A DNA stretch of 50,124 nt, from assembly GCA_009838845.1 (NCBI GenBank), contig VXRD01000033.1, positions 1 to 50,124 on the forward strand. Reading direction: 5' to 3'. The position numbers and the translations under genes were made by a program. This DNA is from Gemmatimonadota bacterium. Its GTDB lineage: Bacteria > Latescibacterota > UBA2968. The notes below the pieces were generated by a model, which saw only the letters and a program-made list of their open reading frames with translations, had not been told where the DNA came from and did not search any database. Each line of letters begins with the position of its first letter. Position 1 is the first letter of the stretch. This document shows positions 1 through 50,124 of this stretch, piece by piece.

Positions 1-22
1 AACAATATCAGGGAGATAGTAT

Positions 23-715
23 ATGAATGGCTTTGTAAAAAGTAGAGGAGGTATCGCGGGCGTGGCAGATGTGGATATGCCACGAGAAAAACTCGAGCGT
101 TTGGGGCCAGAGGGATTGCGCGATGAGGAACTGCTGGCGATTTTGCTGCGAACGGGATACGAAGGCAGAAATGTTCTGGAAATTTCGCGCGGGATAGTCA
201 AGAGGTATCCCGTTAATAAACTCGTGGATATGGATCTGAAAGAGCTCACGACAATAAAGGGAATCGGGCGGGCAAAAGCCGCGGGTTTGGTCGCGGGATT
301 TGAACTGGCAAAACGGGGGCTTAACCAGGGGATAGGGATTGAGCCTACTATCACCAGCCCAGCCGATGTTTTGGGCCTGCTGACAGATATCAAAGATCTG
401 CGCAAGGAATATTTTGTGGCGCTTTTTCTCAATGCGCGGAATCAGGTGATTTGCCGCGAAAATGTGTCGGTTGGCTCGCTTAACGCCTCACTCGTACATC
501 CGAGAGAAGTGTTTGTGCCGGCTGTGGGGTCGTCTGCTGCGAGTGTGATTCTGGCGCATAACCACCCCAGTGGTGATGTAACACCGAGCCGAGAAGATAT
601 TGAACTCACGCGCCGCATGGTGCAGGCCGGTGAGATTATGGGGATTGAGGTGTTGGACCATCTAATCGTCGGTTCAGAGCGGTTCTTGAGTATGAAAGAG
701 GCGAATGTTTTTTAG
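23..715 (+). CDS. radC: RadC family JAB/MPN+ domain protein
   Basis: 230 aa, the usual RadC length. The N-terminal third (about residues 15-105) is the UPF0758 helical part with a helix-hairpin-helix-like stretch (TTIKGIGRAKAAGL). The C-terminal part is a JAMM/MPN+ domain with the metal-binding motif AHNHPSGD and a downstream D (SREDIEL). The family is named for DNA repair, but that role is disputed and the true substrate is unknown. The ATG at 23 follows GGGAGA by 6 nt. The next gene starts 8 nt after the stop, so the two are probably co-transcribed. Family identity is clear; cellular function is not. Confidence 0.95.
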   Translation: MNGFVKSRGGIAGVADVDMPREKLERLGPEGLRDEELLAILLRTGYEGRNVLEISRGIVKRYPVNKLVDMDLKELTTIKGIGRAKAAGLVAGFELAKRGLNQGIGIEPTITSPADVLGLLTDIKDLRKEYFVALFLNARNQVICRENVSVGSLNASLVHPREVFVPAVGSSAASVILAHNHPSGDVTPSREDIELTRRMVQAGEIMGIEVLDHLIVGSERFLSMKEANVF

Positions 716-723
716 GTGGTGAT

Positions 724-1533
724 ATGAGCCGAATATTAACACTGACGACAGATTTTGGCATTTCTGATGGCTATGTTGCTGCGATGAAGGGCGTGGTGTT
801 CACCTCTGTGCCAGGGGCTCAAATTGTAGATATAACACATCAGGTGCCGCCCCAAGATGTTGCTGCTGGCGCTTTTGCCATGTATTGTGCGTGTCCTTTT
901 TTTCCAGAGGGTAGCGTACATGTTGGAGTGGTTGACCCGGGGGTGGGGAGTGATCGCCGGGGCATTGTCGTTGAAACAGAGCAATTTGTGTATGTCGGAC
1001 CGGATAATGGCCTGTTCTCTCCTGTCTATGAGCGAGAAGTTGTACGGCGCATTGTGGCGATTGAAAATGCGGCATTGATGCGCTCGCAAGTGAGTTCGAC
1101 GTTCCACGGACGAGATGTATTTGCCCAGGTGGGGGCGCATTTACTCAAGGGGGTTTCATGTGAAGAAGTGGGGACAAAAATTGGGGATCCGGTCACATGC
1201 GATTTGTGGGGCGTTGAAGAACGTGACGATGCACTCGTTGGACGAGTGGTATGTGTTGACCATTTTGGCAATGCGATCTCAATGATTGCGCGGTCGCAAA
1301 TTGATGCAAAATATCCCGATGGGAATTTTGAGATTATTATTGGCGAGATCCGGTTTGATCGGATATGTCAGACATATAGCCAGGTCGAAAAGGAGGAAAC
1401 ACTGGCGCTTTACGGCAGTTTGGATACGCTGGAGATCGCGGTTTGTGGGGGCAGTGCAAGCAGGACGCTCGGTGTAAAACGAGGGGATGAGATTTGCGTT
1501 TATAGAGGTCAGGGTAGGAGAGATAGCAGTTGA
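724..1533 (+). CDS. SAM hydroxide adenosyltransferase (DUF62 family)
   Basis: 269 aa. Typical family motifs are seen in order: LTTDFGISDGYVAAMKG at the N-terminus, VHVGVVDPGVGSDRRGI, YVGPDNGLFSPVYE, TFHGRDVFAQVGAHL and DHFGNAISMI. Characterised members split S-adenosylmethionine with water/hydroxide to adenosine and methionine, and are homologous to fluorinases and chlorinases. The extra loop typical of fluorinases is not evident, so plain hydrolase activity is the best guess. The start is preceded by AGGTGGTGAT. Its last 25 nt overlap the 3' end of the convergent HAD gene. Confidence 0.92.
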   Translation: MSRILTLTTDFGISDGYVAAMKGVVFTSVPGAQIVDITHQVPPQDVAAGAFAMYCACPFFPEGSVHVGVVDPGVGSDRRGIVVETEQFVYVGPDNGLFSPVYEREVVRRIVAIENAALMRSQVSSTFHGRDVFAQVGAHLLKGVSCEEVGTKIGDPVTCDLWGVEERDDALVGRVVCVDHFGNAISMIARSQIDAKYPDGNFEIIIGEIRFDRICQTYSQVEKEETLALYGSLDTLEIAVCGGSASRTLGVKRGDEICVYRGQGRRDSS

Positions 1534-2198
1534 GAAATGCGGTCTATTTCAATATCGGGCTGTTCTGATGGGGTTTGAGGCTTTCTGTTTTTTTGTCGGC
1601 CATGACGCATGTGTACGGTAGTCATACTCAGGGTTTTGGCCGTAGCGATTTCGTCGGTGAGTTTGTCTCCCACGCATAGAATGTGGGCGTGTGGCAAGGA
1701 TATTGCTCTTGCGGCCTGGGTGAGCGATGACTCTTTATCGCTGTTTTTTCGGTCGTCGTGCAGGATGAGGGTATTGTCAGCCTCGCTAAAATAATCGCAC
1801 AAGTCGAGAAGGCGAATTTTTTCGCGCTGGCGGTCGGGGTTTCCAGAGGTGACAAGGGCGAGTTGGTAATCGCGCTGGACAAGGGTAGCGAGGGTGGGGA
1901 GTACATCGGGGAAAAGGGTGATGGTCTCCACAGTGCGGGGATTATAGGCATTGAGCGCCCGTTCTACGATGTTGGCTGGGATATTGTACTGAGTGCCGAG
2001 TATGCGAATGGCCTCTGAAGACCCATGCGTTTGGGATAGTGACACTTGTTGCTGATAACCAGTCTCAATTGAGAGGTCGGGATGTGCAGATGCGAGAACT
2101 TGAGCTGCTCTGCGACGTGCCGGTTGGGTGAGTTGACCCGTGCAGTCAAAGAGGGTGTCATCGAGGTCAAAAATAATGCCTCTAATTTTTCCTGTCAT
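1509..2198 (-). CDS. HAD-superfamily hydrolase (stand-alone paralog of the adjacent fused HAD domain)
   Basis: 229 aa. HAD motif I is FDLDDT near the N-terminus, motif II VTSG, a motif-II lysine in the RQREKIRLL helix and motif III CVGDKLTDE. This is the layout of phosphoglycolate/pyrimidine nucleotidase-like phosphatases with a helical cap. Substrate unknown. The start ATG overlaps the stop of the upstream gene in an ATGA, implying translational coupling. The sequence is visibly related to the HAD half of that upstream gene (shared RQR-KI, VGD--DEI and a QPD/RPD-EI---QL-LL tail), suggesting tandem duplication. The 3' end overlaps the DUF62 gene convergently by 25 nt. Confidence 0.88.
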   Translation of the reverse strand: MTGKIRGIIFDLDDTLFDCTGQLTQPARRRAAQVLASAHPDLSIETGYQQQVSLSQTHGSSEAIRILGTQYNIPANIVERALNAYNPRTVETITLFPDVLPTLATLVQRDYQLALVTSGNPDRQREKIRLLDLCDYFSEADNTLILHDDRKNSDKESSLTQAARAISLPHAHILCVGDKLTDEIATAKTLSMTTVHMRHGRQKNRKPQTPSEQPDIEIDRISQLLSLLP

Positions 2199-4153
2199 TC
2201 GTCCAGGCCCCAGTAGTCGGGTACGCTCAGGCCGCAGAAAATGCGACAGATCGCATCGGCGACTTTGGCCGGGTCGTGGCTGATAAAATCGCCGGTGCCG
2301 CGCTCTATGGCATCGGGATGAAATTCTTCTAAGAAGTCAGCGCGGGTCCAGGGACCGAGGGCGTCGAGCGTTTCTGTATCGCATTCAACCAGGACTTTGC
2401 CATCTTTTTTGTATTTTTTGATCAGTGGGTGCCAGTCCACGCTTTTGGGCGTTTGGAATATGCGGAGGTCCTGAACCAACGTGTGATCGATGACGCCATC
2501 GCGCTGATTTTCAGGAATGTGTTTGAGGATGGATTTGAGGTGGTCAGAGGCTCTAAAATCGTCGGTTTGTCCGGGTTGTGTGACGATGTTGCAAACATAG
2601 ATGGTTTTGCCCTGAGCGCGTTTGACCAGTGCTTTTTGAATATCGGGTACGAGGAGATTGGTGATGACACTGGTGTACAGGCTACCCGGTCCAATGACGA
2701 CGATATCTGCATCTGCAATGGCTTGCAAAGCTCCACGCGGTGCTCTGATCTGATCTTGTTCCAGGCTCACTTTGCGCCCCTGACGCACGCAGATTTCAAC
2801 CTGTCCTGTTTCGGGGTCTATGACGCGATCGAGCGCGCTGTTTTTGCGATTGAGTTCGCGCAAGAGTGTGTCATTAGTGACGAGATACGCCAGATCAATT
2901 GGTGGTTTGCCGGGTTTTCTGACCATCCATTCGGTATAGCGATGTTCGCCGTTTGTCAGTTTGGCGCAAATATCGACATTGTCGGTGCTGGCAGGGAAAA
3001 CTGTGCCCTGTACGTGCAGCATGTCGCTGGCTGTTTTTATAGCCGCATGGAAATCGCCGAGTTGCTGGGTGAGGGCAGCCACGAGAAAATTGCCAATATG
3101 GTCGTTCTTAAAAATACCGGATTCTTGTTCGCTATTGGGAAAGCGGTGTTGGAAGACGTTGAAAAGTCCCTGAGATATCTGTTCGGGATCGGCAAGTGCT
3201 GTGAGGGCATTGCGAATGTCGCCGGGGGGCTGGACTCCCAAATTCCAGCGGATACGCCCCGAGGAAGCTCCGCTATCGGTTACGGCAACGACGGCTGTCG
3301 GGTGACGGGTATAGGGCCTTAGCCCGCGCAAGACAGTGGGCAGACCGGTGCCGCCGCCGATAACGGCAATTCTGAATCTGTCGGGGTTTTTCCCGATCCG
3401 CGAGAGGTGCAATAATGTGGATAGTTGGGCGAGGTATTTAATTTCGTAGTCGGGACGGTCGCCTATTGCGGGTGTTTCGCGGGAGAATCTTCCGCGCCGC
3501 AACCAGATTGTGGTTAGCCCCTGGCGATTGCCCGCACGGATTTCGTCATGTGTGCGGTCGCCAACGACGATGAGTTGGTCGGGGGAGAGGTCGTGGCTTT
3601 CCATAAGCTCTGAAAACCAGTAGGCATGTGCAGGGGGACCTTCGTTGATGATGCGATCAAAATAAGGAGCAATGCCCAGGCATTCAATTTTGTTGCGCTG
3701 ACGGCGCGCTCTGCCCAGTGTGACCAGAAACAGTTTATAGCCCGCGTGGCGCAATTCCCGAAGGGTGTGTAACGCATCGGGATAGGGGCGAATATCTTCT
3801 ACATCTTCGGCATTGTAAACGCGCTCCATTTCTGCTACGAGGGCTTCGACCGGCTCGGCTTCCGGGTCGGTATTTTGTTTGTCGAGAAAACGACGCACCT
3901 GGTCGGGTTTGTCTTTGAAGACAGCTTTGGCGATATCGAAAAAGGCGAAATAATAGGGCGAGGATGAATAATAAGGGCCGTGTTTGCGTTCGAGCGTATT
4001 GATGCGCTGGCGTGCGTAGGCGCGGGTAGAAAAAAAACCGTTTGAAAATAGAAAGGTAGCAACGCGTTGGCGCGCGGCATGTACGACGGGTGTCAGGTCA
4101 AAGAGGGTTCCGTCGAGGTCGAATACGATTGCGCGGGCATTTTCCAGAGACAC
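2195..4153 (-). CDS. HAD hydrolase fused to YvcK/CofD-like (gluconeogenesis factor) domain
   Basis: 652 aa in two parts. Residues about 1-250 are a HAD phosphatase: DLDGT at 12-16, VTLGRAR near 145 and VVGDRTHDE near 196-204. Residues about 259-645 are a YvcK/CofD-like domain: VIGGGTGLPTVLRGL near 264, VTDSGASSGRIR near 291 and QPPGDIRNAL near 308. YvcK proteins bind UDP-sugars and affect growth on gluconeogenic carbon and cell-wall synthesis; they are normally stand-alone. The start is a GTG at 4153 with GGAG 7 nt upstream. The gene is divergent from comF and coupled by ATGA to a second HAD gene. No frameshift is needed to read through both parts, so the fusion looks real. Confidence 0.88.
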   Translation of the reverse strand: MSLENARAIVFDLDGTLFDLTPVVHAARQRVATFLFSNGFFSTRAYARQRINTLERKHGPYYSSSPYYFAFFDIAKAVFKDKPDQVRRFLDKQNTDPEAEPVEALVAEMERVYNAEDVEDIRPYPDALHTLRELRHAGYKLFLVTLGRARRQRNKIECLGIAPYFDRIINEGPPAHAYWFSELMESHDLSPDQLIVVGDRTHDEIRAGNRQGLTTIWLRRGRFSRETPAIGDRPDYEIKYLAQLSTLLHLSRIGKNPDRFRIAVIGGGTGLPTVLRGLRPYTRHPTAVVAVTDSGASSGRIRWNLGVQPPGDIRNALTALADPEQISQGLFNVFQHRFPNSEQESGIFKNDHIGNFLVAALTQQLGDFHAAIKTASDMLHVQGTVFPASTDNVDICAKLTNGEHRYTEWMVRKPGKPPIDLAYLVTNDTLLRELNRKNSALDRVIDPETGQVEICVRQGRKVSLEQDQIRAPRGALQAIADADIVVIGPGSLYTSVITNLLVPDIQKALVKRAQGKTIYVCNIVTQPGQTDDFRASDHLKSILKHIPENQRDGVIDHTLVQDLRIFQTPKSVDWHPLIKKYKKDGKVLVECDTETLDALGPWTRADFLEEFHPDAIERGTGDFISHDPAKVADAICRIFCGLSVPDYWGLDE

Positions 4154-4243
4154 GGCATATCTCCGCGATTGAGTTATGGGATGAAAAAAAATAGGGACTT
4201 TTTAGGTTAAGAAAAAAAATAAATGTGGGGAAGAGGAAAGATT

Positions 4244-4951
4244 GTGCAAATAGTACGGAAAATTTGGAAGGCGGCACTCAATTTTGTTTATCCGTCGTCT
4301 TGTATGATTTGCAAAGCATCGCTGCCGGATTCGCCGGGGCTGTGCGATTCGTGTTGGGATGATATCGAGATTTGGGATTCAGAACTACACGAGGTGGATT
4401 TTGAACACGAATTTGATCAGATAGTTATTTTGTATCAATTTAATGATTGTATTCGGTCTTTGATTCACGCGCTCAAATACCGGGGGAAAACGTTGCCTGG
4501 ACAGATATTTGGCAAGGCTTTGGGGCGGCGCATAGCGGGCGCTGTCGAACCCAATGCGGTAATTGTTCCAGTGCCTCTTCACTCTGCTAAAAAAAGAGCA
4601 CGTGGGTATAATCAGAGTGAGATTATTGCACGTGCTACAGGACGGGTATCGGGTTTACAAGTGATGGCAAACGCGCTGAAAAGAGTGCGAGCAACTCCTA
4701 CGCAGACACAACTGGGCGTTTTGGAACGCGAATACAATGTACAGGGAGCATTTCGCGTGCGTCATCCCGCGTCTATTGAGGGGCGAAAAATATTTCTGAT
4801 TGACGATGTCATCACGACTGGTGCGACGCTCAATGCATGTGTTCTGGCTCTGCGATCTGCGGGGGCAAAATGCGTGTCCGTTGGTGCTGTTGCCAGTCCC
4901 CCATTCGGTGAGGATGATCTATCTCAAGATGTAAAAAAATCAGAGCCTTGA
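4244..4951 (+). CDS. comF: ComF family phosphoribosyltransferase-like protein
   Basis: 235 aa from the GTG at 4244, chosen because AGAGGAAAG lies just upstream. An in-frame ATG at 4223 is preceded only by an A-rich tract with no clear ribosome site. An N-terminal zinc-finger-like segment has two Cys pairs (CMICKASLP, LCDSCWDD). A PRTase-type core follows: VPVPLHSAKKRARGYNQSE and a PRPP-loop-like FLIDDVITTGAT. ComF proteins act in DNA uptake in competent bacteria but are widespread in non-competent ones, so the role here is uncertain. The last residues are short and polar. Confidence 0.88.
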   Translation: MQIVRKIWKAALNFVYPSSCMICKASLPDSPGLCDSCWDDIEIWDSELHEVDFEHEFDQIVILYQFNDCIRSLIHALKYRGKTLPGQIFGKALGRRIAGAVEPNAVIVPVPLHSAKKRARGYNQSEIIARATGRVSGLQVMANALKRVRATPTQTQLGVLEREYNVQGAFRVRHPASIEGRKIFLIDDVITTGATLNACVLALRSAGAKCVSVGAVASPPFGEDDLSQDVKKSEP

Positions 4952-4988
4952 CAGTGATTTTATATTTTAGTGGGCGAATACAACGGGC

Positions 4989-5017
4989 TTGACAGGTATG
5001 TTGCAATACCTTAAACT
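4989..5017 (+). promoter_or_regulatory. Putative sigma70-type promoter of the glycolytic operon, with a dyad in its spacer
   Basis: TTGACA at 4989-4994, a 17-nt spacer and TAAACT at 5012-5017, some 70 nt before the pfk start. The spacer holds an inverted repeat, GGTAT-N6-ATACC (4995-5010), placed where a repressor would block polymerase. The -10 is imperfect. Prediction by eye. Confidence 0.45.
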
Positions 5018-5087
5018 TCAAACCTTTGGAAATTTTAAAGGACTCAGGCGATTATGCTCATCATAGTGATTTTGTAAGGGAGATATT

Positions 5088-6128
5088 ATGTCTGTAAAAC
5101 GCGTTGGCATACTTACAGGTGGCGGCGATTGCCCAGGTCTTAATGCGGTAATCCGCGCGATTGTACGCAAAGGCATTATGGTTTATAATTACGACATGAC
5201 GGGCGTGCAGGAGGGATGGCGAGGGATGCTTGAAGGGCTGTCAGTCCCTCTGGATTTGGATGCTGTTTCGGGGATTTTGCCGCGCGGTGGAACAATTTTG
5301 GGATCGTCGCGGACAAATCCGTATCAAGATGGTGCAGATGGCGGTGCGCTCGTGCGAACGGGGATGGAGAAAATGGGTCTGGACGCGTTGATTGCCATTG
5401 GGGGCGATGATACGCTTGGTGTGGCTCATCAACTCACAGATCAGGGTATCAAAGTGGTCGGTGTGCCCAAAACCATTGATAATGACCTGGATGGCACAGA
5501 CCAGACCTTTGGTTTTGATACGGCGATTAATATTGTGATGGAGGCGATTGACCGCCTGCACACGACGGCCGAATCTCACAACCGCGTGATGGTCGTCGAG
5601 GTTATGGGCCGCCACGCCGGTTGGATTGCCGTGGAGGCTGGTATTGCAGGGGGGGCAGATGTGATTCTGATCCCGGAAGTCCCATTTGATATGGATGACG
5701 TGTGCGATACCATCAGGAAACGCCATGCCCGCGGCAAGACATTTAGTATTGTCGTGGTTGCTGAAGGTGCCAAGCTCGACGATGACAGTATGGTGTTGCA
5801 ATCTCAGGAAAAAGATGCATTCGGGCATGTTCGCCTGGGGGGCATTGGCAATATGCTGAGTGATGAAATTGAGCGGCGCACCGGATACGAAAGTCGCGCA
5901 ACCGTGCTGGGACATATTCAACGCGGAGGTAGCCCCTCTGCGTATGATCGGGTGTTGGGGACGCGATTTGGAATTGCGGCAATTGATCTGATACAGGCAG
6001 GCAATTTTGGCAAGATGGTGGCGCTGCGAGGGCAAAATATTGTTGCGATTAACTTGAAAGAGGCCGTGTCGAAATTGCGCACCGTGGATATGGGCCTTTA
6101 CGATATTGCCAAAGTATTTTTTGGATAA
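5088..6128 (+). CDS. pfkA: 6-phosphofructokinase, predicted pyrophosphate-dependent
   Basis: 346 aa, a full-length single-domain PFK. It phosphorylates fructose 6-phosphate at C1. Motifs: [17 protein letters not shown] at the N-terminus, [10 protein letters not shown] near 104-113, [20 protein letters not shown] near 127, the catalytic TIDND, and [11 protein letters not shown]. The phosphoryl-donor residues are Asp108 (GGDD instead of the GGDG of ATP enzymes) and Lys128 (PKTIDND instead of PGTIDND). That pair is the established signature of PPi-dependent PFK, making the step reversible. GGGAG precedes the ATG. First gene of the run pfk-gap-pgk-tpiA-secG. PPi use is inferred from two residues. 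Confidence 0.93.
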
Positions 6129-6145
6129 TGAATTTGGAGGAAATT

Positions 6146-7177
6146 ATGGTAGGACTGAGAGTAGGGATTAATGGATTTGGGCGGATTGGGCGGCTGGTTT
6201 TTCGCGCGGCGATGGCGCGGGGCCTCAATGTGGTGGCTGTAAACGATTTGACCGATGCTGCCAGTCTGGCGCATTTGCTCAAATACGATTCGACGCATGG
6301 ACGGTATCCGGGGTGTGTTAAACATCGGGAAAACGGCGTGCAAGTTGAAAAGTCATCGGTTGACGCGCTTGTGGTAGATGGCAAAATGGTAGCTGTTTTG
6401 TCCGAACGAGATCCGGCACAGTTGCCATGGAGGTCATTGGGTGTGGATGTGGTGATTGAATCGACGGGCTTTTTTACCGATAAAGAGTCCGCGAGCGCCC
6501 ATTTGGGAGAAAAAGGTGCAAAAAAGGTGATTATTTCTGCGCCCGCCAAAGGGGATTTGCCCACTGTGGTGATGGGGATTAATGACGGTGTTTTACAAAA
6601 AGATGATGCGGTCATTTCCAATGCCTCGTGTACGACGAATTGTCTGGCGCCTATGGTGAGTGTGTTGCACGCTTCTTTTGGCGTTGTACACGGGCTTATG
6701 ACCACTATACATTCTTATACGGGCGATCAGAGTCTTATCGATGCGCCCCATTCCGATATGCGCCGGGCGCGATCTGCTGCCCTGTCGATGATTCCGACGA
6801 CAACAGGTGCGGCGAGTGCAGTGGGGCTGGTTATTCCCGAACTCAATGGCAAACTCGATGGTATGGCCGTGCGCGTGCCCACGCCAGATGGTTCATTTAC
6901 CGATTTTGTCGCGGTGCTTCAAAAAGAGGTGACCGCAGAAGAGGTGAATAATGCCTTTGAGTGTGCAGCGCATGGGCGTTTGAAAGGTATTTTGGAATAT
7001 ACCGATGATCCCATTGTTTCAGCTGACGTCCTGGGGAATGCCCATTCTTGTATTTTCGATTCGATGATTACCACGGTGATGGCTGGCAATATGGTGAAGG
7101 TGTGTGGGTGGTACGACAATGAGTGGGGGTATTCCAATCGGTGCGTGGATTTGATCTCGAAGTTGGCGGAGATGTAG
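6146..7177 (+). CDS. gap: Glyceraldehyde-3-phosphate dehydrogenase (type I)
   Basis: 343 aa from the ATG at 6146, which has GGAGG 5 nt upstream. An in-frame ATG at 6128 overlaps the pfk stop and has no ribosome site. Rossmann start [16 protein letters not shown], then AVNDLTD, the active-site [11 protein letters not shown] (catalytic Cys about residue 162), [10 protein letters not shown], and [11 protein letters not shown] at the C-terminus. It oxidises glyceraldehyde 3-phosphate to 1,3-bisphosphoglycerate. The sequence fits NAD-dependent glycolytic forms. It lies in a glycolytic operon, 17 nt after pfk. Confidence 0.97.
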
Positions 7178-7214
7178 AAATAGTCGCTGATTTTGACTTT
7201 TGAGAGGCGATAGC

Positions 7215-8420
7215 GTGTCGAAATTGTCGATTACAGACCTGGATTTGAGAGATAAGCGCGTTCTGATGCGCGTTGATTTTAATGTGCCCATTGAAGATGG
7301 GCAGGTCGCAGACGACACGCGCTTGCGGGCTTCTTTACCCACGATCCGGCACATTTTGGATGCGGGGGGACAGCCCGTGTTGATGTCGCATTTAGGGCGT
7401 CCCGAGGGCGAGATCGTGCCCGAGTTATCGCTTAAATCCGTGGCTGAAGTCCTTCAAGTGTTGTTGGGACGGGAGGTGCTTCTATCGCCAGAATGCGTGG
7501 GTGAGGCAACAAATTCACTTGTGAAACGCGCGCCCGATGGTTCGGTTGTGTTGCTCGAAAATTTGCGTTTTCACGCCGACGAAGAAAAAAATGCGCCGGG
7601 TTTTGCCACACAATTATCGGAATTGGGCGATGTATATGTCAACGATGCCTTTGGCAGTGCCCATCGCGCGCATGCCTCTACTGAGGGCGTTACCCATTAT
7701 TTTGTTGAATGCGCTGCGGGTTTGTTGTTGCAGAAAGAATTGGAGTATCTGGGCACGGCGTTGGCCGATCCGGCGCGTCCTTATGTCGCGATTATGGGCG
7801 GGGCAAAAATTTCTGGTAAAATTGATGTGATTGAAAATTTGTTTTCAAAAGTAGATACCCTGCTTATTGGCGGTGGTATGGCGTTTACGTTTTTTAAGGC
7901 GATGGGCCTGGAAATTGGGAAGTCGTTGTTAGAAGAAGATCGCGTTGGGGTCGCTGCCCATTTGCTCAAGCGCGCAGAGGCCGAAGGTGTAGATCTGGTA
8001 TTGCCGACTGATACGGTTGTGGCAGCAGAGATGACGGAGGGGGTATCTGCTCAGATAGTGCCGCGAGATCAAATTCCAGCAGATTTGGAGGGGTTTGATA
8101 TTGGGACTGAGACGCGGAAGCGATTTTCCGATGTGGTTTTAAGTGCCAAAACCGTGGTGTGGAATGGTCCTCTGGGGGTGTGCGAGATTCACTCGTTCTC
8201 AAAAGGGTCGCGTGCGGTTGCCAGCGCACTGGTTACGGCGACTGAGCGCGGTGCAACGACGATTGTTGGCGGGGGGGAGACTGCTGCTGCGATGGCAGAT
8301 TTTGGCGTGGCGGAAAAATTGAGTCATGTCTCGACCGGGGGTGGGGCGTCGCTGGAGTTTTTAGAAGGCCAAACACTGCCGGGTGTGGCGGCACTTTCGG
8401 ATAGGGAAGAGGAAGCATAG
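7215..8420 (+). CDS. pgk: Phosphoglycerate kinase
   Basis: 401 aa from a GTG at 7215 with GAGAGG 7 nt upstream; a TTG at 7200 is in frame but has no ribosome site. Motifs: MRVDFNVP, LLENLRFH, VNDAFGSAHRAHAS, IMGGAKISGKIDVI, VVWNGPLGVCE and the nucleotide-binding VGGGETAAA with VSTGGGASLEFL near the end. It transfers phosphate from 1,3-bisphosphoglycerate to ADP. Follows gap by 37 nt and precedes tpiA by 31 nt in the same operon. Confidence 0.97.
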   Translation: MSKLSITDLDLRDKRVLMRVDFNVPIEDGQVADDTRLRASLPTIRHILDAGGQPVLMSHLGRPEGEIVPELSLKSVAEVLQVLLGREVLLSPECVGEATNSLVKRAPDGSVVLLENLRFHADEEKNAPGFATQLSELGDVYVNDAFGSAHRAHASTEGVTHYFVECAAGLLLQKELEYLGTALADPARPYVAIMGGAKISGKIDVIENLFSKVDTLLIGGGMAFTFFKAMGLEIGKSLLEEDRVGVAAHLLKRAEAEGVDLVLPTDTVVAAEMTEGVSAQIVPRDQIPADLEGFDIGTETRKRFSDVVLSAKTVVWNGPLGVCEIHSFSKGSRAVASALVTATERGATTIVGGGETAAAMADFGVAEKLSHVSTGGGASLEFLEGQTLPGVAALSDREEEA

Positions 8421-8451
8421 GTGCGTGTTCAAACACTGAAAGGAAGTTGTA

Positions 8452-9207
8452 ATGAGAACGCCGTTTGTGGCGGGAAATTGGAAGCTCAATAAGACGCCGG
8501 ATGAGGCAGAAATACTCGCGCGATATGTGGTGGATGCGGTTTCGGATGTGACGGATGTGGATGTGGCAATATGTCCGCCTTTTACGGCGCTGGAACGGGT
8601 TTCAAGTGTGGTGTGCTGCACTGGCGTAGGGCTGGGTGCTCAGAATATGTACTGGGAGGCTGAGGGTGCTTTTACGGGTGAGGTTTCGGCCCCCATGCTG
8701 TTGACTTGCGGTTGTGAATACGTTATATTAGGACACTCTGAACGACGGCAGTTTTTTGGCGAAACTGACGCGACTGTCAACCGCCGTTTAAAGGCAGCTC
8801 TGAGTGCTGGATTGAAGCCTATTATGTGTATTGGCGAGTCTTTTGATGAGCGTCAGGCCAATGTGACTGAGCAGGTGGTTGAGAAGCAAACGCGGGGTGC
8901 TCTCAATGGCGTTTCCGCTGATGAAGTGCAGGGGATTACCCTGGCTTATGAGCCTGTTTGGGCCATTGGTACGGGGCTGACGGCGACGCCAGAACAGGCA
9001 GAGGCTGTCCATGCGTTTCTCCGGCAGGTATTGGCGCAAATTTACGACGACGATGTCGCGCAGGCGGTTCGCGTACAATACGGCGGGTCTGTGAAGCCAG
9101 ATAATGCGGCGGAGTTGTTTGAGCAGGACAATATCGACGGTGGATTGATCGGCGGGGCTTCGTTGGAAGCCGATGACTTTGCCGCTATTGTGAAAGCGGC
9201 TATATAG
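8452..9207 (+). CDS. tpiA: Triose-phosphate isomerase
   Basis: 251 aa, the normal length. N-terminal FVAGNWKLNK carries the catalytic Asn and Lys; ILGHSERRQFFGE holds the catalytic His; LAYEPVWAIGTG holds the catalytic Glu and loop 6; VQYGGSVKPDN and DGGLIGGASL form the phosphate site. It interconverts DHAP and glyceraldehyde 3-phosphate. AGGAAG precedes the ATG. The 3' end holds a small hairpin (9181-9186 with 9195-9200) just before the secG ribosome site. Confidence 0.97.
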   Translation: MRTPFVAGNWKLNKTPDEAEILARYVVDAVSDVTDVDVAICPPFTALERVSSVVCCTGVGLGAQNMYWEAEGAFTGEVSAPMLLTCGCEYVILGHSERRQFFGETDATVNRRLKAALSAGLKPIMCIGESFDERQANVTEQVVEKQTRGALNGVSADEVQGITLAYEPVWAIGTGLTATPEQAEAVHAFLRQVLAQIYDDDVAQAVRVQYGGSVKPDNAAELFEQDNIDGGLIGGASLEADDFAAIVKAAI

Positions 9208-9215
9208 AGGGTGAT

Positions 9216-9605
9216 ATGGAAATTTTTCTTTTGATTGTTCATGTGATAGTTTGTGCGGTACTCATTCTGGTTATTTTGATGCAGCCCGGCAGAAGTGGTG
9301 GGTTGTCCGGTGGTGCTTTTGGCGGTATGGGCGGTGGCACATCGATGTTTGGCGGTGGTGGTGCCGTGCCTATGTTGGCAAAAGTGACGACGTATGTGGG
9401 GATTATTTTTGCGCTGACATGTATCGGGCTCTGGTACGCGGGGCGTTCGACTGATTCTGTACCGTCAACGGCTGCTGAGCGGTTAATGGAAGAAGGGCAG
9501 ATGCCCCTGCAGCAAATTCCTCAACCTTTGACCTTTCCGGAAACCACACCCACTGAAGGAACAACCCAAACAGCACCGGCCGATACCGGCAGTACCACGC
9601 CATAG
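9216..9605 (+). CDS. secG: SecG, preprotein translocase subunit
   Basis: 129 aa. The first membrane helix (about residues 3-21) ends in the hallmark LILVILMQPGRSGG, followed by a Gly-rich cytoplasmic loop with GGAFGGMGGG and SMFGGGGA, then a second helix (about 52-72). A Pro/Thr-rich tail of some 45 residues is longer than in many SecG. It is an accessory subunit of SecYEG. Placement right after tpiA is a widely conserved order in bacteria. GAGGGTGAT precedes the ATG; tRNA-Leu begins 7 nt after the stop. Confidence 0.95.
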   Translation: MEIFLLIVHVIVCAVLILVILMQPGRSGGLSGGAFGGMGGGTSMFGGGGAVPMLAKVTTYVGIIFALTCIGLWYAGRSTDSVPSTAAERLMEEGQMPLQQIPQPLTFPETTPTEGTTQTAPADTGSTTP

Positions 9606-9612
9606 ATTTTGT

Positions 9613-9699
9613 GCCGAAGTGGTGGAATTGGTAGACACGCTGTCTTGAGGGGGCAGTACTCGAAAGGGTGTAGGGGTTCGAATCCCCTCTTCGGCACCA
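9613..9699 (+). tRNA. tRNA-Leu (anticodon GAG)
   Basis: 87 nt including an encoded CCA. Acceptor GCCGAAG pairs with CTTCGGC, discriminator A. D-arm with GGTAGA, anticodon stem CTGTC/GGCAG around loop TTGAGGG (anticodon GAG, reading CUC/CUU), a long class II variable arm, and T-arm AGGGG-TTCGAAT-CCCCT. Follows secG directly and precedes a terminator. Confidence 0.97.
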
Positions 9700-9706
9700 C
9701 ATAAAA

Positions 9707-9741
9707 GCAAGGGCTTGTGATATGGATCGCAAGCCCTTTTT
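9707..9741 (+). terminator. Rho-independent terminator after tRNA-Leu
   Basis: Nine-pair stem AAGGGCTTG (9709-9717) with CAAGCCCTT (9730-9738), a 12-nt loop, and a T run to 9741. It closes the pfk-to-tRNA transcript. Confidence 0.85.
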
Positions 9742-9763
9742 CTGTCGATAGGAGTAAGATGCC

Positions 9764-11353
9764 ATGTGTAGGCATATCCTCGCCTTGCTATTCATCGTGC
9801 TTCTGATCCAACCCCTTCGGGCCAATGTGGCATTAGAACAAGTCTCCAGTCCAGATTTTGACAATAGTGGCGTGGTCGATTTTCCCGATTTTTTGCTCTT
9901 TGTCGCCAAATTCGGGGCGCGTCAGGGCGATGATAAGTATGAAGATCGTTTTGATCTGGATGGCGATGGCGAGATCGGGTTCGATGATTTTTTGCATTTT
10001 GCCGCAAATTTTGGCAAAACAGTCGCGTCAAGTGGGGGGGCGACCCCGACAGTAGATAATAGGAAAATTCTCGGCTCGTTATTTATCTCAAAGGTATGGG
10101 CTGGGCATCCCGTTAGTTTTGACTTGTTGACTTATGGCGATGTACAATTTGTCGCATTTTACGATGCCGACCGCAAAATGACGGTTGGGATGAGAAATTT
10201 AGATGCAGAGACGTGGACATCTGAACAGCCCAGAGGTGTGTGGTTGGAAAATCGAGGCCGACTGTCGTCGGAAACCGGATGGGACACCCACAATTACCTG
10301 ACCATGGCTATTGACACCGACGATCATATCCATCTGAGCGGGAATATGCATGTGGATCCGCTGATTTATTTTCGCACAACGCGGCCACTCGATGTGACGA
10401 GTTTTGAGCGCATTGATTCGATGGTGGGACAAAATGAAGATCGTTGCACTTATCCCGTGTTTATGCGCGGTCCCAATAATGAATTGATTTTCAGGTATCG
10501 AGACGGCAGTAGTGGCAATGCGGTTGAATTTTATAATATGTATGATGTTGAGACCAGAACATGGCGGCGGTTACACGATACGCCGTTATTGGATGGGTTA
10601 GGGCGGATGAATGCGTACGCGCGCAGTCCCCAGAAAGGTCCCGATAGAATGTTCCACATGATTTGGATGTGGCGCGACACACCCGATGCTGCAACCAATC
10701 ACGATATCTCATATGCCCGCAGCCGTGACCTGGTCGCCTGGGAAACGGGTAGCGGCGATGCGTTGGATTTACCGATTACAATAGAAAGCGGTGCTATCGT
10801 CGATCCCGTGCCGCCGAGGGGAGGGATGATCAATATGACGCAGTCGCTGGGTTTTGATCATCAGAAACGCCCGGTGATCAGTTATCACAAGCACGACGAA
10901 AATGGATATACGCAAGCCTATTGTGCGCGATTGGAATACGGCGAATGGGTTGTGTACAAGGTGAGCAATTGGACCTATCGGTGGGAATTTGGAGGGGGTG
11001 GATCAATTATTGCAGAGATTCGGTTGGGTAGCGTAAATGTGGCATCCGATGGGGGTCTGAGTATGAGCTATATACATGTGAAAGAAGGACGGGGAATCTG
11101 GAAGCTGGATCCCCAAACCATGCAAGTGATCGGGACGTATCCGCCGCCCCCGAGTGCGATACCCAGGGAGTTGGCGCGCGTGACTTCTCAGTATCCGGGG
11201 ATGAGGATCAATACGCGCTGGGCGCGGGGGTCGGGCACGAGGCCCGGCGAGCGATATCTCTTGCGCTGGGAAACGCTGGGGCGCAATCGAGACCTTCCAC
11301 GAGAGGAGATCCCACCGCCGAGTGACTTGAGACTTTATATTCTTCCGAAGTGA
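9764..11353 (+). CDS. Secreted BNR_4-like beta-propeller protein with N-terminal dockerin-like module
   Basis: 529 aa. Signal peptide about residues 1-21. Residues about 30-87 hold two EF-hand-like repeats, DFDNSGVVDFPDFLLF and DLDGDGEIGFDDFLHF, each ending in F-FG. The rest (about 100-525) resembles BNR_4-type seven-bladed propellers, with DTHNYLTMAIDTDDHIHLSG (His176) and His196 twenty residues on. Some beta-propeller polysaccharide lyases (ulvan lyases) belong to related families and use two such His residues, so a lyase acting on an acidic polysaccharide is possible; this is inference. GGAG lies 9 nt before the ATG. A similar Ca-binding-like module ends the subtilase at 28221. Confidence 0.75.
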   Translation: MCRHILALLFIVLLIQPLRANVALEQVSSPDFDNSGVVDFPDFLLFVAKFGARQGDDKYEDRFDLDGDGEIGFDDFLHFAANFGKTVASSGGATPTVDNRKILGSLFISKVWAGHPVSFDLLTYGDVQFVAFYDADRKMTVGMRNLDAETWTSEQPRGVWLENRGRLSSETGWDTHNYLTMAIDTDDHIHLSGNMHVDPLIYFRTTRPLDVTSFERIDSMVGQNEDRCTYPVFMRGPNNELIFRYRDGSSGNAVEFYNMYDVETRTWRRLHDTPLLDGLGRMNAYARSPQKGPDRMFHMIWMWRDTPDAATNHDISYARSRDLVAWETGSGDALDLPITIESGAIVDPVPPRGGMINMTQSLGFDHQKRPVISYHKHDENGYTQAYCARLEYGEWVVYKVSNWTYRWEFGGGGSIIAEIRLGSVNVASDGGLSMSYIHVKEGRGIWKLDPQTMQVIGTYPPPPSAIPRELARVTSQYPGMRINTRWARGSGTRPGERYLLRWETLGRNRDLPREEIPPPSDLRLYILPK

Positions 11354-11423
11354 AGATTAAGTTGTAAAAGCCCATTGGTTGCGTATATTTCAACGTGTGT
11401 AAAACCTTAACGGAGAATACTTT

Positions 11424-11912
11424 ATGAAACGGCTCTATCTCGTGCGGCACGCCAAGTCGGATTGGAGTTATGTCGGGTTGGCTGATTTTGATCGTCCCCT
11501 GAATAAGCGCGGAAGAAGGGATTCGAAGCGCATGGGCAAATACCTGAAGCAGGCGTGGAAGGTCGAGCCAGATTACTTGTTGTGTAGCACGGCCAAGCGC
11601 GTGCGATCTACGGTCAAGCGGTTGCGCAAATCTCTCAACTTTTCCAAAAAACGGATTGCCTGGCACGAGCGCATTTATTCAGGGCACAGTGGAGATGTGC
11701 TGGATTTGATTCGACAGGTCGATAATCGGTATCGGGAGGTTATGGTAATAGGACACAACCCGGATATGACCGTATTGGTCAATGAACTAACGGGATCTGC
11801 TATCGCCAATGTGCCGACGTGTGGTGTCGCAGGTATTGATCTGCAGATTGATGATTGGTCAGATGCGGTATCGGGGGATCTGGTGTTTTTTGAGGTGCCA
11901 AAGTCGATTTGA
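11424..11912 (+). CDS. SixA-like histidine phosphatase
   Basis: 162 aa, the length of SixA-type phosphohistidine phosphatases. The N-terminal YLVRHAKSDW is the RHG/RHA catalytic motif; LNKRGRRDSKRMG follows and a second catalytic His lies in VMVIGHNPDMT. SixA removes phosphate from His of phosphotransfer proteins; whether this one does is unknown. GGAGA lies upstream of the ATG. A hairpin terminator follows, so it is probably expressed alone. Confidence 0.88.
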   Translation: MKRLYLVRHAKSDWSYVGLADFDRPLNKRGRRDSKRMGKYLKQAWKVEPDYLLCSTAKRVRSTVKRLRKSLNFSKKRIAWHERIYSGHSGDVLDLIRQVDNRYREVMVIGHNPDMTVLVNELTGSAIANVPTCGVAGIDLQIDDWSDAVSGDLVFFEVPKSI

Positions 11913-11924
11913 CGTGTCCGTAAC

Positions 11925-11959
11925 TTATCCGAAACCTGGCTGTCACAGAATACGGATAA
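11925..11959. repeat. Short inverted repeat after the SixA-like gene
   Basis: TTATCCG (11925-11931) and CGGATAA (11953-11959) form a 7-bp dyad with a 21-nt loop. No T run follows, and the true terminator is just downstream. Role unknown. Confidence 0.4.
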
Positions 11960-11986
11960 CTTATTCTTCAGTCAGCTTCCGCGTGG

Positions 11987-12025
11987 GGGTCGGTTCTTTA
12001 CTTGAGAATCGGCCCTCGTTTTTTT
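11987..12025 (+). terminator. Rho-independent terminator of the SixA-like gene
   Basis: Eleven-pair stem GGGTCGGTTCT (11987-11997) with AGAATCGGCCC (12005-12015), two of the pairs G-U wobbles, a 7-nt loop, then a run of seven T (12019-12025). Confidence 0.75.
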
Positions 12026-12044
12026 GGGGTCGGCCAAAAACTTT

Positions 12045-12155
12045 CTGGATCGCGGCTAAAACCCTGCCGCGATGACGATGAACAGGTCTGGACCTTCACG
12101 GGATGATGCGACCAGTTGTACTCGTCACGCCTGCAGGCTTGTAGCAGGCGTCCAG
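12045..12155. repeat. BIME-like paired-hairpin repeat, copy A
   Basis: Begins CTGGAT and ends CCAG, so the ends are inverted. Hairpin 1: ATCGCGGC (12049-12056) with GCCGCGAT (12066-12073), flanked by CTGG and GAC. Hairpin 2: ACGCCTGC (12127-12134) with GCAGGCGT (12144-12151), in the opposite orientation. Copies B and C lie at 19357 and 22894. The layout recalls REP/BIME elements and dRS3-like repeats. Confidence 0.7.
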
Positions 12156-12169
12156 TTGCTTTTTTCTTT

Positions 12170-13330
12170 TCAATACGTTTCGGATACGTCGAGGACAGTG
12201 CTGGCGTCTGCCTCTTTAGTTGTATTGGAGTTTTTGATCTTTTCCTGGAGTTTTTCATAGAAGAGATCGCTGTCAACCGGGATATCCACCCAATAGTCTG
12301 TCCAGGCGGATAAGAGCATGGCATTGGCGAGTTCGACGCCTTTGATTCCCTCAACCCCAGGTGCGAGGAGGGGACTGCCCGTGCGTATGGCATCAACCCA
12401 GTTTTGCGTGATGCCGCGATGGGCTTCGCCGCTGCTGCCCGTGGGGATGTCGCATTTCCAGGATTCGGGGCTGCCAAAGCCGCCTTTGTATTCTTTGCAG
12501 AATTTGCTGACGGATTCGCGTGTGCGCCAGAAGGTGATGTTTCCACCTTCCATTACGACTTTGCCGCGATCGCCAGTGATTTCGAGACGGTTAGTGCCGG
12601 GGGCTTCACCCGTTGTGGTGATGAATACACCTGTTGCGCCATTTTCGTATTCCACGTAGGCGGTGACTTCGTCATCGACTTCGATATCGTGGTATTTGCC
12701 AAATCCGACAAATGCCCTGCATCGGGTAGGCATACCGCAAATCCATTGCCAGAGATCGAGGTTGTGCGGACACTGGTTCATTAAGACGCCGCCGCCTTCG
12801 CCTTCCCATGTCGCGCGCCAACCGCCTGAGTCGTAATAACTTTGCGAGCGGAACCAGGTGGTGATGATGTAGTTCGTACGCTGAATTTCGCCCAGATCAC
12901 CCGATGCGACCAGGTCTTTGAGTTTTTGGTGCGCTCCTATGGTGCGCTGGTTGAACATGAGGCCAAAGACGCGGTCGCTTTTTTCAGCTACAACATTCAT
13001 TTCTGCGACCTGCTTTGTATAAACACCTGCGGGCTTTTCAATGAGTACATGCAACCCGCTGTTCATAGCCTGAATTGCCAGTGGCGGATGGAGGTAGTGC
13101 GGCGTGGCGACGATGACGGCATCGACGGTTCCAGAAGCCATGAGATCATCGGCACTGTCGAATGTGCGAATATTCTCGCCCAGGTTTTCGCGCGCCCACT
13201 TGATGCGGTCGGGATCTATGTCGCAGATGGCGGTTAGTTCGGCATTGGATACCTCGCCCGGGTGCAAATAAAGACTATGTCCACTGCCCATGTTGCCGAT
13301 GCCGATAATGCCGATGCGTACTTTGTCCAT
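12170..13330 (-). CDS. Gfo/Idh/MocA family oxidoreductase
   Basis: 386 aa. N-terminal Rossmann fold with IGIIGIGNMGSGHS, AICDIDPDR at the second strand and the family motif VLIEKPAG (about residue 97), followed by the alpha/beta substrate domain with GGVLMNQCPHNLDLWQW (His as likely catalytic residue) and FVGFGKYHDIEVDDEVTAYVE. Members oxidise or reduce sugars, inositols or pseudosugars with NAD(P). Substrate not predictable. GGAGA before the ATG. Lies 87 nt downstream of the enolase-superfamily gene and the sulfatase on the same strand, probably one operon. It resembles the gene at 35926 more than those at 19476 and 24039. Confidence 0.92.
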   Translation of the reverse strand: MDKVRIGIIGIGNMGSGHSLYLHPGEVSNAELTAICDIDPDRIKWARENLGENIRTFDSADDLMASGTVDAVIVATPHYLHPPLAIQAMNSGLHVLIEKPAGVYTKQVAEMNVVAEKSDRVFGLMFNQRTIGAHQKLKDLVASGDLGEIQRTNYIITTWFRSQSYYDSGGWRATWEGEGGGVLMNQCPHNLDLWQWICGMPTRCRAFVGFGKYHDIEVDDEVTAYVEYENGATGVFITTTGEAPGTNRLEITGDRGKVVMEGGNITFWRTRESVSKFCKEYKGGFGSPESWKCDIPTGSSGEAHRGITQNWVDAIRTGSPLLAPGVEGIKGVELANAMLLSAWTDYWVDIPVDSDLFYEKLQEKIKNSNTTKEADASTVLDVSETY

Positions 13331-13371
13331 AAAATTCTCCTGTTTTGGTTGGGGGTAGGGGGTTGTGCTGA

Positions 13372-13428
13372 TCTTGTTTTGGGTGGATGTGGGGGCATCC
13401 TGAACATCCTTTCATCCTTACATCCTGA
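13372..13428. repeat. Short degenerate tandem repeat of CATCCT
   Basis: Between the Gfo/Idh and enolase-superfamily genes, four CATCCT units lie 8-9 nt apart (about 13395-13428) and a shortened ATCCTG follows. Units are imperfect and far too short for CRISPR. Function unknown. Confidence 0.45.
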
Positions 13429-14557
13429 TCCTGTTTTTTTCGATATAATTCCAATTAATATTCATGCCCAATCCCGGACGCTGGGGAACATGGACAAATC
13501 CCTGGTCATCCATGGGTTCGCCGTGTTCGTGCAGCCAGGGCGCCTGTTCATCGAAGTCGATGAAGGGGTGGAGGAGGCCGCGTTCGTAAAATTCGCCATT
13601 GGTCATGGCGCACAGGGCGTGCAGGTTGCCGGGACCGCCTCCGTGGATTTCGCAGCGCATGCCAAAGGATTCGCACAGGTGAACGGTTTTCATGAGGGGG
13701 GTCAAACCGCCCACGTCGCCGACGCCGCAGCGGGAAATATCGCACGCTCCGGCTTTGATCCATTCGGCGCGCACATACATTTTGCCTTCGCAGGTTTCGG
13801 GACCGCATATTGGTAAAGACGTTTGTTCACAAAGCCAGACATAGGACGACATGCTGTGTTCGTCCATGGGTTCTTCCATCCAGTAGTAGTCGAGTTTTTC
13901 GAGTCCTTTTGCCAGGGCAAGCGAGGCTTCGCGGTCATAATAGTGATAGGGGTCGAGCATGAGGGGTACGTCGGGGCCGACAGCTTCGCGCACGGCAGCG
14001 CAGGCTTCGAGGTCGCGTTTGACACTGGGGGCACCTTCGTAGGGGGGCTGCCAGGTGTGGAGTTTGAAGGCGGGGTACCCGCGTTTCATACACCATTCGG
14101 CAAAGCGGGCATAGTCTTCGGGCGTGGCCAAGCCGCCTTCGAGGTCGTCGCCGCACATGGTAGATGCATAGGCGGGTACTTTGTCGCGGTACCCGCCGAG
14201 CAATTTGTAAACGGGTTGATTGACGGCGCGTCCGGCGAGGTCCCAGAGGGCGAGGTCAACGGACATGATGACTTTATCTGTTATCGTGTCTGAGTTGATG
14301 CGCTGGCGGTGGTTGAGGTCGTGCCAGATTTGTTCGCGCATAAAGGGGTCTTTGCCAATGAGTTCTGGCTTGACCATGCTGTTGATCACCCGTGCATTTG
14401 CACCGAACCAGTATCCGGATACGTCTTCATCGGTTGAAATGATGAGCAGGGTTTGAACAGCTTCGCGTTCGGGTCCAGGATGCCCGTGTCCATCGCTGTC
14501 CTGTTCGGTGTTGGCGATATATTTGAATTGAATGGTTTCGACATCGGTGATTTTCAA
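13418..14557 (-). CDS. Enolase-superfamily (mandelate racemase/muconate lactonizing) enzyme
   Basis: 379 aa. N-terminal capping domain, then a TIM barrel. Likely metal ligands are Asp202 (MLDPYHYYDR), Glu228 (YWMEEPMDE) and Glu254 (CGPETCEG). Candidate acid/base residues are Lys165 in FKLHTW (a K-x-H pattern) and His305 in CEIHGGG. Such enzymes abstract a proton alpha to a carboxylate; many dehydrate sugar acids. Exact substrate is not readable. GGAG precedes the ATG. Starts 12 nt after the sulfatase stop, so co-transcribed, which suits breakdown of a sulfated sugar or sugar acid. Confidence 0.9.
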   Translation of the reverse strand: MKITDVETIQFKYIANTEQDSDGHGHPGPEREAVQTLLIISTDEDVSGYWFGANARVINSMVKPELIGKDPFMREQIWHDLNHRQRINSDTITDKVIMSVDLALWDLAGRAVNQPVYKLLGGYRDKVPAYASTMCGDDLEGGLATPEDYARFAEWCMKRGYPAFKLHTWQPPYEGAPSVKRDLEACAAVREAVGPDVPLMLDPYHYYDREASLALAKGLEKLDYYWMEEPMDEHSMSSYVWLCEQTSLPICGPETCEGKMYVRAEWIKAGACDISRCGVGDVGGLTPLMKTVHLCESFGMRCEIHGGGPGNLHALCAMTNGEFYERGLLHPFIDFDEQAPWLHEHGEPMDDQGFVHVPQRPGLGMNINWNYIEKNRIRM

Positions 14558-14569
14558 GGGTAACTCCTT

Positions 14570-16021
14570 TCAATACAGCGGTCTATAACGTAGATCTCCG
14601 CCTTCTTCCTGTTGTTTTTTGTAATCGGCTTCAAGTGCCTCTCGCACCCAGTATTGCGGGGCAGAGACGTAGTTTGATTGGTGTTTCTGGTTGTCGATCC
14701 AGTGTTCGAGCAAGCGGGATTTGAGGTCGTGTTCAACATGGGCGAGGTGCGCGTCGTCCGCGCGGTTGACGAGTTCATCGGGATCGTTTTCGAGGTCGTA
14801 AAGTTCGGCAGATCCGTCGGCGTAGTGTGCGTATTTGTAGCTTTCGGTTCGCACCATAGCGCGACCGCCAATTTCGCAAAATGCGGCCTGTCGGATGGTC
14901 GCGGTGGGGTCTTTGAATAATCGGCGAATGTCCTCTCCCTGAAGTGTGCCGGGCGGTTCGGTATCGCAGGCGTGATAAAAGAGTGGGACGAGATCAATGA
15001 TGCTGACAAGGCCCGGAGCGCGCTGATGGGCGGGGACATCGGGACCGCGAATGATGAGGGGCACGCGGGACATGCAGTCGTAAAAGAAGCCTTTGAAGGG
15101 GAGGCCGTGATCGCCCAGTGCGTCGCCGTGATCGCTGGTGAAGATGATGAGGGTGTCGTCGAGTACGCCATGGGCTTCAAGTGCGGCGATGATTTTGCCG
15201 ATGCCTTCGTCAATCAGGCTGATGTTGGCGTAGTAGTGCTCGCGCCATTTGCGGTAGTGTTCTGGTGTGGCTTTTGAATAGTCCAGGCGAAACATGGAGT
15301 TGGACAGGCTACCGCGACCGCGGTCTCTTTGGGCAGGTGGTTTGTCGGCGAGTTCCTCCGGGGAACCGACGGGTTCAGGGATGGGCGCGTCGGCATACAT
15401 AAGGGCCATGTCTTCTGGGGGGTCGTAGGGGTCGTGTGGTCCGGGAAAGCTGACCCATGTGGCAAAGGGGTCGCTCCCGTTTTGTTGGAGCCATTCGGCT
15501 GCCTGATCGCCGACAAAGCCATCGACGTGAAATTTGCGTTCGTGTGGTGTGATGGATGCGCCCATGTTTTCGTAATAACCCGGCAATGTGGTGGGGTGCG
15601 GTCGGTCAAGGCCATGTGCAGCGAGAAATTGTACGTGGTGGTCGGGCAGGTAAATGTGCCGTTTGTCTTCGGCCATGATGCGTTCGTCAAAGCCCTGGTG
15701 CGAGTCCCAAGGATGAAAGTGCATTTTGCCAATGGCCGCGGTGCGCCTTCCGGTCTGCGAAATGATGCGCGGCCAGGTTGGCACGTGATCGGGTAGCCAG
15801 TTGCCATTGCCGAGTACGCCTGTTACACTGGGGTACTGCCCGCTCATGATGGATGCACGACAAGGCACGCATACAGGGGAGGGGACGATGCAATGGTCAA
15901 ATACCATGCCTTCGCGTGCAAGGCGGTCGAGGTTGGGGGTTTGCATAAAGTCGAGGCCGTAACAGGGCAGGCTGTCCCAGCGCTGTTGATCGGTGGTGAT
16001 TAAAAGGAGGTTGCGAGCCAT
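14570..16021 (-). CDS. Sulfatase (S1 family, Cys-type)
   Basis: 483 aa. N-terminal LLLITTDQQRWDSLPCYG supplies first metal ligands; the CxPxR formylglycine motif is CVPCR within SPVCVPCRASIMSGQYP. TSDHGDALGDHG lies near residue 300, and the C-terminal part has the usual YKYAHYADGSAELYDLENDP. The Cys would need oxidation to formylglycine by a maturase not present in the window. No signal peptide is evident, so it may act in the cytoplasm on imported oligosaccharides. GGAG precedes the ATG. First gene of a probable sulfatase-enolase-Gfo operon. Confidence 0.93.
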   Translation of the reverse strand: MARNLLLITTDQQRWDSLPCYGLDFMQTPNLDRLAREGMVFDHCIVPSPVCVPCRASIMSGQYPSVTGVLGNGNWLPDHVPTWPRIISQTGRRTAAIGKMHFHPWDSHQGFDERIMAEDKRHIYLPDHHVQFLAAHGLDRPHPTTLPGYYENMGASITPHERKFHVDGFVGDQAAEWLQQNGSDPFATWVSFPGPHDPYDPPEDMALMYADAPIPEPVGSPEELADKPPAQRDRGRGSLSNSMFRLDYSKATPEHYRKWREHYYANISLIDEGIGKIIAALEAHGVLDDTLIIFTSDHGDALGDHGLPFKGFFYDCMSRVPLIIRGPDVPAHQRAPGLVSIIDLVPLFYHACDTEPPGTLQGEDIRRLFKDPTATIRQAAFCEIGGRAMVRTESYKYAHYADGSAELYDLENDPDELVNRADDAHLAHVEHDLKSRLLEHWIDNQKHQSNYVSAPQYWVREALEADYKKQQEEGGDLRYRPLY

Positions 16022-16214
16022 AAGGTGCTCCGGAATAAGGGTGAATTCAGGTGGATCAAAGGACGGGACAAGATAGGACGGGGAAACAGGTATGGCAAAG
16101 TATTTCTGTTGGTCAAGTTAAAAAGAGAGAGCGATTGTTTTGTATCTTACGAAGTAGGCTCTTATTTTTATGCATTGTGCTGTTGCATATCTCGTGGTCT
16201 AACACTATCTTGTG

Positions 16215-16232
16215 AGGCGATTTGTTTGCCTC
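16215..16232. repeat. Small inverted repeat upstream of the S9 peptidase gene
   Basis: GAGGC and GCCTC flank an 8-nt loop about 40 nt before the S9 start, in a 249-nt divergent intergenic region (16022-16270) where I see no convincing promoter or other element. Role unknown. Confidence 0.3.
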
Positions 16233-16270
16233 GTTGAATTGTGCATGGAATTTTGGTTGGAAGGATTGCT

Positions 16271-18076
16271 ATGGATGTGTTGCTGGATGATGTCAAATTG
16301 CCGTCGCATTTAGATCGTCTGACGGATACGGCTCTGGATCTCAGGCGTGTGCAGGGTATGGTGCGCGTTGGTCCCGATGTGTTATTTGTGATATTGAGTG
16401 GCTCCTTGTACAAGTTGACCGCTGAGAGAGCCGTGCTCGAGCCCGTGTTTGATTCGGTGACACGCATTTGGCCGGCCGATGAAAATTGTGCGCTGGTCGA
16501 ATCTGAAGGCGCGCTATGGCGGGTTGATCTGGATGGTACAAAGGGGCGTTTGCTCACCATTCCCAAAGGGACGATTTCCTATGATGTCAAATGGGGAATA
16601 CGGGGCTTGGTTGTAGGTGCGCTTGTGGATCGCCGCGAGTCTGTGGATCCCAAAGCACCTTATTTTTATCCCGCGTCCAGAGAAAAGGTCACGCTGTGTC
16701 GATATGCTTCAATTGAAGGGTGGCACGATCTTGCCGATGTGCCAGAAGGATGCGGGAACTTGAGCATGTGTCGGTATGGCCGTCGGATCGCGTGGCGAGA
16801 ATCCCTCAATGTGATTCCAGAAGAAGCGCAGCGGGGAGAGTTTTACGGATTTGATTTGAATACAAATGAGGTGCGAAAGTTGACTGAGGGTGCGGGCAAA
16901 GTCGGCCGTGTGGTGATGGCTTCGGATGGCTCTGCGTTGCTTTACGAAGCGAATCACGAGGCGGCGTATCCCATTACGACACATACGGATTTGTGGTGGT
17001 TGTCATGGGATGGCAGCGAACGAGTGAATCTCACAGAGGGGGGGCGCTGTATTGCGCGCTTTGGCTGGGGACCTCGCGACAAAACTGCCTGGGTGTCGTT
17101 TGTGGAGGGTTTGCAAACGCAGACGGAAGTACTGGCTCTGGATGGAACGCCAGAAGGGACATTTGGCGATCTGGACGCAGTATCAGATATTGTGTGGATG
17201 CCCGATGGTCTGGCTATTTTTGAAACCGAGGATGCGGAGAGATTCCCCGCAATTTGGACGGGAATGCGCAGGGTGCCCTTGCCCCAGCCTGAGAATTACG
17301 AGGATCTGCGCGTTTTAGAAATGGAATGGGAAGCCCCCGATGGCATGGAGATTGAAGGCGTGCTCTACGAAGCAGATAGACTTAGAGGCTCTGCCCCGTT
17401 GCTGGTTTCGGCACACGGGGGGCCTGCCGCTCCGGTGGAGAATGTGCGGAGCGAGGTGGTTCGATATCGCCATTTGTTGCGGGCAGGCTACCGGGTTTTT
17501 CGTCCGGCATTTCGAGGTTCTCTGGGTTTTGGGGACGATTTCGCGCGGAGCAATATCGGATGCCAGGGGCGGGCCGATCTCGAGGATATTGTTTCGGGTA
17601 TTGATTTTTTGATTGAAGAGGGGCTTGCATTAAAAAATCGGGTGGGTATTTTCGGTGGGTCTTACGGGGGATATATGACTTTGCGGGCGCTGGCTGTGAC
17701 GGATCGGTTTCAGGCTGGCGTTGCGCTTTTCGGCTTTATCGACAACAGGCGGATGACTCTGGAGACGGGTGATTTTACGTATGAGACAGAGTATTTGGAA
17801 CCGCTGTCGTGGCCAATTACAGAGCGTACGCGCGGGGGCGATGTGTTTCCCAATTTAGGCGCAATTCGCACGCCGCTACTGTTGTTGCACGGCGATCAGG
17901 ACCCGATTTGTCCGCTGTCAGAATCCAAAGTCACCTGTCGTGCGCTGGAATCACTGGGGGTGCCAGTGGGCCTGGTGGTGTATCCGGGCGAGGGCCACGG
18001 GTTTCGGAAAGAGAAAAACCGCCGCGATAGTGCGCGGCGAACGCTGGCCTGGTTTTTGAACTATTTGCCGCCGTAA
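16271..18076 (+). CDS. Prolyl oligopeptidase-like S9 serine peptidase
   Basis: 601 aa from the ATG at 16271, which has GGAAGG 6 nt upstream; an in-frame GTG at 16241 lacks a ribosome site. The N-terminal two thirds is a WD40-like/propeller domain (several DG-turn blades). The C-terminal alpha/beta hydrolase has the nucleophile motif GIFGGSYGGYM, the Asp in LLLHGDQDPICPL and the His in YPGEGHGF, with VSAHGGPAAP as oxyanion strand. Resembles acylaminoacyl-peptidase-type S9 enzymes. No signal peptide; likely cytoplasmic. Its last 16 nt overlap the convergent Gfo/Idh gene. Confidence 0.92.
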   Translation: MDVLLDDVKLPSHLDRLTDTALDLRRVQGMVRVGPDVLFVILSGSLYKLTAERAVLEPVFDSVTRIWPADENCALVESEGALWRVDLDGTKGRLLTIPKGTISYDVKWGIRGLVVGALVDRRESVDPKAPYFYPASREKVTLCRYASIEGWHDLADVPEGCGNLSMCRYGRRIAWRESLNVIPEEAQRGEFYGFDLNTNEVRKLTEGAGKVGRVVMASDGSALLYEANHEAAYPITTHTDLWWLSWDGSERVNLTEGGRCIARFGWGPRDKTAWVSFVEGLQTQTEVLALDGTPEGTFGDLDAVSDIVWMPDGLAIFETEDAERFPAIWTGMRRVPLPQPENYEDLRVLEMEWEAPDGMEIEGVLYEADRLRGSAPLLVSAHGGPAAPVENVRSEVVRYRHLLRAGYRVFRPAFRGSLGFGDDFARSNIGCQGRADLEDIVSGIDFLIEEGLALKNRVGIFGGSYGGYMTLRALAVTDRFQAGVALFGFIDNRRMTLETGDFTYETEYLEPLSWPITERTRGGDVFPNLGAIRTPLLLLHGDQDPICPLSESKVTCRALESLGVPVGLVVYPGEGHGFRKEKNRRDSARRTLAWFLNYLPP

Positions 18077-19269
18077 GGATAATGGTCGTAGTTCGTCATG
18101 TCATAAGGCTGGGGTGAGATTGCCCAACTGACGCCGAGTTCTGAGAAGAGTTTGCCCGTGCGAAAACTCTGGTCTAACAGGTCGTCGAGACCCTTGATGA
18201 TGTGGAAGGTTGCGCCGTCGCGTTTGACGACTTCGATTTCACTGTGATCGACTGTGGCGATATTCGGACAACTTTCGTGTGCGCCATTGACACACAGGGT
18301 TTGTGCGCGTGCAACTTCTGGCGGACACAGGGGCGTGGCGTTGTTTTGCAGTACGTCTATGGCGTTGTGAAACGGGCCGTGGTGGTCGCGCAAGTTGTGC
18401 TCTTCAAAGGTTTCTGTGCTGCCGTCATTGTAGCGAATGATTGAACCTGGTCGGCTCCATTCGACTGTTCCATGTTCGCACTGGAGTTGCATGAGGGGAC
18501 CGAAATTTTCGCGGGTGGAATGGGATAGGCCGATGAGGACGTCAACGCCATTTGCGACAATGCGGAGTACGGCTGTGTCGAGTGTCTGGATATCGCGTGC
18601 TCGGTAGAGTTCGGCCTGTACAGTTTCGGGTATGGCCGATTCGTGATGGGTTGCGCCGCACAGGTACATCGCATTGTTGAGGTCGTGTGCCATGGCGTTG
18701 TTAATCGGGCTGTCGAGAACACAGGTGTCGTCGTCGAGTGTGAGCCGACCGGCCCAGGTGTTGCGGCTGTAATATAGGTTGTTGCGCGGCCATCCGCCTT
18801 TGATGCGAATCGCATGCAACTTGCCCAGCCGACCGTCCAATAAGCGGGTTTTGATGGTCTGAATGCTTGGAGCGTAGATCGATTGATATCCGATGAGCGC
18901 GATTTTGCCCGTTTTGTTTTTTATATTTATCAAGTGGTTGGCGTCCTGTACTGTGGCTGATAGTGGTTTTTCACAGATAACATTGAATCCCGCTTCGAGC
19001 GCTGCAACGGAATAAGGGACGTGATAGTGAATGCCAATGGGTAGAGTGACGTAGTCCATGCCTCCTGCGCTGAGGAGGTCGTCAAATGTGTCGTAAACGC
19101 GAACATTGCGGGTTTTAAATTCGGCGAGTTTTTCGGGGTGGTTTTCCGGATCAATGACAACAGCGGCATTGAGGCGCGCGCGTCCTTTTCGTTCGAGTGC
19201 TTCGACAGAGCGTACGTGCGTTTGGCCAAAACCGCCAATGCCAACAATGCCAAATTTTACGGGGTTCAT
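18061..19269 (-). CDS. Gfo/Idh/MocA family oxidoreductase
   Basis: 402 aa from the ATG at 19269 (MNPVKFGIVGIGG), which has GGAG upstream. The frame stays open back to 19377, but that stretch runs into the repeat at 19357 and lacks a ribosome site. Rossmann motif GIVGIGGFGQTH, VVIDPENHPEK, and VICEKPLSATVQDA. The second domain is diverged, with a long C-terminal extension and CGATHHESA. It may be a two-domain dehydrogenase for a sugar derivative; substrate unknown. Divergent from the Gfo/Idh gene at 19476. Confidence 0.9.
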   Translation of the reverse strand: MNPVKFGIVGIGGFGQTHVRSVEALERKGRARLNAAVVIDPENHPEKLAEFKTRNVRVYDTFDDLLSAGGMDYVTLPIGIHYHVPYSVAALEAGFNVICEKPLSATVQDANHLINIKNKTGKIALIGYQSIYAPSIQTIKTRLLDGRLGKLHAIRIKGGWPRNNLYYSRNTWAGRLTLDDDTCVLDSPINNAMAHDLNNAMYLCGATHHESAIPETVQAELYRARDIQTLDTAVLRIVANGVDVLIGLSHSTRENFGPLMQLQCEHGTVEWSRPGSIIRYNDGSTETFEEHNLRDHHGPFHNAIDVLQNNATPLCPPEVARAQTLCVNGAHESCPNIATVDHSEIEVVKRDGATFHIIKGLDDLLDQSFRTGKLFSELGVSWAISPQPYDMTNYDHYPYGGK

Positions 19270-19356
19270 AAATTGCTCCTTTGTGAGAGAATAATAAAGA
19301 AAACAAAAGCTATTGCACGAGCAACTGAAATTAGTGGATACTAACATTGCAAAACA

Positions 19357-19436
19357 CTGGATTGCGGCTAAAAACATGCCGCAATGACAATCGCTATTTC
19401 TATCTTCACGCCTGCATGGTTTAAGCAGGCGTCCAG
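19357..19436. repeat. BIME-like paired-hairpin repeat, copy B
   Basis: CTGGAT to CCAG, 80 nt. Hairpin 1: ATTGCGGC (19361-19368) with GCCGCAAT (19378-19385). Relative to copy A both arms changed together (C to T and G to A), keeping the pairing. Hairpin 2: ACGCCTGC (19408-19415) with GCAGGCGT (19425-19432), identical to copy A. The loops and the linker differ. Lies between two divergent Gfo/Idh genes. Confidence 0.7.
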
Positions 19437-19475
19437 GATGGGATGCTTTTAATTCTTGTCAAATTGCGGGGTAAT

Positions 19476-20462
19476 ATGATGAAAGACATTTTATCTGTTG
19501 GGCTGATTGGTGCAGGTTCGAATGCGGGAGGACATGCGCGCGGTATTGCGGCGAATGAAAATATCCGTCTGGCGGCGGTTATGGATATTGACCGCAGTCG
19601 GGCAGAGGCTCTTGCGACTGAGCACAAAGCCCGCGCTTATGGGGTGTTGGATGATTTGTTGAATGATCCCGAAGTGGATGCCGTGCATGTGTGTTCGATT
19701 CACAAAGTACACGCCGAGCAGGTGGTTGCCGCTGCGCGTGCTGGAAAACATGTGCTGGTTGAAAAGCCAATGGCGCTGTCTGTGGCCGAATGCGATCGCA
19801 TGATTGCTGCGTGTGAGGATGCCGGTGTGGTGCTGATGGTGGGGCAGGTGATGCGGCACTTTCCAGTGAATTTAAAGGTGAAGGCGCTGATTCAGGAGGG
19901 TGCGATTGGCGAGGTCGGGCACATGATCCGCAGGCGATACGGCAATTTTGATCCGCCTGACCGATCGTGGTATCTCGATTTGGAATTGGGCGGTGTTTGT
20001 GTTTTGTATTGTTTTGGTCCGCACGAGTACGATATTTTACCCTGGTATATCGATTCCCCCGTGGTTAAGGTATATTCGCAAGGCAGTGAAAGCGCAGAGC
20101 GATACGCAGGGCAAAAGGATTCTTATTCGACGATTATGAATCACAAAGATGGCACGGTAAGTGTGCTGACGCAAACTGTGGTGACGCATACTGGCGCACA
20201 CGATACGTATATTATGGGTAGTGAGGGATCTATTTGGATGACCAATCAGAAATTGATGGTCAATGGCAAAGAAGTGCCCGTAGATGTGACATCGCGGGTA
20301 GGGATGCCCAGTCAGATTGCCGAATTTGTAGATTGTTGTCTCAATGGAAAAGTGCCCGATGCCAATGGCAGGTCTGTGCGGCATACGATGGCTGTGATTG
20401 AGGCGGTGAAGCTCAGTGCCGAGAGTGGTGAACCGGTGATGGTCAATGGAGAGGATGTATGA
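19476..20462 (+). CDS. Gfo/Idh/MocA family oxidoreductase
   Basis: 328 aa from the ATG at 19476; a second ATG at 19479 is equally possible, with GCGGGG just upstream. The frame is open from 19443 but that part follows the repeat and is not supported. Motifs: VGLIGAGSNAGGHARGI, AVMDIDRSRAEAL, HVLVEKPMAL and a substrate domain with LGGVCVLYCFGPHEYDILPW. Substrate unknown. Its stop overlaps the start of the next sulfatase (ATGA), so the two are translationally coupled. Confidence 0.92.
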   Translation: MMKDILSVGLIGAGSNAGGHARGIAANENIRLAAVMDIDRSRAEALATEHKARAYGVLDDLLNDPEVDAVHVCSIHKVHAEQVVAAARAGKHVLVEKPMALSVAECDRMIAACEDAGVVLMVGQVMRHFPVNLKVKALIQEGAIGEVGHMIRRRYGNFDPPDRSWYLDLELGGVCVLYCFGPHEYDILPWYIDSPVVKVYSQGSESAERYAGQKDSYSTIMNHKDGTVSVLTQTVVTHTGAHDTYIMGSEGSIWMTNQKLMVNGKEVPVDVTSRVGMPSQIAEFVDCCLNGKVPDANGRSVRHTMAVIEAVKLSAESGEPVMVNGEDV

Positions 20463-21919
20463 ACCAACCCAATGTAATCGTTATTATGAGCGATCAGATG
20501 AAGGCAACGGCGAGCCATTTATACGGCAGTGCGTTTTGTCAGACACCGTCGTTGGAGCGGATGGCGAATGAAGGGGTGTTGTTCAAACACGCTGTTACGC
20601 CGCATCCGCTGTGTGTGCCGTGCCGCATTTCGTTTTGGACCTCCCAGTTTCCTCATTCGCACGGTGGGCGGCGAAATCAGACGCTGATGCCTGGGGATGC
20701 GACGCATGCGTTTAAGCTGTGGAAAGCTGCGGGATATCGGTGTGGACTGATTGGGAAAAATCACTGTTTTGAGGAACAAAGCGATCTCGATTTGTTCGAT
20801 GTGTGGTGTGAGATCGGACATGGAGGATTGCCCAGAGGCTCCGCGACAAAGGGAATGGATTGGTTTCGGTCCCGTGAGTCGATCAATGCGGCACATGCGG
20901 TGAGAAGGAATTTGCCGGATATTAGTCCGCAATTTTCCTATGGGGTTAGCGATTTTCCGCTGGAGGATTATTCGACCGGGTTGGTGGCGGGACAGACCGT
21001 GCGGTTTTTGGAGCAATTTGGCAATGATCCATTCGCGCTGTGGGTTTCCATTCCCGATCCTCATACGCCGTATGAATGTCCCGAGCGGTATGCGATTGCA
21101 CTCGATGATGTGGTGATGCCACCCTGGCGAGCGGATGAGTATAGCGATGGTACAGCGCCCGAACGCAATCGGGTCTTGCATGCGATGATTGGGGTGGAAG
21201 ATGATCCGATTGAAGACGTAAAGGGATGCGTGGGCGTGTATCACGGAATGGTGCGTTTTTTGGATGATGGCGTGGGGCAGATTTTAGATGCGCTGGACAG
21301 GCTCAATTTGCGCGAGAATACGGTTGTGGTTTTCTGTGCAGATCACGGCGATTTTTCGGGTGAGCACGCGCAGATCGCCAAAGGAGGTGCGTTTTACGAT
21401 TGTTTGACGCGCGTGCCGCTTATCGTGTCGTGTCCGGGACAGATCCCGCAGGGCGTGGTGGATGAGAGTTGTGTCAATTTGATCGATATTGTGCCGACGG
21501 TTTTGCAATTGCAGGGGCACGATGTGCCGCGTTCTATGTACGGGGAGGGATTGCCCACGGTTACGGATACAGCGCCGAGAGATGCGGCTTTTTCAGAATA
21601 CGGCGCAGGAGGACCGGCATTTACTATGGCAGATTTAGAGCAGCTTGAGAAGCCATGGGGAAGGCGGGCTATTGGGCAGTCTTTGCAATGGCGCGAAGCT
21701 GAGGGCCGCCGCAAGATGGTGCGTACTGCCGAATGGAAGTACGTGCATGATCCTATGGGGGATCGGGATGAGTTGTACGATCTGGTGAACGATCCCTGGG
21801 AATTGTACAATGTGATAGATAATGCCGATCACCGCGATGTTATCGCAGATTTGCAATTAAAATTGGCGGATTGGAGTATTCGCACAGAGGATGCGAGACC
21901 CGTTCCAATGCCAGAGTGA
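20459..21919 (+). CDS. Sulfatase (S1 family, Cys-type)
   Basis: 486 aa. VIVIMSDQMKATASHLYG at the N-terminus, formylglycine motif CVPCR in PLCVPCRISFWTSQFP, ligands in VVVFCADHGDFSGEHAQ and a C-terminal YKYVHDPMGDRDELYDL-type strand (here WKYVHDP). No signal peptide. Removes sulfate esters after Cys-to-formylglycine maturation; substrate unknown. Coupled to the upstream Gfo/Idh gene by ATGA, and followed 11 nt later by an esterase gene. A paralog of the sulfatase at 14570. Confidence 0.93.
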   Translation: MNQPNVIVIMSDQMKATASHLYGSAFCQTPSLERMANEGVLFKHAVTPHPLCVPCRISFWTSQFPHSHGGRRNQTLMPGDATHAFKLWKAAGYRCGLIGKNHCFEEQSDLDLFDVWCEIGHGGLPRGSATKGMDWFRSRESINAAHAVRRNLPDISPQFSYGVSDFPLEDYSTGLVAGQTVRFLEQFGNDPFALWVSIPDPHTPYECPERYAIALDDVVMPPWRADEYSDGTAPERNRVLHAMIGVEDDPIEDVKGCVGVYHGMVRFLDDGVGQILDALDRLNLRENTVVVFCADHGDFSGEHAQIAKGGAFYDCLTRVPLIVSCPGQIPQGVVDESCVNLIDIVPTVLQLQGHDVPRSMYGEGLPTVTDTAPRDAAFSEYGAGGPAFTMADLEQLEKPWGRRAIGQSLQWREAEGRRKMVRTAEWKYVHDPMGDRDELYDLVNDPWELYNVIDNADHRDVIADLQLKLADWSIRTEDARPVPMPE

Positions 21920-21930
21920 GGGATATAAAT

Positions 21931-22893
21931 ATGAGCCAACCACATCCGGAGATACAGAAATTCGTGCAGACATTTGAAAACGCAATGCACGAGGATGGTC
22001 TGACGGATTTGCACAGCGAAGGGGTGGCAGCTGCAAGGGCTTTTAACGATTCGCGCAAAATGCCAGATGATATGCTGCCGCCTATTTATCATGTGGAAGA
22101 TAGCGCGATATCGAGTGAAACGGGGGAGATTCCCATTCGCATTTATCGCCCCAATGAGTATCGAGGGTTGCCGCTTCTCATGTGGTTTCACGGCGGGGGA
22201 TGGGTGCTGGGCGATCTCGATACTGGGGAGTTTAAATGCAGAAAACTCGCGCATGATGTAGGGTGTGTTGTCGTTTCAGTTGACTACCGCCGCGCGCCAG
22301 AAACGCCTTTCCCCGGTGCAATTGACGATTGTTTTGCCGCTACGTTATGGGCGGCATCTTCAGCGGATGAATTGGGGATTGATTCTTCCCACATTGCCGT
22401 GGCTGGCGATAGTGCCGGGGGCAATCTGGCTGCCTGTGTCGCCCTTCGCGCCCGAGATGCGGGATTAAATCTCGTTTTTCAATTGCTCGTTTATCCCGTT
22501 ATTGAGGCAAATTTTGATCGTGCCTCTTATTCTGAAAATGCCGAAGGGTATTTGCTTACGGCCAGTGCGATGAAGTGGTTCTGGGATTGTTATGTTCCCA
22601 ATATCGCAGACCGCAATCATCCCGATGTCGCGCCCATTTGCGCTTCTGATATGTCTGGCTTGCCGCCCGCGCTGGTTATGACCGCTGAATTTGATCCCCT
22701 CCGAGACGAGGCCGAAGATTATGGCCATGCCTTAAAAGCGGCAGGGATTGACACTGTCACACGGCGTTATATTGGTATGACGCATGCGTTTTATATGCTG
22801 CCCACCGAAAATCCCGTTAATGAAATTGCCGCGGCGACCAATGAATCCATAGAGGCATTGCGCTGGGCTTTTGATAACTGTGAGCACCAGTAG
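21931..22893 (+). CDS. Alpha/beta hydrolase, HSL-like esterase
   Basis: 320 aa from the ATG at 21931 (GAGGG upstream). The frame is open further upstream inside the sulfatase but that is not used. Oxyanion motif HGGGWVLG, nucleophile motif GDSAGGNLAA, Asp in EFDPLRDEAE and His in MTHAFYML: the hormone-sensitive-lipase family layout. It hydrolyses small esters or acyl groups and could remove acetyl groups from sugars here; that is inference. No signal peptide. Between a sulfatase and a dioxygenase gene. Confidence 0.92.
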   Translation: MSQPHPEIQKFVQTFENAMHEDGLTDLHSEGVAAARAFNDSRKMPDDMLPPIYHVEDSAISSETGEIPIRIYRPNEYRGLPLLMWFHGGGWVLGDLDTGEFKCRKLAHDVGCVVVSVDYRRAPETPFPGAIDDCFAATLWAASSADELGIDSSHIAVAGDSAGGNLAACVALRARDAGLNLVFQLLVYPVIEANFDRASYSENAEGYLLTASAMKWFWDCYVPNIADRNHPDVAPICASDMSGLPPALVMTAEFDPLRDEAEDYGHALKAAGIDTVTRRYIGMTHAFYMLPTENPVNEIAAATNESIEALRWAFDNCEHQ

Positions 22894-22926
22894 GGATTGC
22901 GGCTTTAGGCAGGCGTCCAAGATGGG
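22894..22926. repeat. BIME-like repeat, copy C (internally deleted)
   Basis: GGATTGCGGCTTTA from hairpin 1 of the repeat runs straight into GGCAGGCGTCCA from hairpin 2, and the following AGATGGG matches the downstream flank of copy B. The middle of the element is missing. Starts right after the esterase stop codon. Confidence 0.6.
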
Positions 22927-22972
22927 GGAGGTTGACAATAGATTACTGATGATCAACAACAGGAGACCATAT

Positions 22973-24037
22973 ATGTCGTCATTAAAAGAACAATACGTAG
23001 AAGAGGGATACATTGTTGTCAAAGATGTGCTCAATATCGAGCAGGATATTTATCCCTTGCAAAAAGCCTATTCTGAGCTTCTATATGCGCTGGCGCGAAT
23101 TTATCTGGTTGAGACTAATTCTGAGGCACTGGATAGATTTGATGAGATGTCTTTGCCCGAGCGGTTTGCAATGTCGCTCGGAGCCAGTCGGGGAACGGTT
23201 TTACACCATCTCGATCCCGTGCTGAATATCTTTGTTCCGACTTTTCAGTGGCGCAAAGACCTGCCAGATGCGCGGATTCCCGAAATGTTTGCTCTTATGC
23301 GCCATCCAAAAGTCTTAGATGTTTTGGAAGTTCTTATCGGGCCGGAGATAGCTGCGTCGCCGATTTACCATTTTAATCTCAAGCTCGCGCCCGATCATCT
23401 CAAGCTGGCAGATCAGGTGGCCGGGTCTGTGGGTGCAGATCTTTCAAAGGAAGGGTTTTATACATTTCAGGTGGGCAAAACAGGATGGCACATGGACGCA
23501 GGTTCGGGCCTGAGAGATTCTCATGAGAGCGAGATTGTCAATGCGTGGATTCCGATTACCCATGCTACCGAAGAAAATAGCTGTTTGGTGGTCATTCCCG
23601 GCAGTCACAAAGAAGGCGTTAAATACCATCCTTTTCCAGAAGATCTCGACACGCAGGGAATTACTCTGCCCGTTGATCCTGGAGATATTGTTTTTTTGGA
23701 TAATAAAGTGATGCACAGCTCTACGCCCAACACGAGTCGCGAAGATTATCGCTGGGCTTATAATTTCCGTTATCTTCCTATTGGACAGCCCCCTGGTCGC
23801 CCCTTTATACCGGGTTTTGTTGCGCGCAGCCGCTCGGCTCCAGAAACAGAATTACACAATGCCTATGTATGGAGCGCAATGTGGGTTCGCTGTCTGGATT
23901 ATCTCACTGAAAAGGGCGTGCCCGCATCTTATGAAGACAGGAGCAAAATGGGCCTTGAAGAAGCGCAGGCGATTACCAGTCACTGGCGCGAACTCACCCC
24001 CGATGCGGATGGTTGGTTGCGCCTGGGGAAGGATTGA
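22973..24037 (+). CDS. Phytanoyl-CoA dioxygenase (PhyH) family protein
   Basis: 354 aa from the ATG at 22973, with AGGAGA 6 nt upstream; an upstream in-frame extension to 22871 runs through the esterase end and the repeat. Fe(II)/2-oxoglutarate oxygenase features: GWHMDAGSG supplies the His-x-Asp pair, a distal His lies in NKVMHSSTPNTS, and the 2OG-binding Arg in REDYRWAYNFRY. Members hydroxylate many small molecules. Substrate unknown. The next gene begins 1 nt after the stop. Confidence 0.9.
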   Translation: MSSLKEQYVEEGYIVVKDVLNIEQDIYPLQKAYSELLYALARIYLVETNSEALDRFDEMSLPERFAMSLGASRGTVLHHLDPVLNIFVPTFQWRKDLPDARIPEMFALMRHPKVLDVLEVLIGPEIAASPIYHFNLKLAPDHLKLADQVAGSVGADLSKEGFYTFQVGKTGWHMDAGSGLRDSHESEIVNAWIPITHATEENSCLVVIPGSHKEGVKYHPFPEDLDTQGITLPVDPGDIVFLDNKVMHSSTPNTSREDYRWAYNFRYLPIGQPPGRPFIPGFVARSRSAPETELHNAYVWSAMWVRCLDYLTEKGVPASYEDRSKMGLEEAQAITSHWRELTPDADGWLRLGKD

Positions 24038-24038
24038 T

Positions 24039-24998
24039 ATGGATAAGGTAAAAATCGGTATTATCGGTCTCGGCTCTTTTTGTTCGAGCTATCATATTCC
24101 GAATTTGCTCAAGAGGTCGGATGTAGAAGTCACGGCGGTTTGCGATATTTCTCAAGAATGTCTGGACGGGCGCAATAGGAGGTTGCGGGATAGTCGGGTA
24201 TTTACCGATTATCGCGATATGATCAATCCGGATTTGATTGATGGGGTTTTTGTCAGTACGCCCAATCGGGCGCATTTCGCGGCCTGCAAATTGGCGCTTG
24301 AGCGCGGTATTCCGGCGATTGTCGATAAACCGATTACGGTGACTTTGGAGGATGCCGAGGAACTCGTGGCGTTGAGTAAGTCGCAAAATTGTATTTTGAT
24401 GACGGCGTTTACGCGTCATTTTATGCCCAGTACCGAGTACGTGCGCAGACAAATTGCGTCTGGTGCGAGCACTCCGCAAATGCTCACGGCTGTCCAGCGG
24501 AAAAGTCCCGTCAAGCGCGGTATAGAAGACGGGGGCATGTTGCACCGGCGCACGATTCACATTACAGATGTTTTGCCGTGGATCACGGGCGAGCGCGTGG
24601 TCAGAGTGGAGGGCAAAATTCAATACGAGACCGGGCACATAGAGGAAATGCTGGTGGATATGCGTCTCGAATTTGAAGGGGGATTATGTGCCAGTCTGCT
24701 CTGTATCAAGTCCTGTGACGAAAATCAGGATGAGGTCAACATATATACTGACAAGCAGAGTTATCGCCTGGAACGCGACCGCCTCTACACGATTGCGCGC
24801 AGAGGTGGCTGGCAGCGCGTGGAGAATTTGCCCGAATACGGCAATTCGAGCGATCACTTTGTCGAGGCGATTAAAGGCAATCGTCCCGCCCCCAATGCTC
24901 CCTTTGCCGATCCGCACAGTGAAGACGGCCTCCAGGCTCTTCGCGTTGTTTTTGCTATGCACAAAGCAGCACAAACAGGGCGTGTGGTGGATGTTTAA
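24039..24998 (+). CDS. Gfo/Idh/MocA family oxidoreductase
   Basis: 319 aa from the ATG at 24039 (GGGGAAGGA upstream). IGIIGLGSFCSSYHIP, AVCDISQECLDGR, FVSTPNRAHFAACK and AIVDKPITVT: the usual EKP is DKP here. The substrate domain has HRRTIHITDVLPW and a C-terminal region typical of shorter members. Follows the PhyH gene by 1 nt and precedes a sulfatase by 28 nt, so clearly part of an operon. Confidence 0.92.
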   Translation: MDKVKIGIIGLGSFCSSYHIPNLLKRSDVEVTAVCDISQECLDGRNRRLRDSRVFTDYRDMINPDLIDGVFVSTPNRAHFAACKLALERGIPAIVDKPITVTLEDAEELVALSKSQNCILMTAFTRHFMPSTEYVRRQIASGASTPQMLTAVQRKSPVKRGIEDGGMLHRRTIHITDVLPWITGERVVRVEGKIQYETGHIEEMLVDMRLEFEGGLCASLLCIKSCDENQDEVNIYTDKQSYRLERDRLYTIARRGGWQRVENLPEYGNSSDHFVEAIKGNRPAPNAPFADPHSEDGLQALRVVFAMHKAAQTGRVVDV

Positions 24999-25026
24999 TT
25001 GATTACACCTACAATAGGAAACAAAA

Positions 25027-26523
25027 ATGCCTTCTCAACCGAATATCGTTTTTATTCACGCCGAGAGCATGGATGGGCGAAAGATGGGCTGTATGGGCCA
25101 TCCTGCCATGCAAAATGCCACGCCCAATATGGATCGCCTCGCCAGTGATGGGGTGCTGTTTACAAATGCGTACACCAATTGTCCGGTGTGCAATCCGTCG
25201 CGGGCGAGCATGTGGAGTGGAAAATATCCCAATTATTACGATTGTTGGAATAATCACGAAGGGTTGCACGAGAATGTGCCCACGTATCAAAATACATTTG
25301 AGAGCGCGGGCTATCAGACCTCTGCCATCGGTCCTATAGACTACGCCTATGGCAAACACTCCATCCGCGATCGCATTGGCTCGTGGACGCGCGCGGCCAA
25401 TATTCGCCGTCCTATATGTCGCACGACCTTGCCGCAAGTTGTAGATGATGGCAAGGCGAATGGGCGCGATTGGGACCGGACGTATCAGGCTGTTGATCAA
25501 CTGCATCAATACGCGAGGAGTGACCGGCCTTTTTGGCTTTATCTCACTACGGGATTGGTGCATCCCGCATTTACTGCCGAGAAACGCCACATGCCTTTGA
25601 TCGATGCGGATAATGTCGATATTCCGCCGACTTTGATGCCGCTCGAAGCCACGCACAATCAGGCGATTGCGTATCAACGCGTGACCAAAAATTGCGATAA
25701 ACAGTTCTCTGAGAACCTCGTTCGAGAGATTCGGCACACCTATTTTGCGATGATCGCCGCGCTCGATGAGATGGTTGGTCGGGTGCTTCAGACGGTCGAT
25801 GATTTGGGGTTGCGCGATAATACGTATGTCATTTTTTCGAGCGATCACGGCGAAATGGCTGGCGATCAAAATCAAATACTCAAGCGTTCGATGTACGAGG
25901 CGTCATCCCACGTTCCTCTCATTATTCGCGGTCCCGATGTACAAAAAGGCGTTGTCGTCGATACACCCGTTTCTCTCGTTGATCTATATCCCACGTTTAT
26001 GGATATGGCGCGCATTCGCTATGAAGATTATGCGGATAATGCAGCATATCCCGATACGCTGGACGGCGAATCTCTATTTCCGCAACTCGTCGAGGGGACG
26101 GCGCGCAAACGCGATTGGGCGATGTGCGAATACCACGGCGATCGCTGTGCCACTGGCACGTTTATGTTGCGTCAGGGCGACTGGAAATACGTCAAGCACA
26201 CGGGGTTTGAATCCGAGCTATTCAATCTCATGGACGACCCAGATGAAACGACGGATCTCGTCCATGACAAACCGGAAATCACCCGCGAATTGGATCGGGT
26301 GCTGACCAGCAATTTTGATTGCGAAGGTATTGATGCGCGGGCGAAAGAATACGACCGCAAAAGCTTTGTCGCATGGCGCGAGCAGGCGCACAAAGAAGGC
26401 ATCTACGAGGATACGATGGCTCGCGTCTATAGCGGTCATGACCGCATTTGTATTGAGGATATTGCGCCGTGGACAGACGAGGATGAACAGCGAATTGAAG
26501 CGTGGCTGGATGGTAGTAGTTAA
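25027..26523 (+). CDS. Arylsulfatase K-like sulfatase
   Basis: 498 aa. Formylglycine motif CNPSR in NCPVCNPSRASMWSGKYP; SSDHGEMAGDQNQ holds distal ligands; C-terminal DWKYVKHTG. From memory it aligns better with animal arylsulfatase K than with ordinary bacterial sulfatases: MDGRKMGCMG near the N-terminus, WNNHEGL, SIRDRIGSWTR, MYEASSHVPL and VSLVDLYPT each have a close counterpart there. The usual first metal-binding Asp pair is AE here, so metal binding may differ. ARSK removes the 2-O-sulfate from uronic acids, suggesting a similar sugar. No signal peptide. AGGA precedes the ATG. Confidence 0.88.
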   Translation: MPSQPNIVFIHAESMDGRKMGCMGHPAMQNATPNMDRLASDGVLFTNAYTNCPVCNPSRASMWSGKYPNYYDCWNNHEGLHENVPTYQNTFESAGYQTSAIGPIDYAYGKHSIRDRIGSWTRAANIRRPICRTTLPQVVDDGKANGRDWDRTYQAVDQLHQYARSDRPFWLYLTTGLVHPAFTAEKRHMPLIDADNVDIPPTLMPLEATHNQAIAYQRVTKNCDKQFSENLVREIRHTYFAMIAALDEMVGRVLQTVDDLGLRDNTYVIFSSDHGEMAGDQNQILKRSMYEASSHVPLIIRGPDVQKGVVVDTPVSLVDLYPTFMDMARIRYEDYADNAAYPDTLDGESLFPQLVEGTARKRDWAMCEYHGDRCATGTFMLRQGDWKYVKHTGFESELFNLMDDPDETTDLVHDKPEITRELDRVLTSNFDCEGIDARAKEYDRKSFVAWREQAHKEGIYEDTMARVYSGHDRICIEDIAPWTDEDEQRIEAWLDGSS

Positions 26524-26542
26524 TTTTTTTTACTTAACAAAC

Positions 26543-26902
26543 ATGCCTATTGCACTTCTCATTGTCGATCACGGTTCCAGGCGCGAAGAAGCCAACCAGA
26601 TGCTTTACGGCGTTGCCGATATTTTGCGTCAAGAACGCCCCGAGATCATTGTCCACGTCGCGCACATGGAACTGGCCGAACCCACTATCAGCCAAGGCAT
26701 TGATGCATGTGTGCGCGAGGGAGCGAGTGAGATCGTTGTTCATCCCTACATGCTGTCTCCCGGACGCCATGCCACGGAGGATATTCCGCGTATGGCAACA
26801 GAAGCGGGGGCTGCATATCCAGATGTACATATCCGCGTTACCGAACCTCTTGGCCTGCACGAAAAACTCTGCGAGGTTATTCTCCAACGCGCCGGGTTGT
26901 GA
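26543..26902 (+). CDS. CbiX/SirB-type short sirohydrochlorin chelatase-like protein
   Basis: 119 aa, the size of the single-domain CbiX-S. LLIVDHGSRREEAN carries the first metal-binding His (about residue 10), and HPYMLSPGRHATEDIP carries the second (about 76). Characterised relatives insert cobalt or iron into sirohydrochlorin. It sits 19 nt after the sulfatase with no tetrapyrrole genes nearby, so its role here is unclear. No recognisable ribosome site precedes the ATG (an A/T-rich leader), so the start is less certain. The frame is open upstream to 26315 inside the sulfatase. Confidence 0.8.
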   Translation: MPIALLIVDHGSRREEANQMLYGVADILRQERPEIIVHVAHMELAEPTISQGIDACVREGASEIVVHPYMLSPGRHATEDIPRMATEAGAAYPDVHIRVTEPLGLHEKLCEVILQRAGL

Positions 26903-26912
26903 AGGAAAGCGA

Positions 26913-27001
26913 TCAGCCATCAGCTTTCAGCTTCCCACCCATCCGCCCCCAGGATAAGATCGTTGACTGCATGTTTTACTGACTGCTGACTGCTGAAAGC
27001 T
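26913..27001. repeat. Inverted repeat with TCAGC units
   Basis: AGCTTTCAGC (26922-26931) and GCTGAAAGCT (26992-27001) are perfect inverses 60 nt apart. Extra related units flank them: ATCAGCCATCAGC on the left and GACTGCTGACTGCTG on the right. It occupies the gap before the MFS gene, reaching to within 5 nt of it. Function unknown; an intergenic repetitive element is likely. Confidence 0.5.
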
Positions 27002-27006
27002 CTCTT

Positions 27007-28206
27007 ATGTCCACAGAAACCGCGCCATCTTTTCGCTCTGCTTCAAGAGGGGATTTGCGCCCTGTTTTTTATATTACCGCTGCACACCTGGCGTTAGATT
27101 TTTATATGGTCCTTACGCCGCCATTGTGGGCTTTTTTTCAGAGTCATTACAATCTCACGGTAGCGCAGTTTGCCTATTTGCCCACGGTGATTGTCTTTTG
27201 CGGTTCTATCACGCAACCCTTTATGGGCTATTTTAGCGATGGACGCGATCGCATGGCTCTTGTTGCACTTGGGCTATTTGTCACGGGCATTTTTGTCTCT
27301 TGTATCGGCTTTGCGCCCACTGCTTATACACTCGCTATTTTTTTGATTTTCGCGTCTTTTGGATCCTCTCTTTTTCATCCTACCGCCGGGGGATTGGTTA
27401 CTGCTCTAACGCCGCATCGTGCCAATCTGTCTATGGCTATTTTTCTGACGGGGGGAACAACGGGGATGGCGCTCGCTTCGATTACCGGGACGCAAATTGT
27501 CGAGCGATACGGCATCCAATATCTGTGGCTTATTGTCATCCCTGTCTTGATTCTCGCGCCATTTATCCTGTGGCAGTCTCGAAAAGTTCCCGTGCGTGAA
27601 CGCCGCGTAACTGCGGGTAAAATCGATTTCTCCATTTTAAAAAAAGCCCGCTCTCTGTGGACGCTTTTTGCGATTAGTGTGTTGCGCTCTATTATTCACA
27701 CGGGATTTGTCAGTTTTACAGCTATTCTGGGAGCGTCTCGCGGCTGGGCTACCAGCGAAATTGGTTGGGTTTTTTCCGGCTATTTGCTTTCCAGTACGCT
27801 GGGGCGCATCACAGGTGGTTATCTGGCAGATCGCATGTCTCAGCGCAAGCTTCTGGCTTTTTCGTGTGCTTCGTCCGCAATTTTTCACGCTGGTTTTTGT
27901 CTGACAGACGGATATGTGTCGCTTATTTCGTTTTTTGTGGCGGGGTATTTGTTCGATCTCGGTATTACGACGAATATATCTCTGGCACAGCGTGCCTTGC
28001 CGCACAATACGAGTACGGCGACGGGATTGGTGATGGGATTTTCCTGGGGCATGGCGGGCCTTGCTATGATCGGCGTGGGGAGCCTTGCAGAGTGGACCTC
28101 TACTGCGACTGCGCTTGTGGTTGTATCCATGGTGCTTATCCCGGCAACACTTCTGGTGGCGCTACTGCCTTCTGAGTATGGTGAGGTGAGAAGCAAGAAA
28201 AAATAA
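27007..28206 (+). CDS. MFS transporter, fosmidomycin-resistance (Fsr)-like
   Basis: 399 aa with about 12 membrane segments. FGSSLFHPTAGGLVTAL resembles the Fsr subgroup motif (GSSxFHP) and SDGRDR sits in the loop after helix 2. Likely a proton-coupled exporter of small molecules; substrate not predictable, and a sugar or pathway-intermediate role could also fit the sulfatase cluster. No clear ribosome site; the gene begins just after the TCAGC repeat. Confidence 0.85.
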   Translation: MSTETAPSFRSASRGDLRPVFYITAAHLALDFYMVLTPPLWAFFQSHYNLTVAQFAYLPTVIVFCGSITQPFMGYFSDGRDRMALVALGLFVTGIFVSCIGFAPTAYTLAIFLIFASFGSSLFHPTAGGLVTALTPHRANLSMAIFLTGGTTGMALASITGTQIVERYGIQYLWLIVIPVLILAPFILWQSRKVPVRERRVTAGKIDFSILKKARSLWTLFAISVLRSIIHTGFVSFTAILGASRGWATSEIGWVFSGYLLSSTLGRITGGYLADRMSQRKLLAFSCASSAIFHAGFCLTDGYVSLISFFVAGYLFDLGITTNISLAQRALPHNTSTATGLVMGFSWGMAGLAMIGVGSLAEWTSTATALVVVSMVLIPATLLVALLPSEYGEVRSKKK

Positions 28207-28220
28207 AAGGTGAGGGTGGG

Positions 28221-31200
28221 ATGGCTCACACGAAGACACAGAGACACAGAGAAAAGCGGGGACTGAGGTGGTGTTACGCGCTTGCTGTAGTTATTAGTGG
28301 TTGTTTTTTACAGATAGCGCACGCGCAGCCCACATATTCTCCCGGGCAAATTCTCGTCAAATTTCGCAACGCAAAGCCAGCAATTGCACAATTCCGCGAT
28401 CTATCAGAGCTCCATGGCGTGACGGCGATTGAACCACTTTTTACGCCGCGAAGTGCTAAGGCAGTTTATCCCCATCCTTTGACGCGTGTGTACCGCGTTC
28501 ATTTATCGGGCGATCCGGTCGCAGCCGCAGCCGATTACGCATTGCGTCCCGATGTTGTTTACGCACAGCCCAATTATTTGTTTACGCACCACCAGGTGCC
28601 CGATGACCCTCACTACGGCGATCAACGCAGCCTTCAGACCATCGATTGGGAGCTATTGCAACAAAATCTCGGTCCCGTTCGAGAACAGATCATTGTCGCG
28701 ATCATTGATTCTGGCGTCGATTACAACCACGAAGACTTGCGCGATAATATCTGGCACAACGCAGCAGAAGTAAACGGCATGTCTGGCGTTGATGACGATG
28801 GGAATGGGTATATCGACGATATAAGGGGGTGGGATTTTACCCATGCGCCCGGGTTGCCGGGAATGGGCGATTATCTCAGGCGCGACAACGATCCACAGGA
28901 TGAATCGTCGCACGGTACGCGCGTTGCTGGTATTGTTGCAGCTGCGGTGAATAACAATCGAGGTATTGTCGGTGTTGCACCCAATGCACAGATTATGGCA
29001 TTGCGAGCGGGGTTGAGACGGCTTGGAGGTATTGGTTTTCTCGAAGAAGACGATATTGCTGCGGCTATTCTCTATGCCGCGGAAAATGGCGCGCATGTTG
29101 TCAATATGAGTTTGGGTGGACCCGAGCGCACTTTTATTTTGGGCGATGTAATCCAATATGCACACGCTCAAGGCGTTGTGCTCGTCGCCTCTGCGGGCAA
29201 CTCGGGAGATGAGTTGGGATATCCCGCGGGCAATCACTATACGATTGCCGTAGGTGCGGTAAATCACGCCGATCGCCTGGCGGGCTTTAGCAGCACGGGC
29301 GCGTCGCTCGATCTGGTTGCGCCGGGGGTCAGTATTCTCAGCACACGTCTCGATAATCGCTATGCGTCTGGTTCTGGCACTTCTTTTTCTGCGCCTCACA
29401 TATCCGGTTTGGCCGCGCTGATTCTCTCGCGGCGTCCCGATCTTTCGCCTCACTCTGTGCGCAATTTACTCATCGCATCTGCGATTGATCTGGGTCCGTC
29501 GGGGCACGACAATGACTACGGCGCAGGGCGCGTGAGTGGCGCGCAACTCGCAGACCGCCTGAGTACTTTCGATTCGCTGACGGTTGCGATTCGATCTCCC
29601 GCCAATGACGAGGGAGAAGATACTGCGTTTGATATTCGCGCTTCTGTTTCGGGCGCGCAGGTCACGGGTTATCGACTGTCTTATGGCAGCGGGTACAATC
29701 CACAAACATGGACACGTCTCGCCGAGGGGGCGCCCTCTCTGGACATTCGTCAGACGTGGGATGTTTCTGCTTTTGCAGATTCTGACGTGGTTTTGAGACT
29801 CGAGGCAGATTTGTCGGATGGTGTGGTCGTAGAGGACCGCGTTCGCGTTGCCATTGAAAAAATAGCACCCGCTATCACCGCGCTTGCCTGTGGCGATGTA
29901 TTGGAGGACGACCGCCGCGTTTTTGAATGTCGCTGGCGAACCGATCAGCGCGCACACGGGGGTATTGCTTATCGCTATGGCACGAATTTTGATACTCTGT
30001 ACACCGGTCTGGTGCAAAACAAACACCGCGTTGTTCTGCCCCACACATTGCCATCAGGTGTCGTTACATTTCACGTTTTAGCCGATGGGGAAAATAATAT
30101 CCGCGCGGTGCATCCGGCGCAGACAATTGATTATGTTCCATTTCGCGTCCCACAAAATGGCTTTGTGGAAAGGGGCACATTGCCCGATGGTTTTTTGCCC
30201 GACCGCGCGTCGGATTTCGACCGCGATGGCAGGCTGGAAATCGCGCTTATGCCCTATGTTGGAGGCGGTTCTTATGGGTCAGTGCATATTTACGAACGCC
30301 AGGCGGATGGTACATTTATCGATGAATTTCAAAGCGATGAGCGTTTTTTACCCTGGGCAATTGGCGATATTACAAATGATGGGACCGATGATTTATTGGG
30401 CGTGACTTATGAGCGTCTCGTGCTTTTTACAGATAGTTTCTCCAATCCCTATCCCGCGCAGGTGGAATTTGAACAGCGCGGCACATGGGGCGGCGATTTT
30501 GCCGATGTGGATGGTGATAGCATTCCCGATATTATCGCTCGCGCAGGCGATCAGCGCGGTATCCGCGTGATTCGCAATCTCGGCAGTGTGATCCGCGAGG
30601 AGGTATTTCTTGTTGATCCCTCGGAAGGTGGTGGAGACCCTGGTCCGCGCTTTGTAGTTGCGGACTTTGATCGAGATGAACAGCAGGAAATTCTCGCTGG
30701 CGATGGCGATGGCGATCTCTGGATGTACGAATATCGCGCGGGAAAATACGTGCAGACCTGGTACTTGCCGGGCGATGGGGATGCGCGATGGATTGGCGGG
30801 GGTATGGATTTGGATGGCGATGGATTGGTCGAGTTTGCAGTTGCTCGTGCGTACACAGATGCGTACGAGGCTTCCAATGGTTTCTGGGAATTGGAGATTT
30901 ACAGCATGCGTGCGCCCGATACTTATGCGCGTGAATGGACGACGCGAATCCACGGGGTGGCGACCACGGGCAATGGGATTTCAGCAGGGGATGTCGATGG
31001 GGATGGCCTTGTCGATCTGATAGTATGTCTGCGCCCCGATCTCTACGCTTTTCGCGCTGAGAAACCCGATCACTATCGCCCGATCTGGCATACGCCAGTG
31101 GGTTTGATGCGCCGCGCACTCATTGCGGATCTGGACAAAGATTTTCGCTATGAGGTGCTTTTTAATTTGGATGGCGCAGTGCATATTGTTGAACGCGATG

Positions 31201-31934
31201 AACCGCCAGTTGAGGTGGGGTCGCCGCAGATTATACGCGCGCGGCCTCTGGGTCCAACTCGCGTTGAAATAGACTGGATGCAAGTGCCCGATGCGTCTTC
31301 TTACCAGATTTATCGCGCTGTCGGCGATGGTGTGCTCGATTATTTTGATGAGATCAGCGACCGCACGGTATATATTGATTCTTTGCTGACCGAAGGCCAG
31401 ACCTATCACTATCAGATTGTCGCCGTGGCCGATTGGGACCTTCGCTCGGGTATTGTATCTCTCACGCCGAATCGTGCGCCAGAGGTCGTGCGCGTTGAAA
31501 CACTGTCGGAAAACCAGATTCAAATTTTCTTTTCGGAAGAGATGGGATCAGATGCGGCACTGCCGTCGAGTTATCTGCTCGGCGGTGTTGGGCAACCCAC
31601 ATCAGTGATTCTCGACCAGCAAAATACTCGCGCGGTTCTGTCTTTTGCCGTACTGTTTCCCCCTCGATATACGCTGACTATTCTCAATACATCCGATGCG
31701 AGCGGTACACCTCTTGGTTTGAAAACTATTTCAGATATTGTTGATCCGAGCCTTCTCGCGCGGGCCGATGTCGATGGCAGTGGCGTTGTCGATTTCGCAG
31801 ATTTCCTATCTTTTGTCCGTGCATTTCAAACTTCTGATTCCACATTTGATTTTGACGGCGATGGTATCGTCAATTTCCCCGACTTTCTCATCTTTGCCAA
31901 TCTTTTTGGTCGCAAGGTTGGGGCTGGGGGCTAA
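28221..31934 (+). CDS. Secreted subtilisin-like (S8) protease with FG-GAP-like repeats, FnIII and dockerin-like module
   Basis: 1237 aa. Residues 1-35: a basic stretch and a hydrophobic signal (ALAVVISGCFL), then a prodomain (about 40-125). S8 domain about 155-435 with triad Asp163 (IIDSGVDYNHEDL), His231 (SSHGTRVAG) and Ser388 (GTSFSAPHISG). Residues about 650-1000 hold some seven FG-GAP/VCBS-like repeats (DVDGDGLVDLIV, DLDGDGLVEFAV). A fibronectin-III-like domain (about 1010-1090) and an Ig-like domain follow. The last ~55 residues are a dockerin-like pair (DVDGSGVVDFADFLSF, DFDGDGIVNFPDFLIF). The first residues AHTKTQRHREK are encoded by a low-complexity ACACAGAG repeat. Confidence 0.92.
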   Translation: MAHTKTQRHREKRGLRWCYALAVVISGCFLQIAHAQPTYSPGQILVKFRNAKPAIAQFRDLSELHGVTAIEPLFTPRSAKAVYPHPLTRVYRVHLSGDPVAAAADYALRPDVVYAQPNYLFTHHQVPDDPHYGDQRSLQTIDWELLQQNLGPVREQIIVAIIDSGVDYNHEDLRDNIWHNAAEVNGMSGVDDDGNGYIDDIRGWDFTHAPGLPGMGDYLRRDNDPQDESSHGTRVAGIVAAAVNNNRGIVGVAPNAQIMALRAGLRRLGGIGFLEEDDIAAAILYAAENGAHVVNMSLGGPERTFILGDVIQYAHAQGVVLVASAGNSGDELGYPAGNHYTIAVGAVNHADRLAGFSSTGASLDLVAPGVSILSTRLDNRYASGSGTSFSAPHISGLAALILSRRPDLSPHSVRNLLIASAIDLGPSGHDNDYGAGRVSGAQLADRLSTFDSLTVAIRSPANDEGEDTAFDIRASVSGAQVTGYRLSYGSGYNPQTWTRLAEGAPSLDIRQTWDVSAFADSDVVLRLEADLSDGVVVEDRVRVAIEKIAPAITALACGDVLEDDRRVFECRWRTDQRAHGGIAYRYGTNFDTLYTGLVQNKHRVVLPHTLPSGVVTFHVLADGENNIRAVHPAQTIDYVPFRVPQNGFVERGTLPDGFLPDRASDFDRDGRLEIALMPYVGGGSYGSVHIYERQADGTFIDEFQSDERFLPWAIGDITNDGTDDLLGVTYERLVLFTDSFSNPYPAQVEFEQRGTWGGDFADVDGDSIPDIIARAGDQRGIRVIRNLGSVIREEVFLVDPSEGGGDPGPRFVVADFDRDEQQEILAGDGDGDLWMYEYRAGKYVQTWYLPGDGDARWIGGGMDLDGDGLVEFAVARAYTDAYEASNGFWELEIYSMRAPDTYAREWTTRIHGVATTGNGISAGDVDGDGLVDLIVCLRPDLYAFRAEKPDHYRPIWHTPVGLMRRALIADLDKDFRYEVLFNLDGAVHIVERDEPPVEVGSPQIIRARPLGPTRVEIDWMQVPDASSYQIYRAVGDGVLDYFDEISDRTVYIDSLLTEGQTYHYQIVAVADWDLRSGIVSLTPNRAPEVVRVETLSENQIQIFFSEEMGSDAALPSSYLLGGVGQPTSVILDQQNTRAVLSFAVLFPPRYTLTILNTSDASGTPLGLKTISDIVDPSLLARADVDGSGVVDFADFLSFVRAFQTSDSTFDFDGDGIVNFPDFLIFANLFGRKVGAGG
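28228..28254. repeat. ACACAGAG-type short repeat inside the protease start
   Basis: Purine-rich repeat with two copies of GACACAGA. The same kind of sequence is a known intergenic repeat in diverse bacteria and yields the HTKTQRHRE peptide when translated. Here it has become the n-region of the signal peptide, or the start is misassigned; no other start codon lies in frame before the hydrophobic segment. Confidence 0.5.
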
Positions 31935-31938
31935 GGTT

Positions 31939-32583
31939 ATGAATATTGGTATTCCCAAACGTGCGTTTTTTCAGGTGGCTTTTCCCTGCGTGTTTCGCGC
32001 AGATGTCCCGGTAATTGATGGGGTACTCAATGACTGGGAGGCGACTTATCTGGTGCCTGATTTGACCGGGGTTGAGGGAAAAAATCCCTTTGCCGATGTG
32101 TATATGGCTTGGCACGATACCGGATTATTTTTCGCAGTTGATGTGAAAAGTGGAGGTGGGCGTGCGCCCGATGTTCGCAGTCCATTGCGCGGTGACGGAC
32201 TTCAGGTGTGGATTGATACGCGCGATGTGCGTAATGCGCCTCGGGGAAGCCGTTACTGTCATCATTTTTGTTTTTGGCCGGGCAAGGGCAAGGGGCGAGC
32301 CGGGGGAAGGCAGTTTCGTCTGCGACGGGCGAGAGCACATCCGAGATTGTGCGATCCCGAGCGTCTAAAGGCGGCTTCAAAGGTGCTCAAAACGGGGTAT
32401 CGTCTGGAAGCTCATATTCCCGCTACTGCAATGACCGGGTTTGATCCCGATGAGAATAATCGGATCGGTTTTACTTATTTGCTGCGCGACAAAAATCTGG
32501 GACGACAAGTTTGGACAGCAGAAGAGATTTTGCCCGTGTCTTATGATCCGAGTTTGTGGGGTACAGCGGAATTGGTGAGGTGA
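31939..32583 (+). CDS. CBM9-like (DOMON-type) carbohydrate-binding protein
   Basis: 214 aa from the ATG at 31939, 4 nt after the protease stop (TAAGG upstream). DGVLNDWEATYLVPDL, VYMAWHDTGLFFAVDV and GDGLQVWIDTRDVRNA follow the CBM9 family-1 pattern seen in bacterial proteins with a beta-sandwich, and the C-terminal WTAEEILPVSYDPSLWG closes it. No signal peptide, so it may be cytoplasmic, or a true start could lie elsewhere. Ligand unknown. Probably co-transcribed with the subtilase. Confidence 0.75.
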   Translation: MNIGIPKRAFFQVAFPCVFRADVPVIDGVLNDWEATYLVPDLTGVEGKNPFADVYMAWHDTGLFFAVDVKSGGGRAPDVRSPLRGDGLQVWIDTRDVRNAPRGSRYCHHFCFWPGKGKGRAGGRQFRLRRARAHPRLCDPERLKAASKVLKTGYRLEAHIPATAMTGFDPDENNRIGFTYLLRDKNLGRQVWTAEEILPVSYDPSLWGTAELVR

Positions 32584-32689
32584 GAGCTAAAAGACGAGGA
32601 GGGAGTTTGTATTTCGTCAAATAGTTTTGTATATTGGAAACATTGAACGTTGGTATCAATCGGATATAGTTTATATTCGAGGTTGGTAT

Positions 32690-33697
32690 ATGGCACAAGA
32701 TAGCGAACTTTCTCAAGATCTCACCGCTCGTGTGGAGCGTTTGGAGTCGCTGTTGGCAATTAGTCGGTTGATGAATGCGACGTCAAACCAGGGGCGGTTA
32801 ATCAGTGGTATTGCACATGAAATCTCCACGTATTTAGAGGCGGAACAGTGTTCAATTTTTTTTCACAACCGCCTGACGGATGAGCTATATACGCATGTTG
32901 GTGCGGGCGTCGAAAAAGACACGCAGGTGCGAATCCCGAGCAATAGGGGTATCGCAGGGCATGTGTTTAATAGCGGCGATGTGAGAAATGTTTTAGATAC
33001 CTCTAAAGACCCCTTGTTTTCCAATGAGCTTGGGTATGAAACGCATACTATGCTGGCTTTTCCGCTGCACAACAGACGCGGGGAGGTGATAGGTGTGCTG
33101 GAACTCCTGAACAAGAAAGACGATCCGGGGTATTTTACAAAAGATGATGAGGATTTCCTGCACGAGGTGGCCGCGCAAATCGGTGGGTTGGTCGATATGA
33201 TGTTGCGGCGCGAGGAGATGGCCCACCGCAATGAGTTGCTCGAAGCACAGATGGAGCGCTTGTCGGGATTTGAGCATCTGGTGGAAGACCGCACGGTTAT
33301 CAATACCGTGTTTAAGTACAATCGCAAGATACACTATTGGGCCGGGCTCGTCGGCATGATTTTGTTGGCGGTGATGTCTATTACCTCTCTGGTGATGGTG
33401 CGATCTGCTGATTTCCGGAAAATCATGCTGGAGTTGCATTCGGGGGTTATTTTTGCGGGTGCTAGCAACGCGTATATTTATACCGATATCGTTGCCTATG
33501 TTACGTTGACGATTTGTCTTTCTGGTTTTCTGATGTATGCCTATCCACCATTGAATCGCTGGATGAGGGCCAAAAAGGATCGGCTTTCGCGGTTTATGAT
33601 TCAGGCGGGGGTGCGTCAGCACAATCAAAATCGCCGGGTTCAGGAGGGCTTGAGAAAAGTTTTGGGAGGCCGAGATAACCCCTCTGGAAAAACTTGA
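32690..33697 (+). CDS. GAF-domain protein with C-terminal two-helix membrane segment
   Basis: 335 aa from the ATG at 32690 (GAGG 7 nt upstream; the frame is open to 32627). Residues about 20-175: a GAF domain (CSIFFHNRLTDELYTHVGAG, IPSNRGIAGHV). A coiled coil about 172-200 follows. Residues about 214-237 and 265-287 are membrane helices; His215 (KIHYWAGL) and His250 (LELHSGV) sit like the heme or structural His of PepSY-type membrane domains. No catalytic output domain. It may sense a small molecule or redox state at the membrane; function unknown. A c-type cytochrome lipoprotein gene follows 68 nt downstream. Confidence 0.75.
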   Translation: MAQDSELSQDLTARVERLESLLAISRLMNATSNQGRLISGIAHEISTYLEAEQCSIFFHNRLTDELYTHVGAGVEKDTQVRIPSNRGIAGHVFNSGDVRNVLDTSKDPLFSNELGYETHTMLAFPLHNRRGEVIGVLELLNKKDDPGYFTKDDEDFLHEVAAQIGGLVDMMLRREEMAHRNELLEAQMERLSGFEHLVEDRTVINTVFKYNRKIHYWAGLVGMILLAVMSITSLVMVRSADFRKIMLELHSGVIFAGASNAYIYTDIVAYVTLTICLSGFLMYAYPPLNRWMRAKKDRLSRFMIQAGVRQHNQNRRVQEGLRKVLGGRDNPSGKT

Positions 33698-33722
33698 TTT
33701 TATGTTCGGAAAAGTTTATTAT
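33694..33722 (+). promoter_or_regulatory. Putative sigma70-type promoter of the cytochrome lipoprotein gene
   Basis: TTGATT (33694-33699), a 17-nt spacer and TATTAT (33717-33722), overlapping the stop of the GAF gene and 43 nt before the lipoprotein start. It would let the lipoprotein be made independently of the upstream gene. Confidence 0.5.
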
Positions 33723-33764
33723 CATATTCGCACTGTAAAACGAGAATGAAATGAGGAGGAATCA

Positions 33765-34217
33765 ATGCGTTATTTGAGGTTTATGGCTCTGGGTTCGGTA
33801 ATTCTGGGTGTTGTGATGGCTGGTATCGCTGGCTGTGGTGGAGGTAACGAACAGTCGGACAATAATCTGCCAGTAAGACGTGCGAAGATGCGCGATATTA
33901 AGCTGAGTACAGACCGGATTATGGTCGCGTTGAAAAACGAGACGGTTGAGGGGGTTGCCGACGATGCCGAGAAGATTCAGGATGCGTTGAAAGCGGTGAT
34001 CGATCTCTATCCGCCAGAACACGAGGAGAAGTACACGATTTACAACCAGGCATCTCAAACACTGGCTTTGGGGATTGCATCGGCTGCCAAGGCGGGAAAT
34101 GTCAAAGAGGCGAATAAGAAGTTCCGCGCCATGGTACCTTATTGCGGTAAATGTCACGAAGATTGTGCCTTTTTATTGGCTCCCGCATTTCCCGAGTATG
34201 AAGACGTAAGTGAATAA
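33765..34217 (+). CDS. Lipoprotein with c-type cytochrome (CxxCH) motif
   Basis: 150 aa. Lipobox GIAGC with lipidated Cys24, then a Gly/Ser linker and a helical domain (about 38-125). Near the C-terminus is CGKCH (127-131), a c-type heme motif, followed by another Cys in EDC. A helical bundle with a C-terminal CxxCH is the layout of class II cytochromes (cytochrome c'/c556). It would be anchored in a membrane facing the periplasm and carry one heme. Role in electron transfer or gas binding not determined. AGGAGG precedes the ATG. A terminator follows. Confidence 0.8.
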   Translation: MRYLRFMALGSVILGVVMAGIAGCGGGNEQSDNNLPVRRAKMRDIKLSTDRIMVALKNETVEGVADDAEKIQDALKAVIDLYPPEHEEKYTIYNQASQTLALGIASAAKAGNVKEANKKFRAMVPYCGKCHEDCAFLLAPAFPEYEDVSE

Positions 34218-34229
34218 AAATCAAGAATA

Positions 34230-34268
34230 AAAAAAGCGTCAGCTCATTAAGCTGGCGCTTTTTTTTTG
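34230..34268. terminator. Bidirectional terminator
   Basis: Stem AGCGTCAGCT (34235-34244) with AGCTGGCGCT (34250-34259), one G-U pair, 5-nt loop; A run on the left and T run on the right. Serves the cytochrome gene (+) and the convergent amidohydrolase gene (-). Confidence 0.85.
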
Positions 34269-34278
34269 GCTTTTGTGA

Positions 34279-35037
34279 TCAGAACCGCCAGATTTTCAGG
34301 GCGGTTTTTCCGAATATCCATTCTCTGTCTTCTGAACTGAGATCAGATAGATAATCCATCGGGACTTTGAGGCTGTTATCATAGCCTTCGCGTCTGCTTA
34401 CTGGAGGATAGTCGCTTCCCCACATGACCCTTTGGGGACCGAAGGCTTCTATGGCCATGTCGGCGAGTGGGGGAATGGGATCAAAGGGCAAGGGGACAGG
34501 ACAGATTTCGCCGAATCCGGGGAGTTTGATGGACAGATTGGGGTATTCGGCGAGTTCGAGGATTTTTTTGAAGGTATCATAAGGAGGTTGCTGGCCCTCG
34601 CCGATGCCCGCGAGGTGTTCGATCACAATGGACAGAGTTGGAAATTCTCTGATTACTTCTGCAAATTCATCGCTTAGAAGGCTCTGGGGACTGCTCGGCG
34701 CACTGACAACGAGGTCGAGTTCGGCTGCTGTACGCCACTGCACGAGGGGGGCAGCGCAATCGGCGCGACTATTTGCCGGAAGGCGAATGCCCACGATGCC
34801 CTGTTCTGTCCATTGTCGCATGGCTGTGCCATCGTCTGTGGGGGGAACGATCATGGCCGCTTGAAATTTTCCCGGATGTGCCGCCATGCTATTGATCATG
34901 TACTGGTTATCCGAGTTCCCCGCGTATTGGATAAAGATGGCACGATCAACGCCGGATGTGTTCATGTGGTAGAGTAGAGATTCCACGGGTTCGTATTTGT
35001 GAAGTCCAATGTGGCAGTGTGTATCGACAATGGTCAT
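34279..35037 (-). CDS. Amidohydrolase-family (PF04909-type) metal-dependent hydrolase
   Basis: 252 aa, compact TIM barrel. VDTHCHIG is the first metal site; VIEHLAG and MWGSDYPPVSR carry the later His/Asp residues typical of amidohydrolase 2 proteins such as decarboxylases and lactonases. Substrate unknown. GGAG precedes the ATG. Starts 24 nt after the SRAP gene on the same strand and probably shares its promoter. Confidence 0.88.
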   Translation of the reverse strand: MTIVDTHCHIGLHKYEPVESLLYHMNTSGVDRAIFIQYAGNSDNQYMINSMAAHPGKFQAAMIVPPTDDGTAMRQWTEQGIVGIRLPANSRADCAAPLVQWRTAAELDLVVSAPSSPQSLLSDEFAEVIREFPTLSIVIEHLAGIGEGQQPPYDTFKKILELAEYPNLSIKLPGFGEICPVPLPFDPIPPLADMAIEAFGPQRVMWGSDYPPVSRREGYDNSLKVPMDYLSDLSSEDREWIFGKTALKIWRF

Positions 35038-35061
35038 TGTGTTTGCTCCGAAGGGGTGGGA

Positions 35062-35751
35062 TCAAAACAATGCGCCCTGTTCGGGCGATTGCGCGGGTTT
35101 CAGGCAGTCGGGAGTGTCATTCCTCGGATTATTGACAAGGGTGGAAACGGGATGTGCGCTCATCTCCTGGGCGGAATAGGGAATGAGGAGTTCCTGGAGG
35201 TCCGTTCTTTCTTCTGGATCGAGCCAGAGGTCATACACATCATCCGGTAGAATGACGGGCATGCGGTTGTGAATTGGAGCCATCAGGTCGTTGGGTTCGG
35301 TTGTGATAATCGTACAGGATTGGATGCGTTGTCCTTCGGGCGAATGCCACGATTCCCAGAGGCCAGCAAAGGCAAAGGGGATACCGGATTTGAGCGCGAT
35401 GTACATAGGGGTTTTGGTTCTGCCGTCGGGATTGCGTTGCCATTCGTAAAATCCCGTTGTGGGAATCAGACACCTCCGTCTTTTGAAGGCCGTGCGAAAT
35501 GAGGGTTTTTCCGCAAGGGTTTCTCCCCGAGCATTGATGAGTCGGTTGCCAATTTTGTGATCTTTTGCCCACGATGGAATAAGTCCCCATTTGAAGGTGT
35601 CTGCCCGCGGCTCGGCAGTGTTGGCAATCGCCGTGATGTCCTGGCCCGGTGCGATATTGTATCGCAAGGGTATCTCGTTGGGAAAAACAATCTGTGGAAA
35701 TGCAAGCTGGTTTTCATCGTTTTGGGCAGCATAAACAAATCGACCGCACAT
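35062..35751 (-). CDS. SRAP/HMCES domain protein (YedK-like)
   Basis: 229 aa. Catalytic Cys2 directly after the initiator Met (MCGRFVY). Core motifs: YNIAPGQ, WGLIPSWAKD, INARGETLAEKPSFR, CLIPTTGFYEW (catalytic Glu) and PIHNRMPVIL (active-site His). SRAP proteins bind abasic sites in single-stranded DNA and make a covalent Cys crosslink that protects them. Promoter TTGACA/TATACA lies upstream. Followed by the amidohydrolase gene with a 24-nt gap. Confidence 0.95.
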   Translation of the reverse strand: MCGRFVYAAQNDENQLAFPQIVFPNEIPLRYNIAPGQDITAIANTAEPRADTFKWGLIPSWAKDHKIGNRLINARGETLAEKPSFRTAFKRRRCLIPTTGFYEWQRNPDGRTKTPMYIALKSGIPFAFAGLWESWHSPEGQRIQSCTIITTEPNDLMAPIHNRMPVILPDDVYDLWLDPEERTDLQELLIPYSAQEMSAHPVSTLVNNPRNDTPDCLKPAQSPEQGALF

Positions 35752-35795
35752 GGTGTGATTCCTCGTTCATAGTTTGTAGATTATCTCTTTAACTA

Positions 35796-35823
35796 TGTAT
35801 AGCCTGTTCTCATCAAATGTCAA
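35796..35823 (-). promoter_or_regulatory. Sigma70-type promoter of the SRAP-amidohydrolase pair
   Basis: On the minus strand: TTGACA (35823-35818), a 16-nt spacer and TATACA (35801-35796), 45 nt before the SRAP start. Confidence 0.6.
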
Positions 35824-35925
35824 GGTCTTTCCCTTAATAATTTTTGCTTGCTCGTGGACGGGTGTCTCATTACATTGGGCGGCGTTTTGATAGATTGATT
35901 TTACATTTTTGATTGGAGGGATATT

Positions 35926-36984
35926 ATGGCAGCAGAGCTGGGTTTTGGCGTTGTTGGACTGGGTATGGGCACGAATCACTGTCGGTCTGTCACACGGGCC
36001 GAAGGTGCGAAGTTGGTGGCCGTATGCGATTTAGATGAGGAGCGTTTGGGACCGACGGCTGAGGAATACGGGTGCAAAGCTTATACGAGTTATGAAGAGA
36101 TGCTTCAGGATGATGAGGTCCAGGTCGTCAATATTTGCGTTGAGTCTGGAAAGCACGCCGAGTTGGGTATTCAGGCTGCAGATGCGGGTAAGCACATGAT
36201 CGTTGAGAAGCCCGCAGATATTACGCCTGAGCGCGTTGACCAATTAATTGGTGCGGTGAAGGATGCCGGGGTAAAGGTCGGATGTATTTTTCAAGCGCGT
36301 TTGGAACCTCTAAACAGGCGGATTAAAGATGCGGTTGATAGCGGCAAGCTGGGTAAGTTGATCGGCGTTCACGGCCATTTGCCCTGGTATCGCGCGGATA
36401 GCTATTATCAGGGCGCACATGGATCGTGGAAGGGAACGTGGGATCTCGATGGGGGAGGCTCGCTGATGAATCAGGGCGTTCACACTGTCGATTTGATTCA
36501 GTGGCTTGCAGGCGGCGTCGAGTCTGTGATGGGTATGTTTGGCGTTTTTGGGCACGATATCGAAGCAGAAGATCAGACTGTGGCGTTGTTCAAGTTTAAG
36601 AATGGCGCGATTGGCACGGTTTATACAACGACCTGCTGCTATCCAGGGCTTCCGCAACTGGTGACTATTTACGGCGAGAATGGGTCGATTATGAAAGATG
36701 CTTCGAAGCTGATTTCCTGGAAAATTCAGGGTGAGAACGAGGCAGCAGAAGAAGCGGAGATGCTGGGTTTTTACGGCGACCAGGAAGACAAACAGAAGAA
36801 TATTTCAGCAGATCCGCTGGCTGTCAGTTCCGATGGGCACACGTTGATCATCGAAGACCTCGTCGGGGCGATCAATGAAGACCGCGAGCCTATGATTGGT
36901 CTTGAAAGTGCGCGCCATGCTGTGGAAATTATCACTGCGGTGTTTGAATCTGGACGCACGGGGCGGGAAGTTAAGGTGGGGTAG
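35926..36984 (+). CDS. Gfo/Idh/MocA family oxidoreductase
   Basis: 352 aa. GVVGLGMGTNHC (Rossmann), AVCDLDEERLG, HMIVEKPADIT and a substrate domain with GGSLMNQGVHTVDLIQWLAGG carrying the likely catalytic His. Most like the Gfo/Idh at 12170 in this window (shared GxLMNQ-xH-xDLxQW and FGVFGHDIEAED-type strand). NAD(P)-dependent oxidoreductase of unknown sugar. GGAGGG precedes the ATG. Not near the sulfatases; a bidirectional terminator follows. Confidence 0.93.
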   Translation: MAAELGFGVVGLGMGTNHCRSVTRAEGAKLVAVCDLDEERLGPTAEEYGCKAYTSYEEMLQDDEVQVVNICVESGKHAELGIQAADAGKHMIVEKPADITPERVDQLIGAVKDAGVKVGCIFQARLEPLNRRIKDAVDSGKLGKLIGVHGHLPWYRADSYYQGAHGSWKGTWDLDGGGSLMNQGVHTVDLIQWLAGGVESVMGMFGVFGHDIEAEDQTVALFKFKNGAIGTVYTTTCCYPGLPQLVTIYGENGSIMKDASKLISWKIQGENEAAEEAEMLGFYGDQEDKQKNISADPLAVSSDGHTLIIEDLVGAINEDREPMIGLESARHAVEIITAVFESGRTGREVKVG

Positions 36985-37005
36985 GGGAAGTGTGAAGTGT
37001 GAAAG

Positions 37006-37037
37006 AAAAAAAGCCAGATATTTTGTCTGGCTTTTTT
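37006..37037. terminator. Bidirectional terminator
   Basis: Stem AAGCCAGA (37011-37018) with TCTGGCTT (37026-37033), 7-nt loop; A run left, T run right. Ends the Gfo/Idh gene (+) and the uxaA-selenoprotein transcript (-). Confidence 0.85.
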
Positions 37038-37040
37038 ATT

Positions 37041-37400
37041 TCACAGATTGTAGCCGGGAAATATCTCGCCCATCGCCGCTTTGTCCGTGCCCACGAATAG
37101 CCGATCTCCAGTGTGTATTAGTGGACGACGTATCAACCGGGGCTGTTCAGCCATGAGGCGAATCAGTTCGTCCGCTGACACTTCTTCCCGGTCGAGTTTC
37201 AATGTTCGCGCCGAAGGACTCCGCCACGAGAATATGTCGGTTGGCGGAGTGTCGCCGAGCAATTCTCGAAGCTCTTTCTCAGAGAACTCATCTTTGAAGA
37301 AATCCCTTTCCTCAAAATTCACGTCTTCCCGTGAAAGCCACGCTTTCACCTTGCGGCAGGTGCTTCATCTGTTCCAGGTGTAAAAGCTGATTTTAGACAT
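37041..37400 (-). CDS. ArsC/Spx-like reductase, predicted selenoprotein (TGA at 37365-37367 read as Sec)
   Basis: Read from the ATG at 37400, which has GGAG 6 nt upstream, the product is 119 aa, the family's normal length. Codon 12 is TGA. It falls where family members have the first Cys of CSTCRK, giving WNRUSTCRK. Reading as a plain ORF instead would start at the GTG at 37349 and lose the N-terminal strand and the whole CxxC site. The rest fits ArsC/Spx: KAWLSREDVNFEERDFF, FSWRSPSARTL, RLIRRPLI. Directly after the TGA is a SECIS-like hairpin (37331-37349). Sec in place of Cys is known in several thiol-redox families. Follows uxaA by 25 nt. Function could be arsenate or other disulfide reduction. 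Confidence 0.8.
37331..37349 (-). promoter_or_regulatory. Bacterial SECIS-like stem-loop
   Basis: In the mRNA, GUGAAAGC pairs with GCUUUCAC in a perfect 8-bp stem with a GUG loop. The stem starts 16 nt after the UGA and the loop is nt 24-26 after it, inside the window expected for bacterial SECIS elements, with G as first loop base. A weaker 5-bp stem (CACCU/AGGUG) sits between. Confidence 0.7.
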
Positions 37401-37425
37401 TGATATCTCCTGTATGTTCCATTAT

Positions 37426-40119
37426 TTACATCGAGACGCCCAGAAGTCCTCGGGTGAATTGGAAGTCTGTGTTACCTGTGGGGGGCGTTTTAGGCGTGTA
37501 TTGACGAGAGGCGATGGAGATGATCTGGCGCAAGAGAGCGTCGGCGTTGTGTTTGGGTTCGGTGTAGAAGATGAGGTCAAAGTCATCGCCGTAGGAGTTA
37601 GTGACGCGCTCTTCAGCCGTTGTTTGAAGCATGGGGGTCAGGGGATGCCCCTGCAAGGGGTGATCGCCCGAGTAGGCGACGATGAGGTGGACGCCCGTGC
37701 CGCCCAATCCCGTGAGGGTTTCGACCCAGTGGTCGGTCTGGCTGTCCATGATGTGATAGCCCGGTTGGGTGGGATTTTGCCCGTGTGCAAGAGTGGATAC
37801 AGGTGGCGTGTCGCCCAGAACTTCGGATAGATATATAGGATGAGACAGAAAACTTGCATTGTCGGGTACAATGAGCGTGGCACCTGTGCCGATCAAGGAT
37901 TGGGATAGAATGGCGAGTGATTGCGCGGCTATATCGGAAATAGAACCAGAAGCGTGAAGACCGATTTGAAGTGCGGACAGGCTGGCGGGAGTGATTTTAG
38001 GGGGAGGCGTCTGCGAGAACTGGTCGAGAAAATAGGCTTCGACCTTGTCGAGAACGGCCTCGATACCGCCGTCGAGTTGTACACTTGCCCATCCAAACGC
38101 ATCGGGGCTGATTCCTCTGTCGTCCAGTGCGTGTCGAATATAGTCGTTGTGGGTCTTTTCACAGCCGTGTTCCAATAACAGGCAGGTGTGTACGAGGGGG
38201 TGAGTAAGGTAGCCGAGCATAGTGCGCGTGTAGAGGCGTTCGGTGGCTTCTCCCGATACGCCGCATCCTTCGGTGTGAGGGAGGGCGACAAAGCGCGAGA
38301 TGCCCTTATCGTGGCCCAGACCCTTTTCTGTGAGACGTTTTGCCGCCATCAGCGCAATTTGTCCAGAACACAGGCTGGTGGGTAGAATCAGGCCCAGGCG
38401 GTCGGTTGTAAATCCATCTCGGGTGCGAATGGCTTCAAAGCTGTGTTCGTCGGCGTCCAATACCTGAATAGCGAGTGGCACGCCCCGGGGTTCGGGGCGG
38501 TTCTTGAGGTCGGGCAGGTGATCTGTTGAGGTCTGTCGCCATGTGCGCCATATCGAGACTTGTGCGTGTGCGGCTTTTTCGCCTTTGCTGCGTTCTCCCG
38601 AGGCGATTTTGCAGGTCAGGTCAAACATATCGCTGCCGAGGTCGTCCATGGAGGTACCGTCCAGATATGCACCCGCGTTGACATCCATATCTTTACTGAG
38701 TAGATGATAGCGTTCGGATGTGGTGACGATCTTGATGGTGGGTACAAAGGGGAAGTTTGTGATTGAGCCATTGCCCGTGATAAAGAAGATCATGTTACAT
38801 CCGGAAGCTACTTGTCCGGCAATACTTTCGAGATCATTGCCAGGGCTGTCCATGAAATAGTACCCTGGGTCGGTCATCGGTGCCGCGTAATCAATGACAG
38901 AATCGAGACGGACATCCGGGTGACGCTTCATGGCCGCGCCAATTGATTTGAGGACGATGTTGTAGAGGCCGCGAAATTTGTTGCCACCAGAAGGGTTACC
39001 TTCTGCCGTTGTTCCGTGCCAGGCCGCGAGGGTTTTATAGGCTTCCACTTTGTCGAGAAAGCGTTGGGCGACATCGTAAGATGAGACATTTTGGAGGACA
39101 TAGGACTCTGCACCGATGAGTTCGTCGGTTTCTGCGAGGTTGGCCGAGCCGCCGTGGCGAATGATTTCTCTTGCCACCCACGAAGCTAATGGATTGCCAG
39201 AGATGCCCGAGAATGCGTCTGAGCCACCGCATTGCAGTGCGATTTTGATGTGCGATAGGGGTTCGGGTGCGCGGACCATTGTCTGGACTTGCGGCAGCCA
39301 TTTGGCAATGATGTTTTCGCCTTGTTTTAGCGCGTTTTCAAAGCTGCCTTCAAGCGTGAGAAAGTGGTGCAGGACATGGTCGATAGGATAGTTATTTTGC
39401 GCGAGAAATTCCCGTAGGTGCTGATTGGTGATGGCTTCGTGACCATAGTCGATCGCGAGTACCGCACCGACGTTTGGATGTACTGCAAATCCGGCGAGTG
39501 TACGCAATAAGAGGTCTTTGTTATTGGGGATTTCAGTGCCGCCGCCTTCGGTGTGGGCTACTGCAACAATGCCATCGATGTTGTGATAATCTCGTATGCG
39601 GTCTTGTAACCTCGCTTCGAGCTGTTTGGCATAACTCGCTGTACGAGAGGATGTTCCCAGTATAACAATATTATTTCGCGTGCCTACGCCTCGACCTCCC
39701 GGTCTTTTGTAACCCTGAAAAGTACCGCACTGATCATAGTGCTTGACTTGCTCGCCTGCCTCAAAAGTGGTGATCTGGTATGGAACAATGCGATCTTCAA
39801 AGTTGGGCATGTCTGGCAGTTCAAAGTCGAGATCGCGGAGTTTAAGGGCGCCAAGGATTTCCGGGTTGCAGGCATAATCTCCGGGATAGATATGGCGCGT
39901 TGCAATGCCAAAGGGCAAGCCCCACGAGAGGAGGGGGTCGCCGGGCGCGATGGGTTGGATGGCAAAGCGATGGCCTTCGAGGATGGTGTGCCGAAGCGCG
40001 AAGGTGCGATCTGAATGGATAATCTGCGTGCCTCCGTCCAGTTTTCGGGTTGCAATGCCGACGTTGTCTCCTGGAAGAGGGAGACGACCGATTTCAGAAA
40101 ACTTATAGAAATGCGTCAT
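37426..40119 (-). CDS. UxaA-like (altronate dehydratase family) protein with duplicated core domain
   Basis: 897 aa from the ATG at 40119 (AGGA upstream; the frame is open to 40224 but lacks a site). Ordinary UxaA is about 500 aa. Residues about 1-90: SAF domain. About 130-525: first UxaA core (GYKRPGGRGVGTRN, HTEGGG at 189, PGYYFMDSPGND). About 540-880: second, diverged core (HTEGCG at 615, HGCEKTHND, PGYHIMDSQTDH, GHPLTPMLQTTAEERV). The Cys of the GCG motif is kept only in the second core. UxaA converts D-altronate to 2-keto-3-deoxygluconate using iron; this relative may use another sugar acid. Confidence 0.85.
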   Translation of the reverse strand: MTHFYKFSEIGRLPLPGDNVGIATRKLDGGTQIIHSDRTFALRHTILEGHRFAIQPIAPGDPLLSWGLPFGIATRHIYPGDYACNPEILGALKLRDLDFELPDMPNFEDRIVPYQITTFEAGEQVKHYDQCGTFQGYKRPGGRGVGTRNNIVILGTSSRTASYAKQLEARLQDRIRDYHNIDGIVAVAHTEGGGTEIPNNKDLLLRTLAGFAVHPNVGAVLAIDYGHEAITNQHLREFLAQNNYPIDHVLHHFLTLEGSFENALKQGENIIAKWLPQVQTMVRAPEPLSHIKIALQCGGSDAFSGISGNPLASWVAREIIRHGGSANLAETDELIGAESYVLQNVSSYDVAQRFLDKVEAYKTLAAWHGTTAEGNPSGGNKFRGLYNIVLKSIGAAMKRHPDVRLDSVIDYAAPMTDPGYYFMDSPGNDLESIAGQVASGCNMIFFITGNGSITNFPFVPTIKIVTTSERYHLLSKDMDVNAGAYLDGTSMDDLGSDMFDLTCKIASGERSKGEKAAHAQVSIWRTWRQTSTDHLPDLKNRPEPRGVPLAIQVLDADEHSFEAIRTRDGFTTDRLGLILPTSLCSGQIALMAAKRLTEKGLGHDKGISRFVALPHTEGCGVSGEATERLYTRTMLGYLTHPLVHTCLLLEHGCEKTHNDYIRHALDDRGISPDAFGWASVQLDGGIEAVLDKVEAYFLDQFSQTPPPKITPASLSALQIGLHASGSISDIAAQSLAILSQSLIGTGATLIVPDNASFLSHPIYLSEVLGDTPPVSTLAHGQNPTQPGYHIMDSQTDHWVETLTGLGGTGVHLIVAYSGDHPLQGHPLTPMLQTTAEERVTNSYGDDFDLIFYTEPKHNADALLRQIISIASRQYTPKTPPTGNTDFQFTRGLLGVSM

Positions 40120-40300
40120 GTGTTGTGTCCTTTGATAAGTCGGTTTAGGGATAAGAGGTATAAGGATAAAAAAAAGAGATGTCAAGGGAGAAGGATGAAG
40201 TGTGAGGGGAGAAATGGTGGACAATTGGCCGACTCTCAGGCCAGTTCACGCGGGTGTCTTGTCTCACATCTCGCGTATTGCGTCTCACCCAAAAAATACC

Positions 40301-40330
40301 TTGACAGAGCGAGTGCGTTTGGTTTATGTT
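40301..40330 (+). promoter_or_regulatory. Putative promoter of the dtxR-feoAB operon
   Basis: TTGACA (40301-40306), an 18-nt spacer and TATGTT (40325-40330), 64 nt before the regulator start. I see nothing else clear between 40120 and 40300 beyond purine-rich, loosely repetitive sequence. Confidence 0.5.
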
Positions 40331-40346
40331 TCTATCAGTTGTTTTA

Positions 40347-40373
40347 TTAGCAAAACATTGGTTAAATGGCTAA
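40347..40373 (+). promoter_or_regulatory. Candidate metalloregulator operator
   Basis: TTAGC (40347-40351) and GCTAA (40369-40373) form an imperfect dyad just downstream of the predicted -10. DtxR-family operators begin and end with TTAG/CTAA-type arms, though the spacing here is longer than the classical 19-bp site. Suggests autoregulation. Confidence 0.35.
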
Positions 40374-40393
40374 ACGCACGAGGGGGCATTATG

Positions 40394-40915
40394 ATGGCAT
40401 CGGATGTATGGAAAGAATACGAGAGCAACGAGATTTCCCACAGTGTTGCCCATCATCTAACTGCCATTCACGAGTTGATGGGCGATCTGGGCTATGCGCG
40501 GGTTTCGGATGTGGCGCGTGCGCTGGAGATTACCCGGGGTAGTGCTTCGCTGACGCTCAAAGCCCTCAAGGCGCGCGGGCTGGTTGTGGAAGATCACAAT
40601 AAATTTTTGAAATTATCCGAAGATGGCCGCCGCATTGTCGATTCTATTTTAGCCAAACGCGCTGTTGTTCGCAAATTTCTCAATGAGGTGCTCAAGCTCG
40701 ACGAGCATCAAGCCGAAGTAGATGCGTGCAAGGTCGAGCATCTTTTAAGCGCGCAAACTGGTGGGCAATTGCTGCATTTTGTGCGCTTCTTGCTCTCCGA
40801 TGATCCCACTGCGCGACAATTTCTCTCTGAATTCTGGTCCAGGTTGGATCAGGATGAAGAGTGGCAGTGGCCCGTTCAGGATGTTGATCAATTATTCAAT
40901 TTGGAGTCTCAATAA
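40394..40915 (+). CDS. Short DtxR-family metal-dependent regulator
   Basis: 173 aa from the ATG at 40394, 7 nt after GAGGGGG; a second ATG at 40391 is also possible. Winged helix about 16-75 (YARVSDVARALEITRGSASLTLKALKARGLV) and dimerisation helices carrying the primary-site motif ACKVEH (Cys112, Glu115, His116), as in iron-responsive DtxR/IdeR. The ancillary-site H-x-x-x-E helix is altered (RAVVRKFL). The SH3/FeoA-like third domain is missing, but the next gene is a free FeoA, overlapping by 1 nt. Probably represses the feo operon with Fe(II). Confidence 0.88.
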   Translation: MASDVWKEYESNEISHSVAHHLTAIHELMGDLGYARVSDVARALEITRGSASLTLKALKARGLVVEDHNKFLKLSEDGRRIVDSILAKRAVVRKFLNEVLKLDEHQAEVDACKVEHLLSAQTGGQLLHFVRFLLSDDPTARQFLSEFWSRLDQDEEWQWPVQDVDQLFNLESQ

Positions 40916-41157
40916 TGGCTTATGCAACGGATGCTGCAACCCCACTTTCAATATGGGGCCGGGGTGATGAAGGTACTATTGAAGGCATTTCAGGAGCCAA
41001 TCAACTGGCGGCCCGACTGCGTGAGGTGGGTGCTATACCAGGTGTCCCGGTGCGCGTGTTGCGCGTTGGGCGCACTGTGGTCATTCAGGTGGGTAGCAGC
41101 AGATTTTGCTTGCGAAAAACCGATGCTGCATGCATCAAAGGAATGAAAGCGGCCTGA
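40915..41157 (+). CDS. feoA: FeoA, ferrous iron transport accessory protein
   Basis: 80 aa with the FeoA SH3-like fold pattern: LREVGAIPGVPVRVLRVG then VVIQVGSSRFCLRKTDA. It is thought to bind and modulate FeoB. The ATG overlaps the regulator stop by one base and feoB begins 6 nt after its stop. Confidence 0.93.
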   Translation: MAYATDAATPLSIWGRGDEGTIEGISGANQLAARLREVGAIPGVPVRVLRVGRTVVIQVGSSRFCLRKTDAACIKGMKAA

Positions 41158-41163
41158 TTTATT

Positions 41164-43344
41164 ATGGCAATGAATATAGCGAATCGAGAGCGACCTTATG
41201 TGGGTCGTGCCACGGTCGCTGTGGTTGGCAATCCCAATACGGGTAAGACAACGCTTTTTAATGCTCTGACGGGGCTTTCGCAGCGCGTGGGAAATTTTCC
41301 CGGCGTTACGGTTGAGCGCAAGGTCGGACAATTGACATTGCCCAACGCGGGTGCGGTTGACCTGCTGGATTTGCCCGGTACATACAGCCTTTCAGCCAAG
41401 TCTCCAGATGAGCTTATTGCTGTTGAAGCACTGATGGGGTTGTTGGAGAGCGAGAGTACCATTCAAGCTGTGCTCGTGGTTCTCGACGCCAGCAATTTGA
41501 GGCGCAGTTTATACGTCGTATCTCAACTTCTCGAAATTGATTTGCCCCTGGTTGTTGCCCTCAATATGTTAGATGTGGCCAAAGCCAGGGGCATTGTTAT
41601 TGATGCACCTGCTCTGAGCGAGCGTTTGGGCGTTCCTGTTATTCCCATACAGGCCAATAAACGCGTGGGACTTGATGAATTGAAAGAAGCCCTTTCTCGG
41701 GTTGTTGAAAAGGGCAGGGTTCCCTCGCGCAGCCCGATATCCCCGCAATCCTGGTGGGTAGAAGCCGATCAGTTGGCGCGAAAATACGAAGGTGTATCTA
41801 CGGGGCTGGCGTTGCGTGTGTTGGTTGATAATCAGAACGCCTTTACATCCCATGTCGTGGAACGCTTTGGTGATGACTTTGCCGCCGACCTTCACGCGTT
41901 GCGAGCACAGATTAATGCGGATGATGCACTGGCGAATCGAGAGATCGAATGGCGCTATAGATGGATCGACGAAGTCCTCGATGATGTGTTGCGCGATCCC
42001 GAACCACTTCGCGTGACCCGTTCTGATCAACTGGATCGGATTTTGACCCATCCGCTATGGGGTAGCCTGAGTTTTGCTGTGATTATGGCCTTTGTATTTC
42101 AATCGATTTTTTCGTGGGCCGTGCCTTTAATGGATGGTATTGACGCGTTGTTTGGGACGGTCGGAGGATGGGCTTCGGGCTATCTGCCTGAAGGAGCGCT
42201 GCAAAGTATGGTGGTGGATGGGGTGATTGCCGGAGTGGGAGGCGTGGTCATTTTTTTGCCCCAGATTTGTATTCTGTTCCTCTTTATTGCCATACTGGAA
42301 GATTGTGGATATATGGCCCGCGCGGCGCTGTTGATGGATCGCCTGTTAACGCCGTGTGGTTTGTCGGGGAAGTCTTTTATTCCCCTGTTGTCGAGTTTTG
42401 CCTGTGCGATTCCGGGTGTGATGGCTACGCGGACTATCAATGACCCCAAAGATCGCATTGCCACGATGCTGGTTGCGCCGTTGATGAGTTGCTCTGCGCG
42501 TTTGCCGGTGTACGCGATTTTTATTGGGGCTTTTATTCCCGCCCGAGATGTTTGGGGGGGGATTGGGTTGCAGGGGCTTACGCTTTTCGCGCTGTACTGC
42601 GTTGGTATTGTTGTGGCTATTCCCATTGCGTGGATTTTAAAAAAGACGCTGTTGAGAGGGCAGCCCACGCCTTTTTTGCTCGAGTTGCCGTCTTACAAAA
42701 TACCAGATGTGGGCACTGTTGGGATGCGTATTTATCAAAGTGCGAGGCATTTTCTCGAAAGAGCTGGCACATTGATTCTCGCCGCGACGATTGTGATGTG
42801 GGCACTGGCGTATTTCCCGAGGTCTGAAACAATTGCCGAACATTACGAGGCTGAGCGCGAGCGATTAGTTGGGGCATCGGAGGAGGTTTTGGATGATTTG
42901 CGCGCGAAAGAGGCCGGCGAGATGCTCCAGCAGAGTTTTCTGGGGCGGATGGGACATGCTGTTGAACCCGTCGTAGAGCCATTGGGATGGGATTGGCGGA
43001 TTGGGATGGCGGCACTGGCATCTTTCCCTGCGAGGGAAGTAATTGTCGCTGTTCTGGGGACTATTTATAGTCTGGGAGAGGTAGATGAGGAATCGGCGTC
43101 GCTTAGAGACGCGCTTCGGTCTGCGACCTGGTCTGATGGACGAAAGGTGTTTAATATCCCGGTCGCACTGTCTATTATGGTATTTTTTGCACTGTGCGCG
43201 CAGTGCGTTTCCACCCTTGCGGTTATTCAACGCGAAACGGGGGCCTGGCGGTGGCCCGTGCTGACTTTTGTTTATATGACGGTGCTCGCCTATATCGGCG
43301 CATTTGTGACTTATCGCCTCGGAATGGCGCTCGGATGGGGGTAA
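41164..43344 (+). CDS. feoB: FeoB, ferrous iron transporter
   Basis: 726 aa. N-terminal G domain: GNPNTGKTTLFNAL (G1), VGNFPGVTVERKVG (G2), DLPGTYSL (G3), NMLDVAKARG (G4). Residues about 300-720 hold the membrane part with paired Gate motifs, including PLLSSFACAIPGVMATRTI and SFPAREVIVAVLG. Imports Fe(II) across the inner membrane with GTP hydrolysis. Ribosome site weak, so expression probably relies on coupling with feoA. Followed by a small Cys-rich peptide gene. Confidence 0.97.
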   Translation: MAMNIANRERPYVGRATVAVVGNPNTGKTTLFNALTGLSQRVGNFPGVTVERKVGQLTLPNAGAVDLLDLPGTYSLSAKSPDELIAVEALMGLLESESTIQAVLVVLDASNLRRSLYVVSQLLEIDLPLVVALNMLDVAKARGIVIDAPALSERLGVPVIPIQANKRVGLDELKEALSRVVEKGRVPSRSPISPQSWWVEADQLARKYEGVSTGLALRVLVDNQNAFTSHVVERFGDDFAADLHALRAQINADDALANREIEWRYRWIDEVLDDVLRDPEPLRVTRSDQLDRILTHPLWGSLSFAVIMAFVFQSIFSWAVPLMDGIDALFGTVGGWASGYLPEGALQSMVVDGVIAGVGGVVIFLPQICILFLFIAILEDCGYMARAALLMDRLLTPCGLSGKSFIPLLSSFACAIPGVMATRTINDPKDRIATMLVAPLMSCSARLPVYAIFIGAFIPARDVWGGIGLQGLTLFALYCVGIVVAIPIAWILKKTLLRGQPTPFLLELPSYKIPDVGTVGMRIYQSARHFLERAGTLILAATIVMWALAYFPRSETIAEHYEAERERLVGASEEVLDDLRAKEAGEMLQQSFLGRMGHAVEPVVEPLGWDWRIGMAALASFPAREVIVAVLGTIYSLGEVDEESASLRDALRSATWSDGRKVFNIPVALSIMVFFALCAQCVSTLAVIQRETGAWRWPVLTFVYMTVLAYIGAFVTYRLGMALGWG

Positions 43345-43348
43345 TGGT

Positions 43349-43498
43349 ATGACCGACTGGCAAAATTGGATCGCGGTTGCAGTGGCACTCTGGTGTGCCT
43401 ATCGCGTTATTGGTGAGGTCGTAAGGCCGTTTTTGACTTCGTCTTGTTCCGGCTGTGGCGGGGAAGCAAAGCGCGAGGGTTTGATAGAGATTGAATAA
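43349..43498 (+). CDS. FeoB-associated Cys-rich membrane peptide
   Basis: 49 aa, too short for routine ORF calling. One membrane helix (about residues 7-24, NWIAVAVALWCAYRVIGEVV) then SSCSGCGGEAKR. Small proteins with one helix and a C-x-x-C-type end are regularly encoded right after feoB (FeoB-associated Cys-rich family). It follows feoB by 4 nt and is closed by a terminator. Role not established. Confidence 0.8.
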   Translation: MTDWQNWIAVAVALWCAYRVIGEVVRPFLTSSCSGCGGEAKREGLIEIE

Positions 43499-43529
43499 TT
43501 AGGGAAATACGGAAGTTTCGTTTTGTATA

Positions 43530-43564
43530 AAAAACCCTTCAATCTATGGATTGAGGGTTTTTTC
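43530..43564 (+). terminator. Rho-independent terminator of the feo operon
   Basis: AAAACCCT-T-CAATC with GATTG-AGGGTTTT, one bulged T, 4-nt loop, followed by a T run. Directly precedes the metal ABC transporter promoter. Confidence 0.8.
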
Positions 43565-43569
43565 TTTTC

Positions 43570-43598
43570 TTGACCATATCCCCTGATTTTTATATTTT
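43570..43598 (+). promoter_or_regulatory. Putative promoter of the Mn/Zn ABC transporter operon
   Basis: TTGACC (43570-43575), 17-nt spacer, TATTTT (43593-43598). Confidence 0.5.
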
Positions 43599-43612
43599 TA
43601 GCTCTGACTAAA
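43597..43612 (+). promoter_or_regulatory. Candidate DtxR/MntR-type operator
   Basis: TTTAG-CTCTGA-CTAAA, a 5-bp-arm dyad overlapping the end of the -10 box and the probable transcription start. Arms of TTAG/CTAA type are typical of DtxR-family sites. Likely target of the MntR-like regulator at the end of the same operon. Confidence 0.4.
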
Positions 43613-43666
43613 TTTTATTTTAGCAGCAATATAAGAATTGTTGTAGGCATATATAATGGAGGGTAT

Positions 43667-44581
43667 ATGTATAGATTTTTCATTATGGCTGGTGTTTTAT
43701 TGCTGTGCGCGTGTGGCGGAGGCGAAACGCCGCCGGTTGAACAGGATAAAAAGCTGGTGGTGTGTACGACCGGAATGGTCGGCGATCTGGTGCGCCATGT
43801 TGCAGGGGATCGCGCTGAGGTGATTTCCCTGATGGGGCCTGGAATTGACCCGCATTATTACAAGGCGACGCAGGGCGATTTGCAGAAACTGTCTCGAGCG
43901 GATGTGATATTTTACAATGGTCTCTTTCTGGAAGGCAAGCTGGAAGGTATTTTTGAAAAGATGGCGCGCAGCAAGACGGTGATTCCAGTATCGCGGGATA
44001 TTTCCAAAGAGAGGCTGCGGAAACCGGTTGCTGGAAAAGGGGAGCACGATCCACATATCTGGTTTGACGTCAGCATGTGGGCAGAGACCCTGTCCGTAGT
44101 TGTCCAGACGCTGAGCGGGCGTGACGCCGATGGTGCAGGTGTGTTTCGCGCCAATGCCGAGGCGTATCGCAAGCAATTGCTCGATCTCGACGCCTGGGCA
44201 AAAGCGCAGATTGGGCGCATTCCCAGCGACCAGCGCGTGTTGATTACAGCACACGACGCCTTTGGATATTTTGGTCTTGCTTACGGCATTGAAGTGCGCG
44301 GGCTTCAGGGAATTTCGACTGTGGCCGAATACGGCGTCAACGATGTGTCGCTGCTGGTAGATTTTATCGTCAAACGGCGGGTAAAAGCCATTTTTGTGGA
44401 AAGCAGTGTGCCCGAGCGTTCGATCAATGCCGTGCGCGAAGGGTGCAAGGCGCAGGGATGGAATGTTGCAATTGGTGGAACTCTGTATTCCGACGCGATG
44501 GGACCTGCGGGCAGTGGGGCCGATACGTACATCGGCATGGTAAGGTCAAATGTGAACACAATTGTCGAGGTATTAAAATAA
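43667..44581 (+). CDS. Metal ABC transporter substrate-binding lipoprotein (Mn/Zn cluster A-I type)
   Basis: 304 aa. Signal peptide with lipobox LLCAC (Cys about residue 16). Metal ligands as in TroA/MntC/PsaA: His in IDPHYY, His in DPHIWFD, Glu in FVESSVPE and Asp in LYSDAMGPAG. The Glu/Asp pair leans toward Mn(II)/Fe(II) rather than Zn-only proteins, which use a third His; no His-rich loop is present. Captures the metal outside the inner membrane and delivers it to the permeases downstream. GGAGGG precedes the ATG. Overlaps the ATPase start by 1 nt. Confidence 0.93.
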   Translation: MYRFFIMAGVLLLCACGGGETPPVEQDKKLVVCTTGMVGDLVRHVAGDRAEVISLMGPGIDPHYYKATQGDLQKLSRADVIFYNGLFLEGKLEGIFEKMARSKTVIPVSRDISKERLRKPVAGKGEHDPHIWFDVSMWAETLSVVVQTLSGRDADGAGVFRANAEAYRKQLLDLDAWAKAQIGRIPSDQRVLITAHDAFGYFGLAYGIEVRGLQGISTVAEYGVNDVSLLVDFIVKRRVKAIFVESSVPERSINAVREGCKAQGWNVAIGGTLYSDAMGPAGSGADTYIGMVRSNVNTIVEVLK

Positions 44582-45366
44582 TGTTACACGCAGTTGATGA
44601 ATCGGTGACGCCCATTCATATTCACGATATGACGGTGGCGTATCACAAGAAACCCGTTCTTTGGGATGTGGATCTCGCGGTGCCAGAAGGCAAACTCGTG
44701 GGGGTTGTGGGTCCAAATGGCGCGGGCAAGAGCACGATGATCAAAGCCATTATGGATCTCGTGCCCAAGGCTTCGGGGTGGGTCCGCATCTACGGCAAGC
44801 CCTATTCGCGCATGCGTCAGGCCATTGGCTATGTGCCACAACGCGAGTCAGTGGATTGGGATTTTCCCATCAATGCCTTAGATGTGGTGCTGATGGGGCG
44901 TTATGGCCACGTTGGTTGGGTGAGGCGTCCGGATAAAATTGACAGAGAACTGGCTGAGGAAGCACTTGAAAAGGTCGGTATGACCGATTTTGGGCATCGG
45001 CAGATCAATCAGCTTTCGGGGGGCCAACAACAGCGGGTTTTCTTGGCACGCGCTCTGGCTCAAGATGCACAAATTTATTTGATGGACGAACCCTTTGCCG
45101 GCGTGGATGCGGCGACCGAACGCGCCATTATAGACATTTTGATGGATTTGAGGGCGCGAAAAAAGACCATGCTGGTTGTACATCACGATTTGCACACGGT
45201 GCATCAGTATTTTGACTGGCTGGTTTTGATCAATATGCGGATCGTTGCCGCGGGAGAGACGGAAGGTGTGTTCACAGAAGATAATTTGAACAAAACTTAC
45301 GGCGGACGGTTGACGGTGCTTTCCGAAGCCGCACAGGCTGTTGCCCATCACCAGCGGGGTTTATGA
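44581..45366 (+). CDS. Metal ABC transporter ATP-binding protein
   Basis: 261 aa from the ATG at 44581 (overlaps the upstream stop as TAATG; the frame is open further upstream but not used). Walker A GPNGAGKST, Q-loop YVPQRESVDWDFP, signature LSGGQQQR, Walker B IYLMDEPF and switch His VVHHDL. Typical of the MntB/ZnuC class. Powers uptake through the two permeases encoded next. Confidence 0.96.
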   Translation: MLHAVDESVTPIHIHDMTVAYHKKPVLWDVDLAVPEGKLVGVVGPNGAGKSTMIKAIMDLVPKASGWVRIYGKPYSRMRQAIGYVPQRESVDWDFPINALDVVLMGRYGHVGWVRRPDKIDRELAEEALEKVGMTDFGHRQINQLSGGQQQRVFLARALAQDAQIYLMDEPFAGVDAATERAIIDILMDLRARKKTMLVVHHDLHTVHQYFDWLVLINMRIVAAGETEGVFTEDNLNKTYGGRLTVLSEAAQAVAHHQRGL

Positions 45367-45367
45367 A

Positions 45368-46654
45368 GTGATTTGGGACGCGACATTTCAACTGGTTTTG
45401 CTCGGTTCGCTATTGATCGGGGCAACATCGGGCACACTGGGTGCATTTGCCGTATTGCGCCGGCGCAGCCTGTTGGGCGATGCGCTGGCACATGCAGCAC
45501 TTCCGGGCGTTGCGCTGGCATTTCTGTGGTCACAGAGCAAAGCATTGCCCATTCTGCTTTTGGGAGCGACAATTTCCGGTGTGGTGGGGGTGCTTATTAT
45601 CGAAGCCATTGTCTATTACACGCGCATCAAAGCAGATGCTGCGCTGGGCATTGTGCTTTCGGTCTTTTTTGGTGGGGGTATTGTGTTGCTCACGCATATT
45701 CAGCAAAGCGAGGTGGGCAATCAAAGTGGTCTGGATAAGTTTCTTTTTGGGCAGGCAGCTTCCATCGTGCGCGCTGATCTGTATGTGATGTGCATTGTGT
45801 CTGCGCTGGTTATGGTTGCGGTTTTTCTTTTTTTCAAGGAGTTTAAGGGACTCATTTTTGATCCGGAGTTTCTATCTTCACTGGGATTTTCCCAGCGTGT
45901 GGTCGATCTTTTGCTAATGGGGTTGATCGTGCTTACCGTTATGGTGGGGCTTCAGGCTGTGGGAGTTATTCTCATTGCTGCGATGTTGATTACCCCCGCT
46001 GCTGCTGCGCGGTTTTGGACAGATCGGCTGCATGTGATGGTGCTGGTGTCGGGTATTTTGGGTGCGTTATGCGGCGCGCTGGGCGTTGGTCTGAGTGCGC
46101 TGGCACCCCGAATCCCAACGGGTCCAGTGATGGTGCTGGTTGCAACGGCTGCATTTCTCGTTTCTGTGCTGATTGCCCCCAGGCGTGGAGTGCTCGCCAG
46201 GTGGGCACGGCTCAGGGCAAATGTTTTGCGGGAGAACGGTCAGCATTTTTTGCGGGCATATCTCGCGCTGCAGGTACGGGATAAGCGGGAGGTCGTGTTG
46301 GCGGACCTCGCCAATGAGCTTCAGCTGCCGCTTTACCGCGTGCGTCGAATTGCAAAGCGTCTCGGCCGTGATGGATGGGTGAACACGCATAATGGTGCGT
46401 GTTCTTTGACGGAACGGGGACACAAAGAGGCGAATTTTGTGGTAAAGTCCCATCAGCTATGGGAATATTATCTGGTTTATCGGTCTATCCTGGAGGTGGA
46501 TCACGTGGATAGATCCGCCGATGAGGTCGAACACATTTTAACGCCTGAGATTATTGAACAGCTTGAACTGATTCTGGCACAAGAAGGTATAGATGTTGTT
46601 GGAGATATCCACAAAACACACAGTGGCTATCGGAGGACCGGCGAAGATGGATGA
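45368..46654 (+). CDS. Metal ABC transporter permease fused to DtxR-like C-terminal domain (1)
   Basis: 428 aa from a GTG at 45368 that has GCGGGG upstream; an in-frame TTG at 45341 inside the ATPase is the alternative. ABC-3 permease about 1-280 with eight or so membrane segments and the motif RRRSLLGDALAHAALPGVALAF. A cytoplasmic tail of about 140 residues resembles DtxR: winged helix (REVVLADLANELQLPLYRVRRIAKRLGRDGWV), then HQLWEYYL and ADEVEHILTPE, matching the dimerisation/metal helices of the MntR-like gene downstream (HRLLELYL, ADRLEHVISEE). Ordinary permeases end after the membrane part. Confidence 0.9.
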   Translation: MIWDATFQLVLLGSLLIGATSGTLGAFAVLRRRSLLGDALAHAALPGVALAFLWSQSKALPILLLGATISGVVGVLIIEAIVYYTRIKADAALGIVLSVFFGGGIVLLTHIQQSEVGNQSGLDKFLFGQAASIVRADLYVMCIVSALVMVAVFLFFKEFKGLIFDPEFLSSLGFSQRVVDLLLMGLIVLTVMVGLQAVGVILIAAMLITPAAAARFWTDRLHVMVLVSGILGALCGALGVGLSALAPRIPTGPVMVLVATAAFLVSVLIAPRRGVLARWARLRANVLRENGQHFLRAYLALQVRDKREVVLADLANELQLPLYRVRRIAKRLGRDGWVNTHNGACSLTERGHKEANFVVKSHQLWEYYLVYRSILEVDHVDRSADEVEHILTPEIIEQLELILAQEGIDVVGDIHKTHSGYRRTGEDG

Positions 46655-47921
46655 GTTTTGGGGACCATTTTGGATTGTGCTTGCAGGCGCGCTGGCCGGA
46701 GCCTCGTGCGGTTTGTTGGGTGCGTATCTCGTGTTGCGCAAGATGTCGCTTTTGGGCGATGCGCTAAGCCATGCTGTTTTGCCGGGCATTGTTATTGCGT
46801 TTCTGCTTTCGGGCAGTCGCGATGTGATTCCGATGTTTATTGGTGCTGCTATATGTGGGGTGATTGCCACTGTGTTGATTGAGACATTTCACCGCAGGTG
46901 GCGCGTGCAAGAAGATTCATCGATAGGCATTACTTTTACAGCGCTTTTCGCGCTGGGGGTTGTTTTGATCACGGCATTCGCCGGGCAGGTCGATCTAGAT
47001 CAGGAATGCGTCCTTTACGGAGAGATCGCGTACACGCCCTGGGATCGCCTGTTCTGGGGAGAATGGGACTTGGGACCGCGTCCAGTCTGGATTCTCGGAA
47101 CGGTCTTTGCGCTTAATATCGCGCTTGTTCTGGTGTTCTACAAAGAGCTTTTGATCGCGTCTTTCGATGCCGAGATGGCGCTTTCTGTGGGCGTGAGTGC
47201 CACGCTGGTACATTATATGCTGATGGGAGCTGTTTCTGTCACAACAGTAGCCGCATTTGAGTCCGTAGGGGCTATCCTCGTTGTGGCAATGCTGATTGTT
47301 CCCGGCGCTTCGGCTTATTTGTGGAGCGATCGGCTAAAAGTCATTTTGATGTTGTCTGCTTTGATGGGCGTTATTTCCGCAATAGCCGGATATTTTCTCG
47401 CAGGGGTTTGGAATAGCTCTATTGCCGGGGCTATGGTCGTGGTTATGGGTGTGCTGTTTGCGCTTTCCCTGATTTTTGCACCCCACTATGGGTTGTTGGG
47501 GCGATTTGTGCGGCAGGTGCGGCTCTCTCTGAGGGTTGCGCGAGATCACGTCTTGTTGAAGTTGCTTCGCGAGCGAGAATCGCAGCGCGTATCCGCGCTC
47601 AGTTGGGGCGATCTGGTCGATACGGCTGCGCGTTGGGTGTCTGGTATTGCGATTCGGTCGTTGATGTGGCAAGGGCTAATAACGCGGGAAAATGGGCATT
47701 TTTCACTGGGGGAACAGGGCGTTATACACGCGACCAGATTGCTCCGCAATCACAGACTTTGGGAGTCCTACCTGAACCAACTGGGGCTTCCGCCAGATCA
47801 TGTACACGCCCCTGCTGACGCGCTGGAACACTTTACAGATGACCATTTGCGGGAAGAAATTCTGGCGGCATTGCCCAATATCGCAATTGATCCACAGGGC
47901 AAGCGCATTCCCGATGGATAG
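46647..47921 (+). CDS. Metal ABC transporter permease fused to DtxR-like C-terminal domain (2)
   Basis: 424 aa from the ATG at 46647 (GGAGG 10 nt upstream), overlapping the first permease by 8 nt. ABC-3 permease about 1-290 with LRKMSLLGDALSHAVLPGIVIAF. The tail (about 300-424) is again DtxR-like: a winged-helix part (VSALSWGDLVDTAARWVSGIAIRSL split here as a diverged helix pair), HRLWESYL, ADALEHFTDDHL, and an end IDPQGKRIPDG matching VDPHGAPIPRKDG at the close of the second domain of the MntR-like protein. The SH3-like third domain is absent. The winged helix is more diverged than in permease 1. Confidence 0.88.
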   Translation: MDEFWGPFWIVLAGALAGASCGLLGAYLVLRKMSLLGDALSHAVLPGIVIAFLLSGSRDVIPMFIGAAICGVIATVLIETFHRRWRVQEDSSIGITFTALFALGVVLITAFAGQVDLDQECVLYGEIAYTPWDRLFWGEWDLGPRPVWILGTVFALNIALVLVFYKELLIASFDAEMALSVGVSATLVHYMLMGAVSVTTVAAFESVGAILVVAMLIVPGASAYLWSDRLKVILMLSALMGVISAIAGYFLAGVWNSSIAGAMVVVMGVLFALSLIFAPHYGLLGRFVRQVRLSLRVARDHVLLKLLRERESQRVSALSWGDLVDTAARWVSGIAIRSLMWQGLITRENGHFSLGEQGVIHATRLLRNHRLWESYLNQLGLPPDHVHAPADALEHFTDDHLREEILAALPNIAIDPQGKRIPDG

Positions 47922-47984
47922 GATGTGCTTGCCTGTACGTGAGGTTTATCTTACTTTTTGTGATGGTTATTTGAGGAGATGAAT

Positions 47985-48662
47985 ATGATCAGTCAATCGT
48001 CACAGGATTATTTGAAAACGATCTACAAGCTGACACACGGGCAGAATCCCGTCGCTTCTGTGACGACTTCTCTCATTGCAGAGCACAGGGCTGTTGCTCC
48101 TGCTTCGGTCACCAATATGCTGAAGAAACTCGCCGCGATGAAGTTGGTGGAACACACGCCCTATCAGGGCGTTGTACTTACATCGACGGGAAAACGCATT
48201 GCCCTTGAGGTCCTTCGCCACCACCGTTTGCTCGAGCTATATTTGTCAGAGGTGATGGGATTTGATCTGGATAAGGTCGATGAGGAGGCGGATCGATTGG
48301 AGCATGTGATTTCTGAGGAGTTTGAAGATAAAATTGATCGAATGCTGGGGTATCCGACAGTCGATCCTCACGGTGCGCCGATTCCGCGTAAAGATGGTTC
48401 GATAGAATACGACCACTACCTGTGTTTGGCAGATATTCCCGCAGGAGAAAACGTGCTCGTCAGACAGGTAAGTGATCAAAGCGCGGAGATGTTGCGCTAT
48501 ATGGCGACGATGGGTATTAAACCCAATGTCGAGATCGAGGTGGTGGCGCGCGCGCCTTTTAACGGCCCGCTGGAAATCGTGGTCAATGGCGAGGCGACGT
48601 ATTCACTCGGGCTTGAAGTGGCTGCACATATTTATGTTTCATCATTGGGGGAAGATGGCTGA
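47985..48662 (+). CDS. MntR/DtxR-family metalloregulator, full length
   Basis: 225 aa from the ATG at 47985 (GAGGAG 6 nt upstream; an ATG at 47979 abuts the ribosome site). Winged helix about 5-70 (VTTSLIAEHRAVAPASVTNMLKKLAAMKLV), metal/dimer helices with His79/His80, Glu84 and ADRLEH (Asp103, Glu106, His107), and an SH3/FeoA-like third domain (about 140-222). Carboxylate rather than Cys at the primary site resembles Mn-responsive MntR. Last regulatory gene of the ABC transporter operon; probably represses it with Mn(II). Confidence 0.9.
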   Translation: MISQSSQDYLKTIYKLTHGQNPVASVTTSLIAEHRAVAPASVTNMLKKLAAMKLVEHTPYQGVVLTSTGKRIALEVLRHHRLLELYLSEVMGFDLDKVDEEADRLEHVISEEFEDKIDRMLGYPTVDPHGAPIPRKDGSIEYDHYLCLADIPAGENVLVRQVSDQSAEMLRYMATMGIKPNVEIEVVARAPFNGPLEIVVNGEATYSLGLEVAAHIYVSSLGEDG

Positions 48663-48663
48663 T

Positions 48664-50124
48664 ATGGGCAGGGTTGTTCTTTTTTTGGTGGTTGTTTTAT
48701 TGGCGGGCGGATCTGTGCATGCACAAGTTCCGCCCATTTTTGCGCCCGGGACCGAATTGCACGATATTTATTGCCGTGCGTGTGCCCATTTTTTTCCCGA
48801 GGTTTTGCCCGCTGATAGCGAGTTTCGGCTGGATAGAGCTATTTGTGGGACATCGGCAATAAGGGGTTTGACCGCGAATTGGGATCGATTGCCTCCCGCA
48901 GCCAAGGAGGCATTTGCGTTTCTCCAGCAGCGTCCTGTTCTGAGTCATTCAATTCTGTCTTCGGGGGGGCATTTCAAGATTCACTACAATACTGTGGGGA
49001 CACACGCTGTTGCTCCAACAGATGCAAATGCCAATGGCGTTCCGGATTATGTCGATGAAGCCGCGCGCGTCTTTGAGTCGGTTTGGGATTTGCAGATCAA
49101 TCAATTGGGCTATAATCCTCCTCTGTCTGATGGCGATAATGTTTACGACATTTATATCAAAAATCTCGCCGTTCAGCAGGCGTATGGTTTCACATATCCG
49201 ATTGCATATACGGAATTGACGACGCCGAGTTATATGGAGATTGACAATAATTTTACGGATAATATTTATCCTGTAAATTCACGTGGATTCAACGGGTTGC
49301 GCGTGACGGCTGCACACGAGTTTTTTCACGCGATTCAATTTGGGTATTATGCCGATTTTGCCGCTGCATGGTGGCAGGAACTCACGGCGGTATGGATGGA
49401 GGATGTGGCCTATCCCGACGTGAATGATTTTTATCAGTACATGAGTTGCCCGAGCAACTTTTCGTGTTTTTACGACGATCCCGAAGCCTCATTGGACAAG
49501 TTTTCTGGTAGTCTCCATCCTTTTGGCGCGTCGATTTTTGCCCATCACATCGAGCAGGTTTACGGTGCAGATGCGATCAAGAGTGTTTGGGAGTTGCTCA
49601 AAAGACGCGATCCGAGTAGATATAGTTTGTCGCTTATTGATGATGGGATGCCATTGGGCGGATTTGCCCAGGTGATGCCGCGGTTTGCCGCGTGGAATTA
49701 TTTGACTGATTTGCGCACGCGCCCCGGATATTATGTTGAGGCGCGCGATTTGCCTTCGATAAAGCATACCAATATATTCCTCGGCACAGGTGGTTCTTTT
49801 GAAGGGTCTGAGACGGTTGATCATTTGGGAGCGACGTATTTGCGCGTGGCAACTTCAAATATCGCTGGCGGGCTTCGGGGGATGTTTACACTGGATGACC
49901 GGGGACAGTGGCAGTTGCTGGTTATGCTGATTTCTCCGTCTGGTATTGAGCTATTGTGCCCGCGTGGGACAACGGTGGTGATTCCAAGAGCCAATCGCTT
50001 TGACGAGGTGGTATTTATTGTGATGGAGACATCGCTTTCGGGCGAAAGACGGCGCGTGAATTACACGGTGTCAATAGGGGGAAGTACGGCGACGGATCTC
50101 GTATGCGATGTCGATGGTGATGGG
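48664..50124 (+). CDS. Secreted HExxH metalloprotease-like protein (3' end outside window)
   Basis: At least 487 aa, open to the window edge. Signal peptide about 1-20 (VVLFLVVVLLAGGSVHA). Zinc motif HEFFH (His218, Glu219, His222) with a third ligand candidate Glu239 in WWQELTAVWMED, a gluzincin-like arrangement. Before it, the region DANANGVPDYVDEAA resembles the Asp-rich approach seen in MXAN_6640-type putative metalloproteases. The visible end, VCDVDGDG, is how the dockerin-like modules of the other two secreted proteins begin, so one is probably cut off by the window. Starts 1 nt after the regulator stop; co-transcription is possible. Confidence 0.85.
   Translation, partial: MGRVVLFLVVVLLAGGSVHAQVPPIFAPGTELHDIYCRACAHFFPEVLPADSEFRLDRAICGTSAIRGLTANWDRLPPAAKEAFAFLQQRPVLSHSILSSGGHFKIHYNTVGTHAVAPTDANANGVPDYVDEAARVFESVWDLQINQLGYNPPLSDGDNVYDIYIKNLAVQQAYGFTYPIAYTELTTPSYMEIDNNFTDNIYPVNSRGFNGLRVTAAHEFFHAIQFGYYADFAAAWWQELTAVWMEDVAYPDVNDFYQYMSCPSNFSCFYDDPEASLDKFSGSLHPFGASIFAHHIEQVYGADAIKSVWELLKRRDPSRYSLSLIDDGMPLGGFAQVMPRFAAWNYLTDLRTRPGYYVEARDLPSIKHTNIFLGTGGSFEGSETVDHLGATYLRVATSNIAGGLRGMFTLDDRGQWQLLVMLISPSGIELLCPRGTTVVIPRANRFDEVVFIVMETSLSGERRRVNYTVSIGGSTATDLVCDVDGDG

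Follow-up and report, generated by a model that had tools for sequence, protein, structure and literature searches.

Known ArsC- and Spx-like selenoproteins

Selenoproteins of the ArsC family are known in two forms, UxxS and UxxC (U being selenocysteine, Sec), and a 2022 review names both (PMC9312934). Arsenate reductase selenoproteins of the UxxS form date from a 2005 report (PMC1088965), and a genome survey of 2006 includes ArsC-like selenoproteins (PMC1794560). In the Global Ocean Sampling (GOS) marine survey of 2008, 42 UxxC sequences stand under the name 'Arsenate reductase 2' and the domain cd03032 (PMC2398784), a domain called ArsC_Spx in a 2021 paper (PMC8755942). The family model NF041106, ArsC_rel_Se_1 (ArsC family (seleno)protein), is likewise given as UxxC in PMC13188914. 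As for Spx, PMC2801614 presents G52, together with Y263 of the RNA polymerase alpha-CTD, as part of the contact between the two proteins, and reports that the substitutions R60E and K62E impair activation.

Here we analyse a gene from an uncultured member of the Latescibacterota, found in a 50,124-nucleotide stretch of DNA (contig VXRD01000033.1, hereafter the window). Its product is of the UxxC Spx/ArsC-like kind, which the papers cited above show to be already known, and is a distinct member of it. ArsC_rel_Se_1 shares the ArsC family and the UxxC motif; the window protein falls outside that subfamily, scoring 35.2 bits, far below the cut-off of 85. The GOS 'Arsenate reductase 2' group shares UxxC with Sec in first place, a likeness of motif and description, and could be either this clade or a different one. 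Spx of Bacillus and its relatives has the same fold, the CxxC in the same place and about 31-34% identity, and is the nearest group in a small tree; it differs in having Cys where the window protein would have Sec, and the counterparts of its G52 and K62, as well as of Y263 in the host alpha-CTD, are missing here. The UxxS type ('Arsenate reductase 1') probably has a representative in the same genome, a gene on contig C85 with the motif U-S-K-S. Its product is an ArsC-family protein like that of the window, but the two are 29% identical, Ser replaces the resolving Cys, and the C85 protein lies closer to TIGR00014, at 85.9 bits (cut-off 106.05, so under it). Our literature searches returned no paper on the window gene among the matches listed.

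An in-frame TGA in the active site of a Spx/ArsC-family gene

The open reading frame (ORF), stop codon included, occupies 37041-37400 on the minus strand and would encode 119 residues with Sec at position 12. A preliminary description of this DNA, made from the sequence alone, had pointed to a single minus-strand TGA at the first catalytic Cys of a CSTCRK motif, with an ATG and a GGAG upstream and an intact, family-like frame downstream, and all of these are where it placed them. The TGA (37365-37367) is codon 12 and takes the place of the first Cys of the Spx/ArsC-family CxxC motif, turning it into UxxC, of which codon 15 (37356-37358) supplies the resolving Cys. The start codon is the ATG at 37398-37400; 6 nt before it lies GGAG (37407-37410), a likely ribosome-binding site that recurs at this place in five of nine orthologs. 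From codon 12 to the terminal TGA (37041-37043) the frame is uninterrupted, and the predicted product begins MSKISFYTWNR-U-STCRKVKAWL.

With C substituted for U, the protein scores 67.7 bits against Pfam ArsC (PF03960; cut-off 24) and, with C for the TGA, 79.5 bits against the NCBIfam Spx/MgsR model TIGR01617, whose curated cut-off is 75.05. Three of the nine orthologs, the window's included, were scored with the latter model: L011 reaches 76.7 bits, and L017, the most divergent ortholog, stays under the cut-off at 68.7. Against TIGR00014, arsenate reductase (glutaredoxin), the window protein scores 42.7 bits, under the cut-off of 106.05.

Downstream, between this gene and a convergent neighbour, an inverted repeat GCCAGA...TCTGGC with A and T runs (37006-37037) reads as terminator-like; such a repeat follows the gene in eight of nine orthologs and is absent in L017. 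An Rfam search of 36900-37600 gave nothing above gathering score, and its 14 weak matches all overlap the repeat.

Gene neighbourhood

The convergent neighbour is a Gfo/Idh/MocA oxidoreductase by Pfam (35926-36984, plus strand). In all eight relatives examined, the Gfo/Idh gene lies on the other strand at most 0.5 kb from the selenoprotein gene. On the upstream side stands a UxaA-type D-galactarate/altronate dehydratase (37426-40224, minus strand; Pfam PF20629, PF04295). The preliminary description had set the selenoprotein gene directly behind it; this is true of the window, where 25-30 nt separate the two genes, but a wider linkage is the weak part of that description, as the spacing varies across relatives: in three of eight the distance to the UxaA-type gene is at most 30 nt, in four it is about 350-630 nt, and in one (L074) the gene was not found upstream. 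We rejected this association as a functional clue because the spacing is not conserved, and the gene neighbours give no help with function.

Several features of this region deserve separate record. In the relatives L069, L071, L072 and L073 an additional stretch of about 350-630 nt lies between the UxaA-type gene and the selenoprotein gene, and L070 has the same 25-30 nt as the window. In L074, which diverges most among the relatives, an ORF that looks by eye like a transposase (L074:3748-4461, minus strand) sits upstream at the place that the UxaA-type gene holds in the others. Divergent from the UxaA-type gene of the window, 40202-44581 (plus strand) encodes an iron-dependent-repressor-like regulator, FeoB and a ZnuA-like zinc-binding protein.

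Orthologs carry the TGA, and distant homologs carry Cys

We searched for relatives in 60 genomes and then in 64 genomes of the phylum, the source genome included. Among the 64, the gene occurs in nine of the 11 genomes of one Candidatus Latescibacterota genus and in none of the 53 outside it, with a wide gap in score: orthologs reach at least 227.6 bits and the next matches at most 37.9. Two orthologs come from single-contig assemblies (G007, G008), and six loci can also be found among named records, whose titles are all Latescibacteria or Candidatus Latescibacterota. The gene is missing from two genus genomes; at E 1e-50, selA has no match in G005 and has one in G010.

An alignment of homologs at codon 12, which had been proposed as a check, gives TGA in nine of nine close relatives and Cys in 63 of 63 distant ones. 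The distant set comes from a scan of genome contigs with two peptide patterns, which yielded 69 loci: codon 12 is TGA in the six Latescibacteria loci, the remaining 63 have TGT or TGC, and Cys15 is kept in all 69, as it is in the nine orthologs. By title, the 63 Cys loci belong mostly to Erysipelotrichaceae and other Bacillota, and these and the Latescibacteria loci are all that this one scan gave; the 63 are an uneven sample because the patterns were biased towards this N-terminus and the motif CRKVKAW. Among viral contigs, 57 stretches fit a pattern and none coded for a relative. A TGA in another locus (L027, genome G030) was considered as a Sec codon and rejected: positioned close to where the match ends, it looks like an ordinary stop codon.

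A maximum-likelihood tree was built from 27 rows: nine Sec orthologs, ten Spx, three other CxxC proteins and five ArsC-type proteins of related genomes. In it Spx is the partner (93/91) of the Sec clade (97/96), and the other CxxC proteins and ArsC stand apart. Eight of the 63 other loci were chosen by hand as rows, and long branches prompted a warning from the program. Three CxxC homologs from related genomes (L018, L030, L033) had been candidates for Cys orthologs and were set aside, since they fall outside the group of Sec proteins and Spx in this tree.

Redox enzyme or Spx-type regulator

Judged from its sequence features, the product is probably a selenol redox enzyme and not a regulator that binds RNA polymerase. 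The alternative would be a selenol-based transcription regulator, that is, a Spx homolog with a Sec-Cys redox switch and an RNA polymerase partner. The grouping with Spx in the tree speaks for a regulator, as do the best sequence matches, which are Spx, and the TIGR01617 score of the window protein; the failure of the most divergent ortholog to reach the cut-off of that same model speaks against it. AlphaFold2, run with the nine orthologs, gave a best model with pLDDT 88 and pTM 0.77, in a set of five whose pLDDT ranges from 88 to 46. Ranked by E-value, the solved structures that match this model are Spx at ranks 1-8, followed by ArsC-like proteins and YffB, an order that favours a regulator; by TM-score, the ArsC/YffB-like structures, at up to 0.78, stand slightly above Spx at 0.66-0.76.

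Our preference rests on the contact with polymerase. Spx R60 is kept, and so are R92 and P93. Against a regulator, the place of Spx G52 is a gap in the selenoprotein alignment and K62 is Pro in nine of nine orthologs. On the polymerase side, one alpha-CTD was found in this genome; its RSANCLK corresponds to RSYNCLK of the Bacillus chains, with Ala for Y263, the Tyr two residues before C265. A contact of the Spx type, in which G52 of Spx and Y263 of the alpha-CTD take part, is not found here. Because both known sides of this contact are missing, we favour a selenol redox protein in which Sec12 would be the nucleophile and Cys15 the resolving residue. Since the clade groups with Spx and R60, R92 and P93 are kept, some room is left for a regulator, which we nevertheless consider unlikely. 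Rather improbable too is the more specific form of that idea, a Spx-family regulator that would sense oxidants through Sec by a selenenylsulfide switch and meet RNA polymerase through an interface unlike that of Bacillus Spx.

A constrained SECIS-type hairpin follows the TGA

Downstream of the active-site codons the transcript can form the hairpin GUGAAAGC-GUG-GCUUUCAC (37349-37331, minus strand; loop 37341-37339). The perfect 8-bp stem and GUG loop of the preliminary description are confirmed: the stem begins at nt 16 and the loop at nt 24 after the TGA, a spacing of 23 nt, and the folding energy is -8.6 kcal/mol. A 2026 review models the bacterial SECIS with a loop of 3-9 nt, an upper stem of 4-16 bp, a spacing of 16-37 nt, at least one G in loop positions 1-2, mostly followed by G or U, and a minimum free energy of at most -7.5 kcal/mol (PMC13188914). 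The hairpin falls within these published constraints in loop, stem, spacing and energy, as had been claimed of its geometry; the comparison of its energy with shuffled sequences is the weak point. Against dinucleotide shuffles, the hairpin region gives z of -0.27, -0.65 and -0.87 for three lengths and is no stronger than the shuffles, and folding energy by itself is weak evidence for a SECIS.

How often such a stem arises by chance depends on the pairs permitted. We counted a stem as being in SECIS position if its loop has 3-14 nt with a G among the first two. Watson-Crick stems of 8 bp or more that are so placed follow 7 of 11,094 codons in the window's 26 long ORFs; once G-U pairs are permitted, the share rises to 5.9% of codons. 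Within 41 nt of context, six of nine orthologs have the hairpin as their minimum-energy fold and three have another; in contexts of 55-62 nt its outer pairs are weak and nearly vanish. Given the chance rate with G-U pairs, the weak z values, the rival folds and the lost outer pairs, we take the stem alone as moderate to modest evidence.

Conservation across the orthologs carries more. Codons 16-23 are identical in all nine, the longest invariant run of the gene (8 codons; shuffle p=0.0005). Among amino acid-invariant codons having synonyms, five of five are unchanged in the hairpin codons 18-23 vs 17 of 63 elsewhere (p=0.0025), and seven of seven in codons 16-23 vs 15 of 61 (p=0.00018), the former range being the hairpin itself and the latter one picked after the alignment was seen. 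The shuffle and Fisher tests take codons as independent, and these p values are guides because the nine sequences are related. As the hairpin is identical in all nine orthologs, pair counting does not apply and covariation lends no evidence. On the alignment, the comparative signal, that is, TGA in nine of nine together with the invariance of codons 16-23, is stronger evidence than the hairpin fold itself.

The genome encodes the Sec machinery

The expectation that the genome should carry selA, selB, selC and selD proved correct, all four being above curated cut-offs. The best tRNA-Sec match has 70.1 bits (cut-off 47), and ARAGORN calls it SeC with anticodon TCA; the model matches 18 places in the genome, of which two more pass narrowly (48.4 and 47.3 bits) and 15 are below cut-off. 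selA (577 bits) and selB (384 bits) lie side by side on contig C95, and selD (369 bits) is on C115 beside the tRNA-Sec gene. Among the 60 genomes searched, selA was found in 46. In 14 named control genomes, weak matches turned up in all 14 for tRNA-Sec, selB and selD and in four for selA; the numbers that pass cut-offs are five for tRNA-Sec, two each for selB and selD, and one for selA. Because weak matches also arise in control genomes, we judged presence by the cut-offs.

Two other genes of this genome have an in-frame TGA. In selD (L052; G000:C115:4816-5739, minus strand, with the tRNA-Sec gene just downstream) it lies near the start and is followed by a 7-bp hairpin with the loop GGU. The ArsC-family gene on C85 mentioned above (L055:2055-2399; G000:C85:5054-5398, minus strand) has it in a UxxS motif, IYHNPN-U-SKSNGA. 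This gene is in nine of the 11 genus genomes, TGA stands at the same place in three of the 49 others searched, and its sequence makes it a likely case of the known UxxS arsenate reductase selenoprotein.

Taken with the Sec machinery, the codon-12 alignment of close and distant homologs and a hairpin within the SECIS constraints support the ArsC/Spx-like selenoprotein originally predicted, and the TGA very probably inserts Sec at the active site. That it is a true stop, with the gene a pseudogene or the working protein starting beyond it, at GTG 37349, is very unlikely. A 102-residue ORF does start at that GTG; it begins at codon 18, though, and would lose the first strand (residues 4-8) and both active-site residues. 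Codons 1-11, which would then lie outside the protein, vary mostly at synonymous or few positions, and conservation in the orthologs is protein-like on either side of the TGA. The orthologs diverge to 75% DNA identity, and the lone stop is still at one codon in nine of nine with no further internal stop. Reading of the TGA as another amino acid, through a suppressor or a changed code, is hardly credible: a tRNA scan of one 3-kb locus found nothing in its favour, TGA ends 11 of the 27 long ORFs of the window, the genome has the full Sec system, and more distant homologs have Cys at codon 12.

Proposed mechanism and implications

What can be read from or computed on the DNA is the UGA codon, how well it is conserved, the constraint on the hairpin, the presence of the Sec machinery, the protein family and the predicted fold; from these we infer Sec insertion and a redox cycle. 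SelB and Sec-tRNA would decode UGA codon 12 under the guidance of the hairpin 23 nt further on, giving a Spx/ArsC-family protein that has a thioredoxin fold and U-x-x-C as its active site. Its residue-12 selenol may then attack an oxidised substrate, be it a disulfide, another oxidised thiol or an oxyanion. Cys15 would resolve residue 12 as a selenenylsulfide, and cellular thiols or thioredoxin would recycle the protein.

With this gene an uncultured phylum gains a well-supported selenoprotein candidate. Ordinary gene calling would shorten it to at most 102 residues, without the active site. All nine orthologs found appear to use Sec, and among the 64 genomes of the phylum this version is found in one genus only. 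Its clade stands beside Spx, yet both known sides of the contact between Spx and polymerase are missing, and so the protein may serve as a test of this fold as a redox enzyme outside Bacillota.
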